Assembly: GCA_950295325.1 (NCBI GenBank)
Contig: OX485807.1
Location: 39,524,440-39,588,439 of the forward strand
Length of the DNA: 64,000 nt
Direction: 5' to 3'
Source: Polytrichum commune
Taxonomy: Eukaryota; Streptophyta; Polytrichopsida; Polytrichales; Polytrichaceae
This document shows positions 1 through 64,000 of the stretch, piece after piece. Below the pieces are notes generated by a model. That model saw nothing but the letters and a program-made list of their open reading frames with translations. It ran no database searches and was not told where the DNA came from. Numbering within the stretch: the first letter of the stretch is position 1; each line of letters opens with the position of its first letter. A program made the position numbers and the translations under genes.

Positions 1-314
1 CTGAAATAAAGTGCAGATTGCTTCAACCAATCAAGGTCTTACCAATGAAAACCTGTAAAGTTGTCAACTTACGTCAAATATTGGTCAGTAACCCCACAAT
101 ACATAGTGTACACAAAGATCTATGCAAAGAAAGGTTAGCAAATTGAAGGGGGGAGGAACAGACCTGTGAATAACATTGGCCTTGCATGAAATACAAGCCC
201 TGAACCTAGAGCCCCCCAATCGGCCAGGGTCAGAAGTTAGAACTACAATTAGAACTCAACGACAAGTGATCAGAATCTACATCCTAAACCTCATCACTAA
301 TCGATCATCCTACT
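1..314. other. 3' flank of GCP3, no gene seen
   Basis: AT-rich sequence just downstream of the GCP3 stop codon (the gene runs on the minus strand). It probably holds the 3' UTR and the start of intergenic DNA. The open frames here are short and resemble nothing I recognise. Confidence 0.5.
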
Positions 315-3300
315 TCAAGCCAATGCAGGCTCTGCTCCAATCGCAGGTCTCATTGATTTAACAGGGGTTCGAAGAAGTCGAATTGGGGTGGTGGACATCC
401 CCATGTGTTGGCGAGTGTAGAACTCTGAAAAATCAAGGCGGAAGGAGAGGAACTTCAGATCTACATGTTGTTGAACAGGAAGCTGCGCAATGAATCCTTC
501 AAGTAGAGATGAGTATTCCACTGCGACTCCATCCATCTCCTCCCCCAGGTTTCCTAGAAAGTCACCAGAGAGCTGTGCAGTCGATAGTTTCCTCTGTCCA
601 CTTCGAGCTTTCGAGATTGATTCGTTCTTTGCTCTAGGATTTGATGTTTTGTCAGCCCTGCAGACAAGAGACTTTGTCAATCAAGTTGTCATGTTGTTGA
701 ATATAAGACACTGCTGAAGGACTTGTAAATTGCTGGAGCCAAAAGGTACCTTCATAATCTTAAGACCGTTTTTGTATGTTCCTGGATTGCATTTGTCATG
801 AAAGAATACTTGAAAACAGTACCTGGCCTGAACTTCACGAGCATTTTCATATAGGCGGTCTGCCAGGCCTCTGAATCGTAGAATAAGGTCGAAAAGGCTG
901 AACAGCGTCTTGCAAAGTAGCTGGGAGCGCTCACCCAGAAGGGCTTTTTCCAAGATTGAGCCCAAGTACTTGTCATGGGCACCAATCAGTTCATCGAGAT
1001 CATGAGCCTCCTCCATCTCTTCCAGAAAATTGGACCATGAGTACTCGAGCACCTCAAACATGATGTAATACTGCAAGTTGGTTACAAAGTGGTTCATTTC
1101 ATTTCGTAGGGTTTGACACCTTCGCAAAACAACTGTCAACTGCGATCCCCCTTCTTTATTGGACCAAAGCCGCGCAATCATACAGTTTGGCTTCATTGTT
1201 TGCCAAGTTGCACTAAGGGCATGCTCCACCCGCTTCAATCTCCAGAGGAAGTTGAAGATCTTCAGGTATTTTCCCATGACCTCTTCGGTGAACACTGTGG
1301 TTAAGGGATCTCGAGCATTGTACTCTAAGGAAAAGACATCCCAGCCTCTGTCTCCATCATTGTGAGGCATCATTCGTACTCGAAGACGATCCAAGACATC
1401 TCCATCATCATACTGGGCATTTGAGGCACGAACAGCACTCTCTAATGTCCCAGAAAGTTTGAAAGAACTCAATGTGTTGGCTGCAAGAGCAAGTTCTGGT
1501 CCAACCAGATCCATCAAACACTGAATAAAGTCTCCCTGCCCTAGAAGAAGATATCTCTTGATAGCAAGACAGTGATCACGAAATCGATACCTGTTGCAAA
1601 AGCAAGTCCATTAGTGAAGCCAACAAAGTGAGCTTGTAAATTGAGAAGATGAGCTAGGACCTACACCACAAACAACCAGATAGAGAAACATGCAAAAAAG
1701 ACAAATTTGAGGGAAATTTTACAAAGAAAAAGAAGATTTTGAGTAAGATGGCAGCTTCAAGCAAAAGAGCGTCATACCGGTTGTACATGATTTGGATAAG
1801 ATGCCTGTCGATCCGACCAGCTGCTTCTGAAACTAAGGCCTCCAGTACCTCAGTTTCACCATAGCCAAGACTACCTCCATTAGCAGAAGCTCCAGTAGCT
1901 TTCACTGCTTCTGAGGCAGCTTGTGCCCAGCCTTGATCAGAACAGCAGACTCGTAGGAAATTGATGGATTTCCCTGTTCTCAAAATGCGGTGCGCAAGGG
2001 GTTCAGGGATGAAAGACGGAAGCATGGTCTTTTGAAGCTGATATCCCTCCCGCCACAAGGCCTCAGCTTTCACTGGTTGGGCAAGGACAAAGAATTCTCC
2101 ATAATAATCATCGACCTCGCCTTCAAGCACCCACCTGCAACCTCCAGGAAGCTTAGCTTAGATTAGCCTACAAACTCCAATCATCATAGAACATATTTTT
2201 TTGAGCAGTTCGACTGATTCTAAACAGGTGAGTCAACCCCACCAACCATTGGACAAGGCCCCTTAAGCAGATTTACAAAATAGAAATTGAAGAATTTTTT
2301 TCTATCATGTGTCCTGCTATCAACCCACACGTTTGTCTATTCAGGCTGTGAAAACCAAGCAACTGAGTGGTTTATGTCCAGATAGAGTGACTATCATCAA
2401 TGAAAATTATGAGTATGTTGAAGTAAAAGTCTGGTAACACTGGCATTCATCATATTGGAAGGAACTTGGATGAGATTAGCTTATGGCTATGGGCATCATT
2501 GACTCATTGACTGCCTCTCTAACCAGGCAAGATTCAAGACTTGGCCTTGGTATTTCTAAAAGGTCTAAGACAACCCTGTACCATAACCGCACAATAATGA
2601 TACATTTAAGACTAGAGGAAGAGCTTGAATTTGAAGCAGGTACTGAATCCTTACCTCCGGACCATCTCGAAAAGCGGTGAGCAGACTTGGCGCAACATCC
2701 GTTTTAAGAAAGCACGAACCAAGGGATCTCCATGCTGAGCATGCATGTGTATAGCCCCTGCCATTGCCCCACCCCGTAATGCCTTGCAGTCATCCACCAA
2801 CACAGCCATCAAACGCATCCGCACAAGTGGCTCCCCCAGCCACACCATGAGTCTTCTGAGTGACAGGTAGTTTCCCACGGAGCTAGCGGTTTCAGCTCCT
2901 ACCATCATAGGGATAGGATTATGAACCTGCCCCTCCAGAACTGCCATTAATCTGTAGTAATCTGAAAGCTCTTCTTGTAGCGCAGCACAAAATGCTTGAC
3001 CCACTGTACCGATGGCCTCCAATGGCCCATTCTCAACACTCTCAGAGATGTGATTCTTCACTCTCATATACAACCACCCTACTTCACACAGCCGGCGAAT
3101 TAGGGTTCTAGTAGCTCTGGGTACCTTGACAGATTCCTCAACCATGAACCCATCAGCCTCTTTGTTGAACTTCACATACCGGCCATCAATCCCTTGACAA
3201 GCATACAGAACATCTCGAACTAGGGCCTGCTCCGACACATCTGATTCTGTTTGAATAATTTCTAAATACTCTCTCATTGCTGCTGCCCTTGCATTTCCAT

Positions 3301-4427
3301 CATCTTTTGAGAGAAAGAGAACCCCATTAGGAGAGACTGGTGATTGACCACGCGGTGTTTGTGTCCGAGATGGAGGTAGAGAGGAACCATTTCTAAAAGG
3401 AGATGTTTTGCCAGATGGACTTGGCTCAGGGGAGTAATTTGAGAGCTTGGCATGCGTCACATTCTGTGGCACTGCAGGCAGCCCCCCACGGACAGCACCT
3501 GAAACATGAAGGCATGTGAGAACACAAACTCCTCCAACCAATACTAGGGTGACTAGGAAATTCTAAGAAATGAGCAGAAAATAAAGAAGAACAAACAACA
3601 GAAACAGTGGAATCCAGATGATAATGTGAACATAGGTAAAGAGCAGCACCTGTTAACATAAAAGCATGTGAGCGCACAAACACCAATTCGATTATGGAGT
3701 GACTAAAAATATGACACAAGGTAGGAAATTCTAGGACATGAGCAGAAAATGAAGAAGAACAAACAACAGAAAAAGTGGAATACAGATAAGAATGCGAACA
3801 GACTAACAGAGTAGCACACACAAACTCACCCAATCCAATACTGGAGTTACTAAAATCATGACCCAAGGTAGGAAATTCTAGGACCTCGGCAGAAAATGAA
3901 GAAGAACAACAACAGGGAAAATGGAACCAAGATAAATAATAGTGTGAACAGAGAGGTACAGAGCATGCCTCCTAACCTGAGAGAGTGGAAGTATAAGGGA
4001 TAGCTGTGCCCCTTGTTTCTGCTCTCTCTCTTCTTTGATCCTCAGAAATTGCTCGAAGAAGATACAATAAAGACCACCGATTTTCTATAGACCCGGGCCC
4101 ACTATAAGAGGACAACCTCCTGTGCAAATCTGCAAATTTGAGTGCATCCGAAGACCGATTCTCCTGTACTAACTGCCTCTTGATGGCTTCCGCCATAGCC
4201 CCCTCATCATTTGCCAGAGAAGGAGAGATTCTGCTGCCAATGATGCGCATTGCATATCGATGTGCTCGATCAACCACTGAATCCGAACCTCTCCTATGCT
4301 GCTGCCCATGATGATTTCCTGGACCGTGAGAACCACCATTCTCTTCTCCATCTTTGTTTCCACTAGGAAATATGCGGACAGCAAGCTGCCACACTAGATC
4401 GGCCACTAAGTCCCCTTCCATGGCCAT
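315..4427 (-). CDS. GCP3: Gamma-tubulin complex component 3 (GCP3/SPC98), 5 exons
   Basis: GCP3 is a core subunit of the gamma-tubulin complex that nucleates microtubules; in plants it acts at the nuclear envelope and cortex. Exons read on the minus strand: 4427-3977, 3498-2655, 2134-1778, 1590-823 and 657-315. All junctions are GT-AG and phases match, giving 920 aa (Arabidopsis is about 840). Exon 1 is the variable N-terminal region. Exon 2 carries the conserved N-terminal GCP domain (LVRDVLYACQGIDGRYVKFN, GGAMAGAIHMHAQHGDPLVR). Exon 3 contains ILRTGKSINFLRVCC. Exon 4 has the C-terminal gamma-tubulin-binding domain (NAQYDDGDVLDRLRVRMMPH, FNFLWRLKRVEHAL, MNHFVTNLQYYIMFEVLE). Exon 5 ends with VDLKFLSFRLDFSEFY plus a tail of about 30 residues beyond the usual end. 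The start is the first of two ATGs two codons apart. Intron 1 holds tandem repeats. The family call is very secure; the exact start is less so. Confidence 0.94.
3494..3970. repeat. Tandem repeat (three units of about 150-170 bp) in GCP3 intron 1
   Basis: Units begin near 3494, 3647 and 3812. They share the blocks AGGAAATTCTA (3557, 3722 and 3870 regions) and GAAGAACAA. The first unit contains the real exon 2 acceptor (AG at 3499-3500). The second contains a similar CAGCACCTG block at about 3647, so the splice-site region was copied into the intron. Confidence 0.85.
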
Positions 4428-4829
4428 GATGGTTTCTTCACCTCCTCACATGACCTCACATGACCTCATGCAACGAACATCCTTTAACAACATCCTCTAA
4501 TAGCAAATGATGTTTTTCCACATAGCCTACTACCACACATCCAAGCTTTCCTTGTACTTCTTCTTCTTCACCCTCACCTGCTACCTAATACTCATCCAAG
4601 CTCCCTTTGCACTCCTTCTACCTCTTCTCCCCAAACAGTTGACACAACACCTTCGCACACACGGCTGCATATGTTGCATACGTTGAGAATTGATTACACG
4701 TAGAATTGCTCATCCCAGCTCATACGCCACATGATGACACTCTGAAGGCTAAAACCCTTGCAAAATGTCGGAAAATGCAGCAAAAGAGTAACGAGCAAAA
4801 ACTAGTCAATAACAAGATTCTCAGATTAG
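4428..4829. promoter_or_regulatory. GCP3 5' flank, possible divergent promoter
   Basis: A gap of about 400 bp lies between the GCP3 start (minus) and an open frame on the plus strand. It has CT-rich stretches around 4550-4630 but no clear TATA box. Calling it a bidirectional promoter depends on the small plus-strand gene being real. Confidence 0.35.
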
Positions 4830-5469
4830 GATGCTGCCTGTGCCACTGGGATTAAAGAGGAGACAAAGCAAACGAACGAGGAAGTGGCCAAAAATCTGGC
4901 CCAAATCGCAGCCCTAATTCAAGAACTGGGGGAAAAACTCCAAAACCTCGATCGTCGAGTTCGGAAATCAGATCCTCAAGTCAGAAGAATCATTCCCGAA
5001 GGCGAGGAATATCAATCTATTGCCCTCATTGCAGCAGATCATTCAATCCTTCCTGGATCAAAGAGTGAGGTGGAAGCTAAGTTTGTAAGTAACCCCTTTG
5101 GAGACCGGATTCTGTACGCCTAGCCTTGTTGAAACCCTCGATGGAATCCACAAATACTTATTTTTGGAAACTTATGTTAGTGCGAATGCGAATCGTTGAA
5201 GCAAGGCACTGATGACATTGAAGGCGAAGGAGCTGGATGGACTCAGACGGCAAGTGGCTGGTGGGGCGAAAAGAAAGCTGCTTCGAATTCCCTCCATTTC
5301 TCAGTGTGTTCAATCGAGAGCCGGCAGTGGTAAGCTAAATCTATGGTTTCGGTTGATTTTGAGAAACCCCGCATCAGGCGAGATGGTACATGTGGGAAGA
5401 AATCCTCACCAGCTAAAGATATTGTCCAAACAGAACAGACAATTCACAAATATCACCCGCCCCTACTAA
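4830..5469 (+). CDS. Possible small gene of unknown function
   Basis: A frame opens after the stop at 4827-4829 and runs to 5123. It encodes a charged, helix-like segment (EEVAKNLAQIAALIQELGEK, LQNLDRRVRKSD). The coding-looking part ends at a good donor (GTAAGT at 5083). A second open frame, 5212-5469, starts MTLKAKELDGLRRQ and could be a later exon. The first frame has no ATG, so the true start would lie in an upstream exon or the gene is not real. I do not recognise the protein. It is diverged from and close to GCP3. Transcript evidence would settle it. Confidence 0.28.
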
Positions 5470-6181
5470 CCAACATAGGGCCATTTAGATAACATAAACA
5501 CATCTGATGAGTTGTGTTCAGTTGCCATGCCTTCATATTCATTGCCCCATCACACCAAAAGTTTCATCCAGTTCCAGCCGTGAAATTGCTGGGGATTATG
5601 TTGACAACTAGATGTTGGGCCCACCATTTTTCGCACTATTACAACCAGAGATGCCGACAAATGATATTTGAATTGGCTGGTGTGATTAGCCCCTCAGTCT
5701 AAAGCAGTGGGATGCCACCATCCGGAGTCTTTATTCTCAAATCTATTGTTGGGGCCTGTGAACATAGCTCATCAGCTAAATAGTGTTATGCACACTAGTT
5801 GTTATGTTGGAGTTCTTTGTAAGTAAAGTAGACATAACATTACTTGGTTGCATGGTTGTGTTTCATTCTATAATTAGCATTTGACATGGGCTTTCATTAT
5901 CTTACCTTCATGGGATGAAACTTAGAAAATAAGAAGAAATGAGTAATGAATAGTGTCGGTTTGAATAGTAAGAATATTGTGAATAGTGTTGGTATTTTCA
6001 ATGGCAATGCTATTATTAGTCGTAATTTCAAAGAATAATATTGGGATGAAGCGTGTTTCTTGCTAAGATTGTAGGGATGAATAGAAGACAATGGTTTGTT
6101 ATATTTAGGAGTGTGTTACTGAACACTTCATTCCAAAGTTCATGTTGCAAACCTTTGGATATGACTCAAGGTAGTAATGTA
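5470..6181. other. Intergenic, no feature seen
   Basis: AT-rich sequence between the possible small gene and the first MITE. Its ORFs are short and low-complexity, and I see no RNA gene or promoter motif. Confidence 0.4.
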
Positions 6182-6877
6182 CACTAGAAAGTCCTATTGG
6201 TGTGGGCAATAAGTTAATGTGGGTCACACTAATTTTCTAGTTAATGTAGAATTATCGTGGGTCCAAGACCTTGGCTTTTCCCAAGGGGCCGGTATACATG
6301 GGGTCCCAAGTCCCAACGTGGACGCGAAGACCCAACTTTTGAGCCTCAAGAAACCATTAAAACATGGTTAATTATCATTAAAGTTGGATCTTGATTACTT
6401 TATGCAAAAATATTCACGGGACTTGTGTTGAGAGTTGGGTCTAGCTTTTTGCTCGACCTAACTCTCAACACAAGTCCCAAGCCTCACCTCCAAAATGTGT
6501 TGCCATTTAGGCATCAATGTCATACTCGGAACTTAGGACTTGGGACCCCATGTGAAGTGGTAAGCCTCAAGTTTCATACTCTCAACGGCTAAGGTTGCAT
6601 GGATTGACCTCAAGTGACTTGGGACTTGGGACCATGTGTGAACTGCCCTAAGTCTTCATGAAGACTTACAACCAACATTTTCAATATTATTCATAGGACA
6701 AGAGTAGCACAAAATAAATAAATAAATAAACATTAGAAATACATTTAATGTGGCCCACAATAATTTTTCTACTAGAAATTTAGCGTGGGTTGAAAACTAA
6801 TGTGGCTCACATAAATATGAGAAATAATGTGGTCTCTAGGAAATTATTGTGGCCCATAATAATAGGACTATTTAGTG
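6182..6877. mobile_element. MITE-like element, CACTA...TAGTG ends (copy 1)
   Basis: The element starts CACTAGAAAGTCCTATT and ends AATAGGACTATTTAGTG. These ends are inverted copies with two mismatches, and a TA dinucleotide flanks each side (6180-6181, 6878-6879). It has no coding capacity. The TA flanks and lack of a shared 3-bp duplication favour a Tc1/mariner-type mover over true CACTA (En/Spm) elements. Related copies lie at 15061 and 45926. Confidence 0.75.
6418..6478. repeat. 24-bp inverted repeat (hairpin)
   Basis: Arms 6418-6441 and 6455-6478 are inverted copies with one mismatch and a 13-base loop. They lie inside the first MITE and begin GGGACTTGTGTTGAG. Confidence 0.85.
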
Positions 6878-7138
6878 TAGTTGGTGACATGGAGTTGATA
6901 TGTACGCTTTAAGGAGACCGACCCCTCTCTATAACAATCAATGTGAATGACTTCTATAGCATGTCATAACATTATTCAATTGCTTGGGAATCTCAAAACA
7001 ATACTCAACATGGTATGCATGTGTCCATGTGACATGAAATATTCCCTAAATATTGTATAATATATTAGGGGGTAATCCCAACAGTATGATTACTATAATT
7101 CACAAAGTGTTCAAGTGGAGAATCATTGGGGTTCAAGG

Positions 7139-7524
7139 TGTTAGAAGTAAATAGGTTGCAAAGTGAGACAGAGTATTGGTGCGCAATTACTTCAGTGTAT
7201 TCACCCGCCCAAATGGCGGAACAAGGGGTATATATAACAAATGTCTTGGCTTTAGGGTATGAAAGCCAGGTGTCGCAACCACAGCGCACTGTATACTGGC
7301 ATCTAGTCTACCTCAGTATGTACTGGTTGATACCCGCTAATACCCTCGGGATGACCGGACGAGGCCCAGGGTTTTCTGCTAATTGCTTGGATTACAGACT
7401 AAGTGTATGTGTAGATATCCAGGTTAATACCCTGGACCCTTTACAGGTGTATACTCATCAGTCATGGCTGTCTATAAGATAGATTAGTTAACACCTGGTT
7501 GCTAACTTATTAACTATCTTAACA
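7139..7524 (-). repeat. 3' LTR of the Copia element
   Basis: 386 bp. It differs from its partner by C/T, T/C and C/T changes plus one G/A. In element orientation it begins TGTTAAGATAG and ends CTTCTAACA. Confidence 0.97.
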
Positions 7525-7533
7525 CTCCTCCTC
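7525..7533 (-). other. Polypurine tract of the Copia element
   Basis: The minus strand reads GAGGAGGAG directly before the 3' LTR. This is the expected site and composition for the plus-strand primer of reverse transcription. Confidence 0.8.
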
Positions 7534-7614
7534 AACCTGGTGTTTAACCTCATTAAAAACTTTCCCAAGTAAAAACCCAATTAGGGATAAAAACCTTGGA
7601 TAAAGAAAAGAGCA

Positions 7615-10600
7615 TTAACTACCAGGAGAGGTTAAGGATTGGAGTGTTTTCATGCCAGCTGCTTCAATCAGTCTCTTATGTTTGTATGCTGGTAATGCTT
7701 TGGTCAGCATATCTGTAATGTTATGTTCTGATTCCACTTTCCTAATTTCTAATTGTCTATTTGCTATTAAGTCCTGGCTATAAGTAAAAATGTGTGGACT
7801 TATATGCTTTGTTCTATCTGCCTTTATAAAGCCTGAGGACATCTGCCTAATACATGCTGCATTATCCTCAAAGACTACTGTTGGTTTATCTTGGATTTGT
7901 AAATTGCACTGGTTCACCAGGATCTGCTCCATAGTTCTCAGCCATATACACTCCCTAGCTGCTTCATGGAATGCTATTAACTCTGCATGATTGGTGGAGG
8001 TAGCTGTAATTGTCTGCTTTGTAGATCTCCACGAAATTGGAGCGCCGTTCTTCATAAAAATGTAGCCTGTTTGTGACTTGCCTGCAGCCACATCAGTACG
8101 AAATCCAGAATCTGCATATCCTGTAATTTCAGGTTTATCAGTTTTTCTATAAAACAATCCTAGGTCAGAAGTGCCACGTAGGTATCTTAATAAATGTTTG
8201 ACACCATTCCAATGTCTAATAGTGGGATTCTCACTATGCCTAGCTAACATACTAGTTGCAAATGCTATGTCAGGCCTAGTATGTGTTGTTAGATATGTAA
8301 AGGCTCCAACCGATGTGAGGTACCTTGACTTGTCTACTACCTCCTCCTCCTCCTCACGAGGTTGGTAGGGGTCTTCATTGGTTTTACTACGGCCAATCAT
8401 GGGTGCAGCCAAGGGATTTGCTTTATCCATCTGGAATTCTCTAAGGATTTTGTTCACATAGGCCTCCTGATGTAAGAGAATTCCCTCATTACTGACATGG
8501 TGTACTTGTAGGCCTAGGCAGAAAGTAGTAGGTCCTAAAAACTTCATGTCAAATTGCTGAGTTAAGATATTATGGGCATATTTGCATAATTCTGGGCTAC
8601 CCAAAATGTTCAGATCATCAACATAAACAACGATTATAGTGAAGTCAGAACCTTTGTATAAGTAAACAGACATGGTAAAGTAGGGTTGTATATGAAACCT
8701 TTTGCAATCAGAAAATTGCACAAGTGATGATACCATGTTCTGCCTGACTGTTTCAGGCCATATAATGCTTTACAAAGTCTTAAGCCTGCAAATCTGCCAG
8801 GTTTAGGATTAGGAATATTAGGCAGAAAACCAGGAGGAGGGGCAAGGTACAAAACAAAGTCTAATGTACCATGCAAATATGCAGTAACAACATCAAGAAG
8901 GTAAAATTTTCAAAGACAGATGAATTTTCAGGGCTAATAAGTATCTGAAGGATGTGGTGTCCATTACTGGACTGTAGGTCTGGTCGTAATCGACACCAGG
9001 TCGCTGAGTAAATCCCTGAGCCACAAGTCTAGCATTGTATCTAGTAATATTGCCTTGTGCATTAAACTTTCGGGTAAAAATCAGCTTATGACCCACAGGT
9101 GGTTTGTCCAGATCTAAAGACAGTTCGCCAAACACATCATGTCTGCGTAAAGATGCATATTCAGTGTTTATAGTTGTCTGCCATTGTGGCCAGTCTGGTC
9201 TGGACATAGCTTGTTTTAAGGTTGTAGGGTCAGAATCGAAGGTGTGAGTGACATCAAGTTCAGATGTCTGTCCGAAGTGAGCATCCCTGTCTTCAATATC
9301 TTTGGCATCTTCAAAGGAATCTTCGACTATAAAATGGAATTTTGGTCGTTTGGAATAGGTAGGCTGATGGATGGGATTATTAGGTTTGCGTTTGGGTAGT
9401 TGGTTCCCGGTACCAGGAAGGGGGTGTCGGATAATACGGGTTTCAGATGAGAAGCCATTTGGTGTATTTTCCGCAAGGGCTTTGAGGTTCAGAAGTTTAA
9501 CAACTTCTGTATTTGTCAATGATGTAGGGGGATTAGGGTTGAGGGTAAGGGTTTCAGGAGCGGTAAAGTTTAGTGGTTCAGAAGGCTGGTTGGGTTTGTG
9601 GCGTAAAACTGGGAAGATGGTTTCAATAAACCTGCAGTTGACAAATCTGGCCCTTAGTAAGGCGCCTGATTGAGGATCAAGATACCTTATGATTGATGTA
9701 GAGTCAAAGCCAATGTAGATCCCTTCCTGTCTTTGAGCCCCAATGGTATGTCTTTTAGGTTCAGTAACATGCACCCAGACCTGACACCCAAATGTTCTGA
9801 TGTGAGCAACATCAGGTGGTCTCCCTGCTACCAATTCATAAGGAGTCTGAACATTAAGTAAGGTAGGTCTGGGACGCAACAGGGCTGTTGCATGAAGGAC
9901 TGCATGACCCCACAAGGTAGCTGATAGGTTTGCATGTAGAAGCAGAGGCCTAGCTATTAGTTGAATCTTTTTAATGAAGGCTTCTGCAAGCCCATTCTGG
10001 CTGTGTTCATAAGGGACAACATATGTTAAGGTTATGCCCATAGCTGAACAATAATCTTCAAAGGAATGGGATTTGAATTCCTTAGCATTATCCATCCGTA
10101 AGTATTTAATTGGGTGATCAGGAAAATGGTTCCGATATCGTAGCAGGATAGCTAAAATTCTGGGAAAGACCATATTCCTGGTTGGTAGTAAAGACACCTC
10201 CAGATGACTGCCAGATGCATCTACAAGGACAAAATAATATATGAATACTCCGGATGGTGGACTGATAGGACCACAGATGTCACCATGCAATCTATACAGG
10301 GGTGGGGGTAATTCCTTAGGTAGGGTCCAGGTAAATGGTTTCTTAATGTATTTCCCCTAGATGCAGGCCACACAGTCATGAGTCTTTTCAGCATCTGAGG
10401 TCAGGAGATTGTGGCCTGTAAGTAATGGAAGCATCTGGCGGAATAAAGTAATGCCAGGATGTCCTAATCTTCTGTGCCATAAATCAGGCTTGGCAATAGT
10501 ATCGAAAGATACTCCCTGTGCCAGGTTGTGGCGTGATGCTTCAGGGTTTCCATCCCAAGCTGCCATACTAACCTCTTCCGCATCTATCAGAGAGATGGGG

Positions 10601-12162
10601 CTACATGTCAAGGGCTTTATGACAATCTTGTATAGGCCGTCGTCTCCCGCGTGTGCGGTGGCAAGGATCTCCTGCCCTTGCCTGAGCTCCAGAACCTCTT
10701 CATCATTTTCCATCACAGTGGAAACGTGGATCTTCCTCGCTCTCAGATCCCTGTAGCTGATCAGGCTACGAGGCGCATCTGGAGCGTACATTGCATTTTC
10801 GCATATGAGGGGGAAGCCCCCGGGCAGAATAACCGTTGCCCGGCCCTCCCGAAACCGTATGTTTCGGCTTCCGGCCATTGTAATGATGTTACAATGCTGC
10901 CATGACTTCGCATTTTCAGAGAAATGGAAGAATTCAGGACTGGTTAATATTGTGTGAGTAGATCCACTATCTAGGAGAGCCACATCATATTCGGATGTGT
11001 GCATCCCATAGATAGTCATAAAACTCTCAAGGTCATGTGTAGAGGAGGGGTTCGGGTTCTCAAAATTATAATTATGCCTGGGTTGAAGGCGAAGTTGCTG
11101 TAATTCCTTGTACATATTAACCAGGTACGGGGGAGCGCGACATTCTTTCGCAAAATGACCCTGTCTACCGCATTTATGACAGTTTCCCTTTACTGATTTG
11201 GGAGGGTAGGGTCTATGAGGGAATCTTGGTTTGTTGTGATGTCCTCTGATCACTGGTCGGGACTGTGGTCTAGAAGTGGGTCTACGGAATGAACCTTTGG
11301 GAGGCCTCCTGGAAGCCTCAGCAGCATGGAATTCAGGCTGTCGTTCTGTAGCTCCAGTAGGATCTTTGTTGTAGTTGTTTGCAGTTGGGCCCCTTCTTCC
11401 AGCAGCATCACTAGCAGGTCCTCTGAATCGAGTTTGGCCAGCAGGTCCACCAGCAGGTCCAAAATTGTAATCACCATATGCAGGGACAGCATCAGTATTG
11501 TGTATCTCCCGCGCAGGTTTGGAATCAACATTTCGCAATAGAAGCTGATGATGCTTTTCTGCTAGCAGTAGATGAGACATGAGATTAGTATGTTTCTTAA
11601 ATTTCATATTGCGATATTGCTGAGATAAAATTGCAATGGCAGGAGGAAAAGTAGATAGAGTTTTCTCTATAAGTTCAGCATCAGAGAGTGTTTCTCCACA
11701 AAGACGAAGTTGTGTTGTGACACGGTGTAACTCAGAATTAAAGGAAGCAAAATCTGGAAAATCCAGGACACGTAAGTTGATCCAATCATATCTGGCCTGG
11801 GGTAAAAATAGTGTTTGTTGATGATTGAAGCGCGAGTGCAGTAGAGCCCATAGCTCAGCAGGATCTTCAATCTGTAGGTACTGCAGACGTAATGAGTGGT
11901 CCAAGTGCCGTATGAGTTTATGCAATGCTTGCCATCGGACTGTTGGGGGAATCTGTTGTGCGGGATCGGTTGATGTAGACGGTTGGATCGTGAGTGTCTT
12001 GGCCAGATCCTCAGCAGAGAGGACAGTTTTAGCATCATTAACCCACTCTAAGAAATTTGAACCATCAGCATTTAATGGAGTGAACATTAATGACAACATT
12101 CTGTTCTCAATAAATGTTGGTTTAGTGGACATGGATTCTATTACAGATTGTCTTTTGGCCAT
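7615..12162 (-). pseudogene. Copia gag-pol polyprotein, broken
   Basis: The start ATG is at 12162. The first 601 codons give gag with a CCHC zinc knuckle (CHKCGRQGHFAKEC, about residue 330), a protease with the DSG motif (ALLDSGSTHTIL, about residue 400), and the integrase zinc region (HRRLGH and CVAC). A TAG at 10357-10359 interrupts the frame just after CVACI. The same frame continues through the integrase core (aspartates in HGDICGP and LRMDNAKEF, glutamate region EHSQNGLAEAF) into the start of reverse transcriptase. Frame changes near 8895 and 8700 split reverse transcriptase. The last frame carries the YVDD catalytic motif and RNase H (ITGYADSGF), ending at 7615. Proteins from this copy would be truncated unless the stop is read through. 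Confidence 0.93.
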
Positions 12163-12375
12163 GATTTAGATATGTACTCTGGATTTGGAATGTATGGTTA
12201 GATCATATTAAAGCATAAAGTACATAGAAAAAGGTACAGGTTAGTTTTTGAATTTCTACATAGAATGGCAGGTAGATATTAAAGAAGTACAGATAGATAT
12301 TGAAGGAGTACAAACAGATATAAATACGATATTGTATTTACTTCTTCAAAATCTGTGTGTATTTCTATTAGATAG

Positions 12376-12452
12376 TATCCTGTCAGAACAGGGTATTGAT
12401 ATATATATATGTATAGTGTTAGTATATATATAAGGAATCAGTGTGTAGTTAA

Positions 12453-12486
<34 letters not shown>

Positions 12487-12805
12487 GTCAATTATAAAAG
12501 AAAAATGACAGTATATATCCAAGCAGTCAAAATATTACAAGGTGTTAGTATGTACGTATATGTTATATATATATATATTGTATATATATTGTATATATAT
12601 ATATTGTATATATATATATTGTATATATATTGTATATATATATATTGTATATATATTGTATATATATATATTGTATATATATTGTATATATATATATTGT
12701 ATATATATATATATTGTATATATATATATTGTATATATATATATTGTATATATATATATTGTATATATATATATTGTATATATATATATTGTATATATAT
12801 ATATG
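12376..12805. repeat. (TA)n-rich microsatellite array in the Copia leader
   Basis: Alternating TA tracts are broken by regularly spaced TTG (motif TTGTATATATATA) from about 12560 to 12804, with shorter TA runs from 12400. Long Tyr/Ile ORFs on both strands here come from the repeat and are not genes. Confidence 0.95.
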
Positions 12806-13309
12806 AACAACAGAGCATATGTATATATATACTGTATGTATATATAGATAAAGAAAACAATAAGTATTATGGCAGAAACCACATGTTAATGCACACGGTT
12901 AGTATATACAAATCAGAGGGTGGAGAACGGTGTTGGTTAGTATAAACAGAAAAACGGATAAAAGTTAGCTGTCAAAAGAAACTTTGAGCAGTGGTCCGTT
13001 TATATGAGCAATAAAAGCATCAAAACAAACTGAGCAGGAAGGCAACAAGCACACAGTTAGTAGGTAACAGATAAGATAAGGAGATCAACAACTGATGCAA
13101 AAGCCTCCAAAGCATCGCCAGTAAATCAGAGTAACAAAACTAGAAGCGCGATAAGAAAAGATGGAGAGTCGCCGAGTGCAGTGTGTGTGTGCATGCAAAA
13201 CTATATCTTGTCTACAGAACTCACTCAAGTGATCGATCGTTTTTCTTCACCGGAGTAACTGTAGAATAGGGTAAGAGAAGATGAAACACTATGAGGTAAG
13301 CTAAGTGCC

Positions 13310-13327
13310 AGGAGCGTGCTGATAACG
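13310..13327 (-). other. Likely primer-binding site of the Copia element
   Basis: On the minus strand the sequence CGTTATCAGCACGCTCC directly follows the 5' LTR. The position is right for a tRNA primer site, and TTATCAGCACG-type sequences are common here in plant Copia elements. I did not assign the tRNA. Confidence 0.55.
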
Positions 13328-13713
13328 TGTTAGAAGTAAATAGGTTGCAAAGTGAGACAGAGTATTGGTGCGCAATTACTTCAGTGTATTCACCCGCCCA
13401 AATGGCGGAACAAGGGGTATATATAACAAATGTCTTGGCTTTAGGGTATGAAAGCCAGGTGTCGCAACCACAGTGCACCGTATACTGGCATCTAGTCTAC
13501 CTCAGTATGTACTGGTTGATACCCGCTAATACCCTCGGGATGACCGGACGAGGCCCAGGGTTTTCTACTAATTGCTTGGATTACAGACTAAGTGTATGTG
13601 TAGATATCCAGGTTAATACCCTGGACCCTTTACAGGTGTATACTCATCAGTCATGGTTGTCTATAAGATAGATTAGTTAACACCTGGTTGCTAACTTATT
13701 AACTATCTTAACA
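13328..13713 (-). repeat. 5' LTR of the Copia element
   Basis: 386 bp and equal in length to its partner at 7139. For the minus-strand element this is the promoter LTR. Confidence 0.97.
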
Positions 13714-14959
13714 CAAGGAAGGGTTCAACGATGGCCATTGGTCAAACACTACAATAGTATAACATGTGGAGAGCTTGTGCCAAGATTAGAGAAGGGAGTG
13801 AAAGGGTCTCTTAGTTATGCTTCTCTTCTCTTTATTTGGTGGTTTAAATCCAAGATCTAATTAATGTGTGCTAAGGTAGACATGCTTGCTTTAGTTACTT
13901 ATCTTAATCGGACACCATTATTTCAATTAGATGTGGTTTGATGTGGTCCCAAGAGTGGATACCAGAGAGACATGTATTGCAAAGAGATTGGACTATGTGC
14001 TTAAAATATGATAACCATTCTAGACTCAAATAGTCGACACAATTTGGAGGACCTATATAACCACTTAATGAGCACACATTTCTTCAATTTGATAATGTAT
14101 AACATATTCATACGAGCTCGGAAAATTATGAGAAAAGTGGCTGCAGCCTCAATTTGTTGACCATCTCATACTAATTGTGTTTCATGTCCTATGAGAAGTG
14201 GGCTAAGTCACAAAAAGTAACCATTTAAGCCCCATCAACCTTACTATGAATTTATGAAAGCTATTTGTTGGCTTGCAACTTACTACATAGAGCTTTACAT
14301 GTGGGTAGCAATAGGTTGCAGGTGCTTGGGCCTGGCCTTGAGCGACCCATGGTTTAACTCCACAATTTGTTTAGATTCGACTAAGATGAAGGCCTAGATT
14401 TACATTCAATCCGGGAATTTTAAGACTTGGATGTATGGGTTCCACATGAACAAATATAATGCCATTGCAAGAGGTCTAACATTATGGTAGTTTATTGTAA
14501 ATATTTCGTAGTTCTGTCATTTAGACAATGAGGGATGATTAGATCTTCTCATTGATCTCAAATTAAAATTGAGCAATCATAAGCTGGATGGATCCAATTA
14601 GATATAAGAGTGAAAATTTTCAGGACATTAGACATATCCATATTGCAGCAAAATGGGATTGAAAGAAGATTCCCCTCAAATGGTTGAAAACTTTATTTTT
14701 TGCCAAACATGTATCTATAGGCCACATGTAAACATCCACTAGCAATGACAGAAGCAACACAATTACAGGGGGATCTCCTCAACCGGGAGAAATTTCATTT
14801 CAAAACAGACTATACTAGTCTTCACAGAAGGTTGTCCACTATAGTTCATTTGATGATCCCTGCAGAAGATTGGAAGTACTCAAGTCATTGCTACCAGCAC
14901 TGACGTTTTGCACATACATTTGACATCCATAGAATGATCTCTGCCGCGTGACTTCCAGC
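13714..14959. other. Intergenic, no gene seen
   Basis: Sequence between the Copia target duplication and the 3' end of the F-box/LRR gene. It is AT-rich with only short ORFs. The 3' UTR of the F-box/LRR gene probably occupies the right part. Confidence 0.4.
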
Positions 14960-17900
14960 TTAGCTGTGGACTAGAAAGACCTCCAAATTTGGGAACAATT
15001 TGCGCAGTTCATCCTTTGAACGCCGCTGCATTAGATAGAAAAAAAGGTCAGTCAAAAATACACTAGAAAAATCTATTAGTGTGGGTGAATTATAAGTGTG
15101 GGCCACTCTAATTGTCTAGTTGGGGTGGAAACAATGTGGGTCCAAGACCCCACATATTCCCATCAGTCTTCCTCAGCCTTCCTTGAGACTTCTGACCAAC
15201 ACCGTATATAAAATACTGTAGTCACCTTACATCAAAAGCATCAAATGCAGCATAACAGAAAATATTCACCCACATCAATTTCCTAAAAAAGCAATTAATG
15301 TGGCCCACACTAATTTGAAATGAGATATTTGGCATGGGTATAAAATCAATGTGGGCTCAAGAGCATTACTGTGGCCCACCCTACTAGGAATATTTAGTGT
15401 AGTGACCAACATTTTAGAGAAGGTCGAGGAAAAAGTTTGCTCTCAAATACAGTTGTAAGTTGGAAATATGAAACATATGATTTAATAATAATACGAATGG
15501 TTTAGGTGTGGTCAAAATCAGTATTTTATAATATTTTTTATCCTGCAGACAAATAAAATCAGAACTGGAAGTAAAGTTGATCATTATCTTGTGAATACCT
15601 TGATATTCACGCAGCCATGGACATCAATAGTCTTCAAAGACTGGCCACAGCATGCAGCTAGACTCTCCAGGCCAGCATCAGTTATTCCAAGAATGCCATG
15701 ACAGCTGCCAAAATGGTGATAAACACAAGAAAGTTCAACAACTCAAGTAACCATTCTTTCAGTTGATATAATAAGTGATGCCAAGAATCACTACACTGAC
15801 ATATGTAATAAGTGGTGCAACTTTTTATTGGTGATGTGATCGTGTACATATGAACAATACTCATTGTTTGATTCCATAAGCTTGAGCTTGCAATCTTCAA
15901 AGGAGGAGAAGAATCTGCAACACACCTTAAAAGCTCAAGGTGAGAGCAGTGTTGTCCGAGGGCTTTCAGTCCAACATCCGTGATGTTAACACACCTGATT
16001 TAAACAACATGAACAATTACATCATCTTGGCACTGCACAACAAAGAATCTTAGGCATGTAGTTCTCATCCACAAATTAATTCGTCCTTGGACTGGTCAAG
16101 TCAACAAATTCTCATGTTGGAATCATAATTAGATCAGAGTAGATTGCAATCTGGTTAGAAAATTCACAAGTAGAAAGAAGGCTGTACCATGTCAAGTTCA
16201 GAGAGACCAAGTTCTTGCATTCAGCAATTGCTGCCAAACCCTCATCAGTAAGGTGCTGTAGAGACACAATATCACATGGTGATTTGTGGGAAAATGACAT
16301 ATCCCTTTCCAAGCGTCACTTATCTTGGCAAATGGTTGAGTCACTTTAACTCAGTGGGACTTTTAGTTGGGAGTTTGTTGTTTTGTATACAACACCTTCA
16401 AGATTTGGTACAGTTTTTGTGCATGCTCAGAAGTAGGTGGAGGTTTAAATGAAGCACATTCTATGTCGGTTCATTGAGAGTCAAACTTGGCCTTCACTGA
16501 ACCAAAATAGATTTCTAATCATTCAAACTCGAACTCTATTTCCATGGCATGCACCACAAGTGGAAAGAAAATTATCGATTTTGTATGCAAAACAACCAAT
16601 GGATAATCATAGGGGACCAACTCACAACAAAAACTCCCATAGAGTTGAATTATAACTCTATTAGGAATGTAAAGTAACAACTACTTCTGCAAACCTTGAA
16701 GCTGTTGAACTTCACATAAAGGCGAAGGACATCATGTGTCCTCCATTTTAATCTAAGTAAGATTTGTCACAACCAGACTCAAATAGACGCTCAGGACAGG
16801 AACAAAATCTAACGTCCTTGATATTGGGGTGGAAGCATTTGATCAACAGGGATGGGCATCCACTATCTACCTGGGCACCGCATACATCAAGTAACCGCAG
16901 TTTCTGCAATTTATTGAACATTGTGAAAGCATCATCTGTGAAACTGCAGAATAGTCCAAAATTACAGAACGTCAATAACGCCAAGATATCCAAGCACACC
17001 ACTAGCGAGAGTGAGAAGTCACTCTCTCTTTGAACACATGACAAGTAGGCAAAAATCCTCATCATCCAGAGGTCCAACATCCTGTATGTTCAATCACCTT
17101 AAAATTTGGCTAATATGATTGAAATGTTTAGAATTTTATGGGAATGAGACGTACTTTGGAACAGCATATAGATATAGCTCTTCAAGATCTCGACAGGTAC
17201 TGACAAGCTCCACTAGCCCATCATCTGTAAGTTTCACGCCTCTGTTCCATATCACACTACATGAGGCTGCTGTATGCCAGGGTTATTCATTTATAGCTGT
17301 ATAATGTTCACAGTACACCTACATATGTCAGCCAGATCAAATTTCAATCTAGAGAAAACATTAGCTGGATTGAGGCTGCCTGCATGGATCTCAGACACAA
17401 TAATACTTCCCAGGGTAACTACCATCAGTCACACTATCAAATTGAAGGGGCATTTACACACAACTAATTGAGTGACTATGGTCGTGGTTGTGGTTTGGGC
17501 TCACTCTCCACCACAACTGTGAATTTTTTCGCTTACTACAAGGTGTAGTTTTAGTTGAAAAGTGGATTTGACCTCAATGATCGTCCCTCTCGTTGGTGCA
17601 ATCCATGGAGGGGAGAGCAAAAAATTAAAATTTCTAGTGGAAATTTTGTCTAAGAGTGATTGCCTCCTACATATTCTCCCCCATGCTTTGGCCTTGTGAA
17701 GTTCTCTCCTGCCGCCATATAATAACTACAAACAAAATAAAACCAAAGCAAGCAAACTACAACCATTGCAACCACTCCCAACTACACCTTCTATTGTAGC
17801 TGGGCAAGTAAGAATAGTTGTGGTTGTGGTTGTCATCGAGCCAAAGTAAATACAACAATGAACCACAAAAACAGTGGTTGTGTTTAAATGCCCCTTGAAG

Positions 17901-20650
17901 ACCCATGACTACCATAATAAACTCACCACAAGAATAAAAAGATGAGCATGAGAATTTCTCTCCAGACCGCACCTGGTGAGATTGAGGCTCTGTAAATGTG
18001 GTACGTACTTCGCCACATTGTACAAGCTTTTGTCTGTGATATTCTGTTTGACATGAAGATTATTTTTTAAACAACTGCACAGCGTATCAAAATAAAGAAA
18101 CACTTCTTATCCCAATGGAAGCACAACCCAAAATAAGTACAAATGATCAAAAGAAAAAACTCCATTCATCACACTCAAAATGCTCAGCAGGTGCAAAAGG
18201 GCCTACAAAGTTGAAGGGAAAGGATAGAACGAGTGACAAATCAGACAGACCTTACACCCACTGATATTAAGGTTTGTCAGGTTCTTGCAGGACCTGACGA
18301 TGGCTTCAACAGCCACATCCGTCACCCTGCACATTACCAATCAAGTGCAAAGCATCATGTTGATGCTGCTTTGACAATCCAATCATGACATCATGAGATG
18401 TAAAAGAACTCAAAAGTGCAGCACCAATAAGAGAATCTAAGGACTAAAACTTTGAGAGTGCTTGACATACTTGAGATTCCAGTAGATGGAAAATGATCTC
18501 AAATTTATGTTTGCAGAAGCTATAAAGATTACTCCAGAATCTGTAATCTTCTGACATGCATTGAGATTCAATCGTTGGAGTCCCTGCAACAACAGTGACC
18601 ACTTCTGAGTGCACATGAAACAGTATTTTGTAATCATTGAAGTAAATTGAAAGACTGGCGAACATAAACACATGAAATTGTCATGATCCTAATCATTCAA
18701 CTTCACTTTTAGGAAGATTAATGATATAGCAATTATCATAAGTACTTTGTGCTATATCATAGAGACCAGTTTAAGACCCAAAACTAGCATATCCCTCTGA
18801 GTCAGTCAGTCAATAGCTAATCAAACCCCTAAAAGACTATGCAAGGAAGAATAATAAAGACTCCTTCACATCCATGATGTTGGCTGTGTTTCCAGCAAAA
18901 TAATCAATACCTTGGAAGCAATAGATGTCAAGTGCTTGTCCTCCACGCCCTGTGCAAACTCAAGGTTGATCTCCTCCACGTCCTGATAACGTTTCTGAAG
19001 AACACAGGTTTGCACAATTTTGTTTCAGAATCCCTAAGAACATCATAGTCCAGTAATAGAGTTTTGTGTTTGAGATGGCCCTTGTCTACAATTAAGGTCA
19101 CTTGGTAGATCAATCACTATCTTGCAGAAAACTAAAAGACAACTTCAATTGCTCTAGAGAAAAACTCTTTCAACCTTAGCAGCTCTTGCAGCTTACAATG
19201 ACTATTTCATTCCCAATGCACAAGTTATACTCCAGGAAAGTAAGGAACACTGAAAATCAGGCACACGAGAAATACAAAATACCAGGGCCATCGCAGCCAC
19301 CAAGATTTCGCCACCATTATTTTTCCCATGCAAGTCCAGCAACTGCTTCACAGGAACACACTTTTAATAAGGGGAACAAAAACTTCCTCCAAGTGATGCA
19401 TTACAAACTCCAAAAAAGTGAGTGACTTACAAACTAGAGCCAATTTGTCAAAGCATCCACACACCTACCTAATACAGAGACAAAAAGACACACCACAGAG
19501 CAATATCTTCCAGGACCAATTCTGAAACAAATTCTAGTGAGAAGGCCCTCTTATTGGGACATTGTGATGCTGATGTACTGAGGATAAAAAATATGTTTCA
19601 AGGATCAAACAAATTAAGAGCAGGGCTAAGGCTATAGAACCCTAAAAAGCCTAAAATCCTTACGATTACCAACGGCAACAATACATTTCATCTCCACATG
19701 CACGTGAGCAGCTTTTAATTTCGAGTTAGTGTTGATACGTACCCTTTAGGATTTAATATATTTTCAGTGATAACTCAATAATCAGCAAGTGGTTAATCAA
19801 TATTGATTCAACTCATGATTCAACCTTTTAGGTCTTGCGATTATAGAATGCAGAAACAAGAGATCAAAATTGCAACCTTATGTCTGGTACGCACTGAACC
19901 AATGCTGATGTAATTTGATGTGACATTCTCTTTCTATTCTAGCTTCAAGAACGACTTTCCAAATATTAAGGTCCTTGAGTACATGCATGAATGCCGAGTA
20001 TAACCAAGTGGCATTAAGCTCCCATTAGTCGACACGATTGTTAATCCCTATATATACCTGTGGACACAAAGCATTCTTCCATCTACCAAGATTCAATTGA
20101 CCAATTGACCAGGTGCGTGACTCCCCAACAGAATCATTCTTAGGATATGCACCTCAGAATTACTCAATTTGCAATAGAACCTAAATAGGTTTTCGGTAAT
20201 CAAGGTCCTTGACTACTTGAATGGCGAGCATATCCTAGTGGAATTATTAAGCTCATATTAGTCGACACCAATCTCATTGTTGCCTATGATCTTCTATCCA
20301 CCAAGATTCAATTGAAGAGGTACGTCCCCAGTGGATTCAATCTTAGGTTATCCGGATTAAGAACCATTCCATTTCCATTGAAACCTAAATAGGCTATTCA
20401 AGAATGTTATGAACGGAACAAATACATATATGATTCATAGTAAAAAGAAGCTCCTGATCTTTACCTTCCAAAAAGGTGCATGGGAGGTGAGCTGTCGGTG
20501 GCAAGAAGCGCTCACGCAAAGTAAAGCGCACACATCGCGCTGTGAAAGGTAAGCACTGACAAGATGCAACACTTGAGGCACCACAACCTTACCCCAGTGA
20601 TCCTCCTCTTGTTCTTCACCCTCCCCGAATTTCTGCACTTCCACACCCAT
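14960..20650 (-). CDS. F-box/LRR protein, At3g58530-like, 11 exons
   Basis: This is a predicted substrate receptor of an SCF ubiquitin ligase; the substrate is unknown. Exons on the minus strand: 20650-20465, 18994-18911, 18583-18471, 18326-18251, 18043-17973, 17241-17155, 16943-16871, 16255-16188, 15994-15926, 15704-15599 and 15025-14960. All are GT-AG with matching phases, giving 332 aa. Residues about 20-60 form the F-box (VVVPQVLHLVSAYLSQRDVC). The rest is a run of cysteine-type leucine-rich repeats, for example LNLNACQKITDSGV, LTNLNISGCK, LQSLNLTRC, LRLLDVCGAQ and LVSLNLTW. It ends SKDELRKLFPNLEVFLVHS. Length and repeat order fit the Arabidopsis At3g58530 family (about 350 aa). One oddity is a mostly small-exon gene whose introns hold three MITE-like insertions. 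The start is the only ATG before the F-box in frame. Confidence 0.9.
15061..15399. mobile_element. MITE-like element, CACTA...TAGTG ends (copy 2)
   Basis: A 339-bp element in the last intron of the F-box/LRR gene. It starts CACTAGAAAAATCTATTAG, ends GGAATATTTAGTG, and is flanked by TA on each side. Internal words such as GTGGGTCCAAGACC are shared with copy 1 at 6182. Confidence 0.72.
16345..16649. mobile_element. MITE-like element in F-box/LRR intron 7
   Basis: Imperfect terminal inverted repeats TTTAACTCAGTGGGACTTTT (16345) and AAAAACTCCCATAGAGTTGAA (16629). The interior, including GCATGCACCACAAGTGGAA, is shared with the copy at about 25600-25870 in a BRAT1-like intron. Confidence 0.7.
17445..17896. 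mobile_element. MITE-like element in F-box/LRR intron 5
   Basis: Terminal inverted repeats AAGGGGCATTTACACACAAC (17445-17464) and GTTGTGTTTAAATGCCCCTT (17877-17896), with GTGGTTGTGGTT-rich subterminal sequence. I found no clear target duplication, so the superfamily is open. Confidence 0.7.
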
Positions 20651-22465
20651 AGCTGCAAGATGATTTTCCCCTTACAGTGCAAAATTGCTCTCACAGTTCG
20701 TGGCTTGCACCTCTTCCAATCTCTGAAGTAAGATCGAGTGTGCCTCGGAGAAAACCGGTGGTTCCAAAATTCCGGTGAGCGGAAACTTGTGATTATCGCC
20801 AACAACTAATTCCCTGAGTAAGCTTGAGAGCTTTCTCGCTTAACTTAACCCTCAGATTTAAATTCTTTTTTCCACCGCATTCATCACACAGGCAATGGAA
20901 TTATTCCACTGTAGGAACTCAACTGCATTGACAATAAGTTCACCGAGTTTCCGGTAACAGATCTTCTTACATCACAAAATTCACCTAACCCAATAATGTA
21001 TGCAGCAACTTAGCCATCAAATTTTTTCGAAATGGCGTCAATTCTGGTCGCCTTTCTTCGAATCGTGGCGTTTGCAAAATTTGCAGTGCATTGGGATGCT
21101 GCAAAGATGAATGGATGGCACCAAAACCCTAGGAACTGCCTGAGTGTTGCAACATTTCGAAGTTCCCGAATGAAGGATGTGGACAAGGAAGAAGAAACAA
21201 TGAGAGAGAGAGAGAGAGAGAGAGCATCACTAGGTTGGTGAGGAACCTACACGTGGCAAGGTCATTCACACGTGGCAAGGCCCTTCAAGCCTACACACGT
21301 TTGTGAATGAGAGAAACACCTACATGACAAACCAAAGAGTGCTTGGAAAAACATTCACTTGGGGCCTACAAAACAAGAGGTCAAACTCTCCACATTGCTA
21401 AATGACGAACATAATGACTTTGCTTGGTAAAGTATTACATTCTCATCAAAAAGTGATAGCATTGTGTAACTCCAAATAGTAACACACACTAATTGGGATA
21501 ACTAGTATAGTTATCGCATGCAAGTGTACCTCTCAGTCATCCACCACAAAAGCCCTGAAATAGTATGCAGCCTGGATGATACTATTCTTAGTTGATTTGA
21601 CACCAGAATTGGTTTCAAAGACCTGGAATTACTCTAGTCCAAGTCATTTGAAATAAATCGGCCCCAAACCTACAGGATCGTTTTTATGTTGGATGGATGA
21701 TAGGGAGCTCGAATGCAATAACTCCCTCCAGTTCAAAGACTGTAATGGCACAGTGAAGAATGAGATATTGCCAAAATAAGCAGTTACATTTAGTTCTTAG
21801 ATGCTACTAAGAAATGAGAACCCCCACTTTATGTAAAGCAATTAGTTCCATTTAATCTGATAGCAAGAATTACACAGATGCCAGTAGGAAGGAAGAGGCA
21901 AATTTGAGCAGCATGGTGATCAGTTGCCAAATTTCACTGCATTCTACAAATAGGTTTTCTTGTTCCAGAGTGTAATTTGATGCGACCAGGAGACCATACA
22001 GCTTCATATGTGCAAATCGGACTACACCCACAAGCCCATTGTCATTCTTGACAAATTCCAAGAATTCAAATCTCCGTACACCATTTGGAGCCATCCAAAG
22101 AATCGGTGAGAAAATTAAGTAAATCAAGTAAACTAAGTTGTATCCCGTATATTCACTAATGGAAAAATTCCACCACCATCCAGTATGGGATTTTTGGTGA
22201 TTGTAGCTCAATTCTCACCCAACCACGTCACTCGCTACAGAAGTGACTTGTTGAGGTGTACCAGAAAATTCTAACCTGCTAACCTCCCTTGTGTGAGTAT
22301 GCATCATCTATCTGTGTACACAAGGCCACTTTTGCAAGCCTCAGCATTCTAGTGAGTCAGTCAGACTTGTTTTCTAATTTGGAAAAATAAGGATTTTCGA
22401 GAATGTTTGTAACAAGAACACGTGATCATCCTGCCCGCCCACAAAGCACCAGATTCAGACTTGCT
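20651..22465. other. 5' flank of the F-box/LRR gene and 3' flank of the BRAT1-like gene
   Basis: No further gene is seen. A (GA)n tract lies at about 21201-21226. A telobox AAACCCTA (21124-21131) sits about 480 bp upstream of the F-box/LRR start. The part near 22400 is likely the BRAT1-like 3' UTR. Confidence 0.45.
21124..21131 (+). promoter_or_regulatory. Telobox AAACCCTA upstream of the F-box/LRR gene
   Basis: Exact match to the plant telobox, known from promoters of growth and housekeeping genes. An 8-bp match can arise by chance. Confidence 0.4.
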
Positions 22466-25400
22466 TCATAAATTTGTTTCGTCATCGATGAATTCTTCGA
22501 GCAAAGCCAACCTAGAAGAGCATGATGATCCTCCATAATTACTAGGTTTAAATAGCTTGCAGATACTGGCATGAAGCATCTCAAGTCTGTTCACTCCAAA
22601 TCCTTTCGTTTGGTGAACAAGTTTCTGCTTCACAGCATCTATTTTCGACTTCAAAGCTTCTGCCACCCTTGCATCCTCTTCTTCAGAATGTTCATGACCA
22701 TCTTCACACTCAATTGGGTGCTCACTAGATGGCTTCGGTGCTCCACCACAAGGCTCCACTTCTGTTAAGTCTGTGTCTTGCACAAGCTGCTGCATACTGA
22801 TGTTGCCATTCCCATGCTGTTCACTTAAGGTTTCCGGTCTTACATCGTTACATGCTTCTGGAGCTGGTGAAGACTGCCCATCGACAACCATCCCAACTGC
22901 TTCAGTTTGCATCTCTTCAGGTGCATCCAGATTGTTGTTCCCTTCAGAGCAGTTACCATTCATTCCTTCACCTGCAAGGAAAAAAACTTCTCTTAGTCAA
23001 GTGAATTGCATACGGATCAATACATCAGGTAAATGTGTCTTAAAATGGTTACATTTTCCAACTAACCCACTTCTCCTAGGGTAAGAAACACGTGCTAGTA
23101 TGAGATGGATAGCAAATCCAAATCAAGGTAGTAGACACTTCCCTCATAATTTTCGGAGCTCATATGAATATCTTTTTCATTCTCAAAGTGAAGAATCTCA
23201 TGCTCATTAAATGGTCATATATGTTTTGCCCTGATTATGTTGACTATTGAGCTTAGAAAGGTTATTATTTTTTGAGGATGCAGTCCAATCTCTTTTGAAC
23301 ACATCTTTTTGGTATCCATTCTCGGAGCCACACCAAACCACATACCACTCAAATATAGATGTCAAATATAGATAGGTAACCAGGTTGGGCACGTCTACCT
23401 TACAGGAGACTCGGTATTCTTAGAAAATGATTTACCCTTCAGGCATTTAAGGATTCAACTTTCATATATGGGAACACTCTCATTGTTTAAACAATGCAGC
23501 CAATATACTCTTCAGATCAATCATACCAGGAAGGAGCCCCTCACTGCTTCTTCTTGTTCGTCGAGCACTGCCTTCAGAGGTCTTCAAAGCATCGACTTCT
23601 GGCTGAAAGCCACGGAGCCGTGCACTCGCTCGAACAGCTGGAGGGGCCACCACAGGAACCAATACACCTCTGGGTACTCCAGGAAGCTGTGTTGGGCCTC
23701 CTTTAGCAGCTATCTCATTGCACACTTTCACCAGAGTAGGGTCTATTTGGGAAACCATGCCATGAACCTGTCGACAACAACTATCACCATGAGGCCTTCC
23801 CATCAACTGTTTGCTGTAGAGATGTAACCTCAACACAGCACCATGTAACATTTGGCACTCAACAAAAACTTAAACATAGTGCTAGCAGGCTTAGTGATGT
23901 TTATATTGCACCAAATGAGTTCCGGAGATCTCTCCAAAGCCCCAGGTAGAACAACAAGGGCGCTGCACCTTCACAGAGCATCCTTAAATTGAAGAATTCT
24001 AGTTCATTTTGTGTTGACAGCTCTACCCTAATTCCAATGTTATAAGGTATTGCACTTTGAAGAAAGAGGAAATGGAATCAATTGTACACCCAAGATTGCA
24101 ATTTTACAACCTCTTCTTCATCTACCATAACTTTAACTGCTTCAGTATGTAAGCATTAGATTGCTTGAAATTCTCCAGAGAGAAAAGCATATCTGAGCCA
24201 AGTATTTGACAAAGAAATCGGAGTAACACTTTCCAAGGGCTTAATAACAATTTCGACTTGGGGATACCTTACTCTAGAGAAGTACTAGGGCAGATGGTAT
24301 ACAAATTTATAGAGAAAACAAGACCTTCAGGAAGATCTGCTACCACGTTTTCTGATCCCACTAACTTGTACACACTTTCCACTTCTCCTACCAATTTCCA
24401 GTTTAGAGACAGGGATGTGCATTTGACCCAAAAATCTTTTACTCTTCAATTTATACAGCAATGCATGTTAGATAGAGGAGATAAATTTCATACAGCATCA
24501 CGAAGTGCACATGCTTTGCTGACTATTCGGCCTCCTTGGTAATCATCACCATTATATTCCTGCACAAAAGAACATTTCATCAAGGGTCAACACACCAGCA
24601 ACCAGTAGATTCTAGAATGACAGGAGCAAAGTAGGGATCGTTCTATATTGCAGAGTATGCTACATGTCTACATGAAGAATGAATCTAGGATGGATGTGGC
24701 AATAACCAAATTACAAAAGGTAAAATATTGTGTTCAGAAAAACATGATGACAAGTACCTGCGCATTGGCAGGAATGAGATCCACATCAGACAGGAACGCT
24801 GCACGGGTCAAGTAGTGACCACTGTCAACACGTTGTAGCAGCGTGGCAACATCCATTGGATTGTGAACAACATTCCGATAGTCTGGTGCTTCGTCATCCA
24901 TGACCGGATAATGAAATATGCTAAACCGTTTTTCACAAAGAAGCCTGCATCAACACACAAAGTTATGTATACTTGGGTGCAGCACTATTGTGGTGACCAA
25001 ATCTGCAATGCACACTCTACATGAAGAGTGAAGGGGTAGAGAACCAATAAAGTGTAAATGTTGATATTGAAGGGAAAGAATGTTCCATAACCATGGCAAT
25101 TTGCAGCAACTGGAGAGTAACAATCAGTATTTCATGAGCTTTCACCTATTACAAACGTCTCGAAGGCACATCCGCAAGCGCCTGATATGGTTCTCCTCAA
25201 TCTCAGCACGCTCTTGTAACTCTGCCTCACTGGGTCCTTTCTCCACCTTTGGAGCTTTGGGGAGCTCAGGAAGAACTTCTTTCTGCTTGTTCTTGTTGAC
25301 AACCTTCCTCTTTGGAGCAGAAATTGCAGCATCCACTAGCTGGGAGAAAAATTTAGACCTTGCTTCAGAGCTAGGCAGCTTCACTTCATAACTGTGTCAG

Positions 25401-28400
25401 AAATCAATAAATAAGGGGCGTCAGTAAATTACTCTTTACATTAACATTCATGTAGCCCCAATCAAGCAGACTGGACAATTTGGGCTTTGATAACCACAAT
25501 AATAAGGATCATTCAACAGAATATATTCAATAGATCAATTAAATGTCATCTTGAGTGATTGAGAGTTGGTTATCCACACAACACTTTCCATGTTCAATAA
25601 GTTTGCCGTGCATGCTTGAAGGTAGTGTGAAGGTTTGGACAAAATACATTCTATATCGGTTCATTGAGGATTAAACTCATTTTGGCATGCCAAGAAGTGC
25701 TAAAATGAGATTAACCCTCAATTATCCAAAATAGACCGCTATTCATTCAAATTCAGACATTCCCTCCAAGCATGCACCACAAGTGGAAGGAGATTATTGG
25801 TATTGTATGCAAAACAACCAATAGAAAATCATAGGGGACAACTCCCAAAGGTGAGTCCCATTGAGTTAAAGGCTAACTCCAATAGGCTGCATGGCAATCA
25901 CAAAATGAAGACTCACTTCTTTACTAAAGTTCAGATATTCCATACACAAGACATGCCAAGACTTTGTACACCACTTACCAATGTCGGCCAAACAAGGCGC
26001 GAATATCTTCGTCCAAATCCTTTCCACAGACTGAAGCAGTTCCAAGAAAGAGTACTGGGAGATCGGAAGGGAGGTCAGCTAGTAGCATTTTCAATACTGC
26101 TCGCAGTTGATCATGGGCCTGCAAAAATAAAAATCAGATATTATACAAATCAAAATAGAGATGCTGATCTAGGTGAAAAAGTGATTGATTTACATTCCAG
26201 CTTATTGAGCTGAAACAAATAGCACAAGGAGTTGGTGAAACTATGATAAACTAGCTTCCAACATAACTAACAATCATTGCTTGCTTAGAAGTTGAAAGCT
26301 GCCACACCTGCCTTAGCAGCAAAAACAGTGGTCACTAAACTTATGTCCATGAAAGATGTACATCAGAGTAGGCTAGATGCACACCACCAATGCCAGCATC
26401 TCTTGACTATATTGTTACCAGAGACACAGAGGACCTGTAAATAGAAGACAGCTTCTCGATGCATCCTAGCCAAGCAGCAGAAGAATGTGCATTCAAAGCA
26501 ATTTGTATGAGCAAAGATTACAATGAAATGCATCCCATAGAAGATGACAATGAAAGTAGACTCACCGTATCCCACCAAAGATGAAGCTGGGGCAAATACA
26601 GAATAGAAGGTGTATTTCTCCGGGCCTCACCAAAGATGTGTACTAGTGCTTCTTCTGGAATCTTTGCACTAGGATCAGACAGAAGTGAAGGCAGCCCCAA
26701 TGAGTGGACTGGAAATCTCTCCAACTCATGCAACACTGCTGGTCCAATGTGGTCCTGCACCAGTGCCAAAAACTATTGGTCAAACACAAAATCCCTACAT
26801 CTAAAGCACCTACATAGACAGAAACAACTGCATGAAGCATTTGACCAATACAAGGTAAGTTCACTAGGTTTGTGATAAAGGCAAAAGAAAACATAAGTTG
26901 CAAGCTTTTTCCAAGAAATTTTATATTTGTTCATTAGGTATCTCCATTGTGATAGACGCGGAAGAAGCAATTCCATGATCATGCTTGAATTCAAGCTGAT
27001 AGTGATAATGAAAACCTAACTCTAGTCCATATACCTAGTTCCATAAAGACACCATCCAAGAATTGATAAACAAGAAAGTGTAAGCACATCCTACAGAGTA
27101 TGAAGTTACAATATAGAGGCAGATTTGAGATATACCAAGCCAGCCCCATCTCTCCCACACAGAAGAAATTTGGGTCGATAGACAAGAGGAGCATTGGAGC
27201 CCAATCCAAATAAACGAGCCAGTTGTTCGGGACTTTCATCTTCATCAGTGTCTGAATGGTTTGTGCTGGAAATGTCACGATTTGTCACTGGAAATATATC
27301 CGAAAGTGTTTTCATAATGGTTTGAAGATGTCCTTCCAGACAGGGAGCAATAACAGGAGAAAATGGCCTTGCATATGTGACAGCCCCTCGATGAGAGGCA
27401 GGAGTAATAGCTGCTACTGCTTCCAGGAAGTGGCGTCTCCCTACCTCCACTGAGTCCACATCTATTACAAACTGCTCATCACTCCTGAGATGACAATGAG
27501 AAAATACCATGAGTGTAGATATCTTTGTAAGAATTGTCATAATCTGACTGATAAGTTCACTCTATACTCCTGAAAATACTGTAAGACATTCTCAAGTGTA
27601 ATCCCAGAGCCCCATCCTTCAGGTAGGCAAGTTTGTCACAGCATTAGAAAACTTCAAAAGCTATAACGGGCCCTCTGAAGAACTCTGGCAAAATTCACGT
27701 ATGAGGAGTTTTGACATCCTCTAGATGTTGGCCACCATGAGAGTTTAACTCTCACTGGAACATTCATTACTAACCAGGCATCCTGCAGAACCTGCTGAAG
27801 ATCTTAGCATCAGGCTCACATTCTAATAATCTCTGCAACATCACCTACCAGCTGCACTTCACAAGAAAGGTGCAGATGTTCACCTATACACCTGAGGATA
27901 CTTTTTCCGAAAGGCTCGAATAGCTGCCTCAGTGCATAAGGCCTTCAGATCTGCTCCACAATATCCAACACATGATGCCGCAAGCTCCCTCCGAAGCTCC
28001 TCTGAAGGTGGATTTTGCCATTTTCTTGTATGAATGTCCAAAATTTCAACCCGAGCCTCAAATGTTGGATGATTCAGGATCAATTCTCTGTCAAACCGAC
28101 CTGGCCTTCTTAAAGCTCCATCAATTGCGTCGATCCTATTGGTAGCACCAATCACCACCACTTGGCCACGTGAATCAAGACCATCCATGAGGGCAAGAAG
28201 TGTTGACACAATTGAATTGTGAATCTGTTCTTGTTTGCTGGAACGCACAGGAGCCAAGCCATCTATTTCATCAAAGAAAATGATTGAAGGCTGACATCGT
28301 TGAGCCTCTTCGAAAAGCATGCGCAACTGTCTTTCAGCTTCTCCTACCCACCTGCACAACAGACATGAATCTTCTTATCAATGTGGAGAGGCAATATGCT

Positions 28401-31400
28401 CACAAGTTCCAGCACAGGTTTTATGGTGTTAGGTACATGACATAAAAGCCACAAGAAATCAATTTCTCCATCTTAGCCAGTTGCATACGCATTGATTGTG
28501 ATTGTGATTGCTTGATCACCAGAATACAAAGCATAGAACACTATCAGCCAGTAGGAGAGTATGCAACACATCATGAATTCAAATCACAGTAGGACTATTA
28601 CTTTGAAAGCACATCTGCTCCTTTCCGCATGTAGAAGTTGACTTTCTGTCCAGCTCTGGACGCTGCACTTGCCATAGCCCGAGCAATCAGTGTCTTGCCT
28701 GTGCCTGGTGGCCCAGAAAGTAGAACTCCTCGTGGTGGAGTTATGTGGTATTTGGCAAAGAAATCTGGATAGAGCAATGGGAAAAATACCATCTCCTTCA
28801 AGGAGTCAATGTAATGTGCCAAGCCCCCTATCTGTTCAAACCCAACTGTGTCATCCACCTGCACTGGCTGAATATCTGCTCCTCCTTTTGAACTGGGACC
28901 TGCTGTTTGCACCCCCCCTTCTCCAGAATCCAATGCACCAACATGTGTCATTCACGAGTAGAAATGGGATAGAACATAGGTTGAGCTACACTCAAGAAAC
29001 TCAGAGATGTGTCATTAGCTTTCAAGCGACTGCCAGAAATCATCCTACCCTATGACCCTTCTCACTAATAAGGATGCAATATCATACTAAGTTACAAGAT
29101 GTGCTCTTTCACAGCAAGCCAATATGAGCAGTGAAGCACTTGTATATTTGCTGTTACAGCATTGGTAAGATACCTGGTGCTGCAGAGGCCCAATGGCTGC
29201 CAGGTTGACCCCATCCACTGGCCGCAGCTGCCCAGTTGGTAGGACCACTTGTGTCCAGACCTGGTGGTAGCCAAGGATGGGATGTTCGACCGGCTCGCAA
29301 CCAGGGAGCTGCGGCACCCTGATCATGTTCATCCACTAGTAGTGAGTCATCTGAATCATCAGCCCTCATTGAACGATGGCGTTTATATGACCGATTTCCT
29401 GACCGCCGACCTTCACGACCCCGCTTTGTGCCTCCCCCTGCACACTCACAATATTAAGATCAAGTATATCAGCAGCATATATGTTGTACTGCATCTAATT
29501 TTCTGTGTCGAGTTGTGAGGAGCACTTGGACAACAACACCCATAAGATTAAGAATTATTCCATTACAGACACTTCTATTATTCAAAAACTTACAGGAGGA
29601 CGTGTACACCCAATATTCCATGAAGGGACAAAACAAAGAGTCAAGGAATAGCTATCTGAAATCCAACAGTCTATGTATTCAAGCAGTAAGAATAAATTCT
29701 GAACAACAAGTTTGTCATCTAGGGGTACAGGGGGAGACCGACCTCCATGGAACATTTTGCGGGGAGAGCGTGCTCTCACAGTCCTCTCTTCCCTTCGGGG
29801 AGAAAAGCGTTGAACACCCGTGCGATTACGCAAGGCATAGCGACGGCGGCCCTCTCGTTCCTCAGCCTCTTCATCTTCCTCTTCCTCTTCTTCTTCTTCC
29901 TCCTCTTCCTCTCCCTCTTCCTCCTCCTCTTCTTCTTCCTCATCTGCACCACAATTTGACTTACTACATAATTATCATTGCAAGCAGGTATGTGAAATAC
30001 AAAATTCAACTGTTCTCATCACATGAATTGACTATGTCATATCCATCAACAAGAATTGCAAATCACCTCCATGATTAGAGGTAAAAAGTTGTGACAACTG
30101 AGCCTAAGAGATCTTTGAGCAAGGAGTCTAATGTAGAAAAATGGCGAGATTGTTAAAGGATCTAGGATCCAACTGTCATTTCCTCAGGAGAATGGGTAAC
30201 GCAGCCTATATCAATGGCTCTTTATAAATATGAACATTACTCTGGTGCAAAACAAATTCCGCTCAGCAAAGGGTCTGATAAACTTTATTAGATCATAATA
30301 ATGACTACCAAGTAGATAAAAAGAAAATGTTTATTATTGTTAGAGCCACTTTGTACCACATTGGTTCTCAGTGCCTCCTGTCTCCAGCTCCATTTCACAG
30401 GAAAGGTCCTTCAAAAAGAGCCTAAGGGACAGCAACTGCTTATATCTTCACCTTTCACTGCAAAACATCTAAAGAAATTACCTTTATTTCCCATATCCCT
30501 GTCAGAAGAATTTTGGTCATCATCTTCAAAATCCTGTGATGAAAGTTCAAGCCTTGGGGCCCTTATTGAGTGGCGAGGTCTCAATCCCTCCCGTCTTGGA
30601 GCAGCTGCAGCATCCATGTTCTTCTTATCTGAAGGATCCGGGCTCCCCTCTTCCTCTGGGCTGGGCTCTGCTTTTGCGGCGTGTGCTGAACTGTATCTAC
30701 TATGTCTTGATACCTTTCACACATAAACATGGAAGATAAGGCAATGCAAATAGTCCACAGGGCATATCCAGCGCAAATGTGTTTAGACCCATGAAATATT
30801 TAAGCAAATAATTCCCTCTGGTTGATCTCACCATATCTGGTTCCTCTCCAACATTCAGAAGGCTTGTACAAAGAACACAAGGAATCCAGAGGTGGCGCTC
30901 TCCAATGTCTCTAGTGAAATAGGAGCTTAATCCTTGAATTCAATTTGAGGATATTCTAGCATGCAGATCTATATTAAAACGCACACAGGAACTTGCTGTC
31001 TAAGCCTCCACAGTATGCTCATACCTATTAATGAAAATGCACACGGGAACTTGCTGCCTAAACCTCCACAGTAAGCTCGTGCCTATTGATGAGAACAGAT
31101 CGGGACAAAGAAAAGGAATATCAACAAAAACTTCATCTTAGCTCAACATAGATGATCAACAACCCTGGTGCATCATATTACACTGTCCACAAACATGCCA
31201 AGTTTCAAACCAATGACTATTTAGGTCCACAAATAAAGCATACCCGAGTCCGGTCGCGGAAAACCTCGTGTTCGCTGGCATCGGATTCATAATCAACATG
31301 TACTAGGACCCTCCTTTTCCTTGTAGAGCGCCTTAAGTTAGTGGCATCAGCAGGGTGCTGCCACATCAACCACTTGTTCTGATCAGTGGCTAAGTTGTTG

Positions 31401-32504
31401 ATTGTGACTTGGCCAGGGAGCATAATAAGATTAAAAGAGTGCTAGCATTGAAATTTCTTTGCTGACCGGAGTCTGCATGGGGTGCTGTACCTATATATAG
31501 CTTGTGGGATATTTGTCAAACGGATTCCTTATATAGGTCACATAAATACCGCTGGTCTGAGCCAATCCCCAAGAACTCACTCCATAGATTTTCGACCAAA
31601 AATATACTGTGGCGACCTGAGCATATCATATGACAATCCCAAGCCGCCTAATCCGTTGACCACCCAATAAATGATATCATCACAATCACCTGCCTTCAAC
31701 CATACTACACTCGGTACTCTTGCTTCATCCACCACCCACCATCTTATACTTGTGATGATAACCGGGCTTTAGGATTGAGCATCACATGCTCAAGCCTCTC
31801 CACAAATAGTAAGACACAAAAAGCACAGCAAACACAAAATACATAAGCAACACCGTTCAGACAAATGTGGAGATTGCTTCCAACCTGATTGGCGACGCTA
31901 TCAGATGGCATCGAGGGATCCGCTTCGTTCTCCAACGCCTGAAACACAAAATCAATCCGCACTAAAATGTCATCATCTCCCCCATGTCCAAGGGGGGAAG
32001 CAAGAAATTTATTATAAAAAATTGCCCACTCTCGGAAAGGCTTTAAAAAGACAAAAGCAAAGAAAAAGCTAAGGTATAAATTAATAAACAATAAAGCGAT
32101 CGATTGGTGCTGTCTCGCATGTCCGCAATTGTCAATCGGGCGCATTAAAATGCACAGAGTGCAAGCCAAGAACCGAATTCCGCATTCAAGATAACACACA
32201 ACGGGAGGACCACCATCACACCAAAAAAGAAAACAGAAAATTCCACCACGCAACCTGGAAAGAAAATTATATATACGATAGGTTGACGAATGGAGAAGGG
32301 ACGCACCGGGGGAGAAGCAGAGTGCGGCGAGGATGAGTTTTTGTTGACACCGTTGGGCTTGTGCAAAATGGCATTGGCTAGGCGCACGGCTGCCGCGCCT
32401 CTGTTTTTGCGCTTGGACTTGCTGGCATTGCGGATGTGACGAGTGAGTCGATGGTGTGTTGAGGAGAGGCGCCGTGCCGGCCCATGGCCACGCCCCGCCT
32501 TCAT
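22466..32504 (-). CDS. BRAT1: AAA-ATPase with bromodomain, BRAT1/ATAD2 family, 16 exons
   Basis: Orthologue of Arabidopsis At1g05910 (BRAT1), a nuclear ATPase that binds acetylated chromatin and counteracts silencing. Exons (minus): 32504-32307, 31938-31885, 31357-31244, 30713-30482, 29943-29743, 29437-29174, 28920-28602, 28351-27884, 27484-27136, 26754-26566, 26118-25979, 25391-25146, 24944-24758, 24559-24494, 23767-23527 and 22971-22466. Phases agree throughout, giving 1257 aa (Arabidopsis about 1210). A basic N-terminus is followed by an acidic run of about 30 Glu/Asp (about residue 200-235) and SDDSLLVDEHDQG. The AAA core has Walker A GPPGTGKT (about 425), Walker B IIFFDEIDG (about 485) and RRPGRFDRE. 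A second, degenerate AAA module follows (LPSLLSDPSAKIPEEALVHI). The bromodomain spans about 905-1030 (RRLRMCLRDVCNR, HYPVMDDEAPDYRNVVHNPM, DVDLIPANAQEYNG). The C-terminus is a helical tail. The acceptors of exons 3, 4 and 7 are the least certain. Confidence 0.93.
25600..25870. mobile_element. Second copy of the 16345-type MITE, in a BRAT1-like intron
   Basis: Shares long stretches with 16345-16649, including TTGTATGCAAAACAACCAAT and CATGCACCACAAGTGGAA. The right inverted end AGTCCCATTGAGTTAAA (25854-25870) is clear. The left end is not, so the copy may be truncated. It lies between exons 11 and 12. Confidence 0.68.
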
Positions 32505-32556
32505 AGACGAAGGCCACGAGTCTCCCCCTCGTCCCTCCGCATGCACACCAACCACC

Positions 32557-32564
32557 AAACCCTA
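32557..32564 (+). promoter_or_regulatory. Telobox AAACCCTA upstream of the BRAT1-like gene
   Basis: Exact match about 55 bp upstream of the start codon, probably in the 5' UTR or core promoter. Confidence 0.45.
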
Positions 32565-35500
32565 ACTAAATCACCTCCTCCGATGCCCTCCCCCTCTTCT
32601 TTGCTTCGTTCCACCGCTACCACAACTGCTGCTCTCGCCCTGGGCGATGCGGGGCTCTTGCAATCGGCGTCTTACATCGGACTCTCCTTGTCGTTGCAAT
32701 CCATCCACACGGCGACGCATCGAACGTGAAGCGAGGTTTCGGAGCCTTACCGAAGCCCTCCCTTCTCAAGCGAGGAGGGGAGAGGAGAGGGGAGAGCTAA
32801 AAGAAATGAGCCAAGGGACGGAAAGAAACGATAAAGAAACCCCATGCGTTCGTAAAAGATGTCGGAAAGAAAAGAGGAATCTTGTTGTGTGGGAATCATC
32901 TCTTTTGGGTTTCTTTCCCGAGACCAAAACTTGAACGTGGACTCAATTTTGGGGGAGTTATCATACTAAGGGGTGCGTTCACACTAAGCTCCAAGACTAA
33001 AGAAACTCCAATCTCGAGTGGTTCTATTGGTCAAGAGACCATAGATTTGGATCCAAGGAGTTTACATTAAGGTCCAGGTCCAAGGTGTGAATAAATGAAG
33101 TAGGGCTAATGTGGTGTCACTCTGCCGCCAAATCTTGGTGGGTCCATGTTCAAGAATATACTTTTCCTAGTTTGAGAAACTTACGTAATCATGAAGCTTG
33201 GGTCCACTCTTGAGTCCGAAAGTAAGGTCCTTTAAGGGTGTTTTGGACTCCAAGTTCTAGGATCCATATCCTAATATAAACCCAGCTTTATAGTAGTCAA
33301 CCATTACAAGCCGATGTCTTTCTAACATACTGTAGGTTAAATAAATGTTGGAAGTAACTGAACAGTGCACAATGTCATCAATATTTTTAACATTGACAAT
33401 GAACTTATACTTCATAAGTGAGATATTTGATACAAGGTAAGCTCCCCATAGCTTAAGAAACAAATTTAAAAAAGTAATTTAAAAAAAACAAACAAACAAA
33501 CAAACAAACAAACAAGAAGTTGTGATCATTATTCTTAATGCATAGTTTTTTCCCCCGTGAGTTGCACTTGGATCTAAGGTAGAAGTGCCTACACTTCTAG
33601 CAACAGAGACTCTTCATGTGACAATAATTTTCATAAAGTAATCAACAATGTTAGCAAATCCATAAGGAGGTTGTTGAAGTCAATTTCATTTAATTTTGAC
33701 ACATTGTGATGAAGGTATGATTGATAAAAGCAAACACTTTCTTGCAAGTTGAAGTGTTCAAATAGCCCCCTCCCCCTCCCCCGCCCCCGCCCCATCCCAA
33801 CCAACAGTATTCGGCATCGATCTACCTCTCCAAATCAATGGATTACATTCTCTAAGTTTGTATCAAATTATCATTAAAGCTCACTTGCATAATCACTTTA
33901 AATTATTTGCTGGTGGTTATTTTTTGGGGGGTCTTTAAGTGGTTGGTAACTTGGAACCATTGATTTACTACATGTACACTAATTGATATTGGAGGAAAGT
34001 AACAAGGCCAATGATATGATACAAAAAAAACAAACAAAATATTTCAAAATATAGAAAGTTATGGAATGTGTATTTTCAGCCATCCAAAACAAAGCTCAAG
34101 CAACTTTCACTTGTCTAGGAATTATACTCTTTTCTAAGGGATTGTGCTTCTAGGATGATTTGGCGGGGATCGATGACAGTGACTCTTTCTTCCATGTGTA
34201 TGGATGTAGTGTTAAATCTTGTCTTAGTTGATAACTCATACTTGTTTGTCAATGTCAAACAAGGTCTTTAATTCATATGTTATAATACACCCTAAATTGA
34301 GTTTGGGATCCCCATGCATTTTGGAGTTTATTGAATCTAACGTATCGGTATATGGGTCGTGTATGGTCACTTTTCAACTTCATCTCACACTTGTACATTT
34401 GAGTGGTATTCGTCAAAATGGGATATTCCTGTAAAATTCGATGAAGGCCCAGTCCATAATTACAATATGTTGAATTCTATGGAACGGTCTTCCAATAAAT
34501 ATGCATCTAAAGTTTTAAAATATTTTTAAAAACACAATTTCATCAATTATCAATTAATTAAATATGTTTAATGGTATAATCATTTGCGTGAACATAAGTT
34601 GGATGTGTTTCTTTTATTTTACGTAAGACTAATGTAGGCATTGTTCATTTTCCACTACCTTTAGATGTTTCTATTATCTAATAACATCCAAATAACCGTT
34701 GAGGATTCACATGCCTGTCTCCATGGAATCTAGATACATTGAAAGTGTATTCATAATGAACTTGCCATCAAATTGAGACACCCAATAAACTTTTATTTTA
34801 AAATATGTCAAATTTGACTTATATACAAGTTCAAAGCTTGTAGTTAAAAACAAACACCAAAAAAGGACACGTGCTACAATGAGGTTGGAGTATGTGCTAA
34901 AATTATAGTTTCCATGCTACATTCAATACGTAAAACAATTGAAAGTGCACGTGTGGTCTTTTGAAGAAAAAAAGTCAACATTCCCTTTGACCTCGGAAAC
35001 TTTTGAAACATTCCGATTCCAAAACTTGAAGTAATATTCTTTGTGATTCACAAATGTTGACCGGAGGAAATGCTTCCCAATATCATCCAATGGTCATATT
35101 ACTATATGTGACCCAATATGTGGGGTTTGAAAGTATCCGCAACATGGTCACACGCATTAGTAGGTCTTAGTTACCGGCTTCAATGTGAGGATTTTTTAGG
35201 GTTGGTGCAATGGGGATGATCATGATTAGTGAAAAGCTTAAGGGGATTGGGAGTGGATACCATGATACTTATGGATTGTGTGCGATTGTGTGCTTCCAAC
35301 CACTTTAGATCACACTAATTTTGACAATTTGGATTTAGTGAGCTACATACTAATTTCCCTAAAAAAATGTAATTAGTATAATTAATCTAATGTTGAATGT
35401 TCGATCGATTGTTGTAATACTCTAAAGTAGCTTCCAATATCCTTATAATTAATGTTTAGTATATTACATCTCATCTTATCATTATTTAACTCATGTTGTT

Positions 35501-36616
35501 GCTAGTATTTATAATGGAACGTGGGACTCAATACGAGACCACTTGTTAAGAATACTAATTCAAAATTTTAAAACCTAACACGCCATTTATGATATTTTGT
35601 ATTGTTTTAACCATATTGTAACTTAGTTACTTTCTACTTTACATCATATATTTTACCAACAAAAGTCAAACATGTTGCTTGGACATTATAAAATATAAAC
35701 AGCTAAAACCGGTATAACCTTACATTCCTAAGTAAAAAGAGATTGTTCTAAGAATAAGTGAGACACCGTGTACCATAAACATCATGCAATCACTATGCAT
35801 CATTTTGAATAGAGATTGTAAGGAAATATAACAACAATCTTCAATCACTAGTTCATCAACTACATGTAAAAACTACAAAATTACAACGTTAGAAGGGGGT
35901 TGCTAAATTGACCACATAGATTGTTAAAACAACCAAAGAAATGCGTCACACCGTCAGTGACTTGTCAAAATTTGATTGTTCATCGCACACATGAAGAGGA
36001 GCGAGATACTAACCCTACTTCTTTTTTATTTATATTTCAGCTCATAACTAGAATTGTTGAAATTTTGACTGGTCATGTGACCGCGTAATGCATCTTTGTG
36101 ATCGTTTTAAATAGTGTGTTGCTAAATACAAGCACACTTTTTCTTTTATTTTTTTTATAATAATGAGCTCAGTCAACTGAACGCCCGAGCTGACGAGCTT
36201 GGTCGAAAGGCCGAAACAGAGGACTAGATAATGAAGGAAGGCCACAGCTAAAGAAATGGACCACGAGGAAGTGGGAAGGAAGAGAGAAAGAAAGAACGAG
36301 CAAAGGAAAGGGAACTTAAGTAGGAGTAGGCTCGCACAACTTCGCCTTAGCCTTTTCCTTACAGATCTCCATTTCTTTTACCTTGTCCTTTGCCATTTCC
36401 TTTGGGGCTGGGACATATTTCTTTGGGGATGGGGAGTTGTTGGGCCTCAGGGGTGGAGCAACTAACTAACTAGTTTTTCCCCACAACATGAAGGCCCCCA
36501 TTGGGGAACTCAAGGAGAATTCGAGGCCGAGCTCGGGGGTGGGGCCCGCATGCCCAAATGTTCGTGGTGGGCCATCTTTTCCATTCATGGGGGCTAGGGT
36601 TTTAGTTATTTATGTG

Positions 36617-37190
36617 ATGAGGATGGTGGTGGTGGTGGTGATGATGATGCCTTTTGTTTGAGAGTGTGTGCTTTTGGAGTTTCGAATTTTGACCCGGGTT
36701 GTGGTTTTTAAGTTTAACTACTTTTGATCTATGGCCATCATGGGTATTTGCTTCAAGGGAACCTCATTATTATTTATTCCGTGATGACATGTTGATTTTT
36801 GATTGGAGGTGACATGGTTTCTTTTTAGAGGGGGCCCAACCAATAGAAACATGACATGTGGCATAACGCTCAAACTATGACTTAATACGTGCTAATGTAT
36901 TTTTTGATGATGATGATGTCTTTGGGTTGTAAGTGTGTGTTTTTTGAGTTTCGGATTTCAATACAAGTCATGGTTTTAGGTTCAACTATTATTTTTAATC
37001 TATGGACTTCACAGATATTTGTTACATGGGTTGTCCTCGTTATTTGGTACCATAAGTGATAACAAGTTGAATGCTTTCGTGCCACCATCCCTCATTTTTG
37101 GGATGACGTGGCTTTTATAGAGGTTCTGAGTAATAGAAAGGTGACAAGTGGCATTAATATAAGACCTTTAATCAATATGTGTATAACATA
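36617..37190. repeat. Tandem duplication, two copies of about 285 bp
   Basis: Copy A starts near 36617 and copy B near 36899. Shared order: GATGATGATG block, TTGAGTTTCGGATTT-like block, 'ATCTATGG', a GGTTGTCCTC/GGGAACCTC block, then 'AATAGAAA...GTGACA(A)GTGGCAT'. The copies are diverged, so the event is old. Confidence 0.7.
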
Positions 37191-37477
37191 TTACTGATCA
37201 TCTACGATATTGTTATCTTGGATTTCATTTTGGAAGGTTTTTTTATTCGTGGGTAGGTTAAATCATTCTCTTTTAACTCCGATACCCATAGGATGTGTGT
37301 TATATGGTATGTAACCCTTATATGATTTACTCTTCTTCATTGAACATCAAAATAACAAGTGTTATGATGAGATTGGACTTTGTGCTCAAAATGTTAATTA
37401 AGTTGTTAAAACAATTGGGAGGGTCTACATAATTCCTTTGGGAAAAAAAAACAAAGATTATCTTCGTGTTGACTTCC

Positions 37478-37626
37478 TACATAACATTATTTAGATTCAT
37501 AACAATGTGATGTGGGACTAACAATATTCCACCGAATATTTCCCATGTACATGTTGATGTTGGAATATTCTGTAGAATAATGGCAGTCCCACAAAACATT
37601 GTTATGGATCTAAACAATGTTATGTA
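37478..37626. mobile_element. Hairpin MITE of 149 bp
   Basis: Arms 37479-37519 and 37585-37625 are 41-bp inverted copies with about four mismatches (outer ends ACATAACATT...AATGTTATGT). T and A outside the arms extend the symmetry to TACATAAC/GTTATGTA, which could be a TA target duplication. No coding capacity. Confidence 0.8.
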
Positions 37627-39430
37627 TATTTGTTAAACCTCATCTTTTATGATTCTAAAACTTGGAATGACAATTTCAATGACTCATGGTTGCTACCTAA
37701 ATCAATCGATTCTAGATTTGATCCAATGGCCAAAATTGTATGCGGAATTTGGAGTGCATGCAAGAGGCCCCACTCACCTTATAATCTTTCTTACTTTAGA
37801 GGACTTGATTTTTCCTTTACTTTCCATTTCATTCTTATTCTCATTTTGAAAGTTTTTTTCCTATGTAGGTAAGTTAAATCACATGCTTTTAGCTCCAACA
37901 CCCACCATAGTAGGAATATCCAATAATTTGAAGGCATAGTTCAATTTTTTTTTTTTCCTTCTTTTTCTTTTTTGAGAACACATGAGGTGTGCGTGGCCAT
38001 TTGGCTAGTTTTTTCATCAAGTAGAGAGAAGATTTCACAGCTGAGAATTGAACCGCCAACCACTTCATTTGGTCTTGGGTACCTCTCCACTATCATCTAG
38101 TAGTATAGGGTCATCTCAAACTAGTTCAATCTCTTTTGAGCATGTGTATGTTCTTTGATCCTCACATAACACACCAAAAATCAAACATAGGTGTATGATT
38201 AAGAATAGTAATTGAATAACACATGCATACCTTACCATGCTTACCAACGCAAATAAATGATTTGTAAACAATTTGTTATTGAAGGCACAATACATACATG
38301 CGTTACACCAAGTGGTTTTAAATGATGAACATCATATGAATGAAAACATCTATCATTAGTTAATTAATGAAATCCATAATTGACGATTTTCATCTAAATT
38401 ACATATGGACTATATCAGAGAGCCTATTGTTTGGTCAACTATCATTGATCAAGTGGACCTCCATGGGGTAGGGGTTGCTTATAGGTGCAATTATCTTATT
38501 TACAAACAAATCATTCGCTTCATAGTGAAGAAGTTTTGGACATCAATGTTAAAGCACATCACTCTCAAAAGGTGAGCACAATGTTTATTGTAATTATTTA
38601 TTATAAGACATTTTTAATTTCGTAAACTTGAAACACATACTTCATTGAGTGTACATATGCAAATTGATCTTACAAGGATTCCAATCCCACTATTGATCAC
38701 TACATCACGCGTCATTGATCCGATGCATTACTTTTAGATTTGAAACTAAAGAAGATACATTGGAGAAATGGTCATGCCTCAACATTTTGACAAAAAGTTT
38801 TGGTGAAGGGGCACCTTGTCCATAGTCCCACTTCAAGATTCTCATGGAGTTCTTTGCATCTTGCAATTAAATTGCATATGAAATATGCAACTCAATTGTC
38901 GTCACAATAGTTCTTGTGGGTCTGCCCAAAGGGTTGTGTAACAAGTGGGGCTGGCAACATCTTAGTGTGTGAACTACTCCACTCACATGTTCTTTGACCC
39001 CACAAAAAGCTCATTGGAGTTGCATACTAGGAATTTTGGAAGCCTCTATTGAAATGATTTTCTCAAAGATGTACCATAGGTGGAAACAAATACATATTTC
39101 ATCATGTCATCTAAGATGAATATAACTTATTTCTTGGATCAAAGCTTTGACTTGATAGGCCTTCATGAGAGAGAAGAATGACACCAACTTCGAAACGAGG
39201 GTTGCCATATATGAGAATACATTAAGCTCATGTGTAGGTCTTAACACAAGTATATGGGGCTAGACTATGGACCAAGTGCTATTGCCTTATGTTAGAAGTG
39301 GTTTGTTTTGGGACGTGAACTCTTTAAGGACAACTCTCCTCACTTTTTTATCTATTTATGAAGTGCTTTTGTCAATTGCAATGCTTCATGATGTCAAATG
39401 ACATTGAGTTTTTGTGTTAAATGAAGCTAA

Positions 39431-39787
39431 TATATGTGGGTGTTATTCGGTCCAATTTCATGTTCCCCAACTTCCATTGATTAGATTTACGCAACAAAAC
39501 TTGTGTTGCATTAGCAAATCTACAAAAATTGGATTCACATTGGACCTCCCTTGATTTATAGAAAATGCGTGTTTGTCAATTCCTTAACTTAATACATAGA
39601 TCTCCCAATTGTGTTCACTATCAAGTATGGAGTAGCTAATTAAATCTTAAGACATAGGCCGATCTCCTTTGAACACATGTCTTTATGGTGTTTGTTCTTT
39701 GATCCTCACCTAATCACACACCAATCAAATACAATCAAACACATGTGTCCGATTAAGAAAAGTAACCGAATAACACCCACATACCTT
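39431..39787. mobile_element. MITE-like element with TATGTGGGTGTTATTCGG ends
   Basis: The left arm at 39431-39450 (TATATGTGGGTGTTATTCGG) is inverted at 39766-39787 (CCGAATAACACCCACATACC). It is about 357 bp and non-coding. Related sequence occurs at 45404-45640 (left part) and about 38130-38238 (right part). Confidence 0.7.
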
Positions 39788-40515
39788 AGTTGATTGTAAA
39801 ATCTCAATCTTCATTTTAAAATCATATAGCTTTTGATGGATTGGCAAATTGACCTTCTGCCACACACTGTATGCATAGAACATACTTGTGCTGTACATAT
39901 GCAAAACTTTGAGAATTGACTAGGTTTCTGTTTCCAATGGCAAAACTCATGAAAACTTATGGATACAATGAAAACACCAATCAATATACCCCATGGTGGC
40001 AATTCATGAAATCTGTGCCAGAATTGAAACCATGTGACACAACTTTAAGTCGTTCAGCCCTAAGCCTTCCCATTAAGCTCTTCTTGAACATTTCATCCAA
40101 AGGAATGTCACATGAGCAACAATGAGGCCAAGTTCACTACCTTAGTTCTTTATGGCTTTTTATCATGCACAAATGTCCAGGCAAGCACAAATACACTAGA
40201 ACTGTGGATATAGAATCTAGTGATGGAATCTAGTGATGAAGTTTGAAAGACATAGACAGAACCAGTATCATTTTTTCTGGCCCAAGTTCAAACCCAGCGT
40301 TTTTGTTACAGAGTAGCTCTTGACCCAAAACCTACTCTGCTCTTGGACAATGCGATAATGTACACATCCTAACCTGTAATTTAAGTGAATAATCTCAAAA
40401 GCGTAAAACTTCGAAGTTCCAAGTTTATGCACTTAATCCCGTGATCACTACAATCTGGACCTTGAAGATGCTGTTGAGTATGTTCAAATCTTGACGGAAA
40501 AGTTGTTTAGGAGAA

Positions 40516-40799
40516 GCATCGCTTGAAGACTCCATGTTACATACCATCATCTCCCGTTCAAACAGAAGGAAAACATGCAGCTGTCTTTTGCTGAATAATC
40601 GGTGTGAAGCAGTTTCTTTCGATGCCACTATCATCATCTTGTCCAGTCTGCACTGCCATATGCTGCGAGGAACACCTTTAGCTGTGTACACTGCAAAATG
40701 ACTACTGGTAGGCAGCAACGCCCACACAGGCCTCGCAAAATGCATTGAACAGGTGATTAATGAACTATGTTTTCATCCCAGCTCCATGAAGTGTTCAGA
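40516..40799 (-). pseudogene. Tandem partial copy of the NUP107 3' end
   Basis: This segment repeats the last part of NUP107 exon 2 (40804-41092) at an offset of 288-301 bp. It retains HRLFSKRQLHVFLLFEREM, matching the gene's own HRLFSQRQLQDFLLFEREM. Upstream of that an indel shifts the frame, so it cannot encode an intact extension. It lies directly after the NUP107 stop and may be transcribed as part of the 3' UTR. Confidence 0.85.
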
Positions 40800-43700
40800 T
40801 CACGCGTCTCTTGCAGACTCCATGCTACATATTGTCATCTCTCGTTCAAACAGAAGGAAATCTTGCAGCTGTCTTTGGCTGAATAGTCGGTGTAATGCGG
40901 TTTCCTTTGAGGCCACTAAATCTATCAGATCATCATCCTCATCTGGGTCTGCACCTCCATATGCTGCAAGGAACACCTTTAGCTGCATACACCGCAAAAT
41001 GAGTTCTGGCAGGCAGCAGCGCCGACACAGGCCTCGCAAAATGTATGTAGCAGGTGATTGATGAATGACGCTCTCATCCCAGCGCCATGTATCCATGGTG
41101 ACGATCTCTAGAGCAAGCCCAGACTGAAAATGAGGCATCTCCCCTTTAGCTGCAAGAGCCAAAATAGAAGCAAGTAGACCCCCATCATGACCTGTTGCTA
41201 ACCCCAGACCATCACCCATTACAGGCAAGCATCGCAAGCGGACATCCACACAGTTTGCATCTCTCCTGTTTGTATCAACCTCCACAGTCAATTGTCTTTG
41301 AACACCTGCATCTCCACCACAATGGTGCAGAGCACTACTCAGTGTGCTGCACACTGTGGGATCAGGAGCCAGATATGCACCTGCAGATGACATCAAAACA
41401 GCAGTCGCCTCAATCTCTAGCCAACCAACTTCTGAATCCAGAGCTGCAGTGTCCATACCAGCAAGCCATAAACCGCTGTCATCCTTCAGCAATAAAGTTG
41501 ATTGCTCAAGTGTGACACGTGCAGCTGAAACAGCCCTCTCCTTCTCTTCTGCAGAGAGATATTCTGGGGGCACTTCTGCATTTGTTTGTGTCAATTTCAG
41601 CCAGCTTCTGTATAGGCCATCACACTCATAGTAGTGTCTCCAATCTTCAAACTCCTGCAGGTTCTCCTGAATTCTCTCAGGCCTTTCCAGGGATGAGAGA
41701 ATGGCTTCTGTCTGCTTCAAGGGTTCTGCCAAGAGGCTCAAAATTCTGTGAGGTCCTGCAGGAACGAGCACTGTACGCCACAAGGATATAAGAGCAAATT
41801 CACGGAATAGTAGATTGCTGTGTTCAAGAGCTCGTGTGAGTAACTCTGCTCGTATTCTCTCCACATCTGGTACATTTACTGGAGGAGTAAAACACAGCCA
41901 TTGCACAGCTTGTGCTTTCTGTGAGCTTTGCAGCTGGCGCAGCTCACCAGTACCTTGTCCCATGGGCTCCTCCTTCACTGGAGTTTGCATGCCTGCCTTA
42001 ATCTCCCGGGACCTGATCAATACCCTGCAGGTCATCCACAATAAGCAATAAGTACCAAGATAATCTGGACCACCATACACCTTACAAACCACATCAATAC
42101 ACTACCCCCTACTAATTTGCTATTGATGGTCTCTAATAACCACCAGAGTTCTCCCTCGTCCACCCCACAGTCCAGTGAAACCATTCATAAAGAAGTAAAA
42201 CACATCTGTAAACTACAAGGCCATGTATGAAAGCCACTGGTCACTTACTTCTCAAGGATGTCTGATACACAACCCTTATATTCATCATTTTCTTGAAAGA
42301 AAGGCAGGAACTCAATAGCAGAGCGAAATATCCTGTACTTAACAGCCACATTGTCATTTTGTCTCAGGTCCATAAAATTTACATAGAGCTCCACACATAA
42401 ATGGGGAGCCAGTTGTGAAGCATAAACCCCTACAAGGTCTTCCTGGTGCTCAGTGAAGAGAAATATTACATATCCATTCAGAATCAGATCTCCTGCAAGC
42501 CTCAACTTTTCCAAAACAACTTCATCTGTAGTATCTGCCAAAATGCGGCGTAGCACAAGCACCAAGTGTGCTCCGAAGCGAACCATCTGTGGGTGCCCAT
42601 GAGGTTTGAGAGTATTTTCCTTGGGAATTGTCCAGTCTTTTAGCAAGTCCAACAGGTGGGAGTAATCGCCCATCATAAGGTCCATCTGTACCATCCGCTG
42701 TTGCTCTTTGCAGCTGCGCTGTACATTATCATGCACCAGATCACCACTATGAAGCTTCTGGAATACCCCCACTAAGTCACGTGGTTGCTGCTCGAGCACT
42801 GCTTGTGGCCAGCTGTGTGGTCCATCTGAAGACTCCATGCTTGAGTCTCCTCCTGTCCCTGTCATTCCTCTGACAATACCACCTCTTGTCCTCCGCTTTG
42901 GAGGCTTTGCAGGGTGCCTCCGCAAAAGTTCCGAATCTACTTGTGTATCGAGAAGAGAACGGGCAATTGCCCAGCATGCTGATTCCCAGTCAAAGCAAAC
43001 AGGAAGCATGCGCCTCAAATTGCCACATTGAGCTGCATACACAGCAGCTTCGTGCTTTCCCTCATCACCTCGGTCGCCAATTTTCTCTGAAGCACAATAG
43101 CAAGCCCATTTCCATAACCGGCGCTGGTGGCCGATCCCGCTTTCCAGCTCCAGTGCTTGTAGCACTCTATCCTGTCCAGCGTTGCAAAAAACTTCCACTG
43201 GAGGAGAAGCTCCCAAAGCCCCACAGCCCCCTAAACTGGCAGCCCTCCATGGCTGTCCTGCAGTTCGACACAGATCCTGAGCCTCTTGCAACCTGCCCGC
43301 CCTCAAGAGCTTCCACAAGTCTTCCAATAAGTCCTCCTCTAATTTCTGATCTTCTGGATGTAAGCGTGCCTGCTCTCGTGTAGTTGCGTCAGGGTCCATG
43401 CTGTGGACAAGGGTGGCCTGCCCAGCACGCTTCCGAATGGCTCTTTGGGTGTGATGCCACACCCCAAGGTTTTGTGAATATGATCCCACATCCCACCCCT
43501 TGTATTTCTTCTGATAATCAAGATCTTTCGAGGCCAATCTTTCTAGCCACTGCACTATGCGCAAACACTGTTGAGCAAAAGAATCCCCTATTATAAACTG
43601 CACGGCTTCCTGCTGAGAGGTGGCTGGATATACTAAGGCATCATCTGTATACATTTCCGCTGTCCCTTTCCCATGCAAATGCCATAACAGAGACCATGTT

Positions 43701-44374
43701 CCTGATTCCGAGTGCAACATTACAGCAGTCTGCCTCATCAACCTTTCCTCTGTTGGACGATGTCCCTCTGCAGCTTCCTCCCTTACCATCTGTGATAGGT
43801 CATGGCATGTCGATTCACTCTGCTCCATAAACTCTGGCCATGACATCTCATCCTGTAATGCCTGGTTCATCATGAATGCAAATCGACCATAGCTCTCTTC
43901 TGCACTGTCCCGGGTTTCTTCTCCAAGCCCAGGCTCAGGCTTAACTTGTCTTAACACCACCGAAGTCCTAGTGGATATCGAAGGCTTAGTTTCCATCATT
44001 TCTTCAGCTGGCTCTTCTTCCTCCTCTTCATGGCCATAAGCCCACGGTGGCTGCTCATCATCACCAAAGCTCATGCGGCCACCACCAACCGAACCAGCTC
44101 CTCGTCTTCCAATGGAAGCCATGGGGCTCTGAAACTCCCCTTCAGACTGCATCCATGGCTGTCTGGTAGCCGAGGGTGGTGACATGGCAGAGAATGGGTC
44201 TCTGAGGGAGTGTGAGGGCGTTGGATACGTTGGAGATGTGTTGAGAGCAGTCCGTTTCTTGCGGTATCGACGAAATTGCTCCCGAGGCCCTACAACAGAT
44301 GACGGGTGTGGAGGCCCGGGCGGAGAATGGGCCCCATCGCCATCGCCCTCTCCCTCCTCCACCTGCCTCCCCAT
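40800..44374 (-). CDS. NUP107: Nucleoporin NUP107, 2 exons
   Basis: A scaffold subunit of the Nup107-160 (Y) complex of the nuclear pore. Exon 1 is 44374-42249 and exon 2 is 42024-40800. The intron is GT-AG and splits a Lys codon, giving 1116 aa (Arabidopsis about 1080). The N-terminal 180 residues are low-complexity and Pro/Ser/Glu-rich. The Nup84/Nup107 helical domain follows, with TWSLLWHLHGKGTAEMYTDD, IVQWLERLASKDLD, LWKLLRAGRLQEAQDLCRTA, QCGNLRRMLPVCFDWESACW and YASQLAPHLCVELYVNFM. The C-terminus is FLLFEREMTICSMESARDA. Two exons is few for this gene, since most plant copies have many introns. That could mean past intron loss, but the remaining intron shows the copy is not a simple retrocopy. 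The 5' and 3' flanks both carry tandem duplications. Confidence 0.94.
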
Positions 44375-44382
44375 TGTCTGTC

Positions 44383-45083
44383 ACCCTTCCAATGCGCCAC
44401 TCTCCACCTCCGCAACAACAAAGATCGAGCAAATTCGTAACTCGGAGAAACCCTAAACCTTCATCCCTCTTCAATCCCAAGCCTTGCACTGCACAATGCA
44501 ACAAACAAACCATGGTCACCGCCGCCACCACCACCACCACTATTACTGCGAAATGGTAAGCAAGGGAAATTAAAGGAAGGCTGGAATGCAAAGAAAAGTG
44601 AAAACCTGTACCCTGATCCTTCTTTCCTTCCAAAGCCTCGCAATGCAAATTTACCGCTAATATTTACCACTGCAATTAGCACAATAAATTCTACCCTTCC
44701 AATGCACCACTCCCCAAGAACAAAGATCGAGCTGATTCGTAGCTCAGAGAAACCCTAAACCCTCATTCTTCTTCAATCTTAAGCCTTGCACTGCACAATG
44801 TAAGAAACTAACTACCGTCACCACCACCAATGCTACTACTAATGCGAATTCATAAGTCAGGGGAATCGGAAGAAATGCTGGAATGCGGAGATAAGTGTAA
44901 AACTTGTACCTTAATGTCTTTTCCCTCCCAAGCCTGGCAATGCAAAAATGTACCGCCAAAATTTCACCACTGCCCCGAGCACAACAATTGCAACATCGCA
45001 GATTCCATTGGCAACTTGGTGAGAAATTCAGACAAGAGTGAAGAGTGAGCAACAGTCTAAGTGAAACCCTAAACCCTAAAATG
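44383..45083. repeat. Tandem repeat of about 310 bp in the NUP107 5' flank
   Basis: Copy A (44383-44692) and copy B (44693 to about 45000) both start ACCCTTCCAATGC and share AACAAAGATCGAGC, GAGAAACCCTAAACC and CCTTGCACTGCACAATG. A more degraded third unit ends GTGAAACCCTAAACCC near 45078. Copy A begins 9 bp upstream of the NUP107 ATG, so the repeat is the promoter/5' UTR. Confidence 0.85.
44448..45078 (+). promoter_or_regulatory. Telobox cluster upstream of NUP107
   Basis: AAACCCTA at 44448-44455, 44750-44757, 45064-45071 and 45071-45078, one or two per tandem unit and spaced about 302-314 bp apart. Confidence 0.55.
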
Positions 45084-45135
45084 GTCGTCCTCCGAATCGC
45101 GATGCAAGAAACAACAGAGCGACCCAAGATGAGGA

Positions 45136-45174
45136 CCCCCCCCCCCCCCCACACACACACACACACACACACAC
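45136..45174. repeat. Microsatellite (C)15(AC)12
   Basis: A run of C (45136-45150) followed by AC repeats (45151-45174), just beyond the NUP107 5' tandem array. Confidence 0.9.
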
Positions 45175-45403
45175 AGCGCGAGGGAGAGAGGCTCAAATCT
45201 TGCTCCTCTGTAGATTTCACGTAGAGAAAGGGAAAGAGAGGGAAACAAGCATTCCCACTGCTGCAGCTCTACTTACACATGATGTTGATGAATAAGCAAA
45301 TCTAAACCTAATTTAAATCTTTTTTAAGTTAATTAAGAAAGCTAGGAACCAATTTGAGGCAAAATCAAACCTTGGGATTAGGGGAGGATTGCACTAGACA
45401 TTT

Positions 45404-45640
45404 AAGGTATGTGGGTGTTATTCGGTTTGTTTTCATGTTCTCCAACTTCTTTACATTAGATTTAAACAACGTAATTTATGGTGCATTAGCAAATCTACAA
45501 TGCAATACCTCCCATGATTTCGTTATGGTTGTTAGATGTGCATGTTTGTTAATTTCTTAATTAAATATAAAGGTCCTCTCAATTGTGTTTATTATTAATT
45601 ATTGAAGTTATTTGATGCTACTTTGTTGGATTCCAGTGAA
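45404..45640. mobile_element. Partial copy of the 39431-type MITE
   Basis: Starts AAGGTATGTGGGTGTTATTCGG-like (45404-45425) and shares GCATTAGCAAATCTACAA and TCAATTGTGTT with 39431-39650. No right inverted end was found, so it is probably truncated. Confidence 0.6.
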
Positions 45641-45925
45641 TGTCAATTGCATTATTATGATTTTAGACACTCTTTGAATGTCGTTACTTTCTTTTTGTGG
45701 ACACCCAACAAAATTAATTTCCCAAAAATTTAGGTAGCTTTAAAATTTATTATTTTATGCCCAAGCCGCTAGAGAGCTATGGTACATGGGTCTTAAATAT
45801 AACGATGTCCATCTTCTTCAACTTAACACATTTGAAAATGGGCATGGATAAGATTGTTTTTGTTTATGTTTAAAAAAATAGTTAATCATTCCACAAACTG
45901 ACAAGTTAGAGGCCAGAGCTAACTA

Positions 45926-47392
45926 CACTAAATATGCTATTCATTGTCACTTACTAGTTGGAGTTACACTATATATATATATATATATACCAGTAATGTG
46001 TTTTTATACCAATTGAAGATGTCAGTGTTCTATAATGGTCAAAAAAACCAATTTGACCTTTGTTGAAAAAACAAGATATACAAAAATGATTATAACATTG
46101 CATAATTTCAAATAATAAATGACACTAAATATGATATTGATTGTAAATTTGTTTTATTGTGTTACAACCACCGTAGTTTTTTTTTTTAAATTGTTGGTCT
46201 ATAAATGTTGTGCTCATCAAAACATCTACATGAATTAGTTGACATGATGGAAATAGCTTGGCACAATATTAACAAGAAAACGGTAGAACCGTGAGGCTCT
46301 GTCCTTTGCTATGAAAGACTACAATTGTAGCTGATTACTTTGCTCATGCCAATGCATGGCTATTCACTATACCAAACCCTTTTTGGATTTTGTGCACCTT
46401 CTTCTCAAATACGGGTCAAGGATTGAAGCTACTCATGTATCACTTGAAATTTTTAAAATAAATAATCAAGAACTATCAAAATAACTACAGTTAACTAGAT
46501 TTCTTTCAATGCATTTTAGGGAGCACTTATATATATAAACTATAGTTAACATCCACATTACATAAAGTGGACCAAAAATAACAAGAACAAGTAACGTCCA
46601 AGTGTGAACACAAAGTGGTTAGGAAATTTGCTCTTGAAACAAAGAAAGTTGATGCATAGTCTCTGTCCTACAGACAGAGCCAACAAACCTCTCCCCGGTA
46701 GTTGAGAAAAAATATAGATCGTAAACTATAGAACTTTTTTGCTACACCAACTAACAAACATTAGTCGGACATGAAAGCAAAGTATGTCCACTCGACCACA
46801 CATCCTATCTCCATCAACACAGCCTAATAAAGCATTTCTTTTGTGGGGAATCTCAAGTGCGCCTCCAATGAGGTTGATACCAAAGTTGTGTGTGGACATC
46901 ATTGCATCTTGGTTGATAGCAACCATTCCATGTAAAGTTCATAACTAACATAACGCCAACAATTATAAACATTCTTAGCCTTTTATTTGTATATATTGAT
47001 ATTCCATAATCAAAATTTGAAACTTAAATAAAACTTTCGTTGGAGCCATTTTGAGTTGATGTATTGCAAGAGATCGACTTTCATTTTGAACTACACTAAA
47101 TATGATATTTAGTGTGTGATACACTAAATACGAATGCATACACTTTGAAAGTAAGTAACACTAAATGTAAACCCAAACACTAAATATCAGCTATGGTAAT
47201 ATGTGGAAGATATATGTTTGAATTTAGTGTTGGTAAGGATCTGAAAAAGAAAAGAATGATAAAAGGAGAAATCCAACATATCTTCTAGCATATCTTTTAA
47301 CACTAATTATCTAGGGATTGAAAATTAATGTTGAGCAAGGTAAGGTAGTAACAACATTAAATATATTCAAACACTAAATATTATATTTAGTG
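45926..47392. mobile_element. MITE-like element, CACTA...TAGTG ends (copy 3, compound)
   Basis: The left end CACTAAATATGCTATTC and the right end AAATATTATATTTAGTG are inverted, with TA on both sides. Internal copies of the end sequence (around 47096-47120, head to head) suggest a nested or composite element. I see no transposase. Confidence 0.6.
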
Positions 47393-48704
47393 TAGTGGGG
47401 TCTATGCAACGTGCAATGATCTTAAAACTCTCACCAAATCACACATATGTGAGTATCATCATATGGACAAAATGATTACATATGATATAGAAAAGCATTT
47501 GTCAACCTTATGATAGAAATCGGGTACCAATCTATTGTAATGCTTGAACTAAATTGTACATGTTTTGACATATCATGGCACCATATGTACCCACACAACA
47601 CTAGTTGAAAGCATTGTCAAACACTCTATACCATTTGGATCTATATACCATGCAAGAACCTTCACACCTAGACTAAATCGTCATAATTTTCAATACGATG
47701 CAGAATGGTACCATGTTGACCCAAATAACGATTCGGGTATACAAAGATCCCCCTTACCTTGAGATACCCACCAGATATCAATAGTTGATTGGTAATGCAA
47801 TTTTGATACCAGTTGGCTAGGTTCTTTGATGCCATCATCGATGTTGATTATCAATGCCATGCATTCACCTATATCTTATCGGGAGTCGTGTTAATGAAGA
47901 AAATTCCAAAAAAGAAAGAGCCAAAACGAGTGCCAAAAATATAAGTGTTTACACCCTCACTCTTGGACCAAGTGACCCACAAGGCCAACAACATTGTGGC
48001 CGCCTTTATATAACCACTAAAATCACCGACTTCTATTATGTCTTGCAACATGGGTCTTGCCACATGTCACCGAAAGCCGCTAGACTTAGTTGCCGCTAAC
48101 AAACCACCTTGGGTGCCGGCTTCCTTATCCCGAGATTCTAAAATCTACCATATGTACCATCATAAGAATGTGGAGATCCCCGAACAATCACTTCCCGACC
48201 AATCGTTTTTTTTTTTTTTTTTTTTTTTTTTGCCGAGTAAATATGACATGGCCATTTCGGCTAATGTAGCGAAGAACACACTAAGCTTAGGTGTCAACTA
48301 TCAAGTATCAACTTAATTTCATTTAGCATGTGAAGCATATCATGTGACCTTGTTATGTCACTTTCCAAGTGCAGCGACAGCAAGACCCCATTCCCACTTC
48401 AATTATATTCTAGGGTTTCTTCGCTACCCGGCCTTGTTCGACGTTTCCCTCGCTCGCTTACTTCGGGGTTTCGTTTGCGTGGCCACCTCGCAGGAATCAC
48501 TGGAGGTCACACGCTCGTAAATGCAAGAGTAAGAGTGACGACACCTACGTAAGACATGACGGCAAGCGGGCTGCTGGCATTTTTTCAGTGGCTCTCTGGC
48601 ATCGAGGGTGAGATAAATGGTTAAGCAAGGGTTATCCGACGATTTTTCTCACTTAGTGCTGGCTGGAATTCTTGAATCCAGAAGCAGATAATGTACGTGA
48701 GCAA
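47393..48704. other. 5' flank of the Gln-rich gene
   Basis: No gene seen. It has a T25 tract at about 48207-48231 and an inverted telobox TAGGGTTT (48411-48418) about 290 bp upstream of the start codon. Confidence 0.45.
48411..48418 (-). promoter_or_regulatory. Telobox upstream of the Gln-rich gene
   Basis: AAACCCTA on the minus strand, about 290 bp before the predicted ATG. Confidence 0.4.
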
Positions 48705-51700
48705 ATGAGCAGCATGGCCGAGGAAAATGCGACTGTGGACGTGAAACCTGAGGTTTTCTTTTTATCATCCTACCTTCTGGTGTTTTGGTGGAATTTGAGA
48801 TGTCGTCTCTGGAAAACTGCGAAGACTGAATTTGAAGTCACCACCCCTGCCCTGCCCTATCAATATGTATCCAAAAGAAAAAGAAAAAGAAATGGAAGGA
48901 AAAGGAACTGTGGCAAAACATGCAAGCCAGTGTGTGTTGAGGTGTTCGATGGCAAGGATTGTTTTTTTTGTTGGCAGTCATAAAACCTCGGAGGTTTTTG
49001 TATGGTTGTCCCTTATTTTAGCTGAAAGGCTATACTGTAACCGTGAATGTGCTCCTGTGGTTATCTTCGGAACTCGCAGAGTGGAGTGTTGAAAGGTTTT
49101 GAAACCAAGGAGCTCAGGTGTTAGAAATCTTACATCAATGTGAACTCTCTTACTGAAGTTTTGGTACATGGCAGACTTTGGCTCCGTGTTTCACTATACC
49201 TCATGGTGGATTGCCTTTGTGCCAGTCACCAAGTCAGGATTATTTTCTGTTTGTAGATTGCAATCTCACAAGGGCTATCTACAACTCCGAAGACTGAACT
49301 TCCCTTCCCTGCCGTATCAAAATGCAATTTAATGTTGCAAAACATGCAAATCAGTGCATTCTAAGGTGTTCAATGGCAGGGATTGTTTTTTACTTTTCTA
49401 ATAGTCGTAAAGCCTCGGAGGATTTTAGCTGAGTGGATTTATTGCAGGCGTGAACGTCTGAATGTGCTCCTGCACTTATATTCGGAACTTGAAGATTAGA
49501 ATTTTGAAAGAATTGGAGACTAAGGAGCTCAAGTGTTAGAAATATTTCTTATTCACATCAATGTGAAGTCCCTTACAAGAGTTTTTAAGTACATGACAGG
49601 CTTTGGCTCCATGTTTAAGTACACCTCATGGAGTCATGGTGGAATGTCTTTGCGCCAGTCACCAAGTCATTTTTAATTTGTGTTTGTAGATTGCAACTTC
49701 ACAAGGGCTATCTACTACGTCCTCTACTCCTCAACAAGGTCAAGATCAAAAACCCCAGCTACAAACGCAACAACAGCAGCAACAACAACATCAACAACAC
49801 CAACAACAGCAGCAACAGCAGATTCAACAAAATCACCAACCGCAAGGACAACAACATGCGTCCAACAAGCCAGCTTCCCACCCTTCAAATCCAAGTTCCG
49901 CCCCTGGTTCCAACAATGAAGCCCGGAAAATCTCATGTGAAGATATTCAGCTGGTTTGATTCAATACTCTCTAGAATAATCGAGAGCTGGAATGTTATGT
50001 TGAGGTTTCTAGCTTGTCTTGATATGAGTAGTCTGTACGTGACAATCTGAATGACGTAGCTGAGTCTAACTGTAGGAGGTTCCTCTTGATACAGCAGTAT
50101 GTTTAATTGCATGTGATTCATTTGGGTATACGTCACCTTAAGACCTTTGTTTAGCTCTTTGGCTGCATCCTGGTACTGTGCTGTTTTAATAGCATCAACT
50201 GGTGTCATGGTGAATGGTGGGTACAGGTCCAGAACTTGATAGAGAGGTGCCTCCAACTCTACATGAATCAAAGTGAGGTCATCACCACTTTGCAATACCA
50301 AGCCAAGATTGAGCCTGGCTTTACTAGCCTTGGTAAGCTCACTGCTTCAATGGTCTTTCTCATATGATCACATCTTCATCACATGTTGTAGTTGATCGAT
50401 TTTCTCTTCCCCATTGCTTGTAGATACTTGTTTTATCACTTTTGACTCAAGCGAGGAAACAATGGAATTTTTCATCGAGTCTTGTTGCATTGGTTTGGGA
50501 TGCTCTGTGGGCATATTGCAGTGTGGCAAAAGCTAGAGGAGCAAAATCCAGAGTTCTTCAAAGCTTATTACACAAGACTTAAGTTAAAGAAGCAAATTGT
50601 CCTTTTCAACCACTTGCTAGAGCAGCAGGTTCAACTAATGCGCAAGATGCGCTTGTTACAAACGGCAGCTCCTCAAATGCAGAATGGCATGCATCCTGCT
50701 CCAAGTATGGTTCTTTCATGAGCTATGAGCTTGACGCAATTTCTAAATCTTCTCAAAATCACTGCATGGGCTCGATGCCAATTTTCTTGGGGGACAACAG
50801 TGTGGTGCACTCATGATCTTTTATGTTTTTCCTGATAGAAGTCTTCAGTCTGTGTGTGACCCTGTAATCAGAAGGTAATAATGTGCTGTGTTGCATCTGG
50901 ACTGCAGTGCACCATACTCCATTGGGATACCCAATGCAGGCATCTGGGGGTCCTGTGACACCTGCTCATCAACATATGGCGCCCATGGGTGTCATGCCTC
51001 CCCCAACCTCCCCACTCATGAATGGCAGTCCTGCTATGCCTGACAGCTACCACTCTCATGAGAATGATTGCTCCAAGTAAGAGATTAGTTGTATTCCATA
51101 ACTCTCTTTCTTGAACTGTTCTGTCAATGTAAAGTTCTCTCATGTAGTCCGGAGTGTTAGACATGATTCATTTTAAAGATCGGCTGGTTGCTATTCTAGT
51201 AAGCTACTCACTCATATCCAACTATGGTTGGATAGTTTCTACAAATTTGATTGTTTTGTGGGGTTTGTTGCATCAATGGGCTCCAAGTAAGAGATTAGTT
51301 GTATATTTTATTGGTGAAACTCAAGCCTCTTTTATTGAAGTGTTGTTTCAGTGTAAAGTCATTTTCTTGCAATGCAGAACGTTTTAAGTCACTAATCCTT
51401 CACAAATGTGCTTGTCTCTGGGTATTGTTGCATCAGTGGCTTGGTGGACATGTCCCTGACCTTACCTTCATCAAACTCCTCTGGGAGCGACATCTCACTA
51501 GGGTCCATGGGTTCCACCCCAGGGGGTATGGCTGGTAATTCGTTTCCATTTGGGAACATGGGCCCAACAGACATGTCTGGAATGGGCATGGTGTTGCCAA
51601 CATCCATTGGCCTTGACACTACATTTGCATCTAATGATGGACATAACCAAAATGGAATTGGAGGTATGGCTATGAGTTCACATGATGCAGATGTGAACAG

Positions 51701-52762
51701 CCATAGAGAGTCTCTTGGATCGCTTGGGCAGCTTCCTCGAAATTTCAGTCTCTCAGATTTGACTGCTGAGCTCACCAACAGTGCAGGTTAGTCTCCAATT
51801 CACTTGTCTTGGAAATTTGAGGAATACCTCAAGCATCCAGCGAATCATATGTTTTGAACAACTTCTCTTAGTGGAGCAAAGAACAGGGTTGATGAGCCAT
51901 ACAACAGCTTGTATTCTGAGACCAATTACACAGGCTGTGGTATTTATACATATGCCTGTGTAGTCCAGGGTGCTACAAAGTATGTTGCTGTCTCTCTGTT
52001 ATATTAGAGAAGTCTTAAACCGCTTAACATAGTTTCAGAGAAGTTTCTCAATTGTAGCTTGGATTTCACCCTCTTCAAATTTATGGGATTATTGAATTAC
52101 TGGTCAAATTTGAGGAAAATTTGTGGTCAAAATTTATACTCCGGACCTCAAATTTTTCTGGCCCTAAAAATAGTATTGTAAGCGGATCAGGATTTTATGG
52201 ACATGGCTCTCAAGCTTCCTTGCAGGGGTCTGGGGCCCTCCAATGCATTTTTAAGAGGTTGCTCTGAAACTATGTTCCGGTTCTTAACCCTTCTTGAGAG
52301 TAGGTACTTGGTAGAAAGTGAGAACAGCAAGCAATTTTCAAGACAGTGCCTAGTTGACTCTAGTTCACTGTCTTGAACACCCTGCATTGGTCATCAGTTT
52401 CTTCCTTAACTGATGTCTTTTTCAGGTGACCTAGATCTGGGCCCCTTGGGAAGCTACTCAGGGTCACCGTTCTTGACACCAGATGCTTTTCTGCGGTCAC
52501 CCGATAAAGATGGCCTTGGTGAGTTTGTTTTGGGTAATTATATCTTGCTCCTCCACTTTTTTTTATTTATGCTTTGATAGCCGTTTACACTTCAGGGGTT
52601 ATCTAGTGAATGTATGCCTTCAGATGAACACATGCTATACTCTGATAGGCTGATATCTCTTGCATCAGGCATAGTCAAGGCATAACTCAGTTTGCTCCTA
52701 CACATTGTTCATGTGCAGATGATGATATTGACTTTGGTGATTTGAAGACAGAATCTATGTGA
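48705..52762 (+). CDS. Plant-conserved Gln-rich protein of unknown function, 8 exons
   Basis: Exons: 48705-48752, 49690-49953, 50227-50332, 50522-50704, 50908-51076, 51437-51786, 52426-52518 and 52719-52762. All are GT-AG with matching phases, giving 418 aa. Residues about 33-70 are poly-Gln, followed by a conserved helical block (DIQLVQNLIERCLQLYMNQ, KIEPGFTSLVWQKLEEQNPE, KLKKQIVLFNHLLEQQ), then a Met/Pro/Gly/Ser-rich region with DMSGMGM. The C-terminal motif block has NFSLSDLTAEL, GSYSGSPFLTPDAFL and an acidic end DDDIDFGDLK. I recognise this as a family conserved in plants but cannot name a proven function. Composition (poly-Gln plus acidic tail) resembles transcription co-regulators, which is inference. 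The ATG at 48705 opens exon 1; the longer frame upstream lacks an ATG. A polyadenylation signal AATAAA lies at 53351. Intron 1 is duplicated. Confidence 0.78.
48821..49720. repeat. Tandem duplication in intron 1 of the Gln-rich gene, with a decoy exon
   Basis: Copy 1 is 48821-49288 and copy 2 is 49289 to about 49720 (offset 433-468 bp). Both end TTTGTAGATTGCAA followed by CACAAGGGCTATCTAC. Copy 2 supplies the real exon 2 acceptor (49688-49689). Copy 1 carries a second acceptor (49255-49256) with the first codons of exon 2, then leaves homology. Confidence 0.88.
51070..51303. repeat. Short duplication carrying a copied splice donor
   Basis: GCTCCAAGTAAGAGATTAGT with TGTA after it occurs at about 51070 (the real exon 5 donor) and again at about 51280 in the following intron. 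Looser similarity continues for about 100 bp. Confidence 0.75.
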
Positions 52763-54525
52763 GATTTTGGTTTGGGATGTCAATACTCCTGGTGCACCAA
52801 CATCTGTGGAATCATCAACAAACCCAGACAAGATCTTGTTCATGCAAATGACTTGTTTCATGTACATGGTTCTCTTTGGTGTAAATCCTCTAGCAGGATC
52901 AAGGTGTTGAAACTTGTTGCCGAAGAGCAATGATACTCCAGTCAGACAACAGGGGGTTCACTGTAACCCTTCTGACATATGGATGTCAAGCTTCTGCTTG
53001 AAATGCGAGTGTTTACGAGGTCAAATGCGATGATGCTTTGAACCAACTTTGACACGCAAAAGAGCCTGGAAGTGGAGCTTATTTCTTGGAAGCAGCTATT
53101 AATGTAGGTTGGGTTGATTACCAGACCTCTTGTACAAGCAGCGAAGATCCATTCAGTGATTTGAATTGGTGAGGCCCATTTCCATGAGAGAAAATGAAGA
53201 GGGCAACGACAGGATTGAAGTACACATTGTGTACAAATCAGTGCTGTTCTTGTACATATAATACATGTTATCAGGAGACAGTTTCTTCAGATTCATTTAT
53301 ACCTAAGCCTATAAATTGTTGTACACCGTAATTGAGTTTGGTTGTAAGTCAATAAAGAGATATTGTGGCAGCCTTCTGCCATCTACTTACCATTACGTGC
53401 TTTTGTTGCTGGTTGCTTTTGTGCCTGTTCTGGTGCCTGCAGCATTGTTTTTGCTTAAAATATGAGGATGGTGGACAGATGCGTGATAGCTTTTTTGTAA
53501 CCATATCTTAACCCTAGATGGCCTAAACATACCAAAATGGGACTCTCAATTGAAGTGGCGGATCTTTCTCTCGTCTAAACTGAGACTTTTGATTATGATA
53601 GGTTTTCAAAGTTTTTACTCTTGTAGTAGGATTCATCACAGGAGGATTGAAAGTGTGTTCTGTATTTTTTGATGTACGTGATGTTTTGACGGTGCCTCAC
53701 TGACTTCTCTTTTGTGATAGTTTTCAAAGGAACCATTGCAAATGTTACTTCATAACAAATCTTAGAAAATGCTTTTGTAGGATCACTGTCTTGGGTATGT
53801 TTAATTTCCAACGTTTTTCAAAATATTAAATTTTGATCAATACAAATTCAGTTTTTGTAAGAATAAGAATATGTGTAAATGTTTAAAATGTATGGCTGTA
53901 TCATGTCGTGTATTACCAATATTGATCACCCCTCTATATTTGTGAATATATATACACACCATTACAAAAATCTCATGATGTTGCCTATATATCTTTGGAC
54001 AATTTGAGTATTTTTATACTATGACCTTTTGGTAGTGAATGATGCTTGCACAACACTTGTTTTTGTCAACCCAATTCCCCTTTCATTGATCTCTAGGTTT
54101 TGTAACTCAAACAAAAAATTAAATTGTTATTTGACTCACGAAACTCAATCAGTTCACCCTGCCACACTGGGGTCCATGATACTTAAGGTAAAGAACTAAA
54201 CACCATAGAACAATGAAACAAATTGCCAAGCTATATTATCTACTGAATTGGACATACGAACCAACAAACTACTTGGATATAAATATGTTGTTAAACAATT
54301 CTTCACACATTTTGATACAAAGTCGGTGCATCTGTCAGAATTGAGAGCATTTTAATGGTCAATAGGTTCACTTTGTAGGCTCCGGGATTCATCATCATAC
54401 GATATAATGAACAAACCTTTCATGTTCTTTAAATTGAATTTATGACATTTGTTTGGAAATTGAAATAGGCGTCATACGTAAACAATGTTCATATAACCAC
54501 AAAATATAAAAATAACCAAAATCAT
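52763..54525. other. 3' UTR of the Gln-rich gene, then intergenic DNA
   Basis: The 3' UTR probably reaches about 53380, just past AATAAA (53351-53356). Beyond it the sequence is AT-rich without a recognisable gene. Confidence 0.5.
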
Positions 54526-55698
54526 TTAAAAATGTTTACAATACACCCATTTCCCTTTCTTTCTCAAAAATTGAGATGACATTTTCATAAAGTCAGGGCA
54601 TGTATAATGTGGTATGTTACTAATTGTGACATGGTATGCGATATCCTTTTTGGAGATGTTGATTAATACCTCAAATGTTGGATATGGAATGATAGTAACT
54701 CCAACCATATAGTAACAATCCATGAGTTTGGCGCTCTCCCATATGGTTTTGTAATCTGTTGTAAGTGTTGCTAGATTACGGCGCATTGTTTTTTCAAACC
54801 TGAAAGTTGGATGACTTTTGGGTTCCGTGGTGCATGGAAATCCGTCCAAGGGATTGGGAATGTCGCAATTATGGAAAACCTACGCTGCAGAGAGAGAGAG
54901 AGTCCCTCTATTTCAATTGGAACCCGGTGTCTTCAAGCGCCAATACATCTTGTCTCAAGATATTGGTACCTATCTTCACTGGCCATGTGTTGGTACTACA
55001 TGCCAATCCAATACGTATTTCTTCTTGTTGCCACTTACACAACGCTTGATATTGTCAAGGCAAAATCATAATTTGTATTCCACATTGTTGGTGAAGCGGT
55101 ACTCCTTTAATTCCTTGTACGTGGGTAGCAATCGTGCAATGTGCCAATGGGAAGAAGAGAAATCAGTCTTTTACACCGATGCAGTATGTGCCAGACCATG
55201 CTTTGTGGAATTCAAGGACTCCTCTATGCATGCCATATCAACCTGTAATATTAGGGAGAAGAATGGAGTAATTTACTTTGTTGTGTTGATGTGAATCGCA
55301 ATTTGCATCTAGAGGCAAATTAAGCTTTCATTTGGTGGATCCAAATAACTCAGATTCCTCCAAAGCACAATTCCGAGTATTGAGTTCTTCCACCCCTTAA
55401 TAGGAATTCATGGCGTCTGCCAATAGCTTCGGATCTCCTCATTTGACAACAACCTTCAATTTCAAGGATGCAGTATCATGGGTTTTACCAATTGAACCAC
55501 CTCTCAATTATGACATGTAATTTGCAATCTGCATGAATGCACAAATTAAATCGTCCATTGTCGCTTTGCATAGATAAATCATTTTGTTTCTAGACTATTG
55601 GAGTCACTTATTAAGCACTGTCTCTGCAAGGTTACAAGTTGGTACATCTGAACATTCATTCATAATCATATCCTACAAACATTACACAAATCATAGTC

Positions 55699-55752
<54 letters not shown>

Positions 55753-57634
55753 TGGATATTCAAAATTAAAGAACATTGCAAACTGTATAGTGACAAATGC
55801 ACTTACAAAAATCCTTTTAACCACCCCATTGTCTATAACAAAAGTACCAAAATCCCAACCACTTGGAGAGGCCAAGAATGTCTTTTTTGTGGCAGTCCGG
55901 ATGACAAACATCATGAATGAATGACATACAATTTAGTTCCGGCTCCATTCATCACTTTTGTGTCCTTGTAATCTTGCATAGTTGTTTATGCTAAAACTGC
56001 AAAGATGCTTTGATATATGTCCTTATATCTAAACTTTGCGACCAATAGAAAAGACGAGTGCACTCACGATTTAACATTGGTAGAATTAGATCACCTTCAC
56101 CATCTATCTTCCTGACCACATTCCAATTTGTCTAAGTACTATTTGATATAAAACCTTGAAGTTCACGTTTGACACTTCGTTATCCGCTATGACCGAATTC
56201 AAGTTTTTTGAGAAGAGTTTGTGCAACGCCATTTTAGATTGCATATCACAATTTGTAATGATTAACAACTTATAGTATTTGCTATCGCACACATGACATG
56301 CTTGGGTGGTCCAGTCCATCAAATGTTTGATGTGGTCAAACATTATTCATGAATTCTCTATATCTCCTTCCACTTACATATGCTCAACAAATTCTATACC
56401 ACCACCTGAAAAAATTATTGACATTTCGAAAACAAATACTTTGTTTTTGGAGTACCCAATGAATTTGTTGCCATAAACGTACTTCAAGCCTAAATGGTCT
56501 TTGAGCATCCCAATACCATCCATCGTACTCATTCAACTATGAACAAAATGCTTTGAGCATGATATGAAGTTACGACAAATTGGAGGGGCAAGAGTATTGA
56601 ACTTATTCATGACGACTTCCAGGGACAAACTTGTTGGGTGATGTCCTTCCCCATTTGATGGAGATTTTAGGAGGTAGTCTGCTAGAAATTATTTGCTCAC
56701 TTCCATTACTATAACATAATTTTTAGCAGTGGATGTTTTCATGACTGTATTGGTAAGCCATATCAAATGATGCACAATATGTACCATTTGACACATGATG
56801 TTTTTAAACACCAAGATGTATACAAACCCTTGACATCCTAGATAATATGGTTTGGACATATATTATGCAATCCTAAACGCAATACACACTAGTATGGAAT
56901 GACATATCTTTATTTTAATCTACATTTTTTAAGAACAACATTTACTACAAACATGGAATAAGAGTCGATCCATTTCATTCAGTACAGTTGTTAACACCTC
57001 TATTGCAATACATGTATTCATAATATTTGTTTGTGCACTGCAAATGACTGGCATTAGAAGAACGCTTGAAGGAGAGGTCAAAATCATTTTGGATATTTGT
57101 TTCTTTTGTTGTGCACTAAGGGTGTCCATCACATATTTTAGTTATGTCATCTATAGAACAACCATATGCATTAGGGACACTCATAGATACTGGGCGTAAC
57201 ACAAACAAAACATCACCTTTAAAAGATTGTGGCAAATACCTAATATCACGTACATCTATATTGTCAAAATCAATATGTGGTAAGATCGGATTTGGACCTT
57301 TCCCTACACTTTGTCAATTTTAATGCATCAATAATAATCAAGCCTGAAGATGATGAAGAAGGGAGAAACAATGGATGTTGAAATAGAGATTTATGACTAA
57401 GTATTTCATGTACGATGGACTATAATGGACTTTACCAACGTCCGCAAAAACCAATAATGGAGTAGGAATCCTAGCCTTATAAGAAAAATATGATGTATCA
57501 AAAAGATCAATTGTAGGACAAATATCATCATCGGAATCCAACGACATAAAAATACTATCATCATTGGGTTTTATCTTTACAATGGCCACACCGTGCATTT
57601 GGACAATGAATGTGCCATACTCGTATCTTAACAA
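54526..57634 (-). pseudogene. Decayed SWIM zinc-finger transposon protein
   Basis: Three separate minus-strand fragments lie in the expected order. 57634-57338 holds an acidic segment I cannot assign. 56343-56104 (DWTTQACHVCDSKYYKLLII, then CDMQSK) resembles the catalytic-domain start of a transposon protein family common in spore-bearing plants. 54849-54526 contains CPDFMKMSSQFLRKKGKWVY with CKH after it, a SWIM-like zinc finger that lacks the first cysteine of the C-x-C pair. Stops and frame changes separate the pieces. The family match is from memory and needs a search. Confidence 0.5.
55704..55750. repeat. (TA)n microsatellite
   Basis: Uninterrupted alternating TA for about 47 bp inside the decayed transposon region. 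Confidence 0.95.
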
Positions 57635-58868
57635 AACATTGGCCGCTTAAATTTGGAAACCATATAGACTTACAACTCTAAATAATCATGGACCCAAATT
57701 CCAAAATTGATCATCTGCACTCATGTTCTTTTGCAACAAAATTATTTCTAAGATATCACTGTCCGCATAATACATCTCTTGCTCCACGTACATGGGTTAT
57801 ATCCAGAGGTTGAACCTCGTAATAAACAAATCCTTTGCGAAACTCACATGATGATCATCATCAAGAGGCAAAGTGAAGGGCACAAAAGATCCATAAGTTG
57901 TAATAATAGCCATTAGAAAGCATGGAACAAATTAAGATACATTGGAGTATGTAATTGGGACACTATTTGTATTGGTAGTATGTGGTCAATTTACTTGAAT
58001 AAAATTATGTTCACTATATATAAAATGGTTGAGTGGAAAATAATACAAGAATAAAATAAAAAAATGCAAAACAATATCTTATTCCAAAAGTATATAATAT
58101 TTACAAAGACTAAACCAATGTCATTATTAGCATGATAATTATGTTAAGGACATGTTCAACAACATTGAGAACGCTTCCCACCCACCTAGACTAGGAGTCA
58201 CAAGGGTAAGCCCATGAATATTGGGTAGCTTATGACGCCCGGATTCTAGAATGCTTAAGATCTCCCCAATTGGAGGTGTAAGCTAGGAGATGTGGTAATT
58301 TGAGTGAGGCGGTGTGGTGGGACAACAATGACTTGGGAGTGGTGCCCAAGATTGCCGAGGTTAGGATATGCATAAATCTTGTAATACTTGCCCGAATGGG
58401 ACAAGTGAGGAGTATATTAGAATCTACGTGAAGAGCAATGTCGATGGACTCGTCACTCCAAAGAATCGGAGATTGGACGACGAAGTTATGGAGGTTTGAA
58501 GCTGCTTGGGGGCTCCAGCCCCAACGGCTAAGAGAAAACGTCAACCTGGCCCCAACTTTTAGGAGAGAGACAAAATGTTTACTTGATGGTGGTGTAGGGT
58601 CCTTGTGCGGATTCCTAGAGGCTTATATGGGAAGAAGAGTTTGTTGTCCGACCCTGCCCGCTGCATAATAACGCGGCCTCCATGGGTGTTGGTCCAACGT
58701 GAGGGCAAAGTTGCCAAGTATGCTTTGGGTTGTTGTAGTGTTGCTCCAGCGACGCAAGACTGGACTCAAGATTGGATGGATATGTACGGATGTCCGCACC
58801 TAACCCTTGGCTACCTACTAAGGGGAGAGTCCCGAATGCACGTGTAAGAGGGTTTGGTAACCAAGTTA
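57635..58868. other. Intergenic, no gene seen
   Basis: No recognisable coding sequence. The frames at 58230-58850 are short and match nothing I know. GC content rises from about 58440. Confidence 0.4.
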
Positions 58869-59663
58869 TTAACCCCTAAAGGACCGTAAGGCCCCCAGGG
58901 GGCTTTTGAGTGTAGAAAAGTGCAAATTGGATGAGATTGTTCCAAAGACGCCCAGATTTTCCAGGAGAAGACCCTGGTTGTTTTTGCGAGATGGATCCAA
59001 TGGTCTTTTCCGATCAGAAAATGATGAAGGATTGGATTTTTGGCGAATTCTTTGAGTCGCCGGAGAGCTTGAAGCTGCTTCGACGGGCTCTCCTGGGCAG
59101 CGTTTGTGGGCAAGCGTGCAGTTCACATGAGAACCAAGCGTGCCGTTTGGTAGAATTGAGGTGTGTCAGGAGTCAGAGGCCACGCGTGAGAGGTTTCTGG
59201 GTTGTTGAGCGGTAAATTCAACTTTCAACGGAGACTGATTGCACCGTTGAACGGAGACCTGCTTTGTGAAGCTGATTGCACCGTTAGAATTTCGCCGAAA
59301 TCAGGTCCTCTGAAATCCTCTCCTCCGAAATCTGAAACTCAGCTGTGTGAGCCAAGAGCGCAGGCGACAAGGGACCCAGCTGCGAATTTCCTCGTTGGGT
59401 TTGATTTGCGGGAGGAAGAATTCCAGTCGAATTTGTTGATCGGCGAGGATAACGGTCACTGTAACAAGCGGTAACAAGCAACTCCACTTTGATTCTGCTT
59501 ATTTCAGAACACGCTCTTGCATTGCAGTATTTTCGGAATAAACAAATACGCTCAATGAGCGCCTGGCTGCATTGTCAACAAATTTTTCGTCTATACACTC
59601 CCTAATTGCTAAAGGCAGATTCAGCTCCTGGTGATCAAACTTGTTGTGGATGGAGCTCGCTTA

Positions 59664-59905
59664 CGTTTACTGCAGGTTGAGAGAGTGCAGGAAGGACAGA
59701 GGAATTTTCACGATTCACACGAAGCTAGAAGTGCTGCGGTTGTGGTGGGTTGTGGTTTGATCCTTTTCTACACTACCTAATTCACCTCTCCGGTGTCCTG
59801 AAGGTTTGTTCTTGAACAACTTCACCTTGTCGTGAAATTTCTGAAATGGTTGTGATCGCCTTTACTGCAGGTTGAGAGAGTGCAAGAAGGATAGAGAAAT
59901 TCGGT
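59664..59905. repeat. Direct repeat of about 45 bp, 197 bp apart
   Basis: TTTACTGCAGGTTGAGAGAG followed by a GTGCA(G/A)GAAGGA block occurs at about 59666 and 59863, in the leader of the piggyBac-like element. Confidence 0.85.
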
Positions 59906-60140
59906 TCGGAGGAACAGCGGGAGAGAGACACAGAGAGAGGTAGGTGTTCCAAACTTTGGTGAGGCGCTCATCTTTTGTGATGTTGCTATGTCGCATGTGC
60001 GAGTCTCATCTTCGGGAATTTGGAGGATATTGTATCAGTGAGTGAGAATTGAGAAGAAACTCAATATGGTAGGTTTAGTTGCACCAGGCACCTTTGCGAG
60101 AGGGAGAGAGAAGCTGGTAACAAGCGGGGAGGTAGAAGCG

Positions 60141-60397
60141 TTCAGAATCCATGCTAGAAGCGTTCAGTTAGAATCCTCTAAGTTCAGAATCCTCCAAGTT
60201 CAGAATCCTCTAAGTTTGAATGCCTCTAAGTTCAGAATCCATGCTAGAAGCGTTCAGTTAGAATCCTCTAAGTTCAGAATCCTCCAAGTTCAGAATCCTC
60301 TAAGTTTGAACGCCTCTAAGTTCAGAATCCATGCTAGAAGCGAGAGGGAGAGAGAAGCGGGTAACAAGCGGGGAGGTTCTAACTTAGAGGCGTTCAG
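60141..60397. repeat. 90-bp tandem repeat plus inverted repeat
   Basis: Units start at 60141 and 60231, with a partial unit at 60321 (TTCAGAATCCATGCTAG). The two full units differ at about one base. Inside each, TCCTCTAAGTTCAGAA-like words repeat. GAACGCCTCTAAGTT (60308-60322) is perfectly inverted at 60381-60395. A flanking block GAGAGGGAGAGAGAAG occurs at both ends (60098, 60342). Confidence 0.9.
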
Positions 60398-61203
60398 TCA
60401 TAATCCTACACATGGTAGCTTCGCGCCATTTCAATCTGTTCCCCCAAAATGGTTTTGACCTCTGAAGTTTTGAGCTTCTTTGGTGGAATTGACAAAGTGG
60501 AGCTTTTTGCCAGTTATTGGCCTTGTAAGTTGTGACCTCCTCAACCCAATCCAAAAGTTGCCTGGCTTACTCGCTAAAGGACCCCTAGTCAGCATGACCA
60601 GTGACTAGTCTAACCAACAATCCATCTCAAGTTTACGGTGCAGGGAGCTGTAATTGAACACACCATATTCTTATGTAAGACTGACGAAGGTGAATGGAAA
60701 CAGATTATATAATTATATAATAAGCACATGATCCATCCTAAGCAGCGAAATGATCCGAGTAATTGCGGTTACCTGATTCCGGTTCGTGAACTCTGAATAA
60801 GAGCCAGTGATTTTCTGGATGAGGTATGACGCTCCTGGCTTTGAACCAAAGTTTCATGCAGAGCTAATAAGTTCTGTGTTGCAACTGGACAAAGAAGTGG
60901 AGTTTTTTGCACTTCTAGTTGCAATTCGTTGCTACTCAATTCAATTGTCTCTCTTGAACTTAGAAATTCTTGCGACTCTGTCTTCTTCATTGTAGTAATC
61001 TGCACCCACAAACCACGCAGGTACTAGTTTTTCTCCTGGTTTTGAGTTATTTGTGGGTTTTCGGAGCTTCTTGGGTGGAACTGGGAAAAATTGGAGTTAT
61101 CTGAGCTGGAGTTTATTTGCATGTGAGCTAGAATTTGACTTCGTATTGAGCATCTGAGCTAGATTTTTTTTGGATATGTGCTAGAGTTTGTGCACCATAA
61201 AAG

Positions 61204-61569
61204 ATGGCCATTGTCCATGGAGAGGCTCACATTGTTCTATCTGAAGCGAGAGTTGCTGTGGCAGCTTGGGTGAGAGAAGATTTGCAGAAGTCAGATGATG
61301 TTGTAGCGGACCTTGTTTCCCTGTTGGATGAGGATATTTTGGTCAGAGCTCCGCGACCAAAGGGTGTGAGATTGCCAAAAAAACTGGAGGCACGGAACTT
61401 GCGATATTTGTGGAGGCGTGTGGTGGCGCATCGGTTGGGGTGGCGCCAACGACGGAGCGAGGGAGACGAGGGATCATTTACGACGAGTGTAAATTCTGCA
61501 CTGAGGCGCTTGTGGCCGGACCGAGCCAGCGAGGACAAGAACGATGGGCAGAGCTCGCAAGCGGTGTAA
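61204..61569 (+). CDS. 121-aa ORF overlapping the transposase start
   Basis: Begins MAIVHGEAHIVLSEARVAVA, has a clear ATG, and overlaps the transposase ORF by 26 bp in another frame. It is Arg-rich in the middle (LRYLWRRVVAHRLGWRQRR). I do not recognise it. It might be an accessory protein of the element, an N-terminal exon of the transposase, or chance. The overlap resembles a bicistronic arrangement. Confidence 0.35.
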   Translation: MAIVHGEAHIVLSEARVAVAAWVREDLQKSDDVVADLVSLLDEDILVRAPRPKGVRLPKKLEARNLRYLWRRVVAHRLGWRQRRSEGDEGSFTTSVNSALRRLWPDRASEDKNDGQSSQAV

Positions 61570-63855
61570 AACCACCCCTCCCCCTGTCATTATCAACATT
61601 TCTGGCACCGGCAGTCCGATTGTGAATGTGGGTTGTGATCATGTTGTTGTTCGTAGTGAGGCTAGGACGTCCTCTAAAGTAGTAGGTCCTGAGTCCACGA
61701 GTCAGAAATCTTTGTTCACTTCTGATAATGAAAATGAGCCGTTGGGTTCTAATTCTCATTTGGATGGAGTGGGTTCTCCTAATTTATCGCGAGAGACTCC
61801 TCATTTGAAACTGGGTTTGAGATCTAATTCTAGGCGCCCGCTTATCCCACCATTGCATACACTTGGGCGTTGTGGTCAAGTTGTGAGGGTCCCGTGTATT
61901 GAACTCCCCGATGTCATGTGGTTAGATGCCAATTTTTCAGAGTCTGACTACCTCTGGGGAACTGTCATGAATGAATATTACGAACTGACCCATGGTTTGA
62001 CATTTTTGAGCGTCCAGTTGTATGGTGTTTTTGGGTTGCACGATGTACCCGAGGTCGTGGTAGAATGGGTGGATGAAAATGATGATGTCCTTGAAGTGCC
62101 CACACAACAAATGTGGGCTCTTTCTGGGGAATATCCTAGTGACAATGATAGTGACTACCAACCGAGTGACCAAGGAGAGGAGGACCCCTTGGAAACCACG
62201 AATAAATTGACTCCAAAAACCCGAACTTGGTTTATGGAATCTAATAGGGCGGACCATGAACTTGGCATCGGGTATGGGGATTTTGACTATCTAGATGGGT
62301 TATCCGAGAAAGAAAGGTTTGCGGAACACATGTGGAATTCGCCGGTATCGTCCATTCCACATGTAGAGTGGCGAGGTGGGTCCGAAGGTTTCAAGGACGG
62401 ATTGGGCGAGTTTGAGAGTTTAGAGGAATATTTGATGTTGTTTTGGCCGCTAAACATGATGCGTAAAATTGTACGAATGACGAATTTGTATGCCGGTCGA
62501 TCTAACGGGGAAAGTGGTACATTAGGTGGGCCAAAGTGGGTATATTTGACCGTGTCCGAATTGAAATCTTGGTTTGCAATTGTAATTTTGATGGGTCTAA
62601 AAAAAATTCCAAACCAAAGGTTGCATTGGTCCTCTACTGATATGTTCCATTCGCGAGAAATTAGCTCTATAATGTGTAGAAGAAGATTTGAGGACATATT
62701 GAGATGTATACATCTTGTTGATAACGACCACATAACTACAAATAAAGATGAACCAAGTTATAGCAAAATCGCCAAATGTGAGTGGTTAGTGCGCGAGCAT
62801 AATGCGTTGTATTCCCAATATTGGCAACCCGAGCAAAACCTTACCATTGATGAGATGATGGTAAAGTATTGTGGGAAATATTCACCTATTAGACAATATA
62901 TGAAGGCAAAGCCCACTCAATATGGCATAAAAATTTGGTGTTTAGCAAATAGTGTGTCAAAGTATGTCCAAAAAATGGAGGTTATTGCGGTAAAAGTGAA
63001 GAATGTGAAGGTGAAGATCAAAATACCGGTTACAAAGTGGTGACTAGTTTAGTGAGCGGGTTAGAGCACGTGGGACATGTGATCACTTGCGATAATTGGT
63101 TTACAAGTCTAATTTTATTTTGGGATCTTTTGAAACTCGGTTTCAGAGCTACTGGGACTTGCAGAACCAATAGGCGAGGTTGGCCAAGTGCATTGACAAT
63201 TGACAAGGGTAAAGCCGTTAGAGCAGTTCCTCGTGGTACAATGTGGTGGCGAATGCACGCATCACATCAAATGGCTGCTGTCACTTGGCTTGACAACAAG
63301 CCGGTGACAATTTTGACTACGGCTGTGTCCCCCATAGATGTAACAAATGACTTGTTTGTGGGCAGATGGCATAAAAATGCCGTAAAAGACATCCCTTGCT
63401 CACCCGCATTGGTACATTACCAATACCACATGCGGGGAGTAGATGTGCAAGATCAATTGCGGGGCAATTATTCTGTACAAACACGGGATCACAAATGGTG
63501 GCATAGAATTTTGTTACATTTATTAGATACATCTCTTGTCAATGCATATATTTTGTACCGTGCTCGTATGCAAAGGATGGGTGAAAGTGTGATGAGCCGA
63601 GTAAAATTTCACTATGAAGTGACCACCAAGATGTGTACTTCGAATGTGCAGCGCAGGCGTGTCAATCCTCATCGAGCGGGCATTCCCAACCCGGATGCGT
63701 TGCATTATACCTTGTTTTGGACACGCAGCGAGGGAAAAGTAACGCGGAGAAAGTGTGTTGTATGCGGGAAGCGGCAACAATTCTATTGCCCCACATGTGG
63801 AGACATTCCAGTTTGCATGGGCGATTGCTTTGTAGCACACCATAGTAATTGTTGA
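61544..63855 (+). pseudogene. piggyBac-type transposase with one frameshift
   Basis: Cut-and-paste DDE/D transposase (DDE_Tnp_1_7 type), about 770 codons in all. After an acidic N-terminal region (about residues 60-260) comes the piggyBac core: LKSWFAIVILMGLKKIPNQR, LHWSSTDMF, FEDILRCIHLVDN. Catalytic aspartates are seen in LTIDEMM (codon at 62849), TCDNWFTS (63091) and TWLDNKPVT (63292); MRGVDVQDQLRGNYSVQ follows. The cysteine-rich C-terminal finger is CVVCGKRQQFYCPTCGD with CMGDC and H/C residues. The frame breaks near 62980, where one base seems missing. The first frame runs to a stop at 63043 and the second is open from 63037 to 63855. All catalytic motifs are kept, so the break looks recent. 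Confidence 0.92.
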
Positions 63856-64000
63856 TGATCATGTACTATTCGCATGTCATTTGCGATTTTTATTGCGATT
63901 TTTTTCCAAGTCCATATGTATCATGATTTATGTACACTCTAGTATGAGTAAGGATTTATGAGAATGAAGAATGTAAGGGTGATTTTTTATTTTTTTTTAT
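63856..64000. other. 3' flank of the transposase, inside the element
   Basis: AT-rich; holds repeated TTGCGATTTTT words (63880-63905) and ends in T-rich sequence. No terminal repeat is seen before the window ends. Confidence 0.4.

Follow-up and report, generated by a model that had tools for sequence, protein, structure and literature searches.

The end of the 64-kb stretch of moss DNA analyzed here (the window) carries a DNA transposon of the piggyBac superfamily. The whole element runs from 58,873 to 64,606, measures 5,734 bp, and extends 606 bases beyond the window. Its features, in window numbering continued past the last base where needed, are as follows.

58869..58872 (no strand): left copy of the TTAA target-site duplication, matching TTAA at 64607-64610, outside the window
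58873..58886 (+ strand): left terminal inverted repeat, CCCCTAAAGGACCG; the right end matches it at 14/14 bases, inverted
58873..64000 (+ strand): in-window portion of the 5,734-bp element, without internal TTAA; the element ends at 64606
58891..58903 (no strand): perfect palindrome of 13 bases (GCCCCC-A-GGGGGC) close to the inner edge of the left terminal repeat, read from the sequence
60140..60342 (+ strand): tandem repeat of a 90-base unit, ~2.25 copies, in the element's long 5′ non-coding part
61544..62981 (+ strand): transposase part 1, with the N-terminal region, the first DNA-binding/dimerisation region, and the first catalytic Asp at 62849
61847..62128 (+ strand): additional conserved N-terminal stretch of 94 residues, common to the relatives P0001, P0002, and P0003
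62983..63855 (+ strand): transposase part 2, with the other three catalytic Asp codons (63091, 63442, and 63451) and the stop codon TGA
63754-63843 (+ strand): C-terminal cysteine-rich finger CVVC..CPTC..C..C..HH, from its Cys/His pattern and the piggyBat alignment
64593-64606 (extended numbering; 6033-6046 of L011): right terminal inverted repeat, followed by TTAA at 64607-64610

The original prediction had described a nearly intact piggyBac-like transposon in a plant genome and had pointed past 64000 for the right terminal repeat and its TTAA, where the extended sequence places both. The terminal inverted repeats are short, start with CCC, and are the same, 14/14, in all three complete copies examined (the window copy and two others), each of which is flanked by TTAA at both ends. 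By itself, the string TTAACCC is weak evidence for an end, since it occurs six times on the + strand of the window; the 14/14 inverted match, the TTAA on both sides, and the two further complete copies exclude chance ends. Three other inverted matches to the left tip in the window (at 33223, 18826, and 60567) were set aside as chance after each was read. The palindrome at 58891..58903 is a possible transposase-binding site. Searches of the 64-kb window returned no Rfam families and no tRNAs, and the small frames upstream of the transposase had no Pfam match.

The transposase

The transposase is read in two frames that overlap. It starts with the ATG at 61544 and stops with the TGA at 63853-63855, and the window copy has a single frame break near 62,982. 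Both pieces match the Pfam family PF13843 (DDE_Tnp_1_7; E = 4.3e-37 and 1.9e-25) and, by sequence, the PDB chains of piggyBac (6x67) and piggyBat (9c0f). As the original prediction had it, the catalytic motifs and the C-terminal finger are kept on either side of this one break: all four catalytic Asp are in place, with codons starting at 62849, 63091, 63442, and 63451. The D1-D2 spacing of 80 residues lies inside the published range of 78–85, and the D2-D3 spacing of 116 lies slightly beyond the published 98–113 (PMC10813416). The fold of the relative P0003 resembles those of piggyBac 6x67 and piggyBat 9c0f (E = 1.2e-29 and 6.0e-26). The finger scores 14.4 bits against Pfam zf-Tnp_2, under the model cut-off of 24, and is therefore identified by its Cys/His pattern and its alignment with piggyBat. 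The 94-residue N-terminal stretch has no Pfam match, and its structure was modeled with low confidence (mean pLDDT 46.6).

The element thus combines a PF13843 transposase, DDD residues and an RNase H-like fold, a TTAA duplication, CCC-starting terminal repeats, and a C-terminal Cys-rich domain, the features by which the piggyBac superfamily is recognized. By analogy with the solved piggyBac relatives, the transposase would bind the inverted-repeat ends, its Asp residues would excise the element at TTAA, and the excised element would be inserted into a new TTAA, duplicating that site. Judging from its one frameshift, the window copy is unable to make full-length transposase.

Copies in the moss genome

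The 408-Mb genome contains 118 matches to the PF13843 profile, of which 19 cover nearly the full length without a stop, and all seven of the contigs C1-C7 carry such matches. Two further complete copies of the window element (L020 and L029) lie on other contigs; one of the two is 99.6% and the other 99.4% identical to it. The three share the same ends, have differing flanks, and are 99.35–99.62% identical in pairwise comparison. The frames of the window copy and L029 are both broken, and that of L020 is unbroken, with 770 codons, no stops, and a match to PF13843 at E = 1.3e-69 covering model positions 4-349 of 349. Autonomy requires that some copy keep its transposase frame open; L020 does and the window copy itself does not, but the L020 transposase could act on it in trans. 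The near identity of these complete copies on separate contigs, together with the open frame of one of them, therefore indicates that the family moved recently, bearing out a lineage proposed from the window copy alone to have been recently active, and the family may still be active today. L020 and L029 differ by one synonymous and eight non-synonymous changes in 613 codons, too few for a selection test. A second piggyBac family of this moss likewise appears recent.

Contamination or misassembly, with an animal or fungal transposon artificially joined to plant sequence, would account for the names among the protein relatives: those named among the matches listed are all animals (one in one search, six among the best 120 of 164), with no plant protein by name. 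Against this, the element sits inside a 52.9-Mb contig, the host genes in the window are moss genes, and the named animal sequences fall outside the window's transposase clade of 47 rows. In a NUP107 tree, the window gene clusters with Sphagnum and six other rows and is separated from the liverworts, ferns, and seed plants, a placement that identifies the host as a moss other than Sphagnum. Complete copies on three contigs, each with different flanks, refute contamination, which is also excluded by the 118 profile matches in the genome; we regard this origin as extremely improbable. The outcome that would have spoken against the original prediction, an element with no kin in its own genome and with its top hits confined to animals or fungi, did not occur.

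The broken frame of the window copy would also suit a relic or a domesticated transposase gene that no longer moves, and one lineage of the same genome looks gene-like. This P0159-like lineage comprises 11 loci with frames of 575–946 codons and has dN/dS of 0.10–0.15 (15 pairs from six of the 11 loci); its loci were searched for TTAA-bounded inverted repeats and none were found. In the window family, by contrast, the ends are perfect, the target site is duplicated, nearly identical copies occupy unrelated sites, and one frame is unbroken; we consider a relic or a domesticated gene very unlikely. Domestication was rejected: a PGBD-like gene would have lost its ends and its mobility and would sit at a single conserved locus, whereas this family retains its ends and duplications and has copied itself recently. 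With high confidence, we interpret the window element as an autonomous DNA transposon of the piggyBac superfamily, 5.7 kb long, that moves by cut and paste, resides in the moss nuclear genome, and was recently active.

Absence of internal TTAA

The entire 5,734-bp element contains no internal TTAA, against 17.7 expected under a Markov null. The null is calibrated, predicting 275.4 TTAA in the rest of the window (275 observed) and 191.4 in the flanks (179 observed). Among AT-only tetranucleotides, TTAA alone is missing from the element. It ranks first of 256 as the most depleted tetranucleotide both in the window family and in the second family, two families roughly as divergent from each other as distinct piggyBac lineages. 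Elsewhere in the window, the longest TTAA-free run is 1,879 bases, and a Copia element contains 36 TTAA.

Chance, base composition, or a host mutation bias could nevertheless replace selection as the explanation, and three observations lean that way. Synonymous shuffling somewhat overstates TTAA (28 observed versus 37.8 expected in seven other coding pieces of the window), and the three window-family copies amount to one case because they are 99.4% alike. Other lineages of the genome are not clearly depleted: P0162-like elements have 2, 2, and 3 TTAA versus 4.4, 4.7, and 6.1 expected (ranks 32, 23, and 27 of 256), and P0159-like frames sum to 23 versus 42.1 by shuffling and 34.0 by the Markov null. 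Set against the calibrated null, the rank of TTAA in two unlike families, and the TTAA content of neighboring sequence, these points leave a non-selective origin unlikely, and chance was rejected for the window element. Selection against self-insertion is the likeliest explanation: the element would have lost every internal TTAA as carriers were probably destroyed by its insertion into itself or sister copies. With moderate confidence, we favor the conclusion that selection has removed their own target site from certain mobile piggyBac families of this moss.

Searches beyond the family gave no relative in viral contigs, no match in plasmids and phages, and no relative in genome contigs with alignment A2; alignment A4 recovered two contaminant piggyBac loci from the genome contigs. 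One of these (L001), an animal-type piggyBac frame for which terminal ends were sought and none placed, has 1 TTAA versus 5.9 expected, a weaker deficit hinting that the phenomenon may extend beyond mosses. The other (L002) has 0 versus 1.35, too few expected to inform.

The laboratory piggyBac transposon is reported to autointegrate at TTAA, and neither piggyBac nor Sleeping Beauty to be capable of self-avoidance, in an assay where element length and target-site number were inseparable (Wang et al. 2014, PMC3952818). A natural 5.7-kb element without an internal target separates the two. The purge, if real, is the new and surprising part of the finding: with no, or hardly any, internal TTAA, an element would go unrecognized by the integration machinery it encodes. 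Such self-avoidance, written into the sequence, would spare long elements both suicidal insertion into themselves and nested insertions of sister copies. It makes directly testable how long cut-and-paste elements with a strict target escape self-destruction. In practice, a TTAA-bounded, TTAA-free stretch locates the ends of such elements.

Comparison with known piggyBac elements

piggyBac elements are best known from animals. The original prediction fairly called them rarely described from plants, and "first" would go too far: their occurrence in plants is stated in PMC10140906 and PMC10813416, a repeat table for the fern Ceratopteris has a piggyBac row (PMC6890710), and PiggyBac MITEs are reported from angiosperms (PMC10004981). 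These four papers likewise place piggyBac in land plants, but in the passages concerned they give counts or mentions, with no complete autonomous element and no moss. A literature search, mostly outside subscription journals, found no moss piggyBac and no TTAA-depleted piggyBac. As earlier papers mention plant piggyBac in general terms, the moss element is an addition to a known group. What it adds is a moss family that is complete and recently active, in which the ends, the target-site duplications, and one unbroken frame are all defined. The family offers a basis for building a native transposon tool for plants and a way into the question of how piggyBac came to land plants and has been maintained there.

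Close relatives are metagenome and SRA sequences (P0001, P0141, P0004, and P0002), each a partial protein, 80.9–98.5% identical in the aligned parts; P0003 is 49–51% identical to the window transposase, and all five fall in its clade (SH-aLRT 100). Within the genome, the P0136-like (L003-L007, L027, L028) and P0162-like (L019, L025, L026) families share with the window element CCCCTAA-starting inverted repeats and flanking TTAA where ends were located. They differ in having another repeat sequence, another transposase, and 2–3 internal TTAA, and the P0136-like family has a second frame, of 671 codons, ahead of the transposase.

The Trichoplusia ni piggyBac (PDB 6x67/6x68) shares with the moss element the catalytic fold, the Asp residues, CCC-starting terminal repeats, and a duplicated TTAA target. 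It is shorter (2,472 bp versus 5,734 bp), shows low sequence identity, and carries internal TTAA, and the additional N-terminal stretch belongs to the moss transposase. The bat piggyBat (PDB 9c0f) is the PDB entry that the second transposase piece matches best, and it has a similar C-terminal Cys/His finger, but its sequence identity to the moss transposase is low, it belongs to an animal clade, and the element is shorter than its 5,734-bp moss counterpart.

Ends, transposase and host of the element

The window element is a piggyBac-superfamily transposon with a total size of 5,734 bp, whose left TTAA is followed by CCCCTAAAGGACCG and whose right end, predicted to lie past 64000, was located in the genomic continuation of the contig. 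The coordinates, in window numbering, are as follows.

58141–58868: GC-rich stretch (about 0.41–0.51) directly left of the element, with AT-rich DNA further left; possibly what is left of an older repeat
58869–58872: left boundary TTAA
58873–64606: window element, running past the window end
61204–61569: 121-codon ATG frame in another reading frame, overlapping the transposase start, with no Pfam match
61544–63043: first transposase frame, from its ATG start
61847–62128: 94-residue N-terminal stretch of the transposase, common to the window family and the metagenome/SRA relative P0003, with no Pfam match
62953–63855: second transposase frame, ending in TGA
64593–64610: exact inverse of the 14 left-end bases, then TTAA
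7135–13714, minus strand: Copia retrotransposon with LTRs at 7135–7525 and 13324–13714 (98.7% identical), itself an insertion of fairly recent date

The transposase is open in two overlapping frames and therefore carries a single frame break, placed near 62,982 by alignment to a sister copy with an unbroken frame. It retains four catalytic Asp residues and a Cys/His finger, in agreement with the original prediction of a near-complete enzyme interrupted once. Both pieces match the DDE_Tnp_1_7 transposase domain (PF13843), and their only sequence matches in the PDB at an E cut-off of 0.001 are piggyBac and piggyBat. The same two proteins are the first fold matches of a model of P0003 (mean pLDDT 71.8; alignment of 26 sequences), followed by Tn5. 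The β-strands that this model places in the 94-residue stretch are of low confidence, and modeling the stretch by itself gave a poor result.

Also present in the window are exons for NUP107, gamma-tubulin complex, and AAA ATPase. NUP107, a frame of 711 codons, shares 99% identity with one JGI/SRA protein and about 70% with others; Sphagnum compactum (62%) is its best species-named match in a listing that covers 120 of 434 rows. In a 23-row NUP107 tree, the window groups with Sphagnum (100/100), within the sister group of Sphagnum (99/98), and liverworts, ferns, lycophytes, and seed plants are all separate from it. This placement identifies the host as a non-Sphagnum moss.

Genomic copies and protein relatives

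The genome searched is a 407.8-Mb assembly of 64 contigs, of which C1–C7 measure 42–78 Mb each; the window occupies positions 39524440–39588439 of C5. It contains at least 118 stretches matching PF13843 (stretches rather than copies, and a lower bound with 116 of 169 candidates scored), 19 of which cover nearly the full profile and are stop-free; the same profile gave no match in any of 14 control genomes. Copies were examined in 20 genomic stretches and eight further loci, revealing two more complete members of the window family, L020 (C2:2246614–2252357) and L029 (C7:39297137–39302880). Both carry the 14-bp ends of the window copy, bordered by TTAA at each end, and lie in unrelated surrounding DNA. 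The frame of L029 is broken separately, at its own break, and L020 has an unbroken 770-codon frame, supplying the kind of intact copy whose search had been proposed as a check. Pairwise identities among the three copies are 99.62, 99.36, and 99.35% across 5.7 kb. Given this divergence of 0.4–0.65% and insertion sites that are not shared, the copies arose recently, bearing out the proposal of a recently active plant lineage.

A protein search with the first transposase piece retrieved 11 proteins and a profile-based search 164 (120 listed). The organism-named rows are all animal, one in the former and six among the 120 listed in the latter, and no species-named plant protein appears among the listed matches of either search, which may reflect only transposon masking in plant annotations. 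A quick tree built from the window row plus 89 of 124 collected proteins joins the window to three metagenome/SRA relatives, P0001, P0004, and P0141 (SH-aLRT 100), within a 47-row clade (100) that excludes all animal-named rows.

TTAA content of piggyBac lineages

Between its two boundary TTAAs, the window element contains no internal TTAA. For its 5,128 in-window bases, a Markov model predicts 15.2, and 1,000 dinucleotide shuffles gave a mean of 24.5 and a minimum of 11. Over the full element length, the Markov model predicts 17.7–18.0, and no TTAA occurs in any of the three copies, which count as one case of depletion, not three. TTAA is the most depleted of the 256 tetranucleotides in this family, and one-mismatch neighbors such as CTAA and TTAT show no depletion. 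The Markov null does not run high, with 275 observed versus 275.4 expected in the rest of the window and 179 versus 191.4 in the flanks. Synonymous-codon shuffling of the coding part (2,000 runs) gave a mean of 7.2 and never zero. Across seven further coding pieces from the window, 28 TTAAs are observed versus 37.8 expected, so this null is about a quarter too high; scaled by that ratio, the L020 coding expectation falls from 7.4 to about 5.5. Evidence from the coding part alone is thus of only moderate strength, and the argument depends on the whole-element figure.

A second moss lineage, P0136-like, has 564-codon stop-free frames at five loci that are 98.2–99.9% identical across 2.9–4.1 alignable kb. 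Both ends were found at the two loci examined at length, L027 (5,972 bp) and L028 (5,971 bp). L027 contains 2 TTAAs versus 17.5 expected (rank 1 of 256), both near its ends, at positions 66 and 5563. Upstream of its transposase lies another frame, 671 codons long and free of TTAA (2123–4135); translated from the first Met (665 aa), it matches no Pfam family at E 0.1. A decayed P0136-like locus with a 238-codon frame holds 2 versus 2.5 expected.

P0162-like elements contain 2, 2, and 3 TTAAs versus 4.4, 4.7, and 6.1 expected (ranks 32, 23, and 27 of 256). The P0159-like lineage comprises 11 loci (L013–L018, L021–L024, L030) with piggyBac-derived frames of 575–946 codons, mostly about 76–85% alike in DNA, whose summed frames hold 23 TTAAs versus an expected 34.0 (Markov) or 42.1 (synonymous shuffling). 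A search for TTAA-bounded inverted repeats at these loci found none. The catalytic Asp residues are retained in 10 of 11 loci, all those aligned, and dN/dS is 0.10–0.15 (15 pairs, 6 of 11 loci). From these sequence features, the lineage may be a moss gene family that has been domesticated while remaining catalytically competent.

Animal-type piggyBac transposases also occur on contigs filed under Aquifex (L001, QNXQ01000067.1) and Rhodobacteraceae (L002, JAPOSK010000255.1) MAGs, probably as eukaryotic contaminants of these bacterial assemblies. The L001 frame holds 1 TTAA versus 5.8–5.9 expected, a count as low in 3 of 1,000 and 0 of 400 shuffles.

Self-insertion as a probable reason for the loss of the target site

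Judged by its family membership, the window element would move by cut-and-paste at TTAA. piggyBac is known to insert into itself at TTAA, with greater vulnerability for larger elements (PMC3952818). At neutral TTAA density, a 5.7-kb element would present some 18 target sites to sister copies and to excised copies of itself, and selection against self-insertion is the best-supported cause of the purge. The weak or absent P0159-like deficit fits immobile sequences free of such selection, but this lineage was not chosen in advance as a control and its loci have a common origin. The modest P0162-like deficit, despite the ends of these elements, is not explained by selection against self-insertion unless they are younger in the genome or weakly active.

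The window element is ordinary in kind, a piggyBac, and unusual in host and state, being complete and recent in a moss. The insect piggyBac element contains internal TTAA, and the purge is therefore not universal; the unexpected feature here is the whole loss of an element's own target site, which is strong in two families and testable.
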